Positions 1 through 64,000 of a stretch of 64,000 bases of DNA are shown here, piece after piece (the first letter of the stretch is position 1; each line of letters starts with the position of its first letter). Under the pieces are notes generated by a model. The model made no database searches. It worked only from the letters and a program-made list of their open reading frames with translations, and was not told the origin of the DNA. The stretch comes from Cyanobium sp. ATX 6F1. Its GTDB lineage: Bacteria; Cyanobacteriota; Cyanobacteriia; PCC-6307; Cyanobiaceae. The DNA lies in assembly GCF_024346315.1 (NCBI RefSeq), contig NZ_JAGQCS010000002.1, positions 62,001 through 126,000 on the forward strand, read 5' to 3'. The position numbers were made by a program, and so were the translations under genes.

Positions 1-1
1 T

Positions 2-361
2 GAGGTGCAGAAAGCGCTGAACCGCTCACGGGCCTCGGTCTATCGCTACACGAACACCGACCCCCGCAACCTCAATCCCCCGTTCAACCCGCGCAAGCTC
101 AACCCCGAGTACCGCAGCGATCAGAAGGATCCACTCCACTTCCACCCCAACGAAGTGGCCCGCTTTGCCCGGGACGTGCTGCGCATCAAGGAGGTCACCG
201 TGGAGGTCCTCAACTCCCCCTCCACCGCGACCCATCAACTTCTTGGTTCAATCCTTGAGGAACTGCGCTTCATCCGCCAGCACCTTGGCGGCATCGAGAG
301 CCCGCCCCTTGAGTTCAGCGCCAAGCGCGAGCGCAACGAGCAGTCGCGCCCAGCGGCCTAG
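2..361 (+). CDS. Conserved hypothetical protein, 5' end probably outside window
   Basis: The frame is open to the left edge, so the true start may lie upstream; the first visible start codon is GTG at position 5. The visible 118 residues are hydrophilic, with no membrane segment or signal peptide. The N-terminus (KALNRSRASVYRYTN) looks like the end of a helix-turn-helix recognition region, followed by a Pro/Asn-rich stretch and a C-terminal helical part (LLGSILEELRFIRQHL). A DNA-binding role is only an inference from that pattern; I do not recognise the family. Confidence 0.6.
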   Translation, partial: EVQKALNRSRASVYRYTNTDPRNLNPPFNPRKLNPEYRSDQKDPLHFHPNEVARFARDVLRIKEVTVEVLNSPSTATHQLLGSILEELRFIRQHLGGIESPPLEFSAKRERNEQSRPAA

Positions 362-536
362 GCCAGGTGGCCATTTGGGGACGAACTGGATCGTCCTGCC
401 TTTAAGTGCCACAATTGAAGGTGACTGAATACGCGCCCGATGGCGTCAGGTTGCTGACCCTTCGATCCCCGCGACTCAGTTGCTTCCTCCTTCGATCCGA
501 GCATCGCAGGTCGGGGCTGCCCCCTCACCCTCGTCC

Positions 537-920
537 ATGGACTCCGACCCCCCACCCCGAACCGCCGCCAGTCACCCCTTCACCGACGACCCCACGGCAG
601 CGGACACCGGAGAGGATCCCTTCAGTCAAAAACCATTTCAGGCCACCGGTTCCGCCCTGGCTGGGGTCTTGATCGCCCTTTTGGCCCTTGCCCTTCCGCT
701 CGCGAGCGTGATGGGTGATCGGCCGCCCCGACTCGGCCTGGACGGCAGCGACGTCGAGCGGGACGGTTCTGGCAGTGGTGGGTCGAGAGTTAACGGAACC
801 GAAAGTGGTGCTGTTCTCACCCTTCCGGCCAGCTTGAGCGATGGATCTCGAACGCCTGCCCCCCTCACCCGCCCCAGGGCTGGTGAATCTGGTGGTGGAG
901 ATTCCCGCCGGCAGCCGTAA
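537..920 (+). CDS. Possible small single-pass membrane protein
   Basis: An ATG at 537 opens a 127-residue frame with a Pro/Thr/Asp-rich N-terminus and one clear hydrophobic segment at about residues 37-57 ([18 protein letters not shown]), followed by a basic, Gly/Ser-rich tail. The last 80 bases overlap the start of ppa in another frame, and that tail looks like low-complexity shadow sequence. No good Shine-Dalgarno is visible. This is the only candidate gene between 362 and 840. In this GC-rich genome open frames arise by chance, so the call is tentative. Confidence 0.33.
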
Positions 921-1422
921 CAAGTACGAGTACATCCCCGAAGCCGGGGTGATGGCCCTTGATCGGGTGCTGCACTCCTCCGTGCGCTACCCGTTCGACT
1001 ACGGGTTCGTCCCCAACACCCTGGCGGAGGACGGCGCTCCGCTCGATGCCATGGTGATCATGGAAGAGCCCACCTTCGCCGGCTGTCTGATCGTCGCCCG
1101 GCCCATCGGTGTGCTCGACATGATCGACAGCGGCCACCCCGACGGAAAGTTGCTCTGCGTGCCGGCGGCCGATCCGCGCCAGGACGGCATCCGCAGCATT
1201 CGCCAGATCGCCACCACCCAGCTGGAGGAGGTGGCGGAGTTCTTTCGCATCTACAAGAATCTGGAGGGCCGAACCACCACGATCCTCGGCTGGCAGAATT
1301 CAGACTGCGTCGCAGCCCTGTTGGAGCGGTGCATCAGGGCAGCCCAGGGGCCGCTCAGCGGCGACGCTGAAGCAGGAAACCCTCCACATCAAGGGCCTGG
1401 AAAATCCTCGCCGGATCACTGA
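841..1422 (+). CDS. ppa: Inorganic pyrophosphatase (family I)
   Basis: Soluble enzyme that hydrolyses pyrophosphate to phosphate in the cytoplasm, pulling biosynthetic reactions forward. Seen in the sequence: the family I core with the substrate-binding Lys/Tyr region (RNKYEY near residue 26), the [10 protein letters not shown] segment near residue 50, a GAPLDAMV metal-binding acidic segment, and a late YKNLEG motif. Bacterial members are normally about 170-180 residues; this one is 193 with a hydrophilic, non-conserved tail. That tail runs 68 bases into the 3' end of the convergent methyltransferase gene, so the extension is probably tolerated coding overlap. Confidence 0.95.
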
Positions 1423-2041
1423 AGCCGGCCGCGTTGACCAGAGCCGTGAGGCGGGCCAAGCCGATGGGGTGAAGGGCCTGGGTCAGGGGAGCCAGCTGTT
1501 CATCGCTGGCCAAGAGCCCACTGGCCCGCTGAAAGCCCAGCCAGGCGGCCTCCAGCTGCTCCTCCAGGCCACTGAGGGAGGAGCGCATCAGATCCACCAA
1601 CACCAGTTGCCCCCCGGGTTGAAGGCTCTGGGCCAGGGCCGTGAGGAAGGCCAGCTTGCTGCCGTCGTCGGGGAGCGACTGGAGCACCAGCACCGAGAGG
1701 GCTCCGGCGAACCGTCCGTTTTCCTGCAGCGATTCCACCGTGCAGGGGCGCCATTCGATCGTGGGCGCATGGCTGAGCCGTTCCTGGGCCACCTGGAGCA
1801 TGGCCGCCGAAGGGTCGATGGCCGTGAGCCGCCAGTCAGGACGCTGGGCCACCGCCTCCAGCAGCTCGGCGCCGGTGCCACAGCCGGCGACCAGCACTGC
1901 TGCGCCCTGCTGAGCGGCGCTGGGACCAGCGGCCAACAGCGCCACCGCCAGGCGCGCCAGGCTGGTGTAGCCAGGGATCAGTTGCTGCAGGATCAGGTCG
2001 TAGCCGGCCGTCTCCAGGGGTTCATCGGGGTGGGCGACCAC
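1355..2041 (-). CDS. Class I SAM-dependent methyltransferase
   Basis: A 228-residue protein with a Rossmann-type SAM-binding fold. The glycine motif [14 protein letters not shown] lies near residue 50, followed by an acidic loop ([10 protein letters not shown]) and the post-motif [13 protein letters not shown] strand. This is the UbiE/Methyltransf_11-like layout used for small molecules, but the substrate cannot be told from sequence. It is transcribed away from the ferredoxin gene and converges on ppa with a 68-base 3' overlap. Start ATG at 2041. Confidence 0.82.
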
Positions 2042-2109
2042 GGCGGAGGGACAGCTGCGCCGATGCTAGGGAGCAGCTCCGCCAAGATCCGTTGCATGGG
2101 CGAAAAGCA

Positions 2110-2141
2110 GGCGCCAACCGACAGGTAGGTTGGACGGCGCC
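2110..2141 (+). promoter_or_regulatory. Hairpin upstream of ferredoxin gene
   Basis: GGCGCCAACC (2110-2119) can pair with GGTTGG (2128-2133) and, after a two-base bulge, GGCGCC (2136-2141), leaving an 8-base loop. It ends 17 bases before the GTG start of the ferredoxin gene and is not followed by a T-run. A 5' leader structure that affects translation is possible; this is inference. Confidence 0.4.
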
Positions 2142-2158
2142 ATGTCCCCCTATCGACA

Positions 2159-2518
2159 GTGCCCACCATCCGTTTCGAAAAGGAAGGCCAGCAGGTCGGC
2201 TGCATCGAGGGGGCCAATCTGCGCAAGGCCGCCCTGGACGCGGGCATCAACCCCTACAAGGGCCTGAACAACTTCAACAACTGCGGTGGTCTCGGCCAGT
2301 GCGGCACCTGTGTGATGGAGGTGCTCGAAGGTGAGCGCAACCTCTCCCCCCGCAGCGATGTCGAGCAGGTCTACCTCGCCGACCGGCCCTCCAACTACCG
2401 CCTCAGCTGCCGCACCACCGTCAATGGCGACGTCACCGTGCGCACCCGCCCCGACGCTGGGGTGGGCAAAGGCTCCAACAGCCTGGTGGGAGCCCTCAAA
2501 GCGCTGATCGGCAAGTAG
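2159..2518 (+). CDS. 2Fe-2S ferredoxin
   Basis: A 119-residue soluble electron carrier. The cluster ligands are visible as C42-x5-C48-x2-C51 and C84 (NNCGGLGQCGTC ... RLSC). The first spacing is five residues, as in adrenodoxin-type and some specialised cyanobacterial ferredoxins, rather than the four of photosynthetic PetF. The C-terminal extension after residue 95 (Gly/Ser then LVGALKALIG) is also unlike PetF. Its electron partner is unknown. The GTG start at 2159 follows a short hairpin, and the Spx/ArsC-like gene begins 7 bases after the stop, so the two are probably co-transcribed. Confidence 0.88.
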   Translation: MPTIRFEKEGQQVGCIEGANLRKAALDAGINPYKGLNNFNNCGGLGQCGTCVMEVLEGERNLSPRSDVEQVYLADRPSNYRLSCRTTVNGDVTVRTRPDAGVGKGSNSLVGALKALIGK

Positions 2519-2525
2519 CGGCGCC

Positions 2526-2921
2526 ATGACCGCCCCAACGGCTCCGGTGCCGGGGAATGCCCTGCGCATCTACAGCTACGCGGCCTGCAGCACCTGCCGC
2601 AAAGCCCTGAAGTGGTTGCAGGAGCAGGGCATTGCCCACGAGGTGGTCGACATCACCAGCTCGCCGCCCTCCCTGGCGGAGTTGCGCCAGGCCCTGGCTT
2701 CGCTGGGAGATCGCCAGCGCCTGTTCAACACCAGCGGCCTGAGCTACCGCGCCCTCGGTGCCGCCACCGTCAGGTCACTGAGCGACGACGAGGCCCTGTC
2801 GGCCCTGGCCGCTGACGGCAAACTGATCAAGCGCCCCTTCGTGCTCACCTCAAACGGCGGGGCCCTCACGGGCTTTGATCCTCAGCGCTGGCAGGAGGCG
2901 TTTCACTCACCTGTGGCGTGA
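2526..2921 (+). CDS. ArsC/Spx/MgsR-family thioredoxin-fold protein
   Basis: A 131-residue ArsC-superfamily protein. The redox pair C21-S-T-C24 sits after the first beta strand, followed by the family motifs LFNTSGLSYR and LIKRPFVL. A CxxC here is typical of the Spx/MgsR branch and of YffB-like proteins, whereas arsenate reductases proper usually keep a single N-terminal Cys. Arsenate reduction is therefore not supported over a redox-regulatory role. It follows the ferredoxin gene by 7 bases, hinting at a thiol/redox unit. The last 56 bases overlap the convergent 507-residue gene. Confidence 0.82.
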   Translation: MTAPTAPVPGNALRIYSYAACSTCRKALKWLQEQGIAHEVVDITSSPPSLAELRQALASLGDRQRLFNTSGLSYRALGAATVRSLSDDEALSALAADGKLIKRPFVLTSNGGALTGFDPQRWQEAFHSPVA

Positions 2922-4389
2922 GGGTAAGTGCATCGAGCTCCTGCATCAGCTGCTCGATGCCCGCCCGGTTGATCTGGGCCAGGTAGGTCACCTTGAGGTT
3001 CTCCAGCAGCGCGCAGATCAACTGCTGGCTGCGCACCATTCCGCCACCCGACTCCAGGGCCAGGGCCAGTTCATCCCAGAAGCGATCGATCAGGTCCTGA
3101 ATCTCGCGCACCTGCTGGTCGTCGGCCTGCTCCAGGCGCTGGCCAGTGCTGCGCGAGAGGCCGAGGAGGTTGTCAACAACCCCCGCCGCCAGTTGCCGGC
3201 TCAGCTCCTGCTCCACCTGCAGCAAGGGCTGAAGGCTGCGCAGGGCCGGTGGCAGCACCGTGGTGCGAAAGCTCTGCTGCAGAGCATGTCCGACGATCGC
3301 GCGAAGCTCCGGCGCCAGGCGCGGCGCCACCTGGGCGAGCACCAAGGGGCCCCAGATCCGCAGCAGTTCCACCACCTCCCACTCCTGCTGGGAGGGCACG
3401 CTCTGGTGGCTGCGCAGGGTGCGGATCCGATCGGGCCACTGGGGTGAACGAACCAGCTGCTGCATCCCATCGACCAGCTGCAACGCCAGCACCTCAAACA
3501 GCTCCACCGCCAGCAGGGCCACCACACCGCGGCTGAGCACCGCCCGCAGGGGCTCGAAGTTGACCAACCCGCTGGACTGCAGACGCTCGATCACCGACAC
3601 CAGTCGCAGCGGCCGCCAGAAAGGCAGCAGCAGCGGCAGATCGGTCCAGCGCCGCAGGCAGGCCTGCCGCCAGCTCAGGCCAGGTAGGCGCCGGCGCAGG
3701 CGCACCAGGCGCATCAGGATGTCGAGCAGGAAGATCCACTGGAACAGCAGCAGGTCGATGCGCCAGAAGTGGTCGGTGGGGCGGCCGTTCTCATCGATCG
3801 AACGCCAGTAGTTGGTGGCCACCAGGGGCAACACCTCCTTGCGCCAGAACAGCCGTTCACCGCTCCAGGGGTGCTGCTGCAGCCAGGCGTCGCTGAGCAA
3901 CCGCTCCGCCGAAGCCTTGGCGGAATCCAGATCAGCTCGCTGGCGCAGGCGGTTCTTGATCTTCTCCAGGGTTCCGGTGGCGCCAGAGGCCTGAAACGGG
4001 TTGGTGTCGATCAGGGCGCGGGTGAGCTCCAGCTGCTGGCGCCGCAAATCTGAGCGCTGGCGGGGATCCACTCCCGCCTGGGTCATCGCCCGATCGAGGG
4101 CCTCGAAGCGCACCAGAAAGGTGCGGGTCTCCCGGTGGGGCTCGATGCCCTTCACCGGGTCGTAGAGCGGCGTGACATCGGGCAGGACCGTCATGGGCAG
4201 CATCAGCGGCACCGACGGCAGGGGGTAGAGGTTGCGCTGCAGCCAGAAGGTGCGCAGGGGCACATAGCTGAGGTCGAAGCCCACAAAGATCAGGTTGACG
4301 GTGGCCCAGAGGGCCACGAAGCGGTCCCAGCCACGCCAGAGCGGCGCCGCTTCCGGGGGGACAGGATCGTGCCAGCGGGGCCGAACCAT
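2866..4389 (-). CDS. Conserved hypothetical membrane protein
   Basis: A 507-residue protein I cannot assign. There is a hydrophobic N-terminal segment (about residues 24-42, FVALWATVNLIFVGFDLSY), a hydrophilic region of about 150 residues with charged helices, a second hydrophobic segment near residue 215 (LLLFQWIFLLDILMRL) followed by Arg-rich LRRRLPGLSWRQACLRRW, and a long helical C-terminal half rich in Leu/Gln. The Arg-rich stretch after a membrane helix resembles parts of ion-channel-like proteins, but no pore signature is visible. Start ATG at 4389, divergent from lepB by 82 bases. Confidence 0.72.
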   Translation of the reverse strand: MVRPRWHDPVPPEAAPLWRGWDRFVALWATVNLIFVGFDLSYVPLRTFWLQRNLYPLPSVPLMLPMTVLPDVTPLYDPVKGIEPHRETRTFLVRFEALDRAMTQAGVDPRQRSDLRRQQLELTRALIDTNPFQASGATGTLEKIKNRLRQRADLDSAKASAERLLSDAWLQQHPWSGERLFWRKEVLPLVATNYWRSIDENGRPTDHFWRIDLLLFQWIFLLDILMRLVRLRRRLPGLSWRQACLRRWTDLPLLLPFWRPLRLVSVIERLQSSGLVNFEPLRAVLSRGVVALLAVELFEVLALQLVDGMQQLVRSPQWPDRIRTLRSHQSVPSQQEWEVVELLRIWGPLVLAQVAPRLAPELRAIVGHALQQSFRTTVLPPALRSLQPLLQVEQELSRQLAAGVVDNLLGLSRSTGQRLEQADDQQVREIQDLIDRFWDELALALESGGGMVRSQQLICALLENLKVTYLAQINRAGIEQLMQELDALTLTPQVSETPPASAEDQSP

Positions 4390-4471
4390 GGCGTCAGCAC
4401 GGGAAGGCTCAGGCTAGGGAAGGCGCCCTGCCTAATCTCCAGCATTCACCGCGCCCCAGGAGCGCCAGCCC

Positions 4472-5236
4472 TTGACCGCCCAGGACCCCCAAGCCCCGCC
4501 GCCCCAAGCCACGCCAGCGGCGCCCGCACCCAAGGCTTCCGCCGAGAAACCGGAGGAGAGCGCCTGGGGGTTCTGGCGCAGCGTGGTGATGACCCTGGCG
4601 ATCGCCCTGGGGGTTCGTCAATTCCTGCTCGAGGCCCGCTTCATCCCCTCCGGCTCGATGCTGCCCGGCCTGCAGATCCAGGACCGGCTGTTGGTGGAAA
4701 AGCTCAGCTACCGGCAGCGGGAGCCGCGGCGCGGAGAAATCGCGGTGTTCCACTCCCCGTACCACTTCGATCCAGCCCTCTCCGTCGACCACAAGGTGGG
4801 CCCCCTGCGCTGCCTGCTGGTGAACCTGCCTCTGGTGGGCGCCCTGCCGGGGATTCAGGAACCGGCCTGCGACGCCTACATCAAGCGCGTGATCGGCGTT
4901 CCCGGCGACCATGTGGTGGTGAACCCCAGGGGCGAGGTGAGCATCAACGGCCGGCGGCTGGTGGAGCCCTACGTCCAGAACTATTGCCCGGTGGACAACC
5001 AGGGCATGGGACCCTGCCGCCCGCTGAATGCGGTGGTGCCCAAGGGCCACGTGCTGATGCTCGGGGACAACCGCTCCAACAGCTGGGACGGACGGTTCTG
5101 GCCAGGGGGTCCGTTCGTGCCCCAGAGCGAGATCATCGGCCGCGCCTTCTACCGCTTCTTCCCCTTCAACGCCCTGGGTGATCTGGGGGCCCCCGATCCC
5201 CTCAAGGCAGCGGCCCCCGCCACAGGGAAGCCCTGA
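4472..5236 (+). CDS. lepB: Signal peptidase I
   Basis: Membrane-bound serine protease that removes signal peptides from exported proteins; in cyanobacteria type I signal peptidases also act on thylakoid proteins. The catalytic Ser is in IPSGSM (S62) and the general-base Lys in DAYIKRVIGVPGD (K138); the C-terminal GDNRSNSWDGRFW box is also present. A Pro/Ala-rich N-terminus precedes one membrane segment at about residues 35-52. The start is taken as TTG at 4472, because no ATG/GTG gives the conserved N-terminus. The final 35 bases overlap the convergent dihydroorotase-like gene. Confidence 0.94.
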   Translation: MTAQDPQAPPPQATPAAPAPKASAEKPEESAWGFWRSVVMTLAIALGVRQFLLEARFIPSGSMLPGLQIQDRLLVEKLSYRQREPRRGEIAVFHSPYHFDPALSVDHKVGPLRCLLVNLPLVGALPGIQEPACDAYIKRVIGVPGDHVVVNPRGEVSINGRRLVEPYVQNYCPVDNQGMGPCRPLNAVVPKGHVLMLGDNRSNSWDGRFWPGGPFVPQSEIIGRAFYRFFPFNALGDLGAPDPLKAAAPATGKP

Positions 5237-6491
5237 GACCTGTGGCCAGCACCTGGCCCCGCTGACGCTCGGCCGCCAGGGGCTCATTCGCCGCCAGGGG
5301 AGCCTCCAGGTCCGCTTGCGGGTCCCACTCCTGATCGGGATTGAACAGCAGCCAGCGGCGGCCGCCCAGTTCCAGCCGCTCCCCAGGCCGACCGAGCAGC
5401 CGGGAGGGTCCCCAGCTCAGGGCCTGCCACAGATCGTTCACGCTCCAGCCGCGGCCCACCACCAGCTCCCGCCAGAGCGCCGGAAGCACAAACCGGTGGC
5501 CGGCCACACCACTCTGGCGTTGGTCCACCGGCAGCAACTGCTCCTCCGCATCGAGGGGGTGGTGGTTCACCGCGACGGCGGTGAGCAGCCCTTCGGCCAG
5601 GGCCGCGATCAGCGCCTCCCGGTCGGACGGCGTGCCCAGGGAAGGCACCACATGCCAACCCTCGGCCACGGGATCGAGGCGGCCGCTGTCGGCCAGCAGA
5701 TGCCACCAGCCGACGCTGGCCAGCGGCAGGTCAGCGCGCATGAATGCGGCGGCCTGCCGCAGCTGCCCCACGCCGGCGGCGGTGCTGAGGTTCATCAGCC
5801 GCAGGGGGCTGGCCTCCGGTAGCGCCTGGGCCGCCAGGGTGAGCAGGCTCTGCAACGGCAGGGTTTCACTCACCACCGGGTCGAGGGGCCAGCCGGCCCG
5901 CAGGGCCTCCACCCCCTCCCGCACGAAGCCCTGCTGGGTCAGCGAAGGGTCCCGGGGCGCGAGCAGCAGCGGCCGATCACCACCCTCCGCCAGGCGCAGG
6001 CCCCGCTCCAGCAGGGCCAGGGGCGGCAGGTCGCCGTCTTCGGCCAGACCGATCGCCCCGGCGGCCAGCTGGTCCCCATGGGGGGCCAACTCCTCACCCC
6101 GCCCGCCGCAGCTGAAGCTGCCCCAGAGCAGCAGTTCGAAAGGAGCGGCGGCGCTCAGCTGCAGGCGCTCGGGGCGGTCGCGCCAGCTGCGGGCCCGGGG
6201 CAGCAGGGCGACGGTGCCGTATCCCGCGGCGGCCGCCGAGCGCACCAGCGTGGCCAGCGTTTCAGCCCGGCCATTGATCGGATCCTCCAGCACGCTGTGG
6301 GGATCCACCAAGGCGGGGGCCAGCAGCCAGCCCTGGGCCTCCAGCGTTGGCAGACCCTCGCGCGCAGCCTGCTGACGAGCCTCGGCGCCGTAAGCGGCGA
6401 TGGCACCGTCCCTGAGCAGCACGTCTTCGGAGCGCAGGGGCTGATCGGGCCCCTCCAGCAGCTGGACCTGGCGCAGAAAACGGGCGGACAT
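5202..6491 (-). CDS. Dihydroorotase-like amidohydrolase, metal site degenerate
   Basis: A 429-residue protein of the dihydroorotase/amidohydrolase class by length, N-terminal beta domain and the GWLLAPALVDPHSVLEDP segment. Active dihydroorotases carry D-x-H-x-H-x-R there, where the two His bind zinc and the Arg binds substrate. Here residues 63-71 read DPHSVLEDP, so the second His and the Arg are lost. It is likely not a functional dihydroorotase; a structural or regulatory role is possible. It lies 24 bases downstream of the histidine phosphatase gene on the same strand and overlaps lepB by 35 bases at the 3' end. Confidence 0.78.
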   Translation of the reverse strand: MSARFLRQVQLLEGPDQPLRSEDVLLRDGAIAAYGAEARQQAAREGLPTLEAQGWLLAPALVDPHSVLEDPINGRAETLATLVRSAAAAGYGTVALLPRARSWRDRPERLQLSAAAPFELLLWGSFSCGGRGEELAPHGDQLAAGAIGLAEDGDLPPLALLERGLRLAEGGDRPLLLAPRDPSLTQQGFVREGVEALRAGWPLDPVVSETLPLQSLLTLAAQALPEASPLRLMNLSTAAGVGQLRQAAAFMRADLPLASVGWWHLLADSGRLDPVAEGWHVVPSLGTPSDREALIAALAEGLLTAVAVNHHPLDAEEQLLPVDQRQSGVAGHRFVLPALWRELVVGRGWSVNDLWQALSWGPSRLLGRPGERLELGGRRWLLFNPDQEWDPQADLEAPLAANEPLAAERQRGQVLATGLRASLWRGPLP

Positions 6492-6515
6492 CGGACCCCT
6501 GGGTGTGGTGACGAT

Positions 6516-7853
6516 CTAGAGGGCGCCGGCGGCGGTGCGATCGATCACCCCCCCAAGATGGGCCGTCAGGTTGAGGGCGGCCACCAACGGCAGGCCTTTG
6601 GGGCCCTGGGGGTAATCAATCACCGTGACACCGCCGTTGCCCTGCTTGACCGCCCAGATGTCAGCCGGGGCCAGGCCCAGCAAGGCGCAGAGGATGGTCT
6701 TGTTGACTGCGTCATGGGCAATCACCAGGGCCGTTTCGCTGGGATCGAGTCCAGCGACGATGCGGTTCCAGGCCAGCAGTGAGCGGTCCCAGACCTGCTG
6801 GAGGTTCTCGCCCTCGGGCATCTGCACGGTGTGGGGCGCCCGCTTCCAGTCGGCCAGCAACGCCGGCCAGCCATCGGCGATCTCTTGCTCCAGCTGGCCT
6901 TCCCAGAGGCCATGGCCGATCTCCACCAGCGCTGGAACGCTGGTGAGCGGCACTCCCGGATGGGTCTTCAGGATCGCCTCGGCGGTCTGGCGCGGCCGAG
7001 CCATCGAACTGGTGTAGGCGCGCTGGAAGGACACCGGCTCAAGGAATCGGCCGGCCGCCTCGGCCTGGGCCCAGCCGTTGGCGTTGAGGGGGATGTCGAT
7101 CTGGCCCTGGAAGCGCCCCTGGCGGTTCCAGTCGGTTTCCCCATGGCGCACCAACAACAGGCGCTGGCCGGCGCCCTTGGGGGGCAGGCCGGCCCCCAGG
7201 TGGGCGGTGCCGTTCAGCGACTCGATCTGCACCTGCAGCGGGCCCTCGGCGGAGCGCTCCAGGTTCAGCACCGAAATGGAGGCGTTGTCGACCCTTAACC
7301 GGCGCAGTTCGTTGGCGGAGCGCCCCAGCAGATGCAGCAGCAGGCAGCGCAGGATGGCGTTGTGGGCCACCACGAGCACGGTGCCGGTTGCCGAGCGATC
7401 GGCGTCATGGCGGGCCAGCAGGCCCTTGATGAAGCGTCCCGCCTGCTCCAGCAGCTCCGGAATCGGCCGATAGCGGCGGCCATCGGCGGCCTCCAGTTCC
7501 AGCTCACCGGGGGCGTGGAGCCACTGGTGAGCCTGCTCGGGGAAGCGCTCGTGCACCTCCTTGCTCAGCAGGCCGCTCCAGGGGGCCAGATCCACCTCCA
7601 GCAGGCCGTCGTCGAAGACGGGCTCCAGGCCACTGCCCTGCTCGGCCAGCAGATGACGTGCCGTGTCAGCGGCCCGGCTCAGCGGCGAGCTGTAGGCCGC
7701 CGTCAGGGACAACTCCTTGAGCGCGGCGCCGGTGGCCCGGGCCTGGCGCACCCCCTCCTCGGTGAGGTCGGAAAGGTCGTCACGACCCTGAATGCGGTGC
7801 TCCAGGTTGAAGCTGCTCAGCCCATGGCGAACCAGCACAATCCTCAGGGGCAC
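6516..7853 (-). CDS. Tandem-domain histidine phosphatase (phosphoglycerate-mutase-like)
   Basis: A 445-residue protein with two histidine-phosphatase domains. The first opens with RIVLVRHGLSSFN at residue 4, the second with RLLLVRHGETDWN near residue 228; each has the catalytic RHG and a later VVAHN / VIAHD box containing the second catalytic His. Cyanobacterial databases often label such proteins GpmB or alpha-ribazole phosphatase, but substrate specificity (phosphoglycerate, phosphoserine, ribazole phosphate) cannot be read from the motifs. The second domain has the more complete catalytic sequence (RHGETDWN, RFQGQIDIPLN). Probably in an operon with the downstream dihydroorotase homologue. 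Confidence 0.88.
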   Translation of the reverse strand: MPLRIVLVRHGLSSFNLEHRIQGRDDLSDLTEEGVRQARATGAALKELSLTAAYSSPLSRAADTARHLLAEQGSGLEPVFDDGLLEVDLAPWSGLLSKEVHERFPEQAHQWLHAPGELELEAADGRRYRPIPELLEQAGRFIKGLLARHDADRSATGTVLVVAHNAILRCLLLHLLGRSANELRRLRVDNASISVLNLERSAEGPLQVQIESLNGTAHLGAGLPPKGAGQRLLLVRHGETDWNRQGRFQGQIDIPLNANGWAQAEAAGRFLEPVSFQRAYTSSMARPRQTAEAILKTHPGVPLTSVPALVEIGHGLWEGQLEQEIADGWPALLADWKRAPHTVQMPEGENLQQVWDRSLLAWNRIVAGLDPSETALVIAHDAVNKTILCALLGLAPADIWAVKQGNGGVTVIDYPQGPKGLPLVAALNLTAHLGGVIDRTAAGAL

Positions 7854-7959
7854 AGGGATTCAACCGTCGGGGCCGTCATCGTATGGGAAAGGCCCCAACC
7901 TGAGCGCCGCCGGCCGATCCCGCCCGCAGGGAGAATCGATCGATTGCAGGGCGCCACGG

Positions 7960-9375
7960 GTGACAACGAGCAGCAGCCGGCCCCGTTCGCAGCCCTGGAA
8001 GGTTGGCCTCGCCCTGCTCAGCCTGCTGCTCAGCCTGCTGCTCTGGGTCAATGGGCTGCTCGACAGCCTGCAGCGGCCGTCCGTGGGCAACGCCCTCAGC
8101 CAGCGTCAACTGGAGCTGGCGATCCTGGCGGCCCCCCAATTGCCAGACAACCTGAGGACAGCCCTGGTGGGCACGGCCCCGGAGCGGCAACTTCTCGATG
8201 AACTGAATCGCCAGGCCACGGGCACAAGCGAAGCGGGCGTACCCGAGACGGGCGCCAAGCTGCTGGAGCGGGGACTGCTGGAGGGCAGCCTCGGGCACAG
8301 GGACGCGGCCCGGACGCTGTTTCTCAAACTCCAACAGGCCGGCCCAGCGCCCGATCAGTCCGTTCTTGTGGAGAAACTGCTGGCCTCCGAGGCGCTGCCG
8401 CAGGAGCAGGCCCAGACCCTTAGCTTCCCCCTGGCCGGCCAACCGCTGCTACGCCAGTGGGCCTGCCGGCAACTAATGAATGCAGGGCCTGGGGATCCTG
8501 CGTCAGGGTGCCGAGATGGTTCTGCAGAACGCAGGGCGGCCCTGCAGTTGCTGGCGGTGAACGTGCTGCCTGCCATCGCCCTGCTGGCCGGCCTGATGCT
8601 GCTCGTGCGCGAGCTGTGGCTGCGCTGGCGGGGCAAAGCGCTGGCGGCGGCAGCCCTGGTGGCCCCCCCACTCAACCTGGTGGATGTCACCTTGTTGGTG
8701 GCCGGTGGCTTCGTGGTGCTGGGGGATCTGGTCACCCCCCTGGTGATCCGCCAGCCCACGGACGCCCTGCTCAAGGCCCTGCAGGTCGGATCACCGCTGT
8801 CCTCAGGGATCTCGGTGGTGATCTTCTACCTGGGGCTGATGGTCTGCCCGCTGCTGATCCTGGCGTTGATGCTGCGGCAACAGGCACCCCCCGAAGGCGG
8901 TTGGCTGCAGTTTCGCTGGCAGCCCCTGGGGCTGAACCTCAGGCGAGCCCTCAAGGGCTTTTTGATCGTGCTGCCGCTGGTGAGCCTGGTGGGTTGGCTG
9001 CAGAGCCAGCTGCTGGGTGACCCCGGCGGCAGCAACCCCCTGCTGGAACTGGTGCTCGAAAGCGACAGCCTGCCGACCCTGCTCTGCTTCGCCCTGACCG
9101 CCGTCGTGCTGGCCCCCCTGTTCGAGGAAACGATCTTCCGGGGCGTGCTGCTGCCCGTGCTCGGCCGGGAACTCGGTGCGGTCTGGGGGGTCGTGGTCAG
9201 CAGCCTGGTGTTCGGCATCGCCCACCTCAGCCTGGGGGAACTACCTCCACTGTTCGTCCTGGGGCTGGGGCTGGGTTGGCTGCGCTGGAGCAGCGGTCGC
9301 CTGGGGGCCTGTGTGCTGATGCACGCCCTCTGGAATGGCGTCACCTTCGCCAACCTGGTGCTGCTGGGCAATTGA
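7960..9375 (+). CDS. CPBP (CAAX/Abi) family intramembrane metalloprotease
   Basis: Polytopic membrane protein of about 471 residues. The C-terminal half carries the CPBP motifs: FEETIFRGVLLPVL (EExxxR), FGIAHLSLG (FxxxH) and HALWNGVTF (HxxxN), which form the metal-dependent active site. The N-terminal part has one membrane helix (ALLSLLLSLLLWVNG) followed by a soluble helical region of about 130 residues, an arrangement common in cyanobacterial homologues. The start is set at GTG 7960; an upstream in-frame start at 7792 would run into the divergent phosphatase gene and give a low-complexity N-terminus. The natural substrate is unknown. Confidence 0.86.
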   Translation: MTTSSSRPRSQPWKVGLALLSLLLSLLLWVNGLLDSLQRPSVGNALSQRQLELAILAAPQLPDNLRTALVGTAPERQLLDELNRQATGTSEAGVPETGAKLLERGLLEGSLGHRDAARTLFLKLQQAGPAPDQSVLVEKLLASEALPQEQAQTLSFPLAGQPLLRQWACRQLMNAGPGDPASGCRDGSAERRAALQLLAVNVLPAIALLAGLMLLVRELWLRWRGKALAAAALVAPPLNLVDVTLLVAGGFVVLGDLVTPLVIRQPTDALLKALQVGSPLSSGISVVIFYLGLMVCPLLILALMLRQQAPPEGGWLQFRWQPLGLNLRRALKGFLIVLPLVSLVGWLQSQLLGDPGGSNPLLELVLESDSLPTLLCFALTAVVLAPLFEETIFRGVLLPVLGRELGAVWGVVVSSLVFGIAHLSLGELPPLFVLGLGLGWLRWSSGRLGACVLMHALWNGVTFANLVLLGN

Positions 9376-9477
9376 ACAGCTGGGCCAACCACCAGACCTG
9401 CGGCGCTCGGATCCAATTCTGTGCCTTGCTGCACCATTGGTGGCGTGGTTCACTGGCGCAGTCACTGTTCAGGCACC

Positions 9478-9924
9478 TTGGTCGCCGCTCCCTCCCAACG
9501 GTTTCCCTCCCAGGCACCCAGCAAGGGGCGACGGTCCCTGGAACTGATCCAGGGGTCGCTCTCGGCCAACAAGGTGGCCCGGCAGGCCCCCTGGCTGGCG
9601 GGACTGCATCGGGTGGCCGACGGGGCCCTGGCGGGGCTGGGCCTGAGCATGGTCGGCCTGGCGGGTCTCTCGCTTCACTGGCAGACCCAGTGGACCCAGT
9701 CTTACCAACGCTTCGAGGCAACCCAGGTGCTTGAGCACCGTCTTCAGGAATCAGCGGCGGTGCTGGAGCAGCACCACCTCGGGGCCGCCCACCGCCCCGG
9801 TCTGCTGGTGCCCACCAGCACCGAGAAACTCGTCTATCTCAACACCCCCAAGCCGCGGCCCACGAGCCCGATGTCCTCTCTGCTGGCGGGCATCAGCACC
9901 CGCCAGGTGCTGCCTGGTTACTGA
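9478..9924 (+). CDS. FtsL-like small membrane protein upstream of ftsI
   Basis: About 148 residues with a cytoplasmic basic N-terminus, one membrane segment (LAGLGLSMVGLAGLSLHW) and a short extracytoplasmic coiled-coil-like stretch (residues HWQTQWTQSYQRFEATQVLE and on), then a Pro-rich tail. This topology, directly before ftsI with 3 bases between the genes, is what FtsL looks like in many bacteria; FtsL is poorly conserved, so the identity is inferred from position and architecture. The start is uncertain: TTG 9478 is preferred, with GTG at 9421 and 9445 as alternatives. Confidence 0.62.
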   Translation: MVAAPSQRFPSQAPSKGRRSLELIQGSLSANKVARQAPWLAGLHRVADGALAGLGLSMVGLAGLSLHWQTQWTQSYQRFEATQVLEHRLQESAAVLEQHHLGAAHRPGLLVPTSTEKLVYLNTPKPRPTSPMSSLLAGISTRQVLPGY

Positions 9925-9927
9925 ACC

Positions 9928-11721
9928 TTGACCAACGTTCAGCGGCGCGTCGTCGATCTCCACAGCGTTCCGGCCGGCCGTCTGCTGGCGGTGTATCTGG
10001 TGCTGGCTGCGGGCCTGGCGGGCCTGGCGGTGCGCCTGGCCTGGGTGCAGATCGTTCAGGGCCCCAAGCTCGAGGCCCGCGCCCGGGCGATCCAGACCCA
10101 GAAGGTCACGCCGATCGGCAAGCGCCGCACGATCGTCGATCGCGAAGGCCGCCTGGTGGCCCTCGACGAGGAGCGCTTCGTTCTCTGGGCCCATCCGCGC
10201 TACTTCAACTTCCCCGGCGATGACCCCAACGGGGTTCGCCGCCCCGAGGAGGTGGCCGCCAAGCTGGCTGCGGTGCTGGCGGTGCCCAAAGACAAGCTTC
10301 TCAGCACCATCGGTACGCGCCGTACCGGGGTGAAACTGGCCTCCGATCTGGACCCGGAAACGGCCCACCGGGTCAGGAGCCTGGGCATCAGCGGCCTCGA
10401 TCTGGAAGCGTTCCCGCAGCGGATCTACCCCCAGGGCAGCCTGTTCGCGAACGTGGTGGGTTTTCTGAACCAGGAGCGGGTTCCCCAGGCGGGCCTGGAG
10501 CAGAGCCGCGACAGCGATCTCAAACGCCACGAATCGTCCCGCTCCATGCGCCGGGGCGCCGATGGCACTCCGCTTCCCGATGGGCTGCAGGCGGGGGTGC
10601 TCTACGGCGACGACCTGCGCCTCCAGCTCACCTTGGATGCCCGGCTCCAGCAGGTGGCCCAGGCCGCCCTGGCCAAGCAGGTCAAGCAATGGAACGCCAA
10701 GAAGGGCGTTGCCCTGGTGATGGACGTGCGCAACGGCGAGATGCTCGCGCTCGCCTCGGTGCCGAGTTATAACCCCAACCGCTTCTGGACGTACTCGCCA
10801 TCGCTGTTCAGGGAGTGGTCGGTGCAGGACCTCTACGAACCCGGATCCACCTTCAAGCCGATCAATCTGGCCCTGGCCCTGCAGGAGGGGGCGATCGATC
10901 CGGGCGGCACCGTCACCGACAACGGATCACTCACCATCGGCGGCTGGCCGATCTACAACCACGACAAACGGGCCAACGGGGTGATGGATTTCCCGACCGT
11001 GCTGCAGGTGTCCAGCAACGTCGGGATGGTGCAGGCCATGCGCCACGTCAAGCCAAGCCATTTCTGGGCCTGGCTGCACAAATTCGGCATCGACACGGTG
11101 CCCGACACCGACCTGCCCGGGGCGGTGGCCGGTCAGCTCAAGAGCAAAAGTGATTTCGTCAGCCAGCCGATCGAACCTGCCACGGCAGCCTTCGGCCAGG
11201 GCTTCTCCCTCACCCCGCTCAAGCTGCTGCAGCTCCACGCCATGCTGGCCAACGGCGGTCGCCTGGTGAGCCCCCACATCACCCGTGGCCTGCGCTCCGG
11301 CGAAGGCCTGGCGGGCCCGGCACCCGAGGGCGGCCTGCAACTGATCAAGCCCCAGGTGGCGCTCACGGTGCTCCACTGGATGGAAACGGTGGTCCAGAAG
11401 GGCAGCGGCAAGGGCATCCGCATCCCCGGTTACCGCATCGGCGGCAAGACCGGCACCGCCCAGAAAGCGCTCAATGGCGTCTACATCCCCGGCGCGCGCA
11501 TCTGCAGCTTCGTGGCCCATCTGCCGATCGAGGATCCCCGCTTCGTGGTGCTGGTGGTGGTGGATGAGCCCCAGGGGGGCAATGCCTACGGCTCCACCGT
11601 TGCCGTGCCCGTGGCCAAACAGATCGTCGAAGCCCTGCTGGTGCTGGAGAAGATCCCCCCCAGCCCCGTGCTGAACGGGGGCAAGACCGCGGCCGCAGCC
11701 AAGGCCAGGCCCACCGGCTGA
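9928..11721 (+). CDS. ftsI: Penicillin-binding protein / septal transpeptidase FtsI
   Basis: Class B high-molecular-weight penicillin-binding protein that crosslinks septal peptidoglycan. One N-terminal membrane segment (LLAVYLVLAAGLAGLAV) is followed by the PBP dimerisation domain and the transpeptidase domain. The three penicillin-binding motifs are all present: S307-T-F-K310, S362-S-N364 and K507-T-G509. Length (597) fits the family. The start is TTG at 9928, three bases after the stop of the FtsL-like gene, which supports co-translation of a divisome pair. Confidence 0.93.
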   Translation: MTNVQRRVVDLHSVPAGRLLAVYLVLAAGLAGLAVRLAWVQIVQGPKLEARARAIQTQKVTPIGKRRTIVDREGRLVALDEERFVLWAHPRYFNFPGDDPNGVRRPEEVAAKLAAVLAVPKDKLLSTIGTRRTGVKLASDLDPETAHRVRSLGISGLDLEAFPQRIYPQGSLFANVVGFLNQERVPQAGLEQSRDSDLKRHESSRSMRRGADGTPLPDGLQAGVLYGDDLRLQLTLDARLQQVAQAALAKQVKQWNAKKGVALVMDVRNGEMLALASVPSYNPNRFWTYSPSLFREWSVQDLYEPGSTFKPINLALALQEGAIDPGGTVTDNGSLTIGGWPIYNHDKRANGVMDFPTVLQVSSNVGMVQAMRHVKPSHFWAWLHKFGIDTVPDTDLPGAVAGQLKSKSDFVSQPIEPATAAFGQGFSLTPLKLLQLHAMLANGGRLVSPHITRGLRSGEGLAGPAPEGGLQLIKPQVALTVLHWMETVVQKGSGKGIRIPGYRIGGKTGTAQKALNGVYIPGARICSFVAHLPIEDPRFVVLVVVDEPQGGNAYGSTVAVPVAKQIVEALLVLEKIPPSPVLNGGKTAAAAKARPTG

Positions 11722-11835
11722 GCCTCCGCGCCACCAGGTGCGGGAACCCTCAAACAGGCCCCTTCTCCAGGCGGTCTGAAGGTGGTGGCCCCGGCGGGCT
11801 GGCTACGGTGGTTCGAACTGAGCCAGCCCACTTCC

Positions 11836-13011
11836 ATGGCCAACCTGCTGGACCAGCTCGCCGCCATCACCGTGGTGGTCGCCGACACCGGCGAGCTCGA
11901 CGCGATCAAGCAGTTCACGCCCCGGGATGCCACCACCAACCCCTCGCTGATCCTGGCGGCGGCCCAGATCCCTGCCTACCAGCCCCTGATCGATGACGCC
12001 CTGCGCTCGGCCCGGGCCGTGATCGGGCCCGAGGCCCCGGCCGAAGCGGTGGTGCTCGAAGCCCTCGATGAGATCTGTGTGATCTTCGGCCGCGAGATTC
12101 TCAAGATCGTTCCCGGCCGGGTGTCCACCGAGGTGGACGCCAGGCTCAGCTACGACACCGAGGGCAGCATCGCCAAGGCCCGCAAGCTCATCGGCCTCTA
12201 CCGCGAGGCGGGCATCGGCTGCGACCGGGTGCTGATCAAAGTGGCCTCCACCTGGGAAGGCATTCAGGCCGCCCAGCAGCTGGAGAAGGAAGGCATCCAC
12301 TGCAACCTCACCCTGCTGTTCAACTTCGCCCAGGCGGTGGCCTGCGCTGAGGCCGGCGTCACCTTGATCTCCCCCTTCGTGGGTCGCATCCTCGACTGGT
12401 ACAAGGCCTCCACCGGCCGGGATCACTACCCCGGCAACGAAGACCCCGGTGTGGTGTCGGTGACCCGGATCTTCAACTACTTCAAGACCCACGGGTATGG
12501 CACGGAGGTGATGGGGGCCAGCTTCCGCAACATCGAGGAGATCCTCGAACTCGCAGGCTGCGACCTGCTCACCATTTCCCCGAAGCTGCTCGATCAGCTG
12601 CGCTCCAGCGAAGGGGTGCTGGAGCGCAAGCTCGATGGGCTCAATCCCGCCCCCAGCGAAGCGCGCGTGCATCTCGACAGAGCGGCCTTCGACGCGGCCA
12701 TGGCCGCCGATGCCATGGCCCACGAAAAACTCGACGAGGGGATCCGCGGATTCTGCAAGGCGATCGAAACCCTCGAAGCCCAGCTGGCCCACCGCCTGGC
12801 GGAACTGGAGGGGGCCTCCGCCTTCACCCATGCGGCCCAGGAGATCTTCCTGCTCAACGACCTCGATGGCGACGGCTGCATCACCCGCGAGGAGTGGCTG
12901 GGGAGCGATGCGGTGTTCGATGCCCTCGACACCGACCATGATGGTCGCCTGGTGCCAGACGACGTGCGCGGGGGGCTCGGGGCCGCCCTGGCCCTGGCCC
13001 AGAGCTCCTGA
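11836..13011 (+). CDS. tal: Transaldolase with C-terminal EF-hand pair
   Basis: Transfers a dihydroxyacetone unit between sugar phosphates in the pentose phosphate pathway. The class I aldolase Schiff-base Lys is K135 in [19 protein letters not shown] and [12 protein letters not shown] are further family motifs. After the normal TalB length (about 320 residues) there is an extra segment with two calcium-binding-type loops, [13 protein letters not shown] (around residue 342) and [14 protein letters not shown]-hand-tailed transaldolases occur in other picocyanobacteria as far as I recall; whether calcium regulates this enzyme is unknown. Start ATG at 11836 gives the conserved MANLLDQL N-terminus. 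Confidence 0.93.
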
Positions 13012-13098
13012 GCCTCCAGAGGCCCCCAACCAGTCCGGGGTTCATCTGGGCTTAACCACCGTGCGCAAGAGTGATTTGGATCTTCCGACCCGTCTGCC

Positions 13099-13476
13099 GT
13101 GAATGCTCTCGACACCATGCGATCCCTCGCCAGCCAGGGCGAGGTGCGTGACATCGAGGCCGGCGAGGTGATCTTCCGGGCCGGGGAACAGGGGGACTGC
13201 ATGTTCGGCCTGCTGGAGGGCACGGTGGAGCTGACCTGGAACGGCGATGCGGGCCATGAGCAGATCAAGGCAGGTGATGTGTTCGGTGCCGGCGCCCTGG
13301 TGACCCATGACCACCGCCGCTACGGCAACGCCCGGGCCCTCAGCCGCTCGCGCATCCTGGTGATGAATCGGGAGAAGTTCCTGTTCGCGGTCCAGGAGGC
13401 CCCCATGTTCGCCATCGAGCTGCTGGCTTCCATCGACGAACGCCTGCGCCAGCTCAAGGACGCCGTCAGGGTCTGA
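13099..13476 (+). CDS. Small cyclic-nucleotide-binding-domain protein
   Basis: A 125-residue stand-alone cNMP-binding beta-barrel (Crp-like N-domain): DIEAGEVIFRAGEQGDCMF, then GTVELTW and IKAGDVFGAGALV, matching the canonical barrel order. The phosphate-binding cassette normally has RxAx after the acidic residue; here the region reads HDHRRYGNARALSRS, so nucleotide binding is not assured. No DNA-binding helix-turn-helix follows, unlike Crp/NtcA. The start is GTG 13099; an internal ATG at 13117 is also possible. Confidence 0.82.
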   Translation: MNALDTMRSLASQGEVRDIEAGEVIFRAGEQGDCMFGLLEGTVELTWNGDAGHEQIKAGDVFGAGALVTHDHRRYGNARALSRSRILVMNREKFLFAVQEAPMFAIELLASIDERLRQLKDAVRV

Positions 13477-13526
13477 GCCACTCGCTACCGGCTGTTGAGC
13501 AGACAAGCTGTTACTTAAACAAAAAA

Positions 13527-14654
13527 CTAGGCGCCCTTGAACAGCAGGCGCCGGATCACCCGCTGGGCGATGTCGCCATAGCCCATCTCTCCCGAGAGGA
13601 TCTGGGCGATGCGCTGGGGGGCGGTGGGGCGCTTGATCCCCAGCTGATAGCCCACACTCGGGAACCGGTAGAACACCTGGGCGATGCGGCGTCCCCAGGC
13701 CATCGAATCGCCCCATTCCGTGCGCATCGTGGCGCTGTAGCTCGCCAGGGCCCGCGCCTCGCCCCCAAGCCAGCGATCAAGAGCTTCAGCGGCGCGGGTG
13801 CCACTGAGCAGCGCCGGGCGCAGACCTTCCGCCAGGAACGGATCCGCCAGGGAGGCCGCATCGCCCACCGCCACCACCCCAGGACCATGGAGGGCGTGAT
13901 GACCATCCCAGATGCGCAGCGGAGCGGTACGGAGCGCGCCTGCATCGGCGCTCAACCCCAGGGCCGGCAACAGCCGCTCGAGCACCGCCTCGACCTGCAG
14001 CGGTTCGCGGCCGATGAAGGAGCCCACACCGATGCTGGTGCCGCCCTGGCGCGGGAAGGCCCAGCAGAAGCCATGGCGCACCAGGCCGAATTCGAACCGG
14101 GCCGTGTCCGGCTCCAGCTGGTCCCCCTCCACATCCACCGCCACGGCCTGGGCAAATCGGGGCCGGGCGGGCCCCAGTCCCAGGGAGGTGGCGAAGCGAG
14201 AGGATGAGCCATCGGCCACCACGAGTGCCCGGGCGTTCAGCTGGCGGCCGAGTGATGTGCCCACACTCCAACCCTCGCCGTCGCGTTCCACGGACTCCAC
14301 GGTGCAGCCTTGCTCCAATTCGGCTCCTGAGGCCACCGCCTGGCTGCTCAAGAAGGCATCGAGCACCGAGCGACGCACGATCCAGAACGGGGAACTGCCC
14401 GGCAGCTCAGCGGTGACCGGATCCTCCAGACACCAGGTGAAGCGCACCTTCTCGATCACCCGATCCACCGCCGGGGCGAGATCGAAGGGGAACCAGCGCT
14501 GCACCGAGGCGGCCATGCCACCCCCGCACGGCTTGCTCCGCGGCAGCCGCTCCCTCTCCAGCAGCAACACCGAACGGCCCCGCTGGGCGAGGTGGAACGC
14601 GGTGGCGGCACCGGCGGCACCGGCGCCGATCACGATCACATCGGCGTGGCTCAA
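13527..14654 (-). CDS. Geranylgeranyl reductase family FAD-dependent oxidoreductase
   Basis: A 375-residue flavoprotein with an N-terminal dinucleotide-binding motif ([20 protein letters not shown]) and the downstream FAD motif [20 protein letters not shown] typical of the geranylgeranyl reductase/p-hydroxybenzoate hydroxylase group. PCGGG near residue 42 is a conserved family feature. It is shorter and more divergent than ChlP of chlorophyll synthesis, so its substrate (isoprenoid, lipid or quinone) is unknown. The start overlaps the frr stop by four bases, placing it last in a minus-strand run with pyrH and frr. Confidence 0.84.
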
Positions 14655-15190
14655 ACCTTGAGGATGTCGGCTTCCTTCTCAGCGAGATGCTTCTCGAGCT
14701 GGGCGATGAAGCGATCGGTGAGCTTCTGCACCTTGTCCTGCTCATCGCGGCTCTGATCTTCTGAGAGCTCAGCCTCCTTTTCGCTGCGCTTGATCCTGTC
14801 GATGGCGTCGCGACGGATGTTGCGCAGGCCCACCTTGCCCTCCTCTGCGTACTTGGCGGCCAACTTGCAGAACTCCTTGCGCCGTTCTGCTGTCAGTGGC
14901 GGAATGTTGATGCGGATCACCCGGCCATCGTTGTTGGGGGTGAGGCCGAGATCACTGGTGGCGATCGCCTTCTCGATCAGGGCCATGGAGCCCGCATCGA
15001 AGGGCTGGATCTGAAGGGTCTGGGCGTCGGGGGTGGAGAGGGTCGCCAATGACTTCAGCGGCGTATCGGCCCCGTAGTACTCAACGCTGATCTTGTCGAG
15101 CAGAGCGGGGTTGGCGCGGCCGGTGCGGATCGAATTGAACGTACGCAGGGTGGATTCCAGCGACTTCTGCATGCTGGCTTCGAGATCCAT
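14651..15190 (-). CDS. frr: Ribosome recycling factor
   Basis: Cytoplasmic factor that, with EF-G, splits post-termination ribosomes. The 179 residues give the expected two-domain protein: conserved [23 protein letters not shown] at the N-terminus and [20 protein letters not shown] in the middle, followed by the long C-terminal helix with [12 protein letters not shown]. It lies 27 bases after pyrH and overlaps the downstream flavoprotein gene by four bases. The pyrH-frr pair is a common bacterial arrangement. Confidence 0.97.
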
Positions 15191-15217
15191 GGCAGGGGGC
15201 TCAGGGGCGAGGAGGGC

Positions 15218-15931
15218 TCAGGTGGAGGGGGTGATGCGGGTGCCGATCGGTTCACCCGCGACGACCCGGCCGATGTTGCCGGGGCCGAACAGGTCGAACA
15301 CGACGATCGGGATGTCGTTGTCCTTGCAGAGGGCGATGGCGGTGCTGTCCATCACCTCAAGCTCCCCACTCAGCACCTGCTGAAAGGTGAGGGTGTCGTA
15401 GCGCACGGCATCGGCGTGCTTGGCGGGATCCTTGTCGTAGACGCCATCGACCTTGGTGGCCTTGAAGACCACCTCGGCGTTGATCTCGGCGGCGCGCAGG
15501 GCGGCGGTGGTGTCGGTGGTGAAAAAGGGGTTCCCGCAACCGGCCCCGAACACCACCACGCGGCCCTTTTCCAGGTGCCGAATCGCCTTGCGGCGGATGT
15601 AGGGCTCGGCCACCTCCTGCATGGCAATCGCGGTCTGCACCCTCGTGGGCACCCCCGCCCTCTCCAGGGCGTCCTGGAGGCTGATGGCGTTCATCACCGT
15701 GGCCAGCATGCCGACGTAATCGGCGGTGGCGCGGTCCATGCCGGCGGCGGAACCCTTGAGGCCCCGGAAGATGTTGCCGCCACCCACCACGATCGCCACC
15801 TCCGTGCCGGCGGCCACCACGGCGGCCACATCGGCGGCAATCCACTGGACGATGGCCGGATCGATGCCGTAACCCTGCTCGCCCATCAGCGCTTCGCCGC
15901 TGAGTTTGAGAAGGACACGCCGATAAGCCAT
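15218..15931 (-). CDS. pyrH: Uridylate kinase
   Basis: Phosphorylates UMP to UDP in pyrimidine nucleotide synthesis. A 237-residue amino-acid-kinase-fold protein with the N-terminal [10 protein letters not shown], the glycine-rich [13 protein letters not shown], the [12 protein letters not shown] segment and [18 protein letters not shown] of bacterial UMP kinases. Upstream of frr on the minus strand, 100 bases after cobO. Confidence 0.97.
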
Positions 15932-16031
15932 CCGGTTCAGCGCTCGTCATCTGCGTTCGGGCGCAGAGTAGCAAGCAGCCAACGCCTGCCCCCAGCAGAG
16001 ATTCCACCGCCAGCGATGGCCCTTCGATGCC

Positions 16032-16703
16032 CTAGTACTCGATACCGGCCTGGGCCTTCACCCCCTGCTCCCGGAACGGGTGGCGCAGCAGCTTCATCTC
16101 GGTCACCAGATCGGCCCGCTCCACCAGGGCCGGAGGGGCGCCGCGGCCCGTGAGCGCCACATGGGTGAGGGGCGGCCGCTGATCGAGGCCCGCCAGCAGC
16201 TGCTCCAGACCCAAGTAGCCCAGTTTGAGGGCCACGTTCACCTCATCGAGCACCACCAGCTTGCGCTCCGGATCGGCAAGGTGCCGCAGTGATTCGGCCC
16301 AGGCCTCCTGCACCAGCTGGCGGTCCCGCTCCCGGTCCTGGGTCTCCCAGGTGAAGCCTTCCCCCAGGGCCTGCCAGTGCAGGGCCTCGCCGAACACCGC
16401 CAGGGCCTTGGCCTCACCTGGCAGCCAGCCCCCCTTGATGAACTGGATCACCGCCACCCGCTGCCCATGGCCGAGGGCGCGCAGCACCAGGCCGAGGGCC
16501 GCGGTGGTCTTGCCCTTGCCCTCGCCGGTGAACACCAGCACCAGCCCCTTCTCCAGGTTGCGCTCCCCCACCCGCTGGCTCTGCACCTCGCGGCGGCGCT
16601 CCATGCGCCGGCGGTAACCCTCGGCATCGGCTTCGGGGGCCAGGGCTCCGCCCGGGCCGATCTCACCGGCCAGCTGGTCGAGATCGGAGGGCGTTTCGTT
16701 CAT
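16032..16703 (-). CDS. cobO: Cob(I)yrinic acid a,c-diamide adenosyltransferase
   Basis: Transfers the adenosyl group of ATP to cobalt in corrinoid (B12) synthesis. CobA/CobO family P-loop GEGKGKTTAALG (around residue 60) and the downstream VIQFIKGGW, ERKLVVLDEVNVALKLGY and THVALTGRGAP motifs are all visible. At 223 residues it has a short hydrophilic N-terminal extension relative to E. coli BtuR. It starts 9 bases after the recombinase-like gene, so the two are likely co-transcribed, with pyrH next on the same strand. Confidence 0.94.
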   Translation of the reverse strand: MNETPSDLDQLAGEIGPGGALAPEADAEGYRRRMERRREVQSQRVGERNLEKGLVLVFTGEGKGKTTAALGLVLRALGHGQRVAVIQFIKGGWLPGEAKALAVFGEALHWQALGEGFTWETQDRERDRQLVQEAWAESLRHLADPERKLVVLDEVNVALKLGYLGLEQLLAGLDQRPPLTHVALTGRGAPPALVERADLVTEMKLLRHPFREQGVKAQAGIEY

Positions 16704-16712
16704 CGGATGGCT

Positions 16713-17945
16713 TCAGTCGTTCGCTGCACTCTGGCGCTGGCGGGAAAGGGCTGCGTCCACCGCCTGCTGCTGGTCGCGGCGGGTGATCCAGTGGTGGTAG
16801 GTCCGGGTGTGGATCGCCACTGAGTGGCCCATCATCCGGGCTGCCACCGTGTCAGGCAGACCGATGTGGATGGTGCGCACGGCCCAGGCGTGACGCAGGT
16901 CGTAGGGGGTGATCGGCAGCCCATAGCGGCGGAACTGTTCGGCCACCCGCCGGCCCACCTGCTGCAGGGTGGTGCGTGCCAGGTCGGTGCAGACGGGCGG
17001 CAGGGCGCCGGCCTCCATCCCCAGGCGGGGCAGATCGAAGTGCTCCACCCAGGCGGGCTGGAAGGGCCACACCTGGTGTTCACCGGTCTTGCTGGTGGGC
17101 AGCACCCGCAGGACCCGATCGCCACCGGGCGCCAAGGCGGAACAATCGCAGAAAAACAATTCATGGTTGCGCAGGCCGTAGGTGGCCATCAGCCCGTAGG
17201 CCAGGCGCCATTGGGGGTTGGGGATGCGCTCCAGCAGCCCCAGGATCAGGGCGTCACTGGGGAGCTGGCGGAACTGGGCCCGATGCAGGCCGTAGCCCCC
17301 CGCCCGCTGGCTCCAGTCGGCCGGCAACTCCAGCCCAAGGAAGCGGGCCAGGGCCGCCAGGGCGATGCCGCACTGCTGGCGGCTGCGGCTGGCGGAGCCA
17401 TAGCTCTCCAGCACCTGCAGCAGCAGATTCAGATCGAGGGGGCGTTCACCGGCCTGGGCCTCGAGCCGGCGCAGGTAGGGCAGGTAGGCGCTGCGCCAGG
17501 TGGTGTGGGTGCCGGCGCGGTTTCGGCGGCGGCGGGCCTCGGCGTGGAAGCTGCCGGCGAAGGCGTCGAGGACGGGCTGCACAAACGCGCCTGCGCCAAC
17601 GGGTTCAGACAGACCAGTAGCCCGCGGGGCGGCCGGTGAGCCCCCTCCCACGACCGGCGCCGCCGCCAACCCATTGCTCTGGCCCCACTCCGACCATTGG
17701 AAACGCTGCTGCTGCAGCTGTTGCACCAGCTTGCGCAACTGCTGCTGGGCCTGACGCAGGCCGCTCTCGTCGGCCGGCAAGCCAAGGCTGATGCGCTGCA
17801 CCGGATGGCGGCCGCTGCCCCGGCGGCAGGGCAGGGGGCCGCGCAGGCCCAGCCGCTGGCCGCGCAGCTCCAGTCGCAAGGACAATCCCCCCGCCGCCAG
17901 CAGGGCGTTCTGCTCGCGGATCAGCGGCTCGATCGAGGCGGACAC
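16713..17945 (-). CDS. Tyrosine recombinase/phage integrase-like protein
   Basis: A 410-residue protein whose C-terminal half has the tyrosine-recombinase pattern: first Arg in [10 protein letters not shown], box [14 protein letters not shown], then [16 protein letters not shown] with a candidate nucleophile Tyr. The first box II residue, usually His (HxLRH), is Tyr here. The N-terminal half is helical and Gln-rich. It sits among housekeeping genes with no att sites, phage genes or atypical base composition, so it looks like a resident chromosomal protein rather than a mobile-element integrase. Substrate site unknown. Confidence 0.8.
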
Positions 17946-18046
17946 CGGCGCATCGAAAGGGCGCCTCGACCCTATCGAGCCACATCGGAAGCGGCCAGGG
18001 GCGCGGCGGCAGCGTTACGCTCGGCGCACTCCCCACCCCCCCGGGC

Positions 18047-19222
18047 ATGGCCAAGGTCGGCGTGCTGCTGCTGAACCTCGGCGGTCCAGAGCGCATTCAG
18101 GACGTGGGTCCGTTCCTCTACAACCTGTTCGCCGATCCGGAGATCATCCGGCTGCCCACACCGCTGCTGCAGAAGCCCCTGGCCTGGCTGATCAGCACCC
18201 TGCGCAGCAGCAAGTCCCAAGAGGCCTACAAGGCGATCGGCGGTGGATCCCCCCTGCGGCGCATCACCGAACAGCAGGCACGGGAACTCCAAAGCGAACT
18301 GCGCTCCCGCGATGTGGAGGCCACTACCTATGTGGCCATGCGCTACTGGCACCCGTTCACCGAGTCGGCCGTGTCCGATATCAAGGCCGACCACATGGAC
18401 GAGGTGGTGGTGCTGCCGCTCTACCCCCACTTCTCGATCAGCACCAGCGGCTCCAGCTTCAGGGAGCTGCAACGGCTGCGCCAGGTGGATCCGGCCTTCT
18501 CACGGCTGCCGATCCGCTGCATCCGCAGCTGGTACGACCACCCCGGCTATGTCGGCGCGATGGCTGAGCTGATCTCCCGTCAACTGGAAGGCTGCGCGGA
18601 TCCCAGCACCGCCCACATCTTCTTCAGTGCCCACGGGGTGCCCAAGAGCTACGTGGAGGAAGCGGGCGACCCCTACCAGAAAGAGATTGAGGGCTGCACA
18701 GAGCTGATCATGGCCAGGCTCGAAACCGAGCTGGGCCGCCGCAATCCTTTCACCCTGGCCTACCAGAGCCGCGTGGGCCCCGTGGAATGGCTCAAGCCCT
18801 ACACCGATGAGGCCCTGGTTCGGCTGGGGGAGGCGGGAGTCAAGGAGCTGGTGGTGGTGCCGATCAGCTTCGTGAGTGAGCACATCGAAACCCTCGAGGA
18901 AATCGACATCGAATACCGGGAGATCGCCACAGAGGCAGGGATCACCAACTTCCAGCGGGTGCCCGCCCTCGATGTGACCCCCAGCTTCATCCGCGGGCTG
19001 GCGGATCTGGTGCAGGAGTCACTGGACGGTCCGGAGGTGAACCTGGACCAGGCGGCCCAGCTGCCCAACCGGGTGAAGCTCTATCCCCAGGAGAAGTGGT
19101 CGTGGGGATGGAGCAACAGCTCCGAAGTCTGGAACGGCCGTCTGGCCATGGTCGGCTTCTCGGCTTTCCTGCTCGAACTGATCAGCGGCAAGGGGCCCTT
19201 GCACGCCATCGGTCTGCTTTGA
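18047..19222 (+). CDS. hemH: Ferrochelatase with C-terminal chlorophyll-binding-like domain
   Basis: Inserts ferrous iron into protoporphyrin IX, the last step of heme synthesis. The catalytic domain begins [12 protein letters not shown] and contains the conserved [19 protein letters not shown] with the metal-site His. After a linker, the last 35 residues ([20 protein letters not shown]) form one membrane helix with the ExxNGRxAMxGF motif of high-light-inducible/CAB proteins. This fusion is characteristic of cyanobacterial and plastid ferrochelatases and ties the enzyme to thylakoid membranes and pigment balance. The M23 peptidase gene starts 5 bases after the stop. Confidence 0.96.
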
Positions 19223-19227
19223 AAGCA

Positions 19228-19761
19228 ATGGTTCGCCTGCGCCCCTTCCAGCTGATGGCCGTCCTGGTGCTGGCCCAGGTGCCCCTGGCCGTGGCCCCGG
19301 CCGGGGCCAACCCTGCCTGGAACAGAGGGGTGTTCCCGGTGACCCGTTTCCTCGGCTATACAAGCCATTACGGAACCCGCACCGGTCCGAGCGGCTCGAG
19401 GGAACCCCACAACGGCCTGGACATCGCCGCCCCCATGGGCTCCCCGATCCGCAACTGGTGGAGTGGAACCGTCAGTGATCTGATCAGCGACGGTGCCTGC
19501 GGCATCGGCCTGGTGATCCGTTCCGGGGACTACGAGCACATCTACTGCCATCTGTCCGGCTCGGTCAGCGGCGGCTGGTATCGCAGCGGATCCCTTGCGC
19601 TTTATGAGGGCCAGCGGGTGCGGGCCGGCGAGGAGATTGCCCATGTGGGCATGAGCGGCCGGACCACAGGCCCCCATCTGCACTGGGGCATCCGTTACCG
19701 CGGCGAGTGGCTCAACCCCGGTGTGATCCTCAAGGCGATGGTGCTCAGTCGGCGCCGTTGA
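19228..19761 (+). CDS. Secreted M23 (LytM-type) peptidase family protein
   Basis: About 177 residues with a signal peptide (basic start, hydrophobic LMAVLVLAQVPLAVAPAGA) and an M23 domain: zinc ligands in HNGLDIAAP (H-x3-D) and the terminal HLHWGI (HxH), both intact, so endopeptidase activity on peptidoglycan is plausible. It lacks the LysM or coiled-coil modules of larger family members. Start ATG 19228, five bases after hemH; the upstream frame back to 19096 lies inside hemH and is not used. Confidence 0.88.
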   Translation: MVRLRPFQLMAVLVLAQVPLAVAPAGANPAWNRGVFPVTRFLGYTSHYGTRTGPSGSREPHNGLDIAAPMGSPIRNWWSGTVSDLISDGACGIGLVIRSGDYEHIYCHLSGSVSGGWYRSGSLALYEGQRVRAGEEIAHVGMSGRTTGPHLHWGIRYRGEWLNPGVILKAMVLSRRR

Positions 19762-19879
19762 GCCAGCCACAGGTCCCGGTGAACCGCTTGGCGGACGAAC
19801 GATCCGCAGCCCCCATCCACCAGCGCCTTGACCGAGCCTTAGTCTGGGTCGATCTCACCGACTGGGTTCTGCCGCAGCC

Positions 19880-21739
19880 GTGACCCTCACGTCCGTCTCC
19901 CCTGCGGTGGAAGCCGCCGCCGCCGCTCTCAGCGTTCCTGGCCGTGTCAGTGGGGCCTATGCCCTGATGGATGCGCTGCACCGCCATGGGGTGAAGCACA
20001 TCTTCGGCTACCCCGGCGGGGCGATCCTGCCCATCTACGACGAGCTGCACAAGGCTGAAAGCCGGGGCTGGTTCAACCACATCCTGGTGCGCCACGAGCA
20101 GGGCGGCGCCCACGCCGCCGACGCCTACGCCAGGGCCACCGGCCAGGTGGGGGTCTGCTTCGGCACCTCCGGCCCCGGTGCCACCAACCTGGTGACCGGC
20201 ATCGCCACCGCCCAGATGGATTCGGTGCCGCTGGTGGTGATCACCGGTCAGGTGAGCCGCGCCGCGATCGGCACCGACGCGTTCCAGGAAACCGACATCT
20301 TCGGGATCACCCTGCCGATCGTGAAGCACTCCTGGGTGGTGCGCGACCCCGCTGAAATCGGTCGGATCGTGGCCGAGGCCTTCCTGATCGCCTCCACCGG
20401 CCGGCCGGGCCCGGTGCTGATCGACGTGCCCAAGGATGTGGGCCTCGAAGAATTCGATTACGTGCCGGTGGAGCCCGGCAGCGCCAGGCCCGCCGGCTAC
20501 ACGTTGCCCGCAGCCCCGAAGGGCGCCGCGATCGCCAAGGCCCTGGAGCTGATTCGCCAGGCCCGACGGCCGCTGCTCTACGTCGGTGGTGGGGCGATCA
20601 GCTCCGGCGCCCACGCGGCCGTCAAGACCCTCGCCGAGCGCTTCCGGCTGCCGGTCACGACCACGTTGATGGGCAAGGGAGCCTTCGACGAACAGGCGGA
20701 TCTGGCGGTCGGCATGCTGGGCATGCACGGCACCGCCTATGCCAATTTCGCCGTCACCGAATGTGATCTGCTGATCGCCGCCGGGGCCCGCTTCGATGAC
20801 CGGGTCACAGGCCGGGTCGACAGCTTTGCCCCCCGGGCCCAGGTGATCCACATCGACATCGATGCCGCCGAGGTGGGCAAGGTGCGGGTTCCGGAGGTGC
20901 CGATCGTCGCCGACGTGCGCGCGGCCCTCGAAGCCCTGCTGGCGGCCTCCGAAGGGGAGCCCGCCAGCAACCGCACCGAGGCCTGGCTGGAGCGCATCGA
21001 CAGCTGGAAGCAGCACTACCCCCTTGTGGTGCCCGCCCCCGAGGGGATGATCGCCCCCCAGGAGGTGATGGTGGCTCTCCAGGAGCTGGCCCCCCACGCC
21101 TTCGTCACCACCGACGTGGGCCAACACCAGATGTGGGCCGCCCAGTTCCTGCATAACGCTCCCCGCCACTGGATCAGCAGCAGCGGCCTGGGAACCATGG
21201 GCTTCGGGCTGCCCGCCGCCATGGGCGTCCAGGTGGCCTACCCGGAGGCCCAGGTGGTCTGCGTGGCCGGTGACGCCAGCATCCTGATGAACATCCAGGA
21301 GCTGGGCACCCTCAACCAGTACGGGCTGCCCGTCAAGGTGGTGGTCATCAACAACGGCTGGCAGGGCATGGTGCGCCAGTGGCAGGAGAGCTTCTACGGG
21401 GAGCGCTACTCCAACTCCGAAATGACCGGCGGCATGCCCGATTTCGCGGCCCTGGCGGAAGCCTTCGGGGTGCGGGGCATGGCGATCACGGAGCGGGGGC
21501 GTCTTCACGCCGACCTGGCCGAGGCCCTGGCCCACCCCGGACCGGTGTTCATCGATGTGCAAGTTCGCCGCAACGAGAACTGCTACCCGATGGTCCCCCC
21601 TGGGGCCAGCAATGCCCAGATGGTGGGTCTGCCCAGCCATCCCGAACTCGCGATCGACACCACCCGTCAGTGCGGCAGCTGCGGCAGCAGCACCGAGAGC
21701 GCCCATCTGTTCTGCCCCAGTTGCGGGGCCAAGCTCTGA
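19880..21739 (+). CDS. ilvB: Acetolactate synthase large subunit with C-terminal zinc ribbon
   Basis: Thiamine-diphosphate enzyme making acetolactate/acetohydroxybutyrate, first step of branched-chain amino acid synthesis. The catalytic Glu lies in [19 protein letters not shown], and the ThDP motif runs from GDASILMN to VVVINN. The regulatory subunit gene ilvN is not in this window. After the usual end of the protein there is an extra tail with two Cys pairs (CGSCG then FCPSCG), a zinc-ribbon pattern of unknown function here. The start GTG at 19880 follows 118 bases of non-coding sequence after the M23 gene. Confidence 0.96.
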
Positions 21740-21765
21740 ACCTGCTGCGCCCCATCCTGGCCGCC

Positions 21766-22119
21766 TTGATCAGCGCCCTCCTGTTGCTCTGGCCCGGCGC
21801 CGCCAGGGCCGCTGAAGTGCTGTCCGTGCAGGGTTCCACGCAGCTGCAGGTGGGGGACCAAAACCGGATCTACGGCGTCCGCCTGGCCTGCGTCCAGGTC
21901 AGCCCGCCCCAGGAGGCGGCGGCCCTCGATCTGGTGCGTCAGCGCTTGCCCCGCCACAGCCGAATCAATCTCAGGCCCGTGGGATCCAGCGGTGGTGACC
22001 TGCTCGCCCAGGTGAAAATCCTGCCCAGCGGTGAGGATCTGGGCCGCTCCCTGGTGGCGGCCGGCCTGGCGGCTCCCCTGGGGGGTGACCAACGGCCGAG
22101 CGCCTGCAAGGGCGGATGA
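21766..22119 (+). CDS. Secreted small protein with SNase-like fold
   Basis: A hydrophobic signal sequence ending PGAARA-AE is followed by about 100 residues with the strand order of staphylococcal-nuclease-like domains (VLSVQGSTQLQVG, IYGVRLACVQV, LRPVGSS...LAQVKI, LVAAGLA). The catalytic Asp/Arg/Glu of true thermonucleases are not visible, so it is probably non-catalytic. The start is uncertain: TTG 21766 is the first standard codon, but a CTG at 21736 overlapping the ilvB stop would give a better signal peptide with a basic N-region. It overlaps the next gene by four bases. Confidence 0.62.
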   Translation: MISALLLLWPGAARAAEVLSVQGSTQLQVGDQNRIYGVRLACVQVSPPQEAAALDLVRQRLPRHSRINLRPVGSSGGDLLAQVKILPSGEDLGRSLVAAGLAAPLGGDQRPSACKGG

Positions 22120-22301
22120 GTCTGAACCGCACCGCCAAGGGCATCGTCCTGGTCCCCAGCCTGCTGCTGGGGGGTGCATTTCTCTCGGCGGGCCTTTGGC
22201 TTCAGGGGGAGGCGGCCGCCAACCGGCCCGTGGCCCTGGTGATCGGTGGGGTGCTGATGGGCGCCGGGTTGCTGATTCAGCTCCTGCCGGAGTCCCCCTG
22301 A
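22116..22301 (+). CDS. Small two-helix membrane protein
   Basis: A 61-residue protein with two hydrophobic segments (GIVLVPSLLLGGAFLSAGLW and PVALVIGGVLMGAGLLIQLL) separated by a short hydrophilic loop (QGEAAANR). Its ATG overlaps the stop of the SNase-like gene (ATGA), which supports it being a real, translationally coupled gene. I do not recognise a family; a membrane location is the only firm statement. Confidence 0.66.
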   Translation: MSLNRTAKGIVLVPSLLLGGAFLSAGLWLQGEAAANRPVALVIGGVLMGAGLLIQLLPESP

Positions 22302-22347
22302 GCGCCCCGGCGCCAACGAGCTTTTTCCCGCTGGCTTCTGCTGGCTC

Positions 22348-23121
22348 TTACTTGGGCGCCGCAGGCTTGGGAGCCGCTCCAGAGCCGCCCTGCTCCTGCA
22401 CCAGCTTGAAGTAGTCGGGGGTGGGGAAGAAGACGTAGAGGTCGTCCTTCTGTTTGATGATCTCGCGAAGCACCGCGGACAGATCGGCCGCCTGGGGCTT
22501 GAGCTTCTGGCGATCGGGCACCTTGGCCAGGGCGCTTTCAAGGGCGTCGTAGGAGAAGAAAAAGACCCCCCGTGGCCCCTGGGGGGTGTTGAGCGTCAGG
22601 AACGGCTTGGTGAAGAACACCGGCACGCTCAGACCGTCATTGATGGCCTTGTCGTTGAGCCCCTGCTCCTTGAGCAGCTTCACGGCCTGAACGCGATCCT
22701 GGGGACGGGGGATCACAGCACCGAACAGTTTCTTGGTCTTGAGCTGCTTGTTGAGCTCAAGAATCTTGTCGTTGGCGACGTTGAGTGGAATCGGCAGAAG
22801 CTTGACCTTGACCGACGGGTTGGTCTTCCTGAAGGCTGCCAGTTCAGCCTCGGCCTTGGCGCGATCGAGGTAGAGGGGAAGGATCAGGTCCTTGTCACGG
22901 GGAATGGGTAAGGGAGTTCCCTTGTCGTCGGTGAGCACGAAGACGGGAATCACCGCCAGCTTCTTGGCCGCTACGGACTCGGCGATCGCCTGGGCAGGGG
23001 CGGGCGACAGCAACACGCCCCCAACAACCAAGCTGAGCTGGGAGCCCAGGGCCACGGCGGCACCCAGGCGGCCCAGTCGGGCCCGCAAGCCAGGGTTTGA
23101 GAGGGGAGAGCCGGCCCGCAT
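22348..23121 (-). CDS. Tic22-like periplasmic protein
   Basis: A 257-residue protein with a signal peptide (hydrophobic segment before SPAPAQA) and a Tic22-family body: KLAVIPVFVLTDDKGTPLP, then the SVPVFFTKPFLTL and LYVFFPTPDYF blocks. Cyanobacterial Tic22 homologues are periplasmic/lumenal, and proposed roles are chaperone-like help for outer-membrane proteins. The C-terminal Pro/Ala-rich tail is non-conserved. It converges on the 61-residue membrane protein gene with 46 bases between them. Confidence 0.9.
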   Translation of the reverse strand: MRAGSPLSNPGLRARLGRLGAAVALGSQLSLVVGGVLLSPAPAQAIAESVAAKKLAVIPVFVLTDDKGTPLPIPRDKDLILPLYLDRAKAEAELAAFRKTNPSVKVKLLPIPLNVANDKILELNKQLKTKKLFGAVIPRPQDRVQAVKLLKEQGLNDKAINDGLSVPVFFTKPFLTLNTPQGPRGVFFFSYDALESALAKVPDRQKLKPQAADLSAVLREIIKQKDDLYVFFPTPDYFKLVQEQGGSGAAPKPAAPK

Positions 23122-23195
23122 AGCTGTGTCAGAAGAAGACCCGAAGCCTAGGCATGGGGTGGGACCTAACCTTCACAGGCTGGACGGTGCGGGGC

Positions 23196-24332
23196 ATGAC
23201 CACTGGCATGCGTGCGCTGGTGGCCCTGGGGGTCATCGCGGCGGTTCTGGGGGTGCAGGCCCTGGCCGGCAGCACCCCCATGCCCCGGCCCGTGGTGATG
23301 CTGCTGCCTTCGGAGGGCCCGTTGGCGGGGCTGGGGGATGGCCTGAGGCGGGGCTACCGGCTGGCGGCAGAGCAAAGCCGAGTCTGCGGCCAGTTGGCGC
23401 CTGAACTGGGCCTGGGCTGGGTGCCCCCAGGGGCCGATCCAGTTGCGGCGCTGGAGGCCAGCCCGCGCCTCTCGCTGCTGATCGCCCCGCCAGCCGCCCC
23501 CCTGGCCGCCTACGGCCCACTGGCGGAGCGACTTGGCGTCACGGTGCTGTTGCCGCTGCAACGGGGTCTGTCGCTGCGGCACCTGGCGGAACTGCCGGGG
23601 GCGGACCGGCTCTGGCCACTCACGCCGGCGCGCGGCCTGGCCGCCGACCAACTGGCCCGCGGCACGATGGAGCGCGGCTGGCGGAGGGTGATGGTGATCC
23701 GCGATCGCTCTGCCGAAGCCCGTCAGCTGGCTGAGCGCTACCTGGGAGCCCTTCAGCAGGCGGGAGGGAGCGCGATCGGTGCGGAGCAGCCTCCGATCCA
23801 GGTAGATCCCACCGAGGCCAAGGCCTGGAACCAGCTGCTCGATGATGTGGGCTGGTACGGCCCCCAGGCTCTGGTGGTGATCACGCGCCCCGGCAGCCCC
23901 CTGGCCCGGGCGGCGACCACCGCCCCCTGGCCCAAGGGTCTGGCGTTGGTGTGGCCCTTCCCGATCGAGCGCAGCCTGGCCGTGGCCCAGCTGGGCATCG
24001 ACACCAGCAGCCAGGGACCGGGCTGGGGGCGATTTACCGAGGCGTTTCGCCGGCGCTGGGGCTACGGCCCGGGGTTGGTGGAGGCCGCTGGCTACGACGC
24101 CGGCCAGTTGTCGGCCGTGGCCGCGGTGCCGCCGACGGCGTCGGGCCAGCAGGGCTGGGACCTGCTCTGGTTGGACTCTCGCCTGAAGGCCCAGGATCTC
24201 TGCGCCGCCCTGGCGTTACGACGGGAGGGCAAGAAGCTGTCGCTCAGCGGTGCGGCGAGCAAGCTGGATCTGGCCCCCGCCGTTTCCCCCAACGCCGAGC
24301 TGCCGCTGAGCGACCGTCCCCCCCAACCCTGA
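23196..24332 (+). CDS. Periplasmic type I ligand-binding-like protein
   Basis: About 378 residues: signal-anchor-like N-terminus (RALVALGVIAAVLGVQALAG), then a bilobed periplasmic-binding fold reminiscent of LivK/LppC proteins (PVVMLLPSEGPLAGLGDGLRRG, VMVIRDRSAEARQLAERY, VEAAGYDAGQLSAVAAV). LppC/LpoA-type domains activate penicillin-binding proteins in other bacteria; LivK-type ones bind amino acids. No transporter genes adjoin it, so the ligand or partner is open. Start chosen at ATG 23196; the upstream in-frame ATG at 23154 gives a poorer signal sequence. ppsA starts 6 bases after the stop. Confidence 0.72.
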   Translation: MTTGMRALVALGVIAAVLGVQALAGSTPMPRPVVMLLPSEGPLAGLGDGLRRGYRLAAEQSRVCGQLAPELGLGWVPPGADPVAALEASPRLSLLIAPPAAPLAAYGPLAERLGVTVLLPLQRGLSLRHLAELPGADRLWPLTPARGLAADQLARGTMERGWRRVMVIRDRSAEARQLAERYLGALQQAGGSAIGAEQPPIQVDPTEAKAWNQLLDDVGWYGPQALVVITRPGSPLARAATTAPWPKGLALVWPFPIERSLAVAQLGIDTSSQGPGWGRFTEAFRRRWGYGPGLVEAAGYDAGQLSAVAAVPPTASGQQGWDLLWLDSRLKAQDLCAALALRREGKKLSLSGAASKLDLAPAVSPNAELPLSDRPPQP

Positions 24333-24338
24333 AGCGCC

Positions 24339-26840
24339 ATGGCGATCCCCTCGGCTGTCGATGCCCCTGAGTCCCTGGTGGTGCCGTTCGAGCAGGTGGG
24401 CTTGGCGGACATCGCCCAGGTGGGAGGCAAGAACGCCTCCCTGGGTGAACTGATCCAACGGCTGGGCCCCCAGGGGGTGAAGGTCCCCGGCGGTTTCGCC
24501 ACCACCGCCGCGGCCTACCGCCTCTTCCTCCAACGCAGTGGTCTGGCGGAACGGCTGGAAACCGTGCTGGGGGGCCTCGACACCGGTGATCTGGGGGCCC
24601 TGCAGGCGGCGGGCCTGGCGGCCCGGCGGTTGATCCTCGAAGCGCCCCTGCCCGTCGAGTTGACGGCGGCGATCCGAGCCGGCTACGGGCGGCTGGCGGC
24701 AAGCGGCGAGCGATCTGGAAACAGCCTTGAACCCCCAACCGTGGCGGTGCGCTCCAGCGCCACGGCCGAAGACCTGCCGGACGCGAGCTTTGCGGGACAG
24801 CAGGAGACCTACCTGAACATCCAGGGCGAGGAGGCCCTGCTGGAGGCCTGCCATCACTGCCTGGCCTCCCTGTTCACCGACCGGGCCATCTCCTACCGGC
24901 AGCTCCACGGCTACCGGCACGACGAGGTGGCCCTCTCGATCGGCATCCAGCGCATGGTGCGCTCCGACCTGGCCAGCTCCGGCGTGCTCTTCACCCTCGA
25001 CACCGAAACCGGCTTCCGGGACGCCGTGCTGCTCACCGCCGCCTACGGCCTCGGGGAAAACGTGGTGCAGGGGGCGGTGAACCCCGATGAATGGCTGATC
25101 TTCAAGCCCACCCTGCTCACGGGGCACCGGCCGATCCTGAGCCGGCGACTGGGCAGCAAGGCGATCCGCATGGTCTATGGGGCCTGTTCGGCCCTGGAGG
25201 AGGCCACCACCTGCAATGTGCCGGTGCCGGAGGAGGAGCGCCGGCGCTTCGCCCTCAGCGACGACGAGGCCCTCACCCTGGCCACCTGGGCCTGCCGCAT
25301 CGAGGCCCATTACTCCAGTCAGCGGGGCACCCCCACGCCGATGGACATCGAGTGGGGCAAGGACGGCCTCACGGGCGAGCTGTTCATCCTCCAGGCCCGG
25401 CCGGAAACGGTGGAATCGCGGCGGTCAGGGGCCGTGTTGCGCCGCTGGCACCTGGAGCCCCACCACGCCGAGTGCCTCAGCCACGGACGCGCCATCGGCG
25501 CCTCGGTGAGCAGCGGCCGCGCCAAGGTGCTGGCGAACCCCAGCCAGATCGATCGCTTCGAAACCGGCGACCTGCTCGTCACCGCCCGCACCGACCCCGA
25601 CTGGGAGCCGATCCTGAAGCGGGCCAGCGGCGTGATCACCGACCAGGGCGGCCGCACCTGCCACGCCGCGATCATCGCCAGGGAGATGGGCCTCACCGCC
25701 ATCGTCGGCACGGGAGACGGCACCACGGCCATCACCGATGGGGAAACGATCACGGCCAGCTGTTGCGAGGGCGACGAGGGTCAGATCTACCGGGGGGCCC
25801 TCGACTTTCGTGTGGAGGAAACGGTTCTCGGTGATCTGCCGCCGACCCGCACCCAGATCCTGATGAACGTGGGCAACCCGGAGGAGGCCCTGAAGCTGGC
25901 GGCCATCCCCTGCGATGGCGTGGGCCTGGCACGGCTGGAATTCATCATCGCCAACCACATCCGCGTCCATCCCATGGCGCTGCTGGCCCCGGAGCAGGTG
26001 GAGGATCCAGGCGAACGGCAGGCGATCGCCGAGCTGACGAGGGGTTACGAGCACCCCGCCGACTACTACGTCGATCTGCTCTGCCAGGGCATGGCCCGCA
26101 TCGCCGCGGCCTTCCACCCACGGCCGGTGATCCTGCGCTTCTCTGATTTCAAGAGCAACGAATACGCCAACCTGCTCGGCGGTCGCTGGTTCGAACCGGT
26201 GGAGGAGAACCCGATGCTCGGCTGGCGGGGGGCCTCTCGCTACGGCTCCCCCGGGTTCAAGGAAGCCTTCGCCCTGGAATGCCAGGCCCTGCGCAGCGTT
26301 CGCGAAGCCATGGGCCTCGATCAGGTGATCCCGATGGTGCCCTTCTGCCGCACCCCCGAGGAGGCCGATCGGGTGCTGGCGGAAATGGCCCGCCACGGGC
26401 TGGAGCGGGGCCGCGCCGGCCTGCAGGTGTATGTGATGTGCGAGCTGCCCAGCAACGTGATAGCGATCGATGCCTTCGCCCAACGCTTCGATGGCTTCTC
26501 GATCGGCTCCAACGACCTCACCCAGCTCACCCTCGGACTGGATCGGGATTCGGCCCTGGTGGCGGACCTGTTTGATGAACGCCACCCGGCCGTCACTGAA
26601 CTGATCCGCCTGGCGATCCGCGGGGCAAAGCGCAACGGCCGCAAGATCGGCATCTGCGGCCAGGCCCCGAGCGATTACCCGGAGTTCGCCCGCTTCCTGA
26701 TCGAGGAGGGCATCGACTCGATCAGCCTCAACCCGGATGTGCTGCTGGCCACGCGCCTCTCGGTTGCGGCGATCGAGGGGGAGCTGGGCGGTACCGCTGC
26801 CACAGGAGCACCAGGTGGGTCGCCGAACGCAGGACGCTGA
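24339..26840 (+). CDS. ppsA: Phosphoenolpyruvate synthase
   Basis: Makes PEP from pyruvate and ATP with release of AMP and phosphate. The N-terminal ATP-grasp-type nucleotide domain has VGGKNASLGELI and AVRSSATAEDLPDASFAGQQ. The swivelling phospho-histidine domain has GGRTCHAAIIAREMG with the phosphorylated His. The C-terminal PEP-binding barrel contains VIPMVPFCRTPEE, SIGSNDLTQ and the catalytic-Cys region GICGQAPSD. Length 833; the last 20 or so residues are non-conserved. Six bases downstream of the periplasmic binding-like gene. Confidence 0.96.
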   Translation: MAIPSAVDAPESLVVPFEQVGLADIAQVGGKNASLGELIQRLGPQGVKVPGGFATTAAAYRLFLQRSGLAERLETVLGGLDTGDLGALQAAGLAARRLILEAPLPVELTAAIRAGYGRLAASGERSGNSLEPPTVAVRSSATAEDLPDASFAGQQETYLNIQGEEALLEACHHCLASLFTDRAISYRQLHGYRHDEVALSIGIQRMVRSDLASSGVLFTLDTETGFRDAVLLTAAYGLGENVVQGAVNPDEWLIFKPTLLTGHRPILSRRLGSKAIRMVYGACSALEEATTCNVPVPEEERRRFALSDDEALTLATWACRIEAHYSSQRGTPTPMDIEWGKDGLTGELFILQARPETVESRRSGAVLRRWHLEPHHAECLSHGRAIGASVSSGRAKVLANPSQIDRFETGDLLVTARTDPDWEPILKRASGVITDQGGRTCHAAIIAREMGLTAIVGTGDGTTAITDGETITASCCEGDEGQIYRGALDFRVEETVLGDLPPTRTQILMNVGNPEEALKLAAIPCDGVGLARLEFIIANHIRVHPMALLAPEQVEDPGERQAIAELTRGYEHPADYYVDLLCQGMARIAAAFHPRPVILRFSDFKSNEYANLLGGRWFEPVEENPMLGWRGASRYGSPGFKEAFALECQALRSVREAMGLDQVIPMVPFCRTPEEADRVLAEMARHGLERGRAGLQVYVMCELPSNVIAIDAFAQRFDGFSIGSNDLTQLTLGLDRDSALVADLFDERHPAVTELIRLAIRGAKRNGRKIGICGQAPSDYPEFARFLIEEGIDSISLNPDVLLATRLSVAAIEGELGGTAATGAPGGSPNAGR

Positions 26841-26883
26841 GCACCGCCAGGGCGATGCAGAGCGGGCAGTGGGTCAGCGACAT
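26728..26883 (-). CDS. Possible small CxxC membrane protein
   Basis: On the strand opposite the non-conserved 3' end of ppsA, an ATG at 26883 opens a 51-residue frame starting MSLTHCPLCIALAVLSVLR, with a CxxC pair directly before one hydrophobic helix, then a Pro/Arg-rich tail. The helix and Cys pair are unusual for a chance antisense frame, but the overlap with ppsA and the lack of a visible ribosome site keep the call weak. The rest of the 26841-26981 gap shows nothing else. Confidence 0.28.
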   Translation of the reverse strand: MSLTHCPLCIALAVLSVLRSATHLVLLWQRYRPAPPRSPQPRGAWPAAHPG

Positions 26884-26981
26884 GGGTGGCCGTGGTTTCC
26901 GCCCAAGGGTGGCACCGATCACGAGCCGCCGCCGGTGTTCCGTTGGATGCTGGAATGTGGCCTTGCGCCTGAGGGGCCCCA

Positions 26982-28670
26982 GTGCTGCGGCTGAACGCGC
27001 TGAAGCTGCCCCTCGACCACGATGACGACGCCCTTGTGGCGGCAGTGCTGCGGCGTCTGCGCATCCCCGCCACCGATCTGCTCAGCCACCGGGTGGTCAA
27101 GCGCAGCATCGATGCCCGCAAGCGTCAGGCCATCCAGTTGAGCTACGGCCTCGATCTCGAGGTGAAGGGCGAGGCAGCGCTGCTGCGCCGCTTCAGCGGC
27201 GACCCCCAGGTCCAGCCCAGTCCCGACATGCGCTACCAGACCGTGACCAGGGCGCCGGAGCCCTGGGGCACCGGCGGGGAACCACGGCCGATCGTGGTGG
27301 GAGCAGGGCCCTGCGGCTACTTCGCCGCCTTGCTGCTGGCCCAGATGGGCTTTCGGCCACTGCTGCTGGAACGGGGAAAAGCGGTGAAGGATCGCACCGC
27401 CGACACCTTCGGCTTCTGGCGTGGGACCCGCGCCTTCGACCCTGACTCCAATGCCCAGTTCGGCGAAGGGGGGGCCGGCACCTTCTCCGACGGCAAGCTC
27501 TACAGCCAGGTGAGCGACCCCCGTCACATCGGCCGCAAGGTGCTCGAGGAGCTGGTGGCCTGCGGGGCCCATCCGGAAATCCTCACCCTTCACCGGCCCC
27601 ACATCGGCACCTTCAAGTTGGCCACGGTGGTGCGGGGTCTGCGCTCACGCATCGAGGCCCTGGGGGGCGAAGTGCGCTTCCTGAGCCGGGTGGAGCGGCT
27701 GCTGATCGAAGCCGACGGGGAGGGGCGCCGGGTGGTGGGGGTGAGGCTCAGCGATGGCAGCGAACTGGCGGCTGAACAGGTGGTGCTGGCGATCGGCCAC
27801 AGCGCCCGCGACACCTTCGCAACTCTCCTTGAGCAAGGGGTGGCCCTGGAGCCCAAACCGTTCGCGGTGGGGCTGCGCCTCGAGCATCCCCAGGCCCTGA
27901 TCGACCAGGCCCGCTGGGGGGCATGCGCCGGCCATCCCCTGCTCGGCGCGGCGGAGTACAAGCTGGTCCACCACGCCAGCAACGGCCGCACGGCCTACAG
28001 CTTCTGCATGTGTCCAGGGGGGCTGGTGGTGGGCGCCGCCTCCGAACTGGGCGGTGTGGTGACCAACGGGATGAGCCAGCACTCCCGCAACGAGCGCAAC
28101 GCCAACAGCGCCATCGTGGTGGGCATCACCCCAGACGATGTGGCCCCCTTCGGCAACGGTCCGGGGGACCCCCTGGCGGGGGTGGCGTTTCAACGCCACT
28201 GGGAAGCCAAAGCCTTTGCCCTCGGTGGGGGCAATTACCAAGCGCCGGGCCAGCGACTCGGTGATTTCCTCAGAGGCCAGCCCTCGGCGGAAGCGGGAGC
28301 GGTGCAGCCCTCCTACGCCCCGGGAGTTCGGTTCACGGATCTGGGCGAAAGCCTTCCTGGCGAGGTGATCGCGGCGATCCGGGAGGCTTTGCCTGCCTTC
28401 GAGCGACGCCTTCCCGGATTCGCCATGGCCGATGCCGTGCTCACGGGCGTGGAGACCCGCACCTCCTCACCGGTGAGGCTGCCCCGCGGCGAGACCTTTG
28501 AGAGCACCAACACCGCCGGGCTTTATCCGGCGGGGGAAGGGGCCGGCTATGCCGGTGGGATTCTCTCGGCGGCGATGGATGGGATCGAAGTGGCTGAAGC
28601 GGTGGCGCTCACTCTTCGTCGTCGTCACTTCCCAGGGGGACCAGCCGGATCTGCTTGCGGCCCAGCTTGA
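26982..28670 (+). CDS. FAD-dependent dehydrogenase (COG2509 type)
   Basis: A 562-residue flavoprotein. A roughly 90-residue N-terminal domain (LRRLRIPATDLLSHRVVKRS) precedes the dinucleotide-binding motif VVGAGPCGYFAALLLAQMG (around residue 106). QFGEGGAGTFSDGKLYSQ and the terminal YPAGEGAGYAGGILSAAMDG are hallmarks of the uncharacterised COG2509 NAD(FAD)-dependent dehydrogenases. The reaction is unknown. GTG start at 26982. The last 62 bases overlap the convergent cyAbrB gene, so the final residues (RRRHFPGGPAGSACGPA) are probably not conserved. Confidence 0.87.
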   Translation: MLRLNALKLPLDHDDDALVAAVLRRLRIPATDLLSHRVVKRSIDARKRQAIQLSYGLDLEVKGEAALLRRFSGDPQVQPSPDMRYQTVTRAPEPWGTGGEPRPIVVGAGPCGYFAALLLAQMGFRPLLLERGKAVKDRTADTFGFWRGTRAFDPDSNAQFGEGGAGTFSDGKLYSQVSDPRHIGRKVLEELVACGAHPEILTLHRPHIGTFKLATVVRGLRSRIEALGGEVRFLSRVERLLIEADGEGRRVVGVRLSDGSELAAEQVVLAIGHSARDTFATLLEQGVALEPKPFAVGLRLEHPQALIDQARWGACAGHPLLGAAEYKLVHHASNGRTAYSFCMCPGGLVVGAASELGGVVTNGMSQHSRNERNANSAIVVGITPDDVAPFGNGPGDPLAGVAFQRHWEAKAFALGGGNYQAPGQRLGDFLRGQPSAEAGAVQPSYAPGVRFTDLGESLPGEVIAAIREALPAFERRLPGFAMADAVLTGVETRTSSPVRLPRGETFESTNTAGLYPAGEGAGYAGGILSAAMDGIEVAEAVALTLRRRHFPGGPAGSACGPA

Positions 28671-28971
28671 TCTCGAACTCATCACCGGGGGAGAGATCGA
28701 GAATCGAGGTGTAGGCCTTGCCAACCATCAGGTTTCCGTTGAATTGCACCTTGGTGGTGTAGCTCAACTTGCGACCACCCTTGGAACTCTTGGAACCAGT
28801 GGAAAAATCGACACCTTTGGCCGCCAACAGGGCTTCGTAGAAAGCCGTGAAATTCAGACGCTCGCTGCCATCCTTCTTGCTGGAGACGTAGCCGCAGGCC
28901 CGCACGATCTCCGACTTACCGGCATCTCCCAACTCCTTGACCTTCGTAAGAAGATCGGCACCTGTGAGCAT
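28609..28971 (-). CDS. AbrB-family transcriptional regulator (cyAbrB)
   Basis: A 120-residue cyanobacterial AbrB-like regulator. In this clade the DNA-binding swapped-hairpin domain lies at the C-terminus: KVQFNGNLMVGKAYTSILDL and GDEFEIKLGRKQIRLVP are visible, after an N-terminal helical part (LLTKVKELGDAGKSEIVRACGYVS). Family members in model cyanobacteria help control carbon/nitrogen balance, including inorganic carbon genes. With a large carbon-concentrating island in this window it is a plausible regulator of it, but that link is inference. Convergent overlap of 62 bases with the flavoprotein gene. Confidence 0.92.
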   Translation of the reverse strand: MLTGADLLTKVKELGDAGKSEIVRACGYVSSKKDGSERLNFTAFYEALLAAKGVDFSTGSKSSKGGRKLSYTTKVQFNGNLMVGKAYTSILDLSPGDEFEIKLGRKQIRLVPLGSDDDEE

Positions 28972-29119
28972 GATCGCCTATGTGGATACAGCACCATCTT
29001 CCCACCCCAGCGGCGCCCTGAATAGCCCCAACAGCTCACTCCTGAGGCAATGGAGTTGAGCGCTCGCTGCACCAAAAGCTTCCCGTAGACAGCCATGGAA
29101 TCGCCATGACGATCACGAT

Positions 29120-29923
29120 CTAAGCCTGGGCGACGATGCCACTCCACTGCACGGCCTTGACCTGATCGCGCCGCCAGGAATGGAACAGCAGGGGCTCGGC
29201 CAGTGTGCACAGCGGGCAGGAACTGATCTGCCCAGGGGCGATCCCCTCCTGCTCCAGTTGCAACCGGATCGCCCGGCGCAGATCCAGACGATCGCGCCCC
29301 GGTTCCCCGTCGGGGCTGATCGCAGACACCGCTTCGAGGGCCGCCAGCTTCAGGTCCAACGCATCCCCGCCCAGGGCGAGGGCCACCTGCTCGGACACGG
29401 ATCGCTCCACCTGGTAATTGGGACCACTGATGGCGGGCCCGAGGGCCACCAACAGATCCCCCCGCAGGCTCCCGGCCGCCTCCAGCTGCCGAATCGCCTC
29501 CGGCAGGATCCTGCCCGCCACCCCCCGCCAGCCGGCGTGGCAGGCGGCCACCCGGCCGCTGGAGCGATCGGCGATCAACACCGGCGGGCAGTCGGCGCCG
29601 CAGACCCAGAGACTCTGGGCGCCCTGGTCGCTCACCAACCCATCCGCCTCGGGCCATGGGGCGGCCGTGGCCCCGGAAGCCGGCAGCACCACGGCGCCGT
29701 GGATCTGACTGGGCCGGTGCACACTCACGCCCGCACTGATCACACCGGCGAGCACCTCGGGCCCCCGGCCCTGCCACTGACGGGTGAAGAAGCCGTGCTC
29801 GAAGCCGCCGAGCAGATCGCACTGGAGGTAATACCCGCCGTAGCAGCCGATCCAGCTCCAGCCCTCCAGGGCGTTGAAGCCCACATCGGGGCGATCGAAG
29901 GGGGCGTCGACGGCTTCAGCCAT
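29120..29923 (-). CDS. pgeF: YfiH/LACC1-family multicopper-like purine nucleosidase (PgeF)
   Basis: A 267-residue DUF152/YfiH protein with the signatures LWVCGADCPPVLIAD and CHAGWRGVAGRILPEA, carrying the conserved His and Cys of the active site, then LGPAISGPNYQVE. Homologues have been reported as polyphenol oxidases, purine-nucleoside processing enzymes and the E. coli peptidoglycan-editing factor PgeF; sequence does not choose between them. It starts 8 bases after the Tab2 gene, in a minus-strand run with the S1-like gene. Confidence 0.88.
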   Translation of the reverse strand: MAEAVDAPFDRPDVGFNALEGWSWIGCYGGYYLQCDLLGGFEHGFFTRQWQGRGPEVLAGVISAGVSVHRPSQIHGAVVLPASGATAAPWPEADGLVSDQGAQSLWVCGADCPPVLIADRSSGRVAACHAGWRGVAGRILPEAIRQLEAAGSLRGDLLVALGPAISGPNYQVERSVSEQVALALGGDALDLKLAALEAVSAISPDGEPGRDRLDLRRAIRLQLEQEGIAPGQISSCPLCTLAEPLLFHSWRRDQVKAVQWSGIVAQA

Positions 29924-29931
29924 GGCTGAGC

Positions 29932-30807
29932 TCAGGGGTCGGGGAGATCCCGCAGCAGCCAGAACCCCTCCAAGCGCGCATCGCTCTCGCTCGCCTGAAC
30001 GCCGATGAACTGGACCCCGCCAGCCTGCTCGCGGGCGGAGCGAAAGGCCGCCGCCGCCGCCGCCGCTTCATCGGGCGCCAGGTTGGCCAGCAACCAGCGC
30101 GCTTCGATTCCCGCCTCCAACACCAGTTGCTGGCCGGCGATCTCCAGCCTCACGGGCTCCAGACCCGCCAGCCAACCGGCGATGGCCAACGCCCGGCCGC
30201 GGCTGAACAGGCGCAACCCCGGCACCGGCACATCGCCGTCGAGGTCCTTCGGCAGCGCCACCAGGCCGGAGAAGCCGATCGGCCACTGGGACGCTTCGCG
30301 CAGATCCGCCAGGGGAATCGTGGCCCATTCCCAGCTGTCCCCGCGCACCTCCTCCGGCAGGGGCAGCGCCAGGGGCTGAATCGCTGCGGGGGGGGGCGCC
30401 AGGGGACCGGCCATGTAGCCAGGCTCCTGGGGGTAGACCGAGCGCTGACGTTCCTGAAGCCACTCCACCAGGGCATAGCAACGACGGGACGGCACCACAT
30501 CGAGGCCCAGTTGTTCTGCGGCCCGCTGCACCATGGTGCGCATCGACCCCCGCCAACAGCGCAGCCGGCGGGGCGGGCCGAAACCCTGGTGGCTCGCCTC
30601 GGCCAGGGCCTGGTCCAGGGCTCTCTTGAGCCAGGCGGAATTGACACTGCCGGCGGGGCAGGTCAGGGACCAGCGAAAGGACGGCTCTGCTCCCTCCAGG
30701 GAGGGGCTTGAGCAGATCAACAGCTCCCAGCGCTTCTTGCCATCCGGCTCGAGCACCGGCCTGGAGTAGTAATCGAGTTCCCAGTCGGCGAGGACGGCCG
30801 TGATCAT
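29932..30807 (-). CDS. Tab2/Atab2-family RNA-binding protein
   Basis: A 291-residue homologue of the plastid factor Tab2/ATAB2, which binds psaB-type mRNA and supports translation of photosystem I subunits in algae and plants. Family features seen: the N-terminal TAVLADWELDYYSRPVL.. WELLIC block, RCWRGSMRTMVQRAAEQLG, and the C-terminal ending with GFWLLRDLPDP. Its start overlaps the stop of the S1-like gene by four bases (ATGA), so an S1-domain protein and an mRNA-specific translation factor are made from one transcript, consistent with a shared role in translation. Confidence 0.9.
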   Translation of the reverse strand: MITAVLADWELDYYSRPVLEPDGKKRWELLICSSPSLEGAEPSFRWSLTCPAGSVNSAWLKRALDQALAEASHQGFGPPRRLRCWRGSMRTMVQRAAEQLGLDVVPSRRCYALVEWLQERQRSVYPQEPGYMAGPLAPPPAAIQPLALPLPEEVRGDSWEWATIPLADLREASQWPIGFSGLVALPKDLDGDVPVPGLRLFSRGRALAIAGWLAGLEPVRLEIAGQQLVLEAGIEARWLLANLAPDEAAAAAAAFRSAREQAGGVQFIGVQASESDARLEGFWLLRDLPDP

Positions 30808-32150
30808 CCGGCGTTCTGCTCCTGCTGGCGCAGCACGCTGCGGGCGCGGTTGGCCCGATCGACGGCTTCCGCCATGACTTTCTCCTTGTCGATCAGCAGT
30901 TCTCCGGGCTGGCCCTCGAGCAGGGCGGTGTTCAGGGCGATCCGACCCCTGGCGGGATCCAGCTCGGTGATCAGTGCCTTGACCCGATCGCCCTGGTCGA
31001 ACACCTCGCGCAGCTCCCGCATGCTTCCGCCCGTGACACAGGAGTGGTGCAGCAGGCCACTGACACCGCCCAGATCCACGAAGAAGCCATAGGGCTTCAC
31101 CGAGACCACCTGGCCCTCCACCAATTGACCCACCTCGAGATCGGAGAAGCGCGCGGCGCTGGCGGCCCGCTTCTCCGAGAGCACCAGTTTGCGGGTGTCA
31201 GCATTGACCTCAAGGAAGGCCAGGCCGAGGGTCCTGCCCACCAGGGCTTCGTGGTTCTCGCCCTCCTGCAGCTGGGAGCGAGGGATGAAGGCCCGTAGAC
31301 CCTCGAGATCGCCGGTGACACCGCCACGGTTGAAGCCGGTGATCTTCACCTGCACCACCTTGCCATCCTTCTCCAGCTGCTTGACCTTGTCCCAGCTGTG
31401 GCGCAGGGCCAGGGCCCGACAGCTGATCGTCACCATGCCGTCGGCGTTCTGCTCACGGGTGACAAGCACCTCGATCGCCAAACCCTTGGGGAAACGCTCC
31501 TTGATGTTGGTGATCACCCCGAGGCCGCATTCGCTCTTGGGCATGAAGGCGGGGGCCTTGCCGCCGATGTCCACATAGACCCCGTCGCTCTCGGGGCCGA
31601 TCACCACCCCACGAACCACTTCGCCGGTGGTCCCCACGGGCTCGTTCTCGTCGAGGGCGGCCAGGAAGGCCTCCTCATCGAAGTCGAACTCATCGACGGT
31701 GCGGGATGTGCTGGCCGCTGCGGGAGCCGCCGAGGGCGCCCCAGCGGTGCGCCGCTTGGCCCCGCTGTCGGCCGGGCCGAGCAGATCGGCCATGGTCAGC
31801 CCCTCGAGGGAACCCAGATCAAACAGGGCCTCATCACCTGAAGCCCCCAGCCGCGAGGGTGGAGCCGGCGGGAGTGGGGCCTGCAGGGGGGCTTCGCCGC
31901 GGGCGACCCGGGCGGCGTTCTCCAGTTCGTTCGCCCGCTGACTGGCCGCCTCGGCCTCGGCCCTGGCGGCGGCGGCCTGACGCTCGAGCTGCTGCTGTTC
32001 CTCCCGCTTGCTGATGTGCAGCACCTGCAGGGGCTGACGGGAGGGGGCGGGAGCCGCCGCCACCTCCACCGGGGGACGGGCGGAGTTCGGCGGCACGGGC
32101 CGGGGGGAACGGGCCGGTTGAGGCGGCTGAGGGGTGCCGGATCCGGCCAT
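30804..32150 (-). CDS. S1-domain protein, ribosomal protein S1 homologue
   Basis: A 448-residue protein with a long Pro/Ala- and Gln/Glu-rich N-terminal region (about 140 residues, coiled-coil-like QQQLERQAAAARAEAEAAS) followed by S1 RNA-binding repeats, for example GEVVRGVVIGPESDGVYVDI, VVQVKITGFNRGGVTGDLEG and GQLVEGQVVSVKPYGFFVDL. The repeat content fits the second, shorter cyanobacterial S1-like protein (often named Rps1b/Nbp1), distinct from the main rpsA, which is not in this window. Start set at ATG 32150, because upstream frame sequence up to 32540 is antisense to the creatininase gene. Likely operon with the Tab2 and PgeF genes. Confidence 0.87.
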   Translation of the reverse strand: MAGSGTPQPPQPARSPRPVPPNSARPPVEVAAAPAPSRQPLQVLHISKREEQQQLERQAAAARAEAEAASQRANELENAARVARGEAPLQAPLPPAPPSRLGASGDEALFDLGSLEGLTMADLLGPADSGAKRRTAGAPSAAPAAASTSRTVDEFDFDEEAFLAALDENEPVGTTGEVVRGVVIGPESDGVYVDIGGKAPAFMPKSECGLGVITNIKERFPKGLAIEVLVTREQNADGMVTISCRALALRHSWDKVKQLEKDGKVVQVKITGFNRGGVTGDLEGLRAFIPRSQLQEGENHEALVGRTLGLAFLEVNADTRKLVLSEKRAASAARFSDLEVGQLVEGQVVSVKPYGFFVDLGGVSGLLHHSCVTGGSMRELREVFDQGDRVKALITELDPARGRIALNTALLEGQPGELLIDKEKVMAEAVDRANRARSVLRQQEQNAG

Positions 32151-32196
32151 GGCCTGGAAAAGGTGACAGCCTTTCACTCTAGAGAGGCCCCCTCGG

Positions 32197-33000
32197 ATGA
32201 AACGCTCCCTGGCCCAGATGGCCTGGCCCGAGGTGCAGGCGGCCGCCGCCCGCCCCGGCAGCACGGTGCTCTGGCCCTTCGGCGCCTTCGAGCAGCACGG
32301 ACCCCACCTGCCCCTGGGCACCGACGCGGTCTTCGCCGAGCGGATCGCCGGCGCCGTGCTCGAGCGGCTGGACCCCCAGCTGCCGATCTGGCAGCTGCCC
32401 CTGAGTCCATTCGGGTTCTCCCCCGAGCACCGGGACTTCCCCGGCACCGTGAGCCTGGGGGCGGAGCTGATGATCCAACTGGTGGTGACGGTGGGCGCGG
32501 ACCTGGCGCGCACGGGGTTCGAGCGCGTGGTGCTGTTCAACGGCCATGGCGGTCAGATCGGCCTGCTGCAGGCGGCGGCCCGCCAACTGCGGGCGGAACA
32601 CCCTGAGCTGGCGGTGCTGCCCTGCTTCCTCTGGAGCGGCCCACCGGGCATCAGCGCCCAGCTGCCGGAACCCGAGCGCAGCGAGGGCCTGCACGCGGGC
32701 CTGGCGGAAACCAGCCTGATGCTGCATCTGGCCCCGGAGCTGGTGGGGCCCGAGCGTCCCCGGGATGGCCAGCTGGCCCTCCCTCCCCCGGCGGGCTGGA
32801 GCCTGGAGGGGGCGGTGCCCGATGCCTGGCTCACGGCCGAGCTCTCACGTTCCGGAGTGGTGGGCGATGCCGCCCATGCCTCGGATCAGCTCGGGGGCTC
32901 CCTGCACCGAGCCCTGGTCGACGGCTGGTGCGAGCTGCTGACCAACCTGTTGACCAGCGACTGGCCACCCCGCGCGGTCAAGGGACCGAAACCAGGCTGA
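32197..33000 (+). CDS. Creatininase family protein
   Basis: A 267-residue creatininase/creatinine amidohydrolase-superfamily protein. Metal-binding residues are visible in FGAFEQHGPHLPLGTDA (E and H), SPEHRDFPGT and FNGHGGQIGLL, with a late glutamate in AGLAETSLML. Members include creatininase and the formamide hydrolase of flavin biosynthesis; cyanobacterial members are mostly uncharacterised. It is divergent from the S1-like gene (46-base gap) and precedes ado. Confidence 0.88.
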   Translation: MKRSLAQMAWPEVQAAAARPGSTVLWPFGAFEQHGPHLPLGTDAVFAERIAGAVLERLDPQLPIWQLPLSPFGFSPEHRDFPGTVSLGAELMIQLVVTVGADLARTGFERVVLFNGHGGQIGLLQAAARQLRAEHPELAVLPCFLWSGPPGISAQLPEPERSEGLHAGLAETSLMLHLAPELVGPERPRDGQLALPPPAGWSLEGAVPDAWLTAELSRSGVVGDAAHASDQLGGSLHRALVDGWCELLTNLLTSDWPPRAVKGPKPG

Positions 33001-33094
33001 GGGGTGCCCGGTGCCCTGGCATGGCATGGCATGGAAGCCGCCCATAGCCGCTGGCCTGCGGCCATGGCTACAGTCAAGGCTTCATCAGCGCTGA

Positions 33095-33844
33095 ATGGAC
33101 GCCATGCCGACCCTCGAATCCGACGCGGCCAGCTCCATCACCTCCCTTGGCGTTTCGGGCGCGGTTTCCGGCGCCGAGCTCCCGGATTTCAGCAGCGCCG
33201 GCTACAAGGATGCCTACAGCCGCATCAACGCGATCGTGATCGAAGGGGAGCAGGAAGCCCACGACAATTACATCTCCCTGGGCACCTTGATCCCCGATCA
33301 GGCGGAAGAGCTGGGCCGGCTGGCCCGCATGGAGCTCAAGCACATGAAGGGCTTCACCGCCTGCGCCAAGAATCTTGAGGTGGAAGCCGACATGGACTTC
33401 GCCAAGGAATTCTTCTCTCCGCTCCACGGCAACTTCCAGGTCGCCCTGGCTGACGGCAAGGTGGTGACCTGCCTGCTGATCCAGGCCCTGTTGATCGAAG
33501 CCTTCGCGATCGCGGCGTATCACATCTACATTCCTGTCGCCGATCCCTTCGCCCGCAAGATCACCGAAGGGGTCGTCAAGGACGAGTACACCCACCTCAA
33601 CTACGGCCAGGAATGGCTGAAGGCCAACTTCGAAGCCAGCCGCGAGGAGCTCGAGCTTGCCAACCGGGCCAACCTGCCCCTGGTGCGAACCATGCTCGAT
33701 CGGGTGGCCGCCGACGCGGCTGTGCTGCAGATGGACAAGGAAGACCTGATCGAGGATTTCCTGATCGCGTACCAAGAGGCCCTCACCCACATCGGCTTCA
33801 GCACCCGGGAGATTGCCCGGATGGCTGCGGCGGCCCTGGTCTGA
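33095..33844 (+). CDS. ado: Aldehyde-deformylating oxygenase (alkane synthesis)
   Basis: Converts fatty aldehydes to alkanes plus formate using a di-iron centre and reducing equivalents. Iron ligands are seen in [13 protein letters not shown] (first Glu), [11 protein letters not shown] (ExxH), [12 protein letters not shown] (Glu) and [11 protein letters not shown] (ExxH). The 249 residues include a short N-terminal extension over the usual 231. The start is ATG 33095; an ATG at 33104 is also possible. Upstream, TACAGT at 33069-33074 preceded by TG could be an extended -10. The partner acyl-ACP reductase gene follows 91 bases later. Confidence 0.96.
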
Positions 33845-33935
33845 GCCTCCCCTTCAACCGGTCGTGCCCGGATGGGGGCCGGGAACGTCGCGTGCTCCAC
33901 TGGACCCAGATTCAGCTTCCGTTCACTCGCCGCGC

Positions 33936-34982
33936 ATGTTTGGTCTGATCGGTCACTCCAGCAGTTTCCAGGAAGCACGGCTGAAGGCCCGCACCCTCGG
34001 CTACGACGACTACGCCGACGGCGATTTGGACATGTGGTGCAGTGCCCCACCCCAGCTGCTGGAAACGGTTCAGGTCACCAGCGCCATGGGCGCCACGATC
34101 AAAGGGTCCTACATCGACTCCTGCTTCGTGCCGGAGATGCTCAGCCGCTTCAAAACGGCTCGCCGCAAGGTGCTCAACGCCATGGAACTGGCCCAGAAGA
34201 GCGGCATCGACATCACCGCCCTGGGGGGCTTCACCTCGATCATCTTTGAGAACTTCAAGCTGCTGCAGTTCCAGCAGATCCGCTCCACCACCCTGCATTG
34301 GGAGCGCTTCACCACCGGCAACACCCACACCGCCTGGGTGATCTGCCGTCAGGTGGAATGCAACGCCCCTTTGTTGGGCATCGATCTGAACCGGGCCAAG
34401 GTGGCGGTGGTGGGCGCCACAGGCGACATCGGCAGCGCCGTCTGCCGCTGGCTGCATCACCGCACAGGCGTGGCTGAGCTGCTGCTGGTGGCCCGCCAGG
34501 CCCAGCCCCTGCTCGACCTGGCGGACGAACTGGTGTCGGCCCGCATTCTTGAGCTGGAGGCGGCCCTGGCGGAAGCGGATGTGGTGGTGTGGGTGGCGAG
34601 CCTGCCCCAGACCCTGGAGATCGACGCCGCTCGGATTCCTAAGCCCTGCCTGATGATCGACGGCGGCTATCCCAAGAACCTCGACACCAAGGTGGCCGGC
34701 AATGGTGTGCACGTGCTCAAGGGCGGGATCGTCGAGTTCTGGCAGGACATCGGCTGGAAGATGATGGATGTCGCCGATATGGACAAACCCCAACGCCAGC
34801 TGTTCGCCTGTTTTGCCGAAGCGATGCTGCTGGACTTCGAGGGCCTGCACACCAACTTCAGCTGGGGGCGCAACAACATCACCCTGACCAACATGGAGAA
34901 GATCGGTGAGGCTTCCGTGCGCCACGGATTCCAGGCCCTGGGCCTGACGCCCTCCCAGCTCGGCGCCCTGGCAAGCGTTTGA
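33936..34982 (+). CDS. aar: Long-chain acyl-ACP reductase
   Basis: Reduces fatty acyl-ACP to aldehyde with NADPH, supplying the neighbouring oxygenase; the pair makes C15/C17 hydrocarbons in cyanobacteria. The protein begins [18 protein letters not shown] and has a central dinucleotide fold [18 protein letters not shown] (around residue 155). Residues SACFAE-like [10 protein letters not shown] near the C-terminus are conserved. 348 residues, as expected. Start ATG 33936; upstream in-frame codons overlap ado and are not used. accA begins 50 bases downstream, giving a fatty-acid-centred gene order. Confidence 0.95.
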
Positions 34983-35032
34983 CAAGCCCCGTCTGCTCGC
35001 TCCTGATCGCGCCGTTCATCCATCCGTAACCC

Positions 35033-36067
35033 ATGGCCCGCCGCCCCCTGCTGGACTTCGAAAAACCCCTGGTGGAACTCGAGGAGCAGATCGAGCAGAT
35101 CCGGCAGCTGGCCAAGGATTCAGAAGTCGATGTCAGCCAGCAGCTGCTTCAGCTGGAAACCCTGGCGGCCCGTCGTCGCGAGGACATCTTCAGTGCGCTC
35201 AGCCCAGCCCAGAAGATCCAGGTGGCCCGCCATCCCCAGCGGCCCAGCACCCTCGATTACATCCAACTGATCACCGACGAGTGGTACGAACTCCACGGCG
35301 ACCGGCGCGGCTCGGATGATCAGGCCCTGATCGGCGGTGTGGGGCGCATCGGCGACCAGTCGGTGCTGCTGATCGGCCACCAGAAGGGCCGCGACACCAA
35401 GGAAAACATGGCCCGCAACTTCGGCATGGCCTCCCCCGGGGGCTACCGCAAGGCCCTGCGGCTGATGGAACACGCCGACCGCTTCCGGCTGCCGATCCTC
35501 AGCTTCATCGACACCCCGGGGGCCTACGCCGGTGTGCTGGCGGAGGAGCAGGGGCAGGGGGAGGCGATCGCCGTGAACCTGCGCGAGATGTTCCGCCTGC
35601 GGGTGCCGATCATCGCCACGGTGATCGGCGAGGGGGGCTCCGGCGGTGCTCTGGGGATCGGCGTCGCCGACCGGCTGCTGATGTTCGAGCACAGCGTCTA
35701 CATGGTCGCCAGCCCGGAAGCCTGCGCCTCGATCCTCTGGCGCGATGCCGCCAAGGCTCCAGCGGCGGCCGCCGCCCTCAAGATCACCGCCAGCGATCTG
35801 CTCCAGCTCGGTGTCATCGATGATGTGATCCGCGAACCTTCAGGGGGAAACCATTGGGCTCCACTGGAGGCCGCCGCCGCCCTGCGAGAGGCCCTGCTGC
35901 GGCACCTGGAAGAGCTCAAGGGGTGCAGCGTGAGCCGTCTTCTCGAGGAGCGGTACGCCAAGTTCCGGCGCATGGGCCAGTTCCTGGAATCGGCGGCCAC
36001 AGCCGGTGGGGAATCAGCTGTTGGTCCATCGACGCTGGCGGAGTCCTGCCCAGCCGAACCGGATTAG
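35033..36067 (+). CDS. accA: Acetyl-CoA carboxylase carboxyltransferase subunit alpha
   Basis: Transfers carboxyl from biotin-carrier protein to acetyl-CoA, the committed step of fatty acid synthesis, with AccD. The coiled N-terminal start [20 protein letters not shown] and the crotonase-fold core [37 protein letters not shown] and [13 protein letters not shown] are clear. It has 344 residues; the last 20 or so form a non-conserved tail. It is downstream of ado-aar on the same strand, the usual picocyanobacterial order. Confidence 0.96.
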
Positions 36068-36169
36068 GCGGAAGACAACGGGCCGGGAAGCTCAGGCAAC
36101 GGAGCCACCGATTTCGGCGCCACAGATTCCCCTGTGCATTCCTAGAGTTCACTTTGAACTGCATTCGCC

Positions 36170-36880
36170 TTGACAGCTGTTCTGATCACAGGCGCTTCTC
36201 GGGGCATCGGCGCGGCGGCGGCCCGTCGATTCGCCCAGGCGGGTCACGACCTCCTGTTACTGGCTCGCACCGCTTCCGACCTGGAGGCGCTGGCCCTGGA
36301 TCTCGCCCCGCTGGGCCAGAGGGTGGAAACCGTCACGGTGGATCTCAGCGATCCGGCGGCGGTGGTTCCCGCCCTCGACGATCTGCTCGGACGGGGGCTC
36401 CTCCCGTCAGTGCTGATCAACAACGCCGGCGGGGCCTACACCGGAGAGCTGGCAACCATGGAGTTGCGTCACTGGCAATGGCTGTTTCAACTCAACCTCA
36501 CCAGTGTGTTCCAGGTCACCCAGGCGGTGCTCCCCCACTTGCGTTCCGCCGAAGGCGGGCTGATCATCAACGTGAACAGCCACGCTTCCCGAAAGGCGTT
36601 CCCCACATGGGGTGCCTACTGCGCCAGCAAAGCCGCCCTTGAATCGTTCAGCCGTTGTCTGGCCGAGGAGGAGCGGAGCAACGGCATTCGGGTGAGCACC
36701 CTCACCCTTGGGGCGGTCAACACACCCCTTTGGGAGACGGAAACCGTCCACGCCGACTTCGATCGCCGTGCCATGCTTTCACCAGATCAAGCGGCGGAAG
36801 CCCTGTTGTTTCTGGCCCAACAGCCTCGATCTCAGGTGGTGGATGACATCACCCTCATGCCCGCCACGGGAACCTTTTGA
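36170..36880 (+). CDS. Short-chain dehydrogenase/reductase
   Basis: A 236-residue classical SDR: NAD(P) motif VLITGASRGIGAAAARRFAQ, the NNAGGAYTG strand, catalytic Ser in VNSHAS and YCASKAALE (YxxxK). The cofactor-binding pattern suits NADP(H), but the substrate is unknown; its position between accA and folE does not settle it. The start is TTG 36170. The gap 36068-36169 upstream shows a possible -10 near 36146 but nothing firm. folE follows 5 bases after the stop. Confidence 0.9.
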   Translation: MTAVLITGASRGIGAAAARRFAQAGHDLLLLARTASDLEALALDLAPLGQRVETVTVDLSDPAAVVPALDDLLGRGLLPSVLINNAGGAYTGELATMELRHWQWLFQLNLTSVFQVTQAVLPHLRSAEGGLIINVNSHASRKAFPTWGAYCASKAALESFSRCLAEEERSNGIRVSTLTLGAVNTPLWETETVHADFDRRAMLSPDQAAEALLFLAQQPRSQVVDDITLMPATGTF

Positions 36881-36885
36881 TCTCC

Positions 36886-37647
36886 ATGACAACCACTCTT
36901 CCCTCCAGCAGGGGGCTCAAGACCGCTGCGCACAAGCTGGTCAGCACCCCCCAAACCGTTCCCGGACCAATCAGCCTGCGCATCCGTGAGCGGCTGGAGG
37001 AGGCAGGCGTCCCCTTCATGGCCAACGACAACCTGGCGGACTTCCTCCAGGAGGGTGAACTCGACCAGCTGGAGATCGAGGTGGCCGGCAAGGTGCGTGA
37101 ACTGCTGCGCAGCCTCGTGATCGACATTGACAACGATCACAACACCGAGGAAACAGCCGAGCGTGTGGCCCGCATGTACCTCCATGAGGTGTTCAAGGGC
37201 CGCTATCAGAAGCAACCGAAGATTGCCAGCTTCCCCAACGTCAAGCAGCTCGACGAGATCTACACCGTCGGCCCGATCAGCGTGCGCTCCGCCTGCTCCC
37301 ACCATCTCGTGCCGATCCTGGGCAATTGCTGGATCGGGATCAAGCCCGGTGAACGGGTGATCGGTCTGTCGAAATTTGCCCGGGTGGCCGATTGGGTGTT
37401 CTCCCGACCCCACATTCAAGAGGAGGCGGTGATGATCCTGGCCGACGAGATTGAGCGCCTCTGCGAACCCCAGGGTCTCGCGATCCTGGTGAAGGCGCAG
37501 CACTACTGCATGAAGTGGCGTGGGGTGAAGGAACCCCAGACCAGCATGGTCAACTCAGTGGTGCGCGGCGATTTCCGCCACGACCCGAGCCTGAAGCAGG
37601 AGTTCTTCGAACTGGTGCGCCAACAGCAGGCGCTGCTGACCACCTGA
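36886..37647 (+). CDS. folE: GTP cyclohydrolase I
   Basis: Converts GTP to dihydroneopterin triphosphate for folate and pterin synthesis. The core shows EVFKGRYQKQPKIASFPNV, the zinc site SACSHHLVPILGNCWIG (Cys and His) and PQLQ-type helix VADWVFSRPHIQEEAV; the last Cys ligand sits in VKAQHYCMKWRGVK. 253 residues with an N-terminal extension. ATG 36886 preferred over TTG 36877. Probably translated with the preceding SDR gene. Confidence 0.95.
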   Translation: MTTTLPSSRGLKTAAHKLVSTPQTVPGPISLRIRERLEEAGVPFMANDNLADFLQEGELDQLEIEVAGKVRELLRSLVIDIDNDHNTEETAERVARMYLHEVFKGRYQKQPKIASFPNVKQLDEIYTVGPISVRSACSHHLVPILGNCWIGIKPGERVIGLSKFARVADWVFSRPHIQEEAVMILADEIERLCEPQGLAILVKAQHYCMKWRGVKEPQTSMVNSVVRGDFRHDPSLKQEFFELVRQQQALLTT

Positions 37648-37651
37648 ATCT

Positions 37652-37683
37652 GATCGAGGCGCAGGAAAAGGCGCCCGTCGATC
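37652..37683. terminator. Bidirectional terminator-like hairpin
   Basis: GATCGAGGCGC (37652-37662) pairs with GCGCC (37671-37675) and, after a two-base bulge, TCGATC (37678-37683), with an 8-base A-rich loop. It fills the 39-base gap between the convergent folE and hypothetical genes. No strong T-run is present on either strand. Confidence 0.45.
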
Positions 37684-37686
37684 GCC

Positions 37687-38205
37687 TCAGTTGGCCTTGA
37701 GCACCGGACCGATCGGGGCCGAGGCCACGCGCTTGACCCCGCCGCCCTGCGGCACCACGACCACCACCACCAGCTGGCGGCCCAGATCAGTAGAGCCAGG
37801 GGAGTAGGTGAGACCGTTGGCCCCAGGGATCAGGCTCCAGCGGCGATCGCCCGGGGCCAGCCGGTACCAGTGGTAGGCCCTGGAGGGCAGGCCCGCCAAG
37901 GAGGAGGTCCGCAAGCTCGCCCAGATCAGAGCTCCTTCGACCGCCTGACCGGACAAGACCACGCCATTGAGCCCGTCAGCGGTCTGCTGGATCGCCCCCT
38001 CCAGCTTCTGATCCGCGCCGATCTGCTGGCGCAGCACGCTGATCTGCTGCTGGGGATCCGCCGTCAGCCCCGGCACGCACTGCAGGGTGCCCCCCACCAG
38101 CTGACAACCGGGAAGCATGTCCTGGGCCCTGGCCGGCCAACCGGCGCAGGCCAGCAGAGCCAGGCCCGAGAGGGCCAGCGGAGTCAAGGGGCGAAAACGG
38201 CGCAT
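37687..38205 (-). CDS. Secreted conserved hypothetical protein
   Basis: A 172-residue protein with a clear signal peptide (RRFRPLTPLALSGLALLACAG, cleavage near ARAQ). The mature part has one Cys pair (GCQLVGGTLQCVPG), a helical QQQISVLRQQIGADQ stretch, then beta-rich sequence with SRAYHWYRLAPGDRRWSLIPG and a C-terminal VASAPIGPVLKAN. I recognise no enzyme motif. It lies 10 bases downstream of trpF on the same strand, probably co-transcribed. Confidence 0.76.
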   Translation of the reverse strand: MRRFRPLTPLALSGLALLACAGWPARAQDMLPGCQLVGGTLQCVPGLTADPQQQISVLRQQIGADQKLEGAIQQTADGLNGVVLSGQAVEGALIWASLRTSSLAGLPSRAYHWYRLAPGDRRWSLIPGANGLTYSPGSTDLGRQLVVVVVVPQGGGVKRVASAPIGPVLKAN

Positions 38206-38215
38206 CGATCGAGGA

Positions 38216-38893
38216 TCAACCGAGGCGATCTTCGCCCATCTCGTGTTCTGACCCTTGCCTGAGGGCGCTCAGCAGGGCCTCCACCCTGGCCAGGTCCTTG
38301 TCGCCGGGGGAGCGCTCCACGGCGCTGGAGGCATCGAAGCCATCGGGCCGCAGCTGTTGCAACAGCCCAGGGAGGCGCTCCGGGGATACTCCGCCCGCCA
38401 GCCACCAGGGCAGGGGGGGGGTGAAATCACGCAGCCAGGCCACCGGAATCGCCTGGCCCGTGCCCCCCAGTTGATCGGGCACCCAGGCATCGAGCACCAG
38501 CGCCTCCACGGCGCCTTCGTAGGCCAGGGCCCGATCCAGATCAGCCGCCGAGCGCACCCGCAGGGCCTTCCAGATCGGGCAGCCGAGGCGCTCGCGCAGC
38601 TCGGCGCAGAACGCCGGACTTTCCTCGCCGTGCAGTTGCAGCGCCTGATGCCCACGGCCTGGACGCAGCTCATCGAGGGCGGCGGAATCTGGATCCGCCA
38701 CCACCAGCACGCGCAGCACCGATGGGTTGGCGGCCGCCACCGCCGCATACAGGGCGGGACGCAGGGCCGCCTCCAGGAAGCGCGGGGTGCCAGCGACGCC
38801 GATCACACCGATCGCATCGACCCCGAGCCGAGCCACCGCCGCCGCCTGCTCGGGCCGCCGCAGGCCGCAAATCTTGAGTCGAGGCGCCGGCAA
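38216..38893 (-). CDS. trpF: Phosphoribosylanthranilate isomerase
   Basis: Third step of tryptophan synthesis, a TIM-barrel Amadori isomerisation. The catalytic Cys is in LKICGLRRPEQA at the N-terminus; LQLHGEES and the phosphate-binding LAGGVSPERL and GFDASSAVERSPGDKD (catalytic Asp) are visible. 225 residues, normal length. No other trp genes are nearby. Divergent from the M50 protease gene with 83 bases between starts. Confidence 0.94.
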   Translation of the reverse strand: MPAPRLKICGLRRPEQAAAVARLGVDAIGVIGVAGTPRFLEAALRPALYAAVAAANPSVLRVLVVADPDSAALDELRPGRGHQALQLHGEESPAFCAELRERLGCPIWKALRVRSAADLDRALAYEGAVEALVLDAWVPDQLGGTGQAIPVAWLRDFTPPLPWWLAGGVSPERLPGLLQQLRPDGFDASSAVERSPGDKDLARVEALLSALRQGSEHEMGEDRLG

Positions 38894-38976
38894 GGGAGGT
38901 CGATCGGGGCACAGGACCTTTCTAGGATCAGTCCCATGGGGCCCTGCGCGAGCGGGGCATCGCCGAGGCAGATCGC

Positions 38977-40251
38977 GTGGGTGAGGGCTGGCAGCTGATG
39001 ACGATCCGGGGGATCCCCCTGCGCATCCATCCCAGCTGGTTCGTGATCCTGGCCCTGGCCACCCTGGGCTTCCAGGAGCGCTACGGCCAGGAGCTGGCCG
39101 GGTCCGCCAGCGCCGGGAGCCTCTGGGTGCTGGCCTTCCTGACGGCGCTGCTGCTGTTCGTCTCGGTGCTGCTGCATGAACTGGGGCATTCCTTCGTGGC
39201 GATGGCCCAGGGGGTGAAGGTGCGCAGCATCACGCTGTTTTTGCTGGGGGGCGTGGCCAGCGTCGAGCGGGAATCGACCACTCCCTGGGGGGCCTTGGTG
39301 GTGGCGGTGGCCGGGCCCGTTGTCAGCCTGCTGTTGGCGGCTGGGCTGATCGCCTCCACCCACCTGCTGGCCCATGTTTCCCCCCTGCTGGGGGCCATGG
39401 CCGCTGAGCTGGGGGTTCTGAATCTGGTGCTGGGGCTGTTCAACCTGCTGCCCGGTCTGCCTCTCGATGGCGGATTGATCGTCAAGGCGCTGGTCTGGCA
39501 GGCCACCGGCAGCCAGCGCAAGGGCGTGAAGGTGGCGGTCGGCTGCGGACGTTTCCTTTCCCTGCTGGCGGTGGGATTCGGCACGGTGCTGGTGCTGAGG
39601 GGTGGGGGCATCGGCGGGCTCTGGCTGATCCTGCTGGGTTGGTTTGGCCTCGGTGCCGCCCGCAATCAACTTCAGGTGCTGGCGCTTCAGAAGGCCCTGC
39701 GGGACCTCAAAGTGCGGGATGCGGCCAAGCGCCGCTTCCGGGTGTTGGAATCCAGCACCAGCCTGCGGGAGCTCAGCCGCGTGCGCATGGCCGACGATGA
39801 CGGCAATGGCGACTGGCTGCTGGTCTGTGATCGGGGCCGCTGGCAGGGGGTGATCGACGATGAGCCGCTCAAGGCCCTGCCGGTGCAGCGCTGGGATGGG
39901 GAGCGCCTGGGTGACCATCTCAAGCCGCTCAGCAGCCTCTCCAGCATTCGCGAGGATGCGCCCCTGTGGGAGGCCGCCCTGCAACTGGATGAACCCGACC
40001 TCAGGCGGCTGCTGGTGCTCAGCGCCGCTGGGCTCCCCAGCGGCACCCTGGAGCGCTCCGACCTCTCCGAAGCGGTGCTTTCGCGCATGGGCTTGAAATT
40101 GCCGAAGGCGCTGGTGGAGGCCGCCCAACGCCAGGGGGGCTATCCCCTCGGCCTGGCCCTTGGACAGGTGGCCCGCTCGATGCTGGCCAGCGGCGAAACC
40201 GTCGCCGAGCCCACCACCGGCCCTCAGGTCCCCGCTTCGCCCCAGCGGTAG
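38977..40251 (+). CDS. Site-2-protease-like M50 metalloprotease with CBS domains
   Basis: A membrane zinc protease of the S2P/M50 family with 424 residues. The zinc motif is H67-E-L-G-H71 in LLHELGHSF, and the second zinc-site motif is LLPGLPLDGGLIV in a later membrane segment. At least four hydrophobic segments precede a cytoplasmic C-terminal half that resembles a CBS pair (FRVLESSTSLRELSRVRMA, DDEPLKALPV.. LSSIREDAPLWEAA). Homologues release membrane-bound regulators by intramembrane cleavage; the substrate here is unknown. GTG 38977 gives MGEGWQLMTIRGIPLRI, the usual family start. The last 28 bases overlap the convergent lipoate ligase gene. Confidence 0.9.
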   Translation: MGEGWQLMTIRGIPLRIHPSWFVILALATLGFQERYGQELAGSASAGSLWVLAFLTALLLFVSVLLHELGHSFVAMAQGVKVRSITLFLLGGVASVERESTTPWGALVVAVAGPVVSLLLAAGLIASTHLLAHVSPLLGAMAAELGVLNLVLGLFNLLPGLPLDGGLIVKALVWQATGSQRKGVKVAVGCGRFLSLLAVGFGTVLVLRGGGIGGLWLILLGWFGLGAARNQLQVLALQKALRDLKVRDAAKRRFRVLESSTSLRELSRVRMADDDGNGDWLLVCDRGRWQGVIDDEPLKALPVQRWDGERLGDHLKPLSSLSSIREDAPLWEAALQLDEPDLRRLLVLSAAGLPSGTLERSDLSEAVLSRMGLKLPKALVEAAQRQGGYPLGLALGQVARSMLASGETVAEPTTGPQVPASPQR

Positions 40252-40973
40252 CGCTCCCGGCGGGCCTCGATCTGGGCCAGCTCACGGCTCTCCAGGGGCC
40301 GACTGATCAGCTCACCTTCCACCAGGTGGGTGACCGCCGTTCGGAGCAGCAACGTTTCGAGCTCCTGATCCGGCAACGGCATCGGGGGAAGGAGCGGCGG
40401 CGGCTGGCCGAACACCTGCCGCCAGAGCGTCTCGGGCGGATCCAGCAGCAGGCTGCCGTGCTGCAGCAGGCGGCCCCGTCGCCAGAGCTGGGCACTGCCC
40501 ACGCGCTTGGCGCCGCCTGCATGCACCAGGTCGGCGGCCGTGCTGGTGGCAAAGCAGCTGCTGCGCTGGCCGTTGGCGGCCGCCGTACCCAGGAGCAGGG
40601 GTTGCCCAAGCACGGCGAAGGCCTCGCGCAGCCAGGCGCAGGCCTGCCGGTAGGCAAGCGGGCGTGACGCGGGAGGATCGGGCCAGAGCAGGGCATAGGT
40701 GAGGCAGCCGGCATGGAGCACGGCACGTCCGCCCGAGGGGCGCCGCACAAGCTCGATGCCCGCCTCGGCCGGCAGATCAGCCCAGTGGGGCTGCAGGCTG
40801 CGCTGGTGCCAGCCCAGCGACAGGGTGGGGCGCGACCAGCGGTAGAGCCGCAGCACGGGCCCACTGCGGCCCGCCACCAGCTCATCGAGCAACCAGTCGT
40901 CGATGGCCATCTGCCAATCACCCGGCAGGGTCAGCGGTGGAATCCACCGCCAAGGCCTAGGGGTGGGGGCCAT
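40224..40973 (-). CDS. Lipoate-protein ligase A/octanoyltransferase-like protein
   Basis: A 249-residue BPL/LplA-fold protein: TLSLGWHQ (usually VxxGxxQ), then VRRPSGGRAVLHAGCLTYALLWP, the RRxSGGGxVxHxxxxx motif of lipoyl/octanoyl transferases, and the later GAKRVGSAQLWRRGRLLQHGSLLL with the binding-loop Lys. LplA, LipM and LipL share this fold, so the exact activity is open. Start set at ATG 40973, which gives the family N-terminus (LPGDWQMAIDDWLLDE). Divergent from the TauE-type permease gene by 43 bases. Confidence 0.86.
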   Translation of the reverse strand: MAPTPRPWRWIPPLTLPGDWQMAIDDWLLDELVAGRSGPVLRLYRWSRPTLSLGWHQRSLQPHWADLPAEAGIELVRRPSGGRAVLHAGCLTYALLWPDPPASRPLAYRQACAWLREAFAVLGQPLLLGTAAANGQRSSCFATSTAADLVHAGGAKRVGSAQLWRRGRLLQHGSLLLDPPETLWRQVFGQPPPLLPPMPLPDQELETLLLRTAVTHLVEGELISRPLESRELAQIEARRERYRWGEAGT

Positions 40974-41016
40974 GGGGGATGCTGGGGCGGCAGTGGAATG
41001 GGGAGGCTGCGGGACC

Positions 41017-41796
41017 ATGCCTTGGCACCTGCTGCCGTTGCTACCGCTGGGCATCCTGGCGGGTCTGCTCTCTGGGGTGCTGGGCATCGGCGGCGGTCTG
41101 GTGTTCTCGCCGCTGCTGCTGATGTTGGGCCTGGATCCCCACCAGGCCATGGCCACGAGCACCCTGGCCATCGTCCCCACCACCCTGGCGGGCACCTGGG
41201 CCCACCTGCGCAGCCGCAGCCTTCCCCTGGGGCCGGGGATGGCCATCGGCGCAGGCGCCCTGGTCACCGGCGTGCTGTTCAGCCACGTGGGCCGCGTGCT
41301 CAGCGGCTGGCAACTGCTGGCCCTGCAGGCGCTGATGTACCTGGTGGTGGCGTTCTCGATCCAGCCGAAGGGGGCACGGCCCGACCCTGAACACGAACTC
41401 CAGCTCCCCCCCGGGGGGCCACCCCTCTGGGGCCTGGGGGCGGTGGGCGTGGTGACGGGGTTTGCCGGGGGGATGCTGGGGGTGGGCGGCGGCCTGGTGA
41501 TGGTGCCGCTGATGGTGCGGGCGCTGAAGCTGCCGATTCATCTGGCGATCCGCCTCAGCACCCTGGCCGTGTTCTGCGCGTCCGCCGCCGCCTCACCGGC
41601 CTTCCTGGCCGATGGCCGGGGTGAACTGGTCACCGCCCTGTTGCTGGGGGGGATGGCTGCGGTTGGTTCCCAGTGGTCGGCGTCCCGGCTCAACCGGGTG
41701 AGTGAGGGGCAGCTGGTGTGGATGCTGCGGCTGGTGGCGATCAGCCTGGCGGTGGACAGCTGCCGAAGGGCGTCGATCCTGTTGCTGGCCGCTTGA
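41017..41796 (+). CDS. TauE/SafE-family permease
   Basis: A 259-residue integral membrane protein with an internal repeat of the TauE/SafE type: LAGLLSGVLGIGGGLVFSPLL at the start and VTGFAGGMLGVGGGLVMVPLM in the second half. About eight hydrophobic segments can be counted. Family members move sulfite, sulfonates or other small organic anions out of or into the cell; no neighbour indicates the substrate. Start ATG 41017 directly precedes the first helix. Confidence 0.9.
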   Translation: MPWHLLPLLPLGILAGLLSGVLGIGGGLVFSPLLLMLGLDPHQAMATSTLAIVPTTLAGTWAHLRSRSLPLGPGMAIGAGALVTGVLFSHVGRVLSGWQLLALQALMYLVVAFSIQPKGARPDPEHELQLPPGGPPLWGLGAVGVVTGFAGGMLGVGGGLVMVPLMVRALKLPIHLAIRLSTLAVFCASAAASPAFLADGRGELVTALLLGGMAAVGSQWSASRLNRVSEGQLVWMLRLVAISLAVDSCRRASILLLAA

Positions 41797-41830
41797 GGCC
41801 TGGGCCCGGTGGTGGTGCGGCCAGCCTGGT

Positions 41831-42322
41831 TCATGGGTTGGCGTCCAGGGGCTTCCAGAATTCCTGATCCAACTCGTAACCGAGCACGGCGGCCATCTGG
41901 GCCAGGTTCGCCCGAGTGGCGATGCCCTGGCGGGCACCCCAGGCCTCGAGCTGAAACAGCCGGTGGGTGATCCAGAGCTCCAGACTCTCCGGGGCGAAGC
42001 GCAACCCCTCGCTGGGACTGAAGCCATGGGGCAGCAGCATCGCCACATGGCGGGCCAGCTGGCCGCCGCCGCGCTCCAGCACCAGGGGTAACCAGGGGTA
42101 AAGGGCATCCGCCCGCAGGCTCCAGAGCCTCAGCTCAGGGATCTCGGAGCGCTCCCGGGGATCGCCCTCCTGCAGGGGCCAATTGAATTCAAGTTCCAGC
42201 ACCGGTCCGAGGCCCAGCAGATCCGCCGCCCCCAGCTCCGCCCAGGGGGCCAGTGGGGCCAGATCAAGGTTTCGGATCACCACGGGATCGAGCTGGATCA
42301 AGGTGGGGAGGGAAACCGGCAA
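41831..42322 (-). CDS. CRR6-like protein (DUF1817), NDH-1 assembly factor
   Basis: About 163 residues matching the DUF1817/CRR6 family: IQLDPVVIRNLDLAPLAPW near the N-terminus, GLGPVLELEFNWPLQEGDPR, LYPWLPLVLERGGGQLARHV and the C-terminal LGYELDQEFWKPL. In plants CRR6 is needed to assemble the chloroplast NDH subcomplex A, and cyanobacterial homologues assist NDH-1 maturation. The start is uncertain: TTG 42322 gives the conserved length; the frame remains open upstream to 42694, but that part is antisense to psaM. It lies 7 kb from the NDH-1 CO2-uptake operon, a suggestive link. Confidence 0.84.
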   Translation of the reverse strand: MPVSLPTLIQLDPVVIRNLDLAPLAPWAELGAADLLGLGPVLELEFNWPLQEGDPRERSEIPELRLWSLRADALYPWLPLVLERGGGQLARHVAMLLPHGFSPSEGLRFAPESLELWITHRLFQLEAWGARQGIATRANLAQMAAVLGYELDQEFWKPLDANP

Positions 42323-42475
42323 GGTGCGGGGCTCATCGCTGCGAGCGGACCCTAAGGGGCCCTGAGCGGGGATGGCGCTCGGGCCATCAAGAGCTGTGAC
42401 AGCAACAGCCCTGGCGATGAACTTCTCGCTCTGAGCCAGGACAATGGCCAGGACAAAATCAACTTGCCAAGGGTC

Positions 42476-42580
42476 ATGATCTCCTCGATTACCCAGGCCG
42501 AAATTCTGATTGCCCTTGTGGTGGCTGCCCACGCCGGCGTGCTCGCCGTGCGCCTGGCGGTGAGTCTCTACAAGGCCTGA
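42476..42580 (+). CDS. psaM: Photosystem I reaction center subunit XII
   Basis: A 34-residue gene: ATG at 42476, TGA at 42578-42580. The protein begins MISSITQAEILIALVVA and ends GVLAVRLAVSLYKA. A single membrane helix followed by RLxxxLYK is the signature of PsaM, the small single-helix PSI subunit near the trimer core in cyanobacteria. The length fits the usual 30-34 residues. The upstream AAGGG at 42469-42473 could be the ribosome site at short spacing. Divergent from the CRR6-like gene, with the 153-base gap between them otherwise featureless. Confidence 0.9.
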   Translation: MISSITQAEILIALVVAAHAGVLAVRLAVSLYKA

Positions 42581-42657
42581 TCCCGCAGCCAGCGGGTCGG
42601 ATCCCTTGGCACATCGATCAAGCTCTGCTACAAGCAGGGTCGATCGGAGCGCCAGCG

Positions 42658-43200
42658 TTGACCAGCACACCCGTTCGCGCCGCGAGTCGCTCATCCCAGC
42701 GGCCTAAAGGGGGACGCCAGTCATCCCGGGTTGAGTCCGCCAAGGCGTCAGGTCCACGGGCGGTGCCCTTGCATGCGCTGCCCGCCTTTGGAGACGTGGC
42801 CCTCAGCCCCCAGGCCACAGGCGAGCGAGTGGCCGCCTGTGGCCTCTCCAGCGAGCGACGGGAACTGCTCTGCAGCGTGATCGGATTGTCCGTGAAGCTG
42901 GGACTGTCCTGCGTGGTGGTGGTCAGCCTTTTCCGCATCGCCGGCGCCTACCAGGAACGCCTGGATCGCAACGGTGAGCTCTCCGCCATTCTTGACATTG
43001 AGAACGCCAAACTCACCAAGGCCCAGGAGCGTTTCGACAGCCTGTTTGCCACCAATGGTGAACAGCGCCTGATCGGCGAGCAGAACCAGTGGATCGCCCC
43101 CAACCGTCTGCGGGTGGTCTGGCAGCAGCTCCAACGGAGCCCATTTCCGTCTGTTGAGCACGTTCCCGGCCAGGCCGGGAAGGCCACCCTGCGTCCTTAG
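42658..43200 (+). CDS. Conserved hypothetical single-pass membrane protein
   Basis: A 180-residue protein with a long basic, Ser/Arg/Gly-rich N-terminus, one membrane helix (LGLSCVVVVSLFRIAGAY, around residue 82-100) and a coiled-coil-like segment (GELSAILDIENAKLTKAQERFDSLF), ending NRLRVVWQQLQRSPF. The topology is FtsL/LptC-like but I do not recognise a family. The start is TTG 42658. It lies 30 bases upstream of por on the same strand and may share its transcript; the link to pigment synthesis is positional only. Confidence 0.72.
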   Translation: MTSTPVRAASRSSQRPKGGRQSSRVESAKASGPRAVPLHALPAFGDVALSPQATGERVAACGLSSERRELLCSVIGLSVKLGLSCVVVVSLFRIAGAYQERLDRNGELSAILDIENAKLTKAQERFDSLFATNGEQRLIGEQNQWIAPNRLRVVWQQLQRSPFPSVEHVPGQAGKATLRP

Positions 43201-45278
<2,078 letters not shown>

Positions 45279-45314
45279 GGGAACACGCAAACCGACACAT
45301 CGGCGGCGTTGAAG

Positions 45315-45346
45315 GGATCAGCGGCTGAATTGGATCAGCGGCTGAA
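45315..45346. repeat. 17-base tandem duplication at the chlB 3' end
   Basis: GGATCAGCGGCTGAA occurs at 45315-45329 and again at 45332-45346, a 17-base period. The second copy spans the last codons and stop of chlB (read on the minus strand); the first lies just downstream, so the stop codon region is duplicated. It looks like a recent slippage event. Confidence 0.75.
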
Positions 45347-47002
45347 GTGGGCCTTGGCGTCGTAGAGGGTTTCGGCATCGATCAACGCCAGACCCCGCTC
45401 TCTGGCAAAGGCTTCGGTGTTCTTACGAACTTTGCCCCGCACGAAGAAGGGGATCTTTGCCAGCTCCGCCTCCCCGTCCGGCATCCAGCTGGGCTCTCCG
45501 GGCACCGTTGGCGGCGCCTGGATCGCCACCGCCGTGGCCGTGGTCGCCTCCCGCTCGAGGCCTGGCGCGGCGGCATCCCCAGGGGGGGGCTGATCCACCG
45601 CGGGGGCCATCGAGGGTGCCCCATCCCCCAGGTGGCTGCGGTGGCCGTCCACGAACTCGAAGTCGTGGCGGAACATCCCGATCAGATGCTCCTCCAGCCC
45701 CATCATCAGCGGGTGCACCCAGGAATCGAAAATCACGTTGGCCCCCTCCCAGCCCATCTGGGGGGCGTAGCGGGCCGGCACGTCCTGGACGTGCAGCGGA
45801 GAGCTGATCACCGCGCAGGGCAGGCCGAGCCGCTTGGCACTGTGGCGCTCCATCTGGGTGCCGAGCACCAGCTCAGCGGCCGCCTCACCCATGGCCTTCT
45901 CCACCGCCAGGTAGTCGTCGGTGATCAGGGCCTCCAGGCCGAGTTCGGCCGCGGCGGCCCGCACCTCCCGGGCCTGCTCGCGGCTGTAGCTGCCCAGCCC
46001 CACCACCTGGAAGCCGAGTTCCCTCGAAGCGATCCGGGCGGCGGCGATGGCATGGGTGGCATCGGCGAAAATGAACACCCGCTTGCCGGTGAGGTAGGTG
46101 GAGTCGACGGAGCGGGAGTACCAGGGCAGCCTGGACCTTCGTTCGGCCTCACTCGGACGGCCATCGGTGGCCTGAAGCTCGGCCGGAAGTTCAAGGTCGA
46201 GAACGGCATGCAGCTCCCGCAGGAAATCGGCAGTGGCACCGATGCCGATCGGCACCGTGCGCACCACCGGCAGGCCGAAGCTGCGCTCCAGCCAGCTGCA
46301 AGCCGGCCCCGCCACCTCCGGGTAGAGGCAGACGTTGGCATCGGCGCTGGGTAGGCGAATCAGATCCGCGGGCCGGGCCCCCAGCGGCGCCACCACGGCC
46401 ACATCAATGCCGTGCTGCCCCAGCAGACGGGTGATCTCCAGCACGTCGTCGCGGCAGCGGAAGCCCAGCAGGCTGGGACCCAGCAGGTTGACCCGGGGCC
46501 GGCGGCCCTCCGCGCGCCAGCGGGAGGGGGAGGGTTTGGCCGTACCCGGCGGGGGCATCTGGTCTTTCAGCAGGGTGCGCACCAGCTGGTAGAAGGTCTC
46601 GGCCGCCCCCCAGTTCTCCTTCTTGGAGTAGGCCGGCAATTCCAGACTCACCATCGGCACGCCCAAGTTCATGCCGGCGGCCAGGGCGCCGGGCTGGTCC
46701 TGGATCAGCTCAGCGGTGCAGCTCTCGCCCACCAGCAGCGCCTCCGGGCGGAAACGGGCCACCGCCTCCCGGATCGAGCGCTGCACCAGCTCGGCGGTGT
46801 CACCACCGAGGTCGCGGGCCTGAAAGGTGGTGTAGGTGACGGGAGGTCGCCGTCCCCGCCGCTCGATCATCGTGAACAGCAGATCGGCATAGGTGTCGCC
46901 CTGGGGGGCATGGAGTACGTAGTGCACCCCCTCCATCGAAGTGGCGATGCGCATCGCGCCCACGTGGGGGGGGCCTTCGTAGGTCCAGAGGGTGAGTTCC
47001 AT
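45335..47002 (-). CDS. chlB: Dark-operative protochlorophyllide reductase subunit B
   Basis: With ChlN, forms the NifDK-like catalytic component. It starts [20 protein letters not shown] and has the conserved [14 protein letters not shown] cluster/substrate region and [23 protein letters not shown]. The C-terminal DNA-binding-like small domain ([20 protein letters not shown], ending [12 protein letters not shown]) is separated by an Ala/Pro/Thr-rich linker of about 45 residues, making it 555 residues, longer than typical (about 510). Start ATG 47002, with 7 bases to chlN; upstream in-frame sequence lies inside chlN. Confidence 0.96.
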
Positions 47003-47009
47003 GGGGACG

Positions 47010-48302
<1,293 letters not shown>

Positions 48303-48357
48303 TCACAACTAAGGGAGCACGGGGCCATTCGGTTCAAGGTTCTCGTTGTCTTCGGAA

Positions 48358-48873
48358 TCAGTTGAGTGAATTTAAGGCGACGGAGGCATGCTGCCGTTCC
48401 TTATGACGCAGCCAACGCCAGAACAACCCGCTGCAGATCAGAGCGGCCACCAACCCCACCAGGGTGGAGCCGAGCATCAGGCGGCTGGTCAACGCCCAGC
48501 CCAGGGACATTGGATCTGGATGGGAGAGGATGTCCCCCCCGGGCCAAGCGGGGCCAGGCCCCAGCAACAGGCTGCCCACCTGAAAATTGAGGAAGTAGAT
48601 CGGCAGCGAAGTGAACGGGTTGCTGACCCAGGTGCCCGCCGCCGCCAGCAGATGGTTGCCGCGCACCAGGCTCGCCAGGGCGATGCCGAGCAGGGTCTGC
48701 AGACCGAAGAAGGGGAAACAACCGATGAAGACCCCGGCCGCCAGGCCGCGGGTGCGCTGGCCGCGGCTGCCCTCCTGACGCCACAGCCAGAGCAGCAGTC
48801 GCCTGGCCTTCCAGAGCCACACCTTGGCCGGCAGGTGCCGCCTGAACCGTGACCGGCGCCGCCCAGGTCTCAT
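48358..48873 (-). CDS. DUF2062 membrane protein
   Basis: A 171-residue protein with the DUF2062 pattern: basic N-terminus, then GLAAGVFIGCFPFFGLQTLLGIALASLVRGN and GTWVSNPFTSLPIYFLNFQVG, and a final membrane helix (LMLGSTLVGLVAALICSGLFW). The function of the family is not established; related sequences are sometimes linked to envelope or glycosyl-transfer functions. Its start overlaps the fasciclin gene stop by four bases (ATGA), placing it last in the CO2-uptake operon. Confidence 0.85.
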   Translation of the reverse strand: MRPGRRRSRFRRHLPAKVWLWKARRLLLWLWRQEGSRGQRTRGLAAGVFIGCFPFFGLQTLLGIALASLVRGNHLLAAAGTWVSNPFTSLPIYFLNFQVGSLLLGPGPAWPGGDILSHPDPMSLGWALTSRLMLGSTLVGLVAALICSGLFWRWLRHKERQHASVALNSLN

Positions 48874-49271
48874 CCGGGCAGGATCACGCGGTCGATCACA
48901 TGCACGATGCCGTTGTCGCAGACGATGTCGGCGGACACCACCGTGGCGTTCTTGACCTCGAAGGGTTCAGCGCGGCGAATCGGCACAGGTGCGCCCTCAA
49001 GGCTCTCCCACTCGGGCTGATCGATCAACTCCGCGCGCGTGTGCGCCCCAGAGAGAACGTGAAATTTCAAGATCCGAGCCAGTTGGGGCACGTTATCCAC
49101 CAGCGTCTGCACCGTGCCCGGAGGCAGGGCGGCGAAGGCCTCGTCGACGGGGGCGAACACCGTGAAGGGACCGGGGCTCTCAAGGGCACCGGTGAGACCC
49201 GCCACTTCAACGGCGGTGAGCAGGGTGCCGAAGCAGCCGGCTCCCTTGGCGGTTTCGATGATGTTGGCCAT
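48870..49271 (-). CDS. Fasciclin (FAS1) domain protein
   Basis: A single FAS1 domain of 133 residues without a visible signal peptide. H1 box FTVFAPVDEAFAALPPG and H2 box VVSADIVCDNGIVHVIDRVILP are both present. FAS1 domains mediate adhesion in other organisms; the cytoplasmic single-domain cyanobacterial forms are uncharacterised. It starts 11 bases after chpX and overlaps the DUF2062 gene, so it is very likely co-expressed with NDH-1 CO2-uptake genes. Confidence 0.9.
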   Translation of the reverse strand: MANIIETAKGAGCFGTLLTAVEVAGLTGALESPGPFTVFAPVDEAFAALPPGTVQTLVDNVPQLARILKFHVLSGAHTRAELIDQPEWESLEGAPVPIRRAEPFEVKNATVVSADIVCDNGIVHVIDRVILPG

Positions 49272-49282
49272 GGGGGGATCTC

Positions 49283-50593
49283 CTAGCGGTAGTCCTGGGT
49301 CTGGATCTGGGGCAAGCGTGCCTCGGGCCGAATGAAACGGTCCATCTGAGCCTCGAAAAACTTCCGGTTCGCCATCAGGTGCTCCGGATCGGTGTCGTCG
49401 AGGGGGTAGAGCAGCGCACAGCGCAGGGCCTGGATCACCGCAGAGGTGACGTTGTACATGGAGCGCTGGAAGGTGACACCCAGCTGGATCAGGATGTCGG
49501 CCTCACCGCGCTTGTGCTGGTCGTAGAGCTCCGTGAGGTAGGGCGGCAGGAAATGCAGCATGTCCTGCATCAGCAGCGTGGGGGGGATGCCCGCCGAGCC
49601 CACGGGGAAGACATCGGCATAGAGGATGCCGTAGTGGAAGTCGGCCTGCACTTCGGGCACCTGGCCGGCCTGGGCGTTGTAGCTCTTGGTGCCCCGGAAC
49701 GGCGCCGTGCGGTAGAAGACGGCCTCCACATAGGGAAGGGCCGCCTCATACAGCCAGGTGAACCCTTCAGATTTGGGAATGATCTCGAACATCTCCTCGC
49801 CGATGTACACATGGTGGTAAATCGGCCGGCCGGCCACGGCGAAGATGCCGTTGACGAGGAAGTCCATGGCGTCGGGCACCCCTTTGAATCCACCTTCGTC
49901 GTAGATGTCGCTCATCTCGAAGAAGACCGGGGCCATCACCTCCCAGAACAAGCCCAGGTTGGCGTAGTAACTCATTTTGCGAACCTGCTCCAGGAACATC
50001 TCCGGGAACAAGGCATGCAGCCCGAGCATCAGGGGATTGCCCTTGAAGTAGGCCTTGATCGCCCGGTCGGCGTTGGCCTTGTAGACGTCGGTTTCGAGGT
50101 AGTCGTAGAAGCGGCCACCCATGCCCTGGTGCCACAGCATGGCCTCCATGCAGGCCTCGGCGAACTCCATGTTGATGCGGTCGTGCCACAAATGGTGGAG
50201 AAGTTTGGACATCGGGCGGGTCTCGCCCTTGGCCATGAACTCCAGCAGCTCGGGGTGGGCCGTGGCTGGACCCCGCCAGATGCGCAGCTTGGAATCGTCG
50301 CCGGCGTAGGAGTTGGGCAGATCCAGATACTCCTGGGTGGGGAAGTACTTGAAGGCCGGCAGGGGATCAAGGAACACCCGCTCGGCGATGTAGAGCAGGT
50401 CGCGCCAGTAGAAGTCCATCGGCACGGCATAGGCCTTGTAGATGCCGATGATCTGCATCAGGTTTTCCGGCGTGTCCGGCAACATCGAACCGCCGGCCTC
50501 CAGCCGATGGATCACCTCGGCGTAGGGATGCTGCGAAGGAGGGATCAGGGGCGGACGGGTGGTGGTTTCGGCCGCGGCGGTAGGCGGAGTCAT
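49283..50593 (-). CDS. chpX: CO2 hydration protein (ChpX/CupB type)
   Basis: Subunit of the specialised NDH-1 complex that couples electron transport to hydration of CO2 to bicarbonate in the cytoplasm. The 436-residue sequence begins with a Thr/Pro/Ala-rich head and has the family blocks NLMQIIGIYKAYAVPMDFYW, FKYFPTQEYLDLPNSYAGDD, LHHLWHDRINMEFAEACMEA and GRPIYHHVYIGEEMFEIIP. Position after ndhF4-ndhD4 and the low-complexity start point to the constitutive CupB/ChpX form, the only CO2-uptake type commonly found in alpha-cyanobacteria. Its start overlaps the ndhD4 stop by four bases. Confidence 0.95.
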   Translation of the reverse strand: MTPPTAAAETTTRPPLIPPSQHPYAEVIHRLEAGGSMLPDTPENLMQIIGIYKAYAVPMDFYWRDLLYIAERVFLDPLPAFKYFPTQEYLDLPNSYAGDDSKLRIWRGPATAHPELLEFMAKGETRPMSKLLHHLWHDRINMEFAEACMEAMLWHQGMGGRFYDYLETDVYKANADRAIKAYFKGNPLMLGLHALFPEMFLEQVRKMSYYANLGLFWEVMAPVFFEMSDIYDEGGFKGVPDAMDFLVNGIFAVAGRPIYHHVYIGEEMFEIIPKSEGFTWLYEAALPYVEAVFYRTAPFRGTKSYNAQAGQVPEVQADFHYGILYADVFPVGSAGIPPTLLMQDMLHFLPPYLTELYDQHKRGEADILIQLGVTFQRSMYNVTSAVIQALRCALLYPLDDTDPEHLMANRKFFEAQMDRFIRPEARLPQIQTQDYR

Positions 50594-52116
50594 GAGACGG
50601 GGACCTCCAGGGGGAAGGTGAGGGTGGCCGAAGCCAGGAAGGTCTGGGCGGGGGAGGGAGGAATCTGCTGGGCCCGCAGGGCCAGGGCTGCCGTACTGCT
50701 TTCACTCCAGCCCACCAGGGAGGTGGGCCAGAGCCCGCCCACCACCACGAGCACGGTGAGCACCATGGCGGGAAGCCGTTCCTGCCAGGTGGTGCTCTGC
50801 CAGTCGGCCCGTTCGTTGTCGAGTCGACCGAAGCCCACCCGATTGAACAGGCGCACGGCATAGACGGCCGTGAAGCCCGAGGCCACCAGGCAGATCAGGG
50901 TGGCTCTGGGGAAGGCCGTCCAGCTTCCTTCGAACACCAGCAACTCCGCCGGGAAACCGGCCAGGCCGGGGATGCCGGCGGCGGCCATCAGGGCGAGCAG
51001 GAGCATGCCCAGGGTGAAGGGCAGGCCCCGGTAAGGATTGAGCAGGCCGGAGAGCTCCGGGATGGAGGTGGTGCCCGTGCGGCGCTCGATCAGCCCCACC
51101 GTGGCGAACAGCAGGGCCACGATCAGGCCGTGGGCCAGCACCTGGGCCACGGCCCCCTGCAGACTCATCGGGGTGGCGGCCGCCAGGGCCAACACCAGCA
51201 GGCCCATGTGACCGAGGGAGCTGTAGGCCATCAGCCGGCGCATGTCGCGCTGGGCGATGGCGTTGAGGGCGCCGTAGACGGCACTCACCGCTCCGGCGGC
51301 AGCGATCCAGGGGGACCAGGCCATCCAGGTATCGGGCAGGAAGCCCACCCCAAAGCGCAGCAGACCGTAGGCACCGAGCTTGGCCACGGCTCCGCCCAGC
51401 AGCATCACCACCGGCGTGGGGGCCTCGGCATAGGTGAGGGGCTGCCAGCCATGCAGCGGTACCACCGGCAGCTTCAGGCCGAAGCCGAGCAGCAACAGTC
51501 CGAGGATCACGGCGGAGGCCCGGGGGGTGATCTCCGCTCGCATCAGGTCGTCGTAGGCGAAGCTGAAGCCGTTGGCGTTGAACCAGCCCAGGGCGAGCAC
51601 ACCGGCCAGGAGACTCAGGCCCGACACCGCGCCATAGATCAGGTAGCGGATTGCCGCGCCGGCCCTCCGTTTTCCTCCCCAGATCGCCACCAGCAGAGTG
51701 GTGGGGATCAGCACGAGTTCGAAGGCCAGCACGAACAGCAGGGCGTTGCGGGCCAGGAAGGCGCCCACCACTCCGAGGTTGGTGGCCAGCATCAGCGGGA
51801 AGTAGAGCCGCGGACGGAGCTGGTCGGCGGGGGAGGCCAGAATGGCCAGGGCGGTGAGCAGGCCGCTCAGCACCACCAGAGGCAGGGAAAGGCCATCCAG
51901 ACCAAGATCAAAGGAGAGCCCCAGCTTCGGCAGCCAGGCCAGGTGCAGATCCGCCGGGGGGTACCACCAGCAGAGCAGGGCCAGCACCAACTGAAGGCCC
52001 GGGGCCAGGGCGGCAAGGCTGCGCACCAGCACCGGACGATTCTCCGGCAGCAGCGGCAGCAGCACTCCCGCCAGCAGGGGCAAGGCGACGAGCAGGGGGA
52101 GAACCAGGGGTGCCAT
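50590..52116 (-). CDS. ndhD4: NDH-1 subunit D4 (MrpD/NuoM-like)
   Basis: Antiporter-like proton-channel subunit of the CO2-uptake NDH-1 complex. 508 residues with about 14 hydrophobic segments; the conserved acidic residue lies in LAFELVLIPTTLLVAIWGGK and the central channel Lys/His region in PVVPLHGWQPLTYAEAPTPVV, then YSSLGHMGLLVLA. Paralogues NdhD1/D2 serve respiration; neighbours ndhF4 and chpX identify this as the D4 type. Overlaps ndhF4 by one base and chpX by four. Confidence 0.95.
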   Translation of the reverse strand: MAPLVLPLLVALPLLAGVLLPLLPENRPVLVRSLAALAPGLQLVLALLCWWYPPADLHLAWLPKLGLSFDLGLDGLSLPLVVLSGLLTALAILASPADQLRPRLYFPLMLATNLGVVGAFLARNALLFVLAFELVLIPTTLLVAIWGGKRRAGAAIRYLIYGAVSGLSLLAGVLALGWFNANGFSFAYDDLMRAEITPRASAVILGLLLLGFGLKLPVVPLHGWQPLTYAEAPTPVVMLLGGAVAKLGAYGLLRFGVGFLPDTWMAWSPWIAAAGAVSAVYGALNAIAQRDMRRLMAYSSLGHMGLLVLALAAATPMSLQGAVAQVLAHGLIVALLFATVGLIERRTGTTSIPELSGLLNPYRGLPFTLGMLLLALMAAAGIPGLAGFPAELLVFEGSWTAFPRATLICLVASGFTAVYAVRLFNRVGFGRLDNERADWQSTTWQERLPAMVLTVLVVVGGLWPTSLVGWSESSTAALALRAQQIPPSPAQTFLASATLTFPLEVPVS

Positions 52117-54020
52117 CAGCGGAGTGGAAGGAAGGGCACGGTGGGCTGGGAGACCAGCAGCCAGGCGGCCATCAGCAGCACGCCCAGCAGCAGGGTGAGG
52201 GCATAGGCCTGGGTGCGGCCGGATGTGGTGAAACTGAGTCGGCGGGCCCCCTCCATGGCGGCGCCACCGGTGGCGCCGCTGAATCCGTCCACCAGCCGCT
52301 CGTCGGTCCAGGCGCTGAGGCGGGAAAGGGCCACCACGGCGCCCACCACGGTGCGTTGGTAGAAGCGCTCGGTCTGCATGTCATGGGCCAGCCAGTCCTG
52401 CAGTCCGCCGAGGATGGTCGGAAGGTGGGCCAGGGGATGGGGACGTAGATAGAAGACCGCTGACAGTCCGCCACCTACCAGGGTGGAGAGCAGCAGGGGC
52501 CAGGCCATCGGACCCCAGCCAGGCAGGGGCGTGAGGGCATAGAGGCCGTTGCGCACCAGCAGCTGGGGCAGGTGCAGGGTCACCCCCATCAGCACGACGG
52601 TGGGCAGCACCATCAGCCAGAGGGCCTCGGGTGAGCGGGTGGTGAACGGCGATGGGCGGCCGGCCCAGATCAACCCGAACACCCTGATCAGGCCAGCACT
52701 GATCAGGGCATTGGTGAGCAACACCAGGCTGCCCAGGAGGATCGGGCGGTCGCTGGCGCTGGTCAGGGCCATCAGCTCGCGCAGGGCGGCGAAGCCTCCG
52801 AAGGGAGGCAGGGCGATCAGGCCGGCGGCACCGGTGAGGAAGGCGAGGCCGATCAGGGGCCGGCGGCTCCAGAGGCCACCGAGCTTGGTGAGGTCCTGGG
52901 TCACGTTGGTGATCACGATCGTGCCGATCGAGAGCAGCATCAGGGCCATCGGCAGGGGATACACCAACAAAAGGTGATCGGCCGTGTCGATGCCGCCCAG
53001 GCCCACCGCCATGAACAGCAGCCCCATCCAGCTGGTCACGAGGAAGGAAAGCGCGCGCTTGACATCGATCTGGGCCAGGGCGATCAGGGCCCCGACCACG
53101 GCACTGGTGCCGCCCACCACCACGAGCACTGTCTGCACGAGGGGGCTCAGGGCGATCAGGGGCTGGAGACGCAGCAGCACCCAGGCGCCACCGACCACCA
53201 CCACGGAATTGCGCAGCACGGTGGAGGGCAGGGGGCTCTCCATCGCCTCATCGAGCCAGAGGTGCAGGGGGATCTGGGCACATTTGCCCATCGGCCCGGC
53301 GATCAGGGCCAGCAGGATCAGGGTGACGCCGGCAGGAAGTTCGTCGGGGTTCTGCCCCGCGGCCCAGGTGGCCAGGCCATGGAAATTCCAGGTGCCGGTC
53401 ACCGGCAGGATGGCGATCAGCCCAGCCAGCAGGATCAGGTCGCCGATCCGCTTGGTGAGGAAGGCATCGCGGGCTCCTTTCACCACCAGGGGCTGGTTGT
53501 ACCAGGTGCCCACGATCAGGTACGTGCCCAGCGTGAGCAGCTCGAGGATCACGTAGCTGAAGAACAGGGAATCGGTGAGCACCAGGGCGCAGAGGCCGGC
53601 CTCGAAGAAGCTGAGGCTGCCGAAGAAGCGCGGCCAGCCCCAATCCATCTCCATGTAGCCGATCGCGAAGATCTGAGTGAGCACGTGCAGGCCCGTGATC
53701 ACCGTCATCGCGATCAGGGCGGGCTCAGTGATGATGCCCTCGAACCCGATCGAAAGGCCGGCGGTCGAAAGCCAGGTCCAGCCGAAGGTGAGGGGTTTGT
53801 AGAGGGCGCTCGGCCCCGCTGCCGCATTCGAGAGCAGACCCATCAGGGCGAGCACGCTGTGGACGAAGGCCACGCTCACCATCAGCAGGTTGAGGTAGCC
53901 GCAGGGGCGTGGCCCCGTGCGCCAGATCAGGCCGGGCGACCAGGCCGAAGAGGCCACGGCGGCCAGCAACGGGTAGAGGGGAATCAGCCAGGCCGTCTCA
54001 GTGAAAAAGACGGTCATCAA
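52116..54020 (-). CDS. ndhF4: NDH-1 subunit F4 (NuoL-like)
   Basis: Large antiporter-like subunit at the distal end of the CO2-uptake NDH-1 membrane arm. 634 residues, many hydrophobic segments, with the characteristic block GPMGKCAQIPLHLWLDEAMESPLPSTVL (family: KSAQxPLHxWLPDAMEGPTPVS), where DAMEGPTPVS is altered to DEAMESPLPS as in NdhF3/F4 forms. First gene of the operon ndhF4-ndhD4-chpX-fasciclin-DUF2062. The upstream 163-base gap shared with the divergent antiporter gene carries inverted repeats that may hold the promoter. Confidence 0.95.
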   Translation of the reverse strand: MMTVFFTETAWLIPLYPLLAAVASSAWSPGLIWRTGPRPCGYLNLLMVSVAFVHSVLALMGLLSNAAAGPSALYKPLTFGWTWLSTAGLSIGFEGIITEPALIAMTVITGLHVLTQIFAIGYMEMDWGWPRFFGSLSFFEAGLCALVLTDSLFFSYVILELLTLGTYLIVGTWYNQPLVVKGARDAFLTKRIGDLILLAGLIAILPVTGTWNFHGLATWAAGQNPDELPAGVTLILLALIAGPMGKCAQIPLHLWLDEAMESPLPSTVLRNSVVVVGGAWVLLRLQPLIALSPLVQTVLVVVGGTSAVVGALIALAQIDVKRALSFLVTSWMGLLFMAVGLGGIDTADHLLLVYPLPMALMLLSIGTIVITNVTQDLTKLGGLWSRRPLIGLAFLTGAAGLIALPPFGGFAALRELMALTSASDRPILLGSLVLLTNALISAGLIRVFGLIWAGRPSPFTTRSPEALWLMVLPTVVLMGVTLHLPQLLVRNGLYALTPLPGWGPMAWPLLLSTLVGGGLSAVFYLRPHPLAHLPTILGGLQDWLAHDMQTERFYQRTVVGAVVALSRLSAWTDERLVDGFSGATGGAAMEGARRLSFTTSGRTQAYALTLLLGVLLMAAWLLVSQPTVPFLPLR

Positions 54021-54053
54021 GGGAGCCAGCGAAGGTCACCGCATTCGGTGGTG

Positions 54054-54107
54054 CGAACACTAATTACGGCGTCGAGTGTTTGGGTGGGAAGGGGCAACGG
54101 CGTTGCC
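54054..54107. promoter_or_regulatory. Two inverted repeats in the ndhF4/antiporter divergent region
   Basis: CGAACACT (54054-54061) and AGTGTTTG (54075-54082) form an 8-base dyad with one G-T pair and a 13-base spacer, 34 bases upstream of the ndhF4 start. GGCAAC-GGC-GTTGCC (54093-54107) is a second, tight dyad. Both lie between the divergent start codons and are candidate operators or leader hairpins for low-CO2 control; no known CcmR/NdhR consensus is matched. Confidence 0.4.
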
Positions 54108-54183
54108 TATCGGTCAACCAAGTTCTGATTATCCCCCCGCCTGGTTAGGGTCCGGCGCGACCTTTGCGAACTGCCATCAGCCC

Positions 54184-55383
54184 ATGGCCTCCCCCACGGT
54201 GCTGATCAGCCTTCTCGCCCTGCTGCTTGCGGTCGTGGTGGCCAGGCGTCTGCAGGGCCTGCTGGGCAGCGCCGCCCTGCCGGCGATCCTGCTGGAACTC
54301 ACGGTCGGCTTCCTGCTGGGCAACACCGTGCTCTCCTACGAGCGCCTCAACGGGGTGTCGGGCATCGCGGAGCTGGGGGTGATCAGCCTGTTCTTTCTGG
54401 TCGGCCTGGAAACCAGAGGCGATCTGCTGGCCGATCACCGCACTGACATCCTGCGCACGGTGCTGATCAGCAGCCTGGCGCCGCTGCTGTTCTTCGTGCC
54501 GGTGAGGGCCCTCACCGGCGCCAGCACCGCCCAGGTGCTGCTGTTCCTGGCGGTGGTGGCCGCCACCGGCACTGGCGTGACCCTGCGCACCCTTCGCAGC
54601 CTGGGGGCGATGGCCACTCCCTCGGCGCGGCTGCTGGTGGGTGTTTCGGTGCTGGATGATCTTCCGGCGGTGGGCCTCCTGGCCCTGGCCACCTTCGTGG
54701 CGGGGCGATCCGGAGAAGGCACCAGCGGAGCAGGCGCGCTGGCCGCGAGCGGCCCCTTCGCCAGCGGCGGACTGGGCTGGATCGCCCTGGGCCTGGCGCT
54801 GGCCGGCCTCTGCTACGGGCTGGTGAAGGTCTTCGTGCAGCGCTGCGGCCCCAGGAGGCTGGGCCCGTTTGCCCTGGTGTTGCTGATGATCGCCAGCGCC
54901 GCAGCGGGGGAGACGTTCGGACTCACCGGCCTCCTTGGGGCCCTGTTCGGAGGGATGCTGCTGGCTCGGCTCAGCCCGCCCGATGCCGCCGTGGAGGACA
55001 ACCTGGTGGTGTTCTCCGATGTGTTCGTGCCGCTCTACTTCGTGACCGTGGGCATGCGGGTGAAGCTGGAATCACTGCTGAGCCCGGCGGCCTGGCAACT
55101 GGCGGGCCTGCTGATCGCCATGGCCCTGATTAGCAAGCTTCTCTGTTGGTATGGGATCGGAAAAGCGGCCCGCTCCCAGGGCGTTGACCCCTGGACGGTG
55201 GTGTTCGGCCTGATCCCCCGCGGTCTGCCCGGCCTGGTGTTCGCCGGCGCTGCTCTCAAGGCCGGCTTGATCGATGACAACGCCTTTTCGGCGCTGGTGA
55301 TCATGGTGACCAGCACCACCGTGCTGGGGCTGTTGCTTTTGAATCGCCGCGTTCAGAGTCTGCGGCGGAAGGCGTCGCCGTAG
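54184..55383 (+). CDS. Na+(K+)/H+ antiporter, CPA2 family
   Basis: A 399-residue membrane protein with 12 or so hydrophobic segments: LLELTVGFLLGNTVL, GVISLFFLVGLET and the ion-site region VSVLDDLPAVGLLALAT with the paired Asp residues of NapA/KefB-type exchangers. It lacks the cytoplasmic TrkA-N domain of KefB. Na+/H+ exchange would rebuild the sodium gradient used by the bicarbonate transporter SbtA 3 kb away; this connection is inferred from context. ATG 54184 chosen; the frame upstream is non-conserved. The 3' end overlaps the next gene by 31 bases. Confidence 0.9.
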   Translation: MASPTVLISLLALLLAVVVARRLQGLLGSAALPAILLELTVGFLLGNTVLSYERLNGVSGIAELGVISLFFLVGLETRGDLLADHRTDILRTVLISSLAPLLFFVPVRALTGASTAQVLLFLAVVAATGTGVTLRTLRSLGAMATPSARLLVGVSVLDDLPAVGLLALATFVAGRSGEGTSGAGALAASGPFASGGLGWIALGLALAGLCYGLVKVFVQRCGPRRLGPFALVLLMIASAAAGETFGLTGLLGALFGGMLLARLSPPDAAVEDNLVVFSDVFVPLYFVTVGMRVKLESLLSPAAWQLAGLLIAMALISKLLCWYGIGKAARSQGVDPWTVVFGLIPRGLPGLVFAGAALKAGLIDDNAFSALVIMVTSTTVLGLLLLNRRVQSLRRKASP

Positions 55384-55808
55384 GAACTGCGCTCGGCGTC
55401 AGCGTTGCTGCGGCTCAGCTTCCAGACATTGCGGCTGAGGCGGCGGGCCACCAGGCCTGCCCGCTCCACAAAGCCCGATCCGGGCCTTGCCCCCAGCAGC
55501 AGGCTCACCTCGGCCGTGCTCAAGGGGGCGCCGGTACGAATGGCCAGGTCGGTGAGTTCCAGGCGTTGGCGCAGGGCCGCTGAATCCAGCTGGCCCCCAT
55601 CGCCACCGTCATTCCAGACCAGGGGCGCCTCGCTGGCGTTGGCCCCCAGACGCTGCATCAACCCCAGACCGATGAAGGCGAGGGCCTGCTCTGGCTTGAC
55701 GCCCTGGTCCACGGCCTGGGCAATCCAGTCGGAGAAAGTGATGCTCTCGGCCTCGGAGCGGAGTGGCTGGGTCGGGGTGGTGCGTTTCGTGGCCACGGCG
55801 GGTTCCAC
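55353..55808 (-). CDS. Hypothetical protein beside the carboxysome cluster
   Basis: A 151-residue soluble protein that I do not recognise. The N-terminal 20 residues are Thr/Pro-rich, followed by helical sequence (ITFSDWIAQAVDQGVKPEQALAF), an acidic Gly-rich loop (WNDGGDGGQLD) and a C-terminal half that reads like a winged-helix or helix-turn-helix (PLSTAEVSLLLGARPGSGFVER, then [17 protein letters not shown]). A DNA-binding role is an inference from that pattern. The last 31 bases overlap the antiporter gene, and the 55-residue gene lies upstream on the same strand with 78 bases between. Confidence 0.7.
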   Translation of the reverse strand: MEPAVATKRTTPTQPLRSEAESITFSDWIAQAVDQGVKPEQALAFIGLGLMQRLGANASEAPLVWNDGGDGGQLDSAALRQRLELTDLAIRTGAPLSTAEVSLLLGARPGSGFVERAGLVARRLSRNVWKLSRSNADAERSSYGDAFRRRL

Positions 55809-55886
55809 AGGGTGCCTGGGCGGAAGGTACCCGCTTCTGCCGGTGGCGCAAGGGGCCGCCCCCAGCCGGTCGAGAGCAACCTGGGG

Positions 55887-56054
55887 TCACCCCACCAGCT
55901 GGCGGCGCCGGGCCCGCCTCAGCCAGCTGGCCACGCTCTGGTCGCGGTCGGCGAACTTCTGCAGGTAGATGCGCTCAGCGAGGGAAACGGGGTGGTCGTT
56001 GCCGATGCGCTCGATGATCGCCTGCAGGCGCAGGCGGGTGGCGGACGTGAGCAT
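55887..56054 (-). CDS. Small 55-residue basic protein, divergent from csoS1D
   Basis: ATG at 56054 (minus strand) to TGA at 55887 encodes 55 residues, starting MLTSATRLRLQAIIERIGND, then HPVSLAERIYLQKFADRDQS, and a basic end WLRRARRRQLVG. The composition (helical, no Gly/Pro runs, charged) is that of a real protein rather than antisense noise, and its frame ends cleanly. It lies between the 151-residue gene and csoS1D, with csoS1D divergent. I do not recognise a family. Its place at the edge of the carboxysome cluster suggests, but does not show, a role there. Confidence 0.66.
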   Translation of the reverse strand: MLTSATRLRLQAIIERIGNDHPVSLAERIYLQKFADRDQSVASWLRRARRRQLVG

Positions 56055-56089
56055 GAAACAGACGCCGTAGATGAACCTTGATAGCGACG

Positions 56090-56142
56090 ACCCCAGGCGC
56101 CGTCGTGTCGATGGGTACCTTTTGCTCGCCGGCGTCTGGGGT
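56090..56142. promoter_or_regulatory. Long inverted repeat upstream of csoS1D
   Basis: CCCCAGGCGCCG (56091-56102) pairs with CGGCGTCTGGGG (56130-56141), 12 bases with one G-T pair, extended by A56090-T56142; the spacer is 27 bases. It sits in the 167-base gap between the divergent 55-residue gene and csoS1D, 80 bases before csoS1D. A possible -10 (TAAGAT, 56161-56166) follows. It could be an operator or an RNA stem-loop. Confidence 0.45.
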
Positions 56143-56221
56143 TCCCAACGGGGCGCAAGTTAAGATCGCCTCCAGCTCCTCGCCCATGGCCTGACGAGCG
56201 GCCATCCCAGCCCCCGGAGCC

Positions 56222-57010
56222 ATGGATCGTCTCTCCAGCCTCGACGACCCCCTACGGAGGCGACGACCCGGTTCACTCAGCGGCGGCACGCCGATCACCG
56301 GCACCCAGATCGACATCGAGTCCAGCGGTCCGAGCTGCGTCACCATCACCACCGACAGCGAAGGCCACCGCCTCGCCAACAGCAGCGGTGCGGTGCAGTC
56401 GATCCAGCTGCGCACCTACGTCTTCATCGACTCCCTGCAGCCCCAACTGGCCGCCTACATGGGCACGGTGTCCCAAGGGTTCCTGCCGATCCCCGGTGAC
56501 GCCTGCCTCTGGTTGGAGGTGTCCCCCGGCATGGCCGTGCACCGTGTCACCGACATCGCCCTCAAGGCCAGCACCGTGCGCCTGGGACAGATGGTGGTGG
56601 AGCGCGCCTTTGGCTCCCTGGCGCTTTACCACCGCGACCAGAGCAACGTCCGCCACTCCGGCCAGGTGGTGCTGGAGGCGATCGGCAGCAGCATCGATCG
56701 CCGCAACAACTGCCACGTCAGCTGGACGGAGATCATCCGGGCGATCACCCCCGACCATGCGGTGCTGATCAACCGTCAGAACCGCCGCGGTTCGATGATC
56801 CAGGCCGGGATGAGCATGTTCATCCTTGAGACCGAACCCGCCGGCTACGTGCTGATCGCCGCCAATGACGCCGAGAAGGCGGCCAACATCACCGTCGTCG
56901 ACGTCAAGGCCGTCGGAGCCTTCGGCCGACTCATCCTCGCCGGCCGTGAAGGAGATGTGGAGGAGGCGGCAGCGGCGGCCATGCGCGCCGTGGCCCAGAT
57001 CAACGCCTGA
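56222..57010 (+). CDS. csoS1D: Carboxysome shell protein CsoS1D (tandem BMC domains)
   Basis: Pseudohexameric shell trimer with a large gated pore, thought to admit metabolites such as RuBP to the carboxysome. 262 residues: a Ser/Arg-rich N-terminal arm of about 50 residues, BMC domain 1 ([20 protein letters not shown] to about 150) and BMC domain 2 ([20 protein letters not shown] to the end, with [21 protein letters not shown]). Conserved gate residues Glu and Arg ([19 protein letters not shown]) are in place. It is separated from the main cso operon by rdgB and sbtAB, as in other alpha-cyanobacteria. 3' overlap of 11 bases with rdgB. Confidence 0.95.
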
Positions 57011-57632
57011 GCGGAACGTCCAATAACTCCAGGAGCGCTGGGGCCAGGGCCCGGGCAGCCTTGCCACGGCTGCCGAGCCGGTCCTTCTGGTAGCTGGACA
57101 TCTGGGCATAGGTCAGCCCCGCCTCGCGCACCCGGAACAGCGGGTCGTAGCCACCGCCCTCACCCCGGGGCGCCGTGAGGATCTCGCCACGACAGACCCC
57201 CTGGGCCTCGAGCACCGTGGTGCCGGAGGGATCGGCCAGGGCCATGGCGCTGTTGAAGCTGGCGCTGCGGTAGGGGGTATCGCCCAGGTCCCGCAGCAAC
57301 CGCGCCAGGCGTTCGGCATCGCTGGAGGCGTAGCGGGCGGAATAGAGCCCCGGGGCACCGCCCAGTGCATCCACCTCCAGGCCTGAGTCGTCCGCCAGGG
57401 CCCACTGGCCCGTGAGCCGGGCCACGGTTTCGGCCTTCAGCCGGGCGTTCTCCCCGTAGCTGGCACCGGTTTCCTCGATCTCCAGGCCCTCGGGCTGGGG
57501 GCGCACATCGAGCTGGAGGCCTTCAAGCATGGCGCCGATCTCCGCCACCTTGTGGGGGTTGCCGCTGGCGATCACCAGCACCGGCCGGGGGGCCGAGCGA
57601 TCAGCGAACACACCCAAGGACAACCGAATCAT
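57000..57632 (-). CDS. rdgB: dITP/XTP pyrophosphatase
   Basis: Ham1/RdgB house-cleaning enzyme that hydrolyses non-canonical purine triphosphates. About 210 residues: [19 protein letters not shown] at the start, [68 protein letters not shown], and [15 protein letters not shown] at the end, all diagnostic. ATG 57632 is used; upstream in-frame sequence to 57743 overlaps the sbtA regulatory region. Located in the carboxysome cluster of alpha-cyanobacteria (often noted as a Ham1 relative in that location). Confidence 0.94.
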
Positions 57633-57751
57633 GCAATAGCCATTCTCCGCCACGACCTCCCAGTTGAACGGCTGCAAGGGCCGAAGGAATGGCCGAGACC
57701 CACAGTCCGACCGTCCAGAGGCCGAGTCACTTGGAGCAGTCACGATGGGCG

Positions 57752-57780
57752 TTCCGTCGACCAGCCGAAGATCGACGGAA
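57752..57780. promoter_or_regulatory. Perfect 9-base inverted repeat upstream of sbtA
   Basis: TTCCGTCGA (57752-57760) and TCGACGGAA (57772-57780) are a perfect dyad with an 11-base spacer, in the 262-base rdgB/sbtA divergent gap, 115 bases before sbtA. The geometry (two half-sites one helical turn or two apart) suits a dimeric repressor or activator. The bases flanking the spacer are A-N11-T, not the LysR-type T-N11-A. The rest of the gap shows no other clear element. Confidence 0.5.
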
Positions 57781-57894
57781 TCGCCGATGGCGCCATGGAG
57801 CCCTCAGGGCCCTTGCTTTTCGCCACGGCCCTGGCCCGGATTCCAGCGCTGCCCGTAGGCTGCGCCAGACGCTGAAACCCTCGAGCGGGCTGCG

Positions 57895-58887
57895 ATGGAC
57901 ACCAGCCTGGTTCTGCAGAATCTGCTCTCGCCGCCGGTTCTGTTCTTCTTTCTCGGTGTGCTGGCGGTGCTCCTGGGCTCAGACCTGGACATCCCCTCGC
58001 CGCTGCCCAAGCTCTTCTCTCTTTACCTGTTGCTGGCGATCGGCTTCAAGGGAGGCCTGGAACTTCAGCACAGTGGCCTGGCCGGCCAGGTGCTGCCCAC
58101 GATCAGCGCGGCCGTGCTGATGTCGCTGGCGGTGCCGCTGCTGACCTTCCTGGTGCTGCGCACACGCCTGGACACCTTCAACGCCGCCGCGATTGCCGCC
58201 ACCTACGGCTCGATCAGCGCCGTGACCTTCATCACCGCCCAGAGCTTCCTCGGGGTGCTGGGGGTGGGCTTCGACGGTTTCATGGTTGCCGCCCTGGCCC
58301 TGATGGAATCGCCGGCGATCATCATCGGCCTGCTGCTGGTGAAGCTGGCCGGGCCCCAGCAACGGCCTGGGGGCGGAGAGATGCCCTGGAGCTCCGTGCT
58401 CCGTGAGGCGTTCCTGAACAGCTCGGTCTTCCTGCTGGTGGGCAGCCTGGTGATCGGATTTTTGGTGGCTCAGTACAGCCCCAGCGGTGTGGCCAAGATG
58501 GAGCCCTTCACCGACAAGCTCTTCTACGGCGCCCTGAGCTTCTTTCTGCTCGACATGGGCATCGTTGCCGCCCAACGGCTGGCGGAGCTGCGCAAGGCGG
58601 GCGCCTTCCTGATCGGCTTCGCCCTGCTCTGCCCACCGGTCAATGCCCTGGTCGGGCTCGGCATCGCCCTGCTGCTGGGGCTGTCCCAGGGCAACGCCCT
58701 GCTCTTCATGGTCCTCTGTGCCAGCGCCTCCTACATCGCCGTGCCGGCGGCCATGCGCATGACGGTGCCGGAGGCCAACCCAAGCCTCTATATCTCCACC
58801 TCATTGGGGCTGACCTTCCCCTTCAACATCGTGGTAGGCATTCCTGCCTACATGGCGATCGTCCAACGCCTGATCCCCGCCACCTGA
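57895..58887 (+). CDS. sbtA: Sodium-dependent bicarbonate transporter SbtA
   Basis: High-affinity Na+/bicarbonate symporter of the plasma membrane (DUF897 family). 330 residues with ten or so hydrophobic segments in two inverted halves; family blocks are AIGFKGGLELQHSG, AAIAATYGSISAVTFITAQ, AALALMESPAIIIGLLL and CASASYIAVPAAMRMTVPEANPSLYI. Shorter than the Synechocystis protein (374), mostly in the central cytoplasmic loop, which is where SbtB binds. sbtB follows 5 bases after the stop. A perfect inverted repeat lies 115 bases upstream. Confidence 0.94.
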   Translation: MDTSLVLQNLLSPPVLFFFLGVLAVLLGSDLDIPSPLPKLFSLYLLLAIGFKGGLELQHSGLAGQVLPTISAAVLMSLAVPLLTFLVLRTRLDTFNAAAIAATYGSISAVTFITAQSFLGVLGVGFDGFMVAALALMESPAIIIGLLLVKLAGPQQRPGGGEMPWSSVLREAFLNSSVFLLVGSLVIGFLVAQYSPSGVAKMEPFTDKLFYGALSFFLLDMGIVAAQRLAELRKAGAFLIGFALLCPPVNALVGLGIALLLGLSQGNALLFMVLCASASYIAVPAAMRMTVPEANPSLYISTSLGLTFPFNIVVGIPAYMAIVQRLIPAT

Positions 58888-58892
58888 TAGCC

Positions 58893-59174
58893 ATGAAACG
58901 CATCGACCTGATCTTCAGCGAACGGGAACTCGACAAGATCTGCAGCGCCATCGACCGGGCCGGTGCCCCGGGCTACTCGGTGATGCGTCACGTCACCGGC
59001 CGTGGCCCCAATGGAGAGGTGTCGGAGGGCATGGACTTCAGCAGCCTCGGAGCCAACGCCCACGTGATCGTCTTCTGTGAGCACGACGTGCTCGACAAAT
59101 TGCGCACCAGCGTGAGGCCGATCCTCAACTACTACGGCGGCGTGGCTTTCGTGGGCGACGCAGAAAGCTTCTGA
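58893..59174 (+). CDS. sbtB: PII-like regulator SbtB
   Basis: Trimeric PII-like protein that binds adenine nucleotides (cAMP, AMP, ADP, ATP) and gates SbtA. 93 residues: MKRIDLIFSERELDKICSAI, RAGAPGYSVMRHVTGRGPNG, then a shortened T-loop region (EVSEGMDFSS) and HVIVFCEHDVLDKLR, and YYGGVAFVGDAESF at the C-terminus. The Cys-Gly-Pro-Glu-Gly-Cys redox R-loop found at the end of Synechocystis SbtB is missing. Five bases after sbtA, so clearly one unit. Confidence 0.92.
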   Translation: MKRIDLIFSERELDKICSAIDRAGAPGYSVMRHVTGRGPNGEVSEGMDFSSLGANAHVIVFCEHDVLDKLRTSVRPILNYYGGVAFVGDAESF

Positions 59175-59183
59175 GCTGTGGGA

Positions 59184-59214
59184 CCCAAGGCCTTCCTGCA
59201 GGGCCTTCTTGGGG
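59184..59214 (+). terminator. Stem-loop after sbtB
   Basis: AAGGCC (59187-59192) pairs with GGCCTT (59202-59207) over a 9-base loop; CCC (59184-59186) can pair with GGG (59211-59213) across a three-base bulge. It lies 10 bases after the sbtB stop, before the cso promoter region. No T-run follows, so a partial terminator or processing element. Confidence 0.45.
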
Positions 59215-59250
59215 AAATGACCAGAGCGGCCCAACAGGAAAACCAACGTT

Positions 59251-59280
59251 TTGTGACGCACTGATCAGACGCACTTATTG
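59251..59280 (+). promoter_or_regulatory. Candidate promoter with 8-base direct repeat, cso operon
   Basis: Within the 218-base gap before csoS1, GACGCACT occurs at 59255-59262 and 59268-59275 (13-base period). TTGTGA (59251-59256) and TTATTG (59275-59280), 18 bases apart, could be -35 and -10 elements that the repeats overlap. A second -35-like TTGACG is at 59322-59327 without a matching -10. Weak sequence evidence; the position before an operon with a strong ribosome site supports it. Confidence 0.3.
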
Positions 59281-59392
59281 ATGCCAGCACGGACCGTGAT
59301 GACTCGGCATACCAAAAATCCTTGACGGGGGGGTAAGCCGCCGACCATGGTGACGAACGAACATTCCACCCCCCCTCTTCCAGGAGTAGGCA

Positions 59393-59707
59393 ATGGCTAA
59401 CGAAATCATGGGCATCGCCCTCGGCATGATCGAAACCCGGGGGCTCGTCCCGGCCATCGAGGCGGCTGACGCCATGACCAAGGCTGCAGAAGTGCGCCTG
59501 ATCGGCCGCGAATTCGTTGGCGGCGGCTACGTCACCGTGCTGGTGCGCGGTGAAACCGGCGCCGTCAACGCCGCCGTCCGCGCCGGCGCTGACGCTTGTG
59601 AGCGCGTTGGTGACGGCCTGGTGGCCGCCCACATCATCGCCCGCCCCCATCGCGAGGTGGAACCGGCTCTGGGGAGCAGCAGCAACTTTCTCGGTCAGAA
59701 GGACTGA
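59393..59707 (+). CDS. csoS1A: Carboxysome major shell protein CsoS1 (BMC-H)
   Basis: Hexameric facet protein of the alpha-carboxysome shell. 104 residues: MANEIMGIALGMIETRGLVP, EAADAMTKAAEVRLIGREFVGGGYVTVLVRG (central pore loop FVGGG), and GAVNAAVRAGADACERVGDG, then VAAHIIARPHREVEPAL. Preceded by a strong ribosome site AGGAG at 59382-59386, consistent with very high expression. First gene of csoS1-cbbL-cbbS-csoS2. Confidence 0.97.
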   Translation: MANEIMGIALGMIETRGLVPAIEAADAMTKAAEVRLIGREFVGGGYVTVLVRGETGAVNAAVRAGADACERVGDGLVAAHIIARPHREVEPALGSSSNFLGQKD

Positions 59708-59767
59708 GGACTGAGGCGAAGCTGACGAAGCGCCCATTCCTTTAATCCATTCCCAACCGACCCAACT

Positions 59768-59777
59768 GGAGATCTCC
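59768..59777 (+). promoter_or_regulatory. Palindromic ribosome binding site of cbbL
   Basis: GGAGATCTCC, a perfect 10-base palindrome, contains the Shine-Dalgarno GGAGA seven bases before the ATG of cbbL. Confidence 0.6.
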
Positions 59778-59779
59778 CT

Positions 59780-61195
59780 ATGAGCAAGAAGTACGACGCA
59801 GGAGTCAAGGAGTACCGCGACACCTACTGGACTCCTGATTACATCCCCCTCGACACCGACCTGCTGGCCTGCTTCAAGGTCACCGGCCAGGAAGGTGTAC
59901 CCAGGGAAGAAGTGGCCGCCGCCGTGGCCGCTGAATCTTCCACGGGCACTTGGTCCACCGTGTGGTCCGAGCTGCTCACCGACCTCGACTTCTACAAAGG
60001 TCGTTGCTACCGGATCGAAGAAGTCCCTGGCGACAAGGAGTCGTTCTACGCCTTCATCGCCTACCCGCTCGATCTGTTCGAGGAAGGCTCGATCACCAAC
60101 GTGCTGACCTCCCTGGTCGGCAACGTGTTCGGCTTCAAGGCCCTGCGCCACCTGCGCCTGGAGGACATCCGCTTCCCGATGGCCTTCATCAAGACCTGCC
60201 CGGGTCCCCCGAACGGCATCTGCGTCGAACGTGACCGGATGAACAAGTATGGCCGTCCCCTGCTGGGCTGCACCATCAAGCCCAAGCTGGGCTTGTCGGG
60301 CAAGAACTACGGGCGGGTGGTCTACGAATGCCTCCGCGGTGGTCTCGACTTCACCAAGGACGACGAGAACATCAACTCCCAGCCGTTCCAGCGCTGGCAG
60401 AACCGCTTCGAGTTCGTGGCCGAAGCCGTGCAGCTCGCCCAGGAGGAAACCGGCGAGAAGAAGGGGCACTACCTCAACTGCACCGCCGCCACTCCCGAGG
60501 AGATGTATGAGCGGGCCGAGTTCGCCAAGGAACTCAATCAGCCGATCATCATGCACGACTACATCACTGGTGGCTTCACGGCCAACACCGGTCTGTCGAA
60601 GTGGTGCCGGAAGAACGGCATGCTGCTCCACATTCACCGTGCCATGCACGCGGTGATCGACCGTCACCCCAAGCACGGCATCCACTTCCGTGTGCTGGCC
60701 AAGTGTCTGCGCCTCTCCGGTGGTGACCAGCTCCACACCGGCACCGTGGTGGGCAAGCTCGAAGGTGACCGTCAGACCACGCTCGGCTTCATCGACCAGC
60801 TGCGTGAATCCTTCGTTCCCGAAGACCGCAGCCGCGGCAACTTCTTCGACCAGGACTGGGGTTCGATGCCCGGCGTCTTCGCCGTGGCTTCCGGTGGCAT
60901 CCACGTGTGGCACATGCCCGCACTGGTGGCGATCTTCGGCGACGATTCCGTGCTGCAGTTCGGTGGTGGCACCCACGGCCACCCCTGGGGCTCCGCGGCT
61001 GGAGCTGCCGCCAACCGCGTGGCCCTCGAAGCCTGCGTCAAGGCCCGCAATGCCGGCCGTGAGATCGAGAAGGAAAGCCGCGACATCCTCATGGAAGCTG
61101 CGAAGCACAGCCCCGAACTGGCGATCGCCCTTGAAACCTGGAAGGAGATCAAGTTCGAGTTCGACACCGTCGACAAACTCGACGTCACCGCCTGA
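59780..61195 (+). CDS. cbbL: Rubisco large subunit, form IA
   Basis: Catalytic subunit of ribulose-1,5-bisphosphate carboxylase/oxygenase, packed in the carboxysome. 471 residues: begins [16 protein letters not shown], with the carbamylated Lys in [17 protein letters not shown], loop 6 Lys in [15 protein letters not shown], and GNRVALEAC-type C-terminus ([19 protein letters not shown]). The N-terminus and sequence identify form IA of alpha-cyanobacteria and proteobacteria. Between cbbL and cbbS lies a 98-base gap with a hairpin. Confidence 0.98.
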
Positions 61196-61209
61196 TCGTC
61201 TGAGCTGAA

Positions 61210-61240
61210 GGAGAGAGGCCGGGTTCTCTGGCTCCTCTCC
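61210..61240 (+). promoter_or_regulatory. Hairpin between cbbL and cbbS
   Basis: GGAGAGAGGCC (61210-61220) pairs with GGCTCCTCTCC (61230-61240), 11 positions with one mismatch and one G-U pair, loop of 9. The loop GGGTTCTCT is not tetraloop-like. It starts 14 bases after the cbbL stop and could stabilise the upstream message or mark a processing point. Confidence 0.5.
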
Positions 61241-61293
61241 CTTGCCGCAGCGGCCCGGGTCGTTTCCCACCAACCTTCATTCCCACCATCCCC

Positions 61294-61635
61294 ATGCCCT
61301 TCAAGAGCACCGTGGGTGACTACCAAACAGTCGCCACCCTGGAGACCTTCGGCTTCCTCCCGCCGATGTCCCAGGACGAGATCTACGACCAGATCGCCTA
61401 CATCATTGCCCAGGGTTGGAGTCCCCTGGTCGAGCACGTTCACCCCAGCCGTTCGATGGCGACCTACTGGTCGTACTGGAAGCTCCCCTTCTTCGGTGAG
61501 AAAGATCTCGGTGTGATCGTCAACGAGCTCGAGTCCTGCCATCGGGCCTACCCCGACCACCACGTGCGTCTTGTGGGCTATGACGCCTACACCCAGAGTC
61601 AGGGTTCCTGCTTCGTGGTTTTCGAAGCACGCTGA
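61294..61635 (+). CDS. cbbS: Rubisco small subunit, form IA
   Basis: 113-residue small subunit: MPFKSTVGDYQTVATLETFG, then PSRSMATYWSYWKLPFFGE, VNELESCHRAYPDHHVRLVG and the end SCFVVFEAR, all standard for form IA. The 20 bases before the ATG (61294) lack a Shine-Dalgarno, which suggests translation coupled to, or recruited differently from, cbbL. A stable hairpin follows 6 bases after the stop. Confidence 0.98.
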   Translation: MPFKSTVGDYQTVATLETFGFLPPMSQDEIYDQIAYIIAQGWSPLVEHVHPSRSMATYWSYWKLPFFGEKDLGVIVNELESCHRAYPDHHVRLVGYDAYTQSQGSCFVVFEAR

Positions 61636-61640
61636 ACCCC

Positions 61641-61668
61641 AGTGGTCCCGGCTTCGGTCGGGACCACT
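61641..61668 (+). terminator. Perfect 10-base-pair stem-loop after cbbS
   Basis: AGTGGTCCCG (61641-61650) pairs perfectly with CGGGACCACT (61659-61668), loop GCTTCGGT. It is six bases after the cbbS stop and 113 bases before csoS2; only a weak T-containing stretch follows. Likely a partial terminator or 3' stabiliser that lets csoS1-cbbL-cbbS mRNA exceed csoS2 mRNA; the effect is inference. Confidence 0.6.
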
Positions 61669-61780
61669 GTTATTGATGACAATCGCGATCCCGTAGCCAC
61701 GGTGTCGACATCCAGTCCAGGGGATCGCTGAAACGACCCCCGGAGTTGGAGCAACCACGACTTTTCTTCATCGGGCGGAT

Positions 61781-64000
61781 ATGGCAACTCAATCCAGTCG
61801 CGAAGCGGCCCTTGCTCGCCGGTTGGCGCTCTCCAACTCCGGCAAGAGCGCCGAAAAGCGTTTCTCCAGCAGCCCCGACCGGGTACGCAGTGGCTCGGAA
61901 ACCCGGGCGAGCCGGACCCAGGCGGCCGCCGCGGTCGCTCCCCAACCCGCTGCCCAGGCCAGCCCTCCGCCCAACGCCGCTCCCCGGGCAAGGGCCTGGA
62001 GCGATGCCCCGAGAACCATCAAGCGCAGCCCGCTCTCCAACCCCAGCCGTGACCTGGCCCTGGCACGCCGAGAGGCCCTGAGCAAGAAAGGAAAACGCGC
62101 CGACAGGAGCCTTGATCGCACCCGCAGCGAGCAGGCCAGGGCCGCCAAGCCCCCTGCGGCTGCCCCTGTCCAGCAGAAGGCCAGCGCGCCCCAGGACAGC
62201 CTCTTCCAAGATCGCTCCGCGACGGTTCCAAGCCGCACCACCAGCCCCAGCCGTTCCTCGGGCAAGCGGGCCCTGTCCCAGCACAACCCCAGCCGAGCCC
62301 TTGTGCTGGCACGACGGGACGCTCTCTCGAAACATGGCAAGTCAGCCAACACCGGCACGGTGAGCGGCGGGGCCGCCATGCGTCAGGCCAATCCCGAGAT
62401 GAACAGCCGGGAACTGTCCCACCGCATCCGCGACCTCAGGAGCAAGACCGGCGCCTCGGCGATCGCCCGCAACACCGGTGGCAGTTGCCGTCCCTGCGGC
62501 CCTCGCCGCGGCAAGAACCCCGAGGCAACGGCCGCCCCCGCCCAGGACGCCCCCTGGAAGGTGGGCGCGAGCGAAACCGGTCGCGGTCAGGTGGTGACCG
62601 GCACCCAGGCCAACCGCTCCGAGAAGACCACCGGCAACGAAGCCAGCACCTGCCGCACGATCACCGGTACCGAATACCTCGGCGCCGAAATCTTCCGCAG
62701 CTTCTGCCAGAGCGATCCAGCCCCCAACCAGCCCGCCAAGGTGCGCATCAGCGCCACCAGCCACGGCAACCGGGTCACCGGCAATGAGGTGGGGCGCTCG
62801 GAAAAGGTCACCGGCGATGAGCCCGGCACCTGCAAGACCGTCACCGGCACCGAATACCTCTCCCCCAACCAGGCCGCCACCTGGTGCGGCAGCAAGACCG
62901 CGAGCAACCCCTCCCCCCGGAAGGTGGGAGTGGCCCAGACCGTGGGAGGGCGCAAGGTCTCCGGCGTACTCGTCGGCCGATCCGAGCGGGTCACCGGTGA
63001 TGAGCACGGAGCCGGGATTCAACCCACAGGCACCCAGTACGTCAGCAACGACTCGCTCGCCACGCCGGGCCAGGCCCCTGCCAAGGTTGGCGAGGCCCTG
63101 ACCCTGAGAGGTACGGGTGTCACCGGCACCCTGGTCGGTCGCTCCGACAAGGTCACGGGGAATGAGCCCGGCACCTGCAAGCTCGTGACCGGCGACGAGT
63201 ACATCGGCAGCCAGCAGTACGACCACTACTGCGGCAGCCAGCCCGCACCGGAAGCCGCCAAGGTGGGCTTCAGCATCACCAACAAGGCCCAGGTGGTCTC
63301 GGGTACCCGCACCGGACGTTCCGCCAGCGTCACCGGCGATGAAGCCGGCACCTGCAAGTCGGTCACCGGCACCCCCTACGCCGGCCTGGATCAGGCGGGC
63401 GACTGGTGCAGCAGTGACGATCTGCGCGCCATCCGCCAACGCACCCCGGCCCGTGCCGGCACCCCCGGGGCCCGCATGAGCGGCATCCAGCCGGGGATCG
63501 GTGGGGTCATGACCGGCGCAGCCAAGGGAGCCTGTGAAAGCATCACCGGCACCCCCTACATCGGTGGCGACCAGTTCGCCTCAGCCTGCGGCACAGCTGC
63601 GGCCGCCCTGGCCGCCCAGGAACCGGATTTCCCCCAACCACTGGACACCCCGGCCGCCTGGCAGCGATTCAGCGTGCAGTCCCCCGCCCAGGCGGCCCAT
63701 CACAACCAGCAACGGAGCAGCTCCGTCACCGGCACCCGCTACGAAACCAGCGCGAAGATCACCGGCCCTTTTGATCTGGCCGGTGACACTGTCACCGGCA
63801 CCGAACAGTTCCGCTTTGATCGTCGCCCCAGCACCATCGAGGCCAGCCCAAGCCACGCCCCGGTGAGCGTCGATGAGGATGTGCGCCCTGTGTCGCGCGT
63901 CACCGGTGAAGGCATCTCGGCCGGCTTGAAGATCACCGGCGACGACTGGGATCGCGGTGAACGGGTCACGGGTACCGAAGGGGTCTCCGCACGCCGTCGC
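61781..64000 (+). CDS. csoS2: Carboxysome scaffold protein CsoS2 (3' end outside window)
   Basis: Intrinsically disordered scaffold linking Rubisco to the shell. The frame is open from ATG 61781 to the window edge (740 residues seen). The N-terminal region (1-250) has four Rubisco-binding repeats with ALARRxALSxxGK (residues 6, 89, 171, and a divergent one at 209). The middle region (about 260-610) has six repeats with VTG and GTC..TG motifs. The C-terminal shell-anchoring region begins around 635 and is cut off. Pro/Ala/Arg/Ser-rich composition fits. No full-length-stop or slippery site is evident in the visible part. Start has only a weak ribosome site (GGCGGA). Confidence 0.96.
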   Translation, partial: MATQSSREAALARRLALSNSGKSAEKRFSSSPDRVRSGSETRASRTQAAAAVAPQPAAQASPPPNAAPRARAWSDAPRTIKRSPLSNPSRDLALARREALSKKGKRADRSLDRTRSEQARAAKPPAAAPVQQKASAPQDSLFQDRSATVPSRTTSPSRSSGKRALSQHNPSRALVLARRDALSKHGKSANTGTVSGGAAMRQANPEMNSRELSHRIRDLRSKTGASAIARNTGGSCRPCGPRRGKNPEATAAPAQDAPWKVGASETGRGQVVTGTQANRSEKTTGNEASTCRTITGTEYLGAEIFRSFCQSDPAPNQPAKVRISATSHGNRVTGNEVGRSEKVTGDEPGTCKTVTGTEYLSPNQAATWCGSKTASNPSPRKVGVAQTVGGRKVSGVLVGRSERVTGDEHGAGIQPTGTQYVSNDSLATPGQAPAKVGEALTLRGTGVTGTLVGRSDKVTGNEPGTCKLVTGDEYIGSQQYDHYCGSQPAPEAAKVGFSITNKAQVVSGTRTGRSASVTGDEAGTCKSVTGTPYAGLDQAGDWCSSDDLRAIRQRTPARAGTPGARMSGIQPGIGGVMTGAAKGACESITGTPYIGGDQFASACGTAAAALAAQEPDFPQPLDTPAAWQRFSVQSPAQAAHHNQQRSSSVTGTRYETSAKITGPFDLAGDTVTGTEQFRFDRRPSTIEASPSHAPVSVDEDVRPVSRVTGEGISAGLKITGDDWDRGERVTGTEGVSARRR
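61796..62450 (+). repeat. CsoS2 N-terminal repeats
   Basis: Four copies of a helix of about 20 residues spaced by 35-80 residues of linker: ALARRLALSNSGKSA (61805 on), ALARRREA-type (ALARREALSKKGKRA, 62057 on), LARRDALSKHGKSA (62306 on) and a divergent SRELSHRIRDLRSKTG (62405 on). In CsoS2 these bind Rubisco across the large/small subunit interface. Confidence 0.85.
62561..63600 (+). repeat. CsoS2 middle-region repeats M1-M6
   Basis: Six units of about 55-60 residues starting near 62561, 62741, 62924, 63083, 63263 and 63473. Each has VTG-type motifs (GRSEKVTGDEPGTCKTVTG) and, except the third, two Cys. In CsoS2 this region interacts with CsoS1 shell hexamers. Confidence 0.85.

Follow-up and report, generated by a model that had tools for sequence, protein, structure and literature searches.

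A 55-residue open reading frame (ORF) occupies positions 55887 to 56054 on the minus strand of the 64,000-nucleotide stretch of DNA analyzed here (the window), divergent from csoS1D (56222–57010, plus strand), which encodes a tandem BMC-domain shell protein recognized by BMC/CcmP-type matches. An earlier note on this DNA described the ORF as an overlooked gene and proposed that its product could be an uncharacterized carboxysome assembly or regulatory factor. The locus raises two questions: whether so short an ORF is a gene at all and, if it is, whether its position beside csoS1D reflects its function. Both the coordinates and the divergent arrangement were confirmed.

Evidence for a conserved small gene

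The window has a GC content of 67.5%, and 121 ORFs of at least 30 residues overlap its last 12 kb. Spurious ORFs of this size are plentiful in such a sequence; length is uninformative, and conservation has to carry the case for a gene. Of 201 Cyanobiaceae genomes, 117 gave matches in a six-frame protein search, with homologs across many genera showing 60–84% identity and the same start; by profile search, the genome containing the window holds one copy. The ORF begins with ATG, and GC content at its three codon positions (0.69/0.47/0.96) is coding-like. Comparison of the first 52 codons between the two genomes of the window genus (the window and its sister genome, G051) yielded 18.7 synonymous differences over 38.3 sites and 10.3 nonsynonymous differences over 117.7 sites, corresponding to a dN/dS of 0.12 (Fisher p = 2.4e-7). 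These data identify the ORF as a genuine, conserved small gene and as the domain-only form of a larger family. That it is instead an antisense or chance ORF is hardly credible, given the shared start of homologs in many genera, the purifying selection, and the confidently predicted fold. The earlier note had named two outcomes that would count against its reading, homologs in very close strains only or a substitution ratio near one; neither occurred, as homologs extend far beyond close strains and the ratio is well short of that value.

The predicted protein is basic (net charge +6, pI 11.6), and AlphaFold models it as a three-helix bundle (residues 4–18, 25–35, and 39–54) with a pLDDT of 93.5, in keeping with the original description of a charged, basic, helical product. 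Querying Pfam and NCBIfam with the window protein and with all 45 family members returned scattered chance matches only. A PDB sequence profile search identified nothing below E 0.8, a plasmid search gave no family match, and in structure searches with both the full-length and 55-residue models no hit reached E 0.001.

The small gene and csoS1D are separated by a divergent intergenic region of 167 nt (56055–56221), which is 74% identical to that of G051. The long inverted repeat previously reported here does exist, as an imperfect repeat (56090–56142) with 16-nt arms (56090–56105 and 56127–56142; 88% complementary) around a 21-nt loop. However, when folded as single-stranded DNA it is only modestly better than shuffled sequences (z −2.0; matched by 10 of 200 shuffles), and G051 does not conserve its arms. 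Scanning the region for Rfam families, promoters, and terminators gave only chance-level results. The repeat appears to be near chance level, a weak signal that should not yet be taken as a regulatory element.

Position and co-distribution with csoS1D

A carboxysome assembly or regulatory factor might be expected to share the divergent control region with csoS1D and to be co-regulated through it. The adjacency is real: the small gene directly adjoins csoS1D in 17 of 117 carriers, spanning several genera and always in the same divergent orientation, and lies approximately 1.2 kb away in three more, an arrangement that could reflect a functional tie. However, this position is optional. The two genes are far apart or on different contigs in most of the remaining carriers (distances were paired by hand from listed coordinates), and in Prochlorococcus and other Cyanobium lineages the small gene sits among quite different neighbors. 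Its distribution across alpha-cyanobacteria likewise fails to follow the cso locus; among 130 good genomes, csoS1D is present in 128 and the small gene in 75. Genomes with an intact csoS1D that lack it include close sisters of carriers (G009 has the small gene, and G091 does not; G133 has it, and G064 does not). Patchy presence and shifting position are not the behavior expected of a dedicated carboxysome factor, and the family is, in addition, near-universal in cyanophages. On this evidence, the carboxysome role put forward in the earlier note is highly improbable, and proximity to csoS1D is better explained by the chance history of the locus.

The gene that does accompany csoS1D almost constantly, in divergent orientation, is a 151-residue ORF (55353–55808, minus strand), which lies downstream of the small gene on the same strand. 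It was found near csoS1D in 41 of the 44 csoS1D loci compared, with the small gene appearing as an optional insert between the two in some genomes only. The 151-residue ORF is present in 21 of 21 Cyanobiaceae genomes and in none of 173 genomes from the rest of the class; it returned no family match. Its distribution and position suggest it as a better candidate for an uncharacterized carboxysome-linked gene than the 55-residue ORF.

In G091, a tail-only fragment of the small gene (L186:2472–2519) remains between csoS1D and the 151-residue gene; with the whole gene present in its close relative G009, this fragment represents a recent loss in progress. Beyond the 151-residue gene, the window contains NDH-1-subunit-like genes and a cation-proton-antiporter-like gene (50590–54020 and 54076–55383); at this place, chlN- and chlB-like genes are found instead in several relatives (names read off the sequences).

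Host and cyanophage members of the family

Outside the window genus, the usual relatives are full-length proteins of about 100 residues, in which an N-terminal domain of some 53 residues is followed by a linker carrying a GxDxLLxxLDLG-like motif and then by an acidic tail ending in DDLGDWFxGAPxWLRRS. Tail residues W89, F90, and W96 are invariant across 45 host members, and the fixed aromatic residues of the tail are common to host and phage members. Mean net charges for the domain and tail are +5.7 and −5.7, respectively, in hosts, and +4.2 and −6.7 in phages. In AlphaFold models of the full-length protein, the domain is predicted as confidently as in the 55-residue form, and the tail with low confidence.

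The family is limited to Cyanobiaceae and their phages. By profile search, 107 of the order's 150 good genomes carry it; when 242 genomes were drawn from across the class, it was confined to Cyanobiaceae, with no occurrence in the approximately 213 genomes of other cyanobacterial families. Among hosts, its presence is patchy, with losses, duplications, and scattered positions. Many Prochlorococcus genomes contain a domain-only paralog of 51–62 residues (L193–L211, L042, and L048) in varied neighborhoods, and these forms are less basic, with net charges from −1 to +6. In one Prochlorococcus-type genome (L206; G071:C1:1036065–1045000), three identical copies of the short paralog lie about 2.4 kb apart, reflecting either tandem triplication or an assembly effect.

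A tblastn search of phage records with the window protein returned 319 matches, all in cyanophages, and a search with Syn9 gp136 identified 460 phage records with full-length homologs. Cyanophage records with a Syn9-like gp23 number approximately 470; judged from these record totals, which include duplicate RefSeq and GenBank entries, nearly all T4-like cyanophages carry the family. The homolog in P-RSM4 bears the cluster name T4-LIKE GC 49 (T4-GC 49), and in PHROGs the family corresponds to phrog_507, which is labelled as unknown function. This profile matches the window protein at E 2.5e-10 over profile positions 1–52, placing its N-terminal domain within the family; as the acidic tail is missing, the window protein is a domain-only variant.

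Phylogenetic analysis recovered all phage copies as a single clade (100/98); its attachment to marine Synechococcus copies is not firm (87/90). The window gene groups, also not firmly (89/73), with other csoS1D-adjacent copies, and the Prochlorococcus short forms are placed outside the window genus. This topology suggests repeated origins of the domain-only form, with at least two on the tree among hosts.

In phages, the gene occurs between gp23 and gp3 or near gp46 and cobS, and elsewhere beside hli, PTOX, pebS, plastocyanin, CpeT, or tRNA genes; these varied neighbors indicate that its position is flexible in phages too. Annotated starts in S-CAM3 (L052:3082–3315) and S-SZBM1 (L062:4082–4318) omit the first 27 residues of the homolog, and the conserved frame begins upstream of them; phrog_6677 (77 positions) similarly looks like the same phage protein with a late start. 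Scans of IMG/VR with host-type patterns returned none, which we attribute to the patterns, as annotated phages have the gene.

Several core genes of T4-like cyanophages are still hypothetical; a comparative study describes the remaining cyanophage core genes as encoding hypothetical proteins, and its main text does not discuss the T4-GC 49 cluster (PMC3037559). We found no functional report in the literature on gp136, T4-GC 49, or a small csoS1D neighbor. The phage homolog SSZBM1_164 is unnamed in the text and table of the S-SZBM1 virion proteome paper (PMC9146016), which argues weakly against its being a virion protein. A connection with PMM0819, a phage-response gene, did not hold, as the one paper found to name that gene describes other genes. 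The absence of an annotated gp33 between 75 and 169 kb in the Syn9 record led us to consider gp136 as the missing late-transcription coactivator (gp33); nothing positive favored this assignment.

Tail loss and proposed function

The window protein stops at residue 55, the end of the N-terminal domain, and lacks the acidic tail with its DWF...W.R motif. Both genomes of the genus stop at the same position with different codons (TGA in the window, TAA in G051). Directly behind the stop (55861–55886, minus strand), the family profile reads through to model position 64, a weak indication that this stretch may be a decayed linker; G051 has roughly 110 nt behind its stop that are missing from the window, and no intact tail. 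The simplest account of these sequences would be that the protein was truncated once, in the common ancestor of the two genomes, and that the tail then decayed. If truncation happened once, then the whole of the synonymous divergence between the two genomes, which is near 0.8, arose after tail loss.

Tail loss could alternatively have inactivated the gene, leaving a decaying remnant whose domain persists merely for lack of time. The absence of the tail from both genomes is compatible with this account, as are the complete losses seen among relatives, G091 with its tail fragment included. Constraint also looks weaker than in most full-length pairs: over these codons, most such pairs of similar dS have dN/dS values of 0.02 to 0.08, though values of 0.20 and 0.27 occur in two other pairs, and the value for csoS1D between the same two genomes is 0.085. 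In addition, G051 alters R50, a residue at least 90% conserved in the first family alignment. However, the low dN/dS of the window gene is sustained over a substantial synonymous divergence, the positions of start and stop are retained, the domain fold is complete and confident, and stable domain-only paralogs of 51–62 residues, a range into which the still-constrained window protein falls, exist elsewhere. Together, constraint, the confident domain, and domain-only relatives make a pure remnant less likely on the base of two genomes, and we consider it rather unlikely. Within this one genome pair, constraint persists after truncation, perhaps slightly relaxed.

Retention of the family by nearly all T4-like cyanophages and many hosts, and by no other cyanobacteria tested, probably reflects a target common to host and phage. 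Most likely, the protein serves as a small regulator or adaptor of host machinery on which cyanophages also draw, rather than of the carboxysome. Under one possible mechanism, the basic helical domain would dock on an acidic partner, either nucleic acid or a protein machine (RNA polymerase or the ribosome, for example), and the acidic, aromatic tail would recruit a second partner or fold back to restrain the domain. The host protein would serve as a small regulator or adaptor, and the full-length copies in phages would let them direct the same machine; a host form without the tail would still bind the target but would no longer recruit the second partner or be restrained. Charge and motif in the domain and tail do not by themselves identify the target, and the less basic Prochlorococcus forms suggest that a role in nucleic-acid binding may not fit all members. 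Taken alone, this mechanism is tentative and less likely than not.

A tail-less host copy might also act as an antagonist, a naturally occurring dominant negative that competes with phage gp136 for its target. A full-length homolog in nearly all T4-like cyanophages, the apparent repeated origin of domain-only host forms, and patchy host presence with loss and duplication are all compatible with such a role. However, many hosts keep full-length forms, which under the same logic would be no antagonists, and PADLOC profiles returned 0 families for the window protein and for host and phage homologs; antagonism is improbable on these data. A wider proposal, in which the repeatedly made tail-less copies would be either dominant-negative competitors of gp136 or a stripped regulator of the phage-hijacked machine, is quite unlikely as well. 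Our favored explanation overall, held with modest confidence, is that the window gene encodes a domain-only member of a host–phage adaptor or regulator family, and that its adjacency to csoS1D is accidental.

The interest of this locus lies in that host–phage family and not in the carboxysome neighborhood. T4-GC 49, a hypothetical cyanophage core gene, is now tied to a host family with a defined domain, a defined tail, and natural tail-less variants, and this link opens its function to direct testing in laboratory Synechococcus strains. The carboxysome question shifts to the 151-residue neighbor, which does track csoS1D.

The best structural resemblance of the window protein is to the N-terminal helical domain of pyrimidine-nucleoside phosphorylases, with a Z of 4.7 and rmsd of 1.8 over 49 residues for 3h5q, and a Z of 4.2 and rmsd of 1.7 over 47 residues for 5oln; at 21–22% identity, with Z values too low to carry weight for helical bundles and Foldseek E values of 4.2 and 7.9, which are not significant for a three-helix bundle, the modeled resemblance is a lead only, and in the window protein no catalytic domain follows. 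csoS1D and HAM1 are cyanobacterial alpha-carboxysome accessory genes (PMC4207490, PMC4499774) with which the small gene shares a neighborhood in the window genome; it is, however, not co-distributed with csoS1D and occurs in phages. Domain-only architecture and homology are common to the window protein and the short Prochlorococcus paralog, though the window gene sits instead in the csoS1D-adjacent group of the tree. The same architecture is seen in phrog_19028, a 60-position phage family also labelled as unknown function, which matches the window protein at E 5e-5. With Syn9 gp136, T4-GC 49, and phrog_507, the window protein shares a homologous N-terminal domain and the same start; phage and most host members, however, carry the acidic tail with its D..DWF...W.R motif, and the window protein ends before it.
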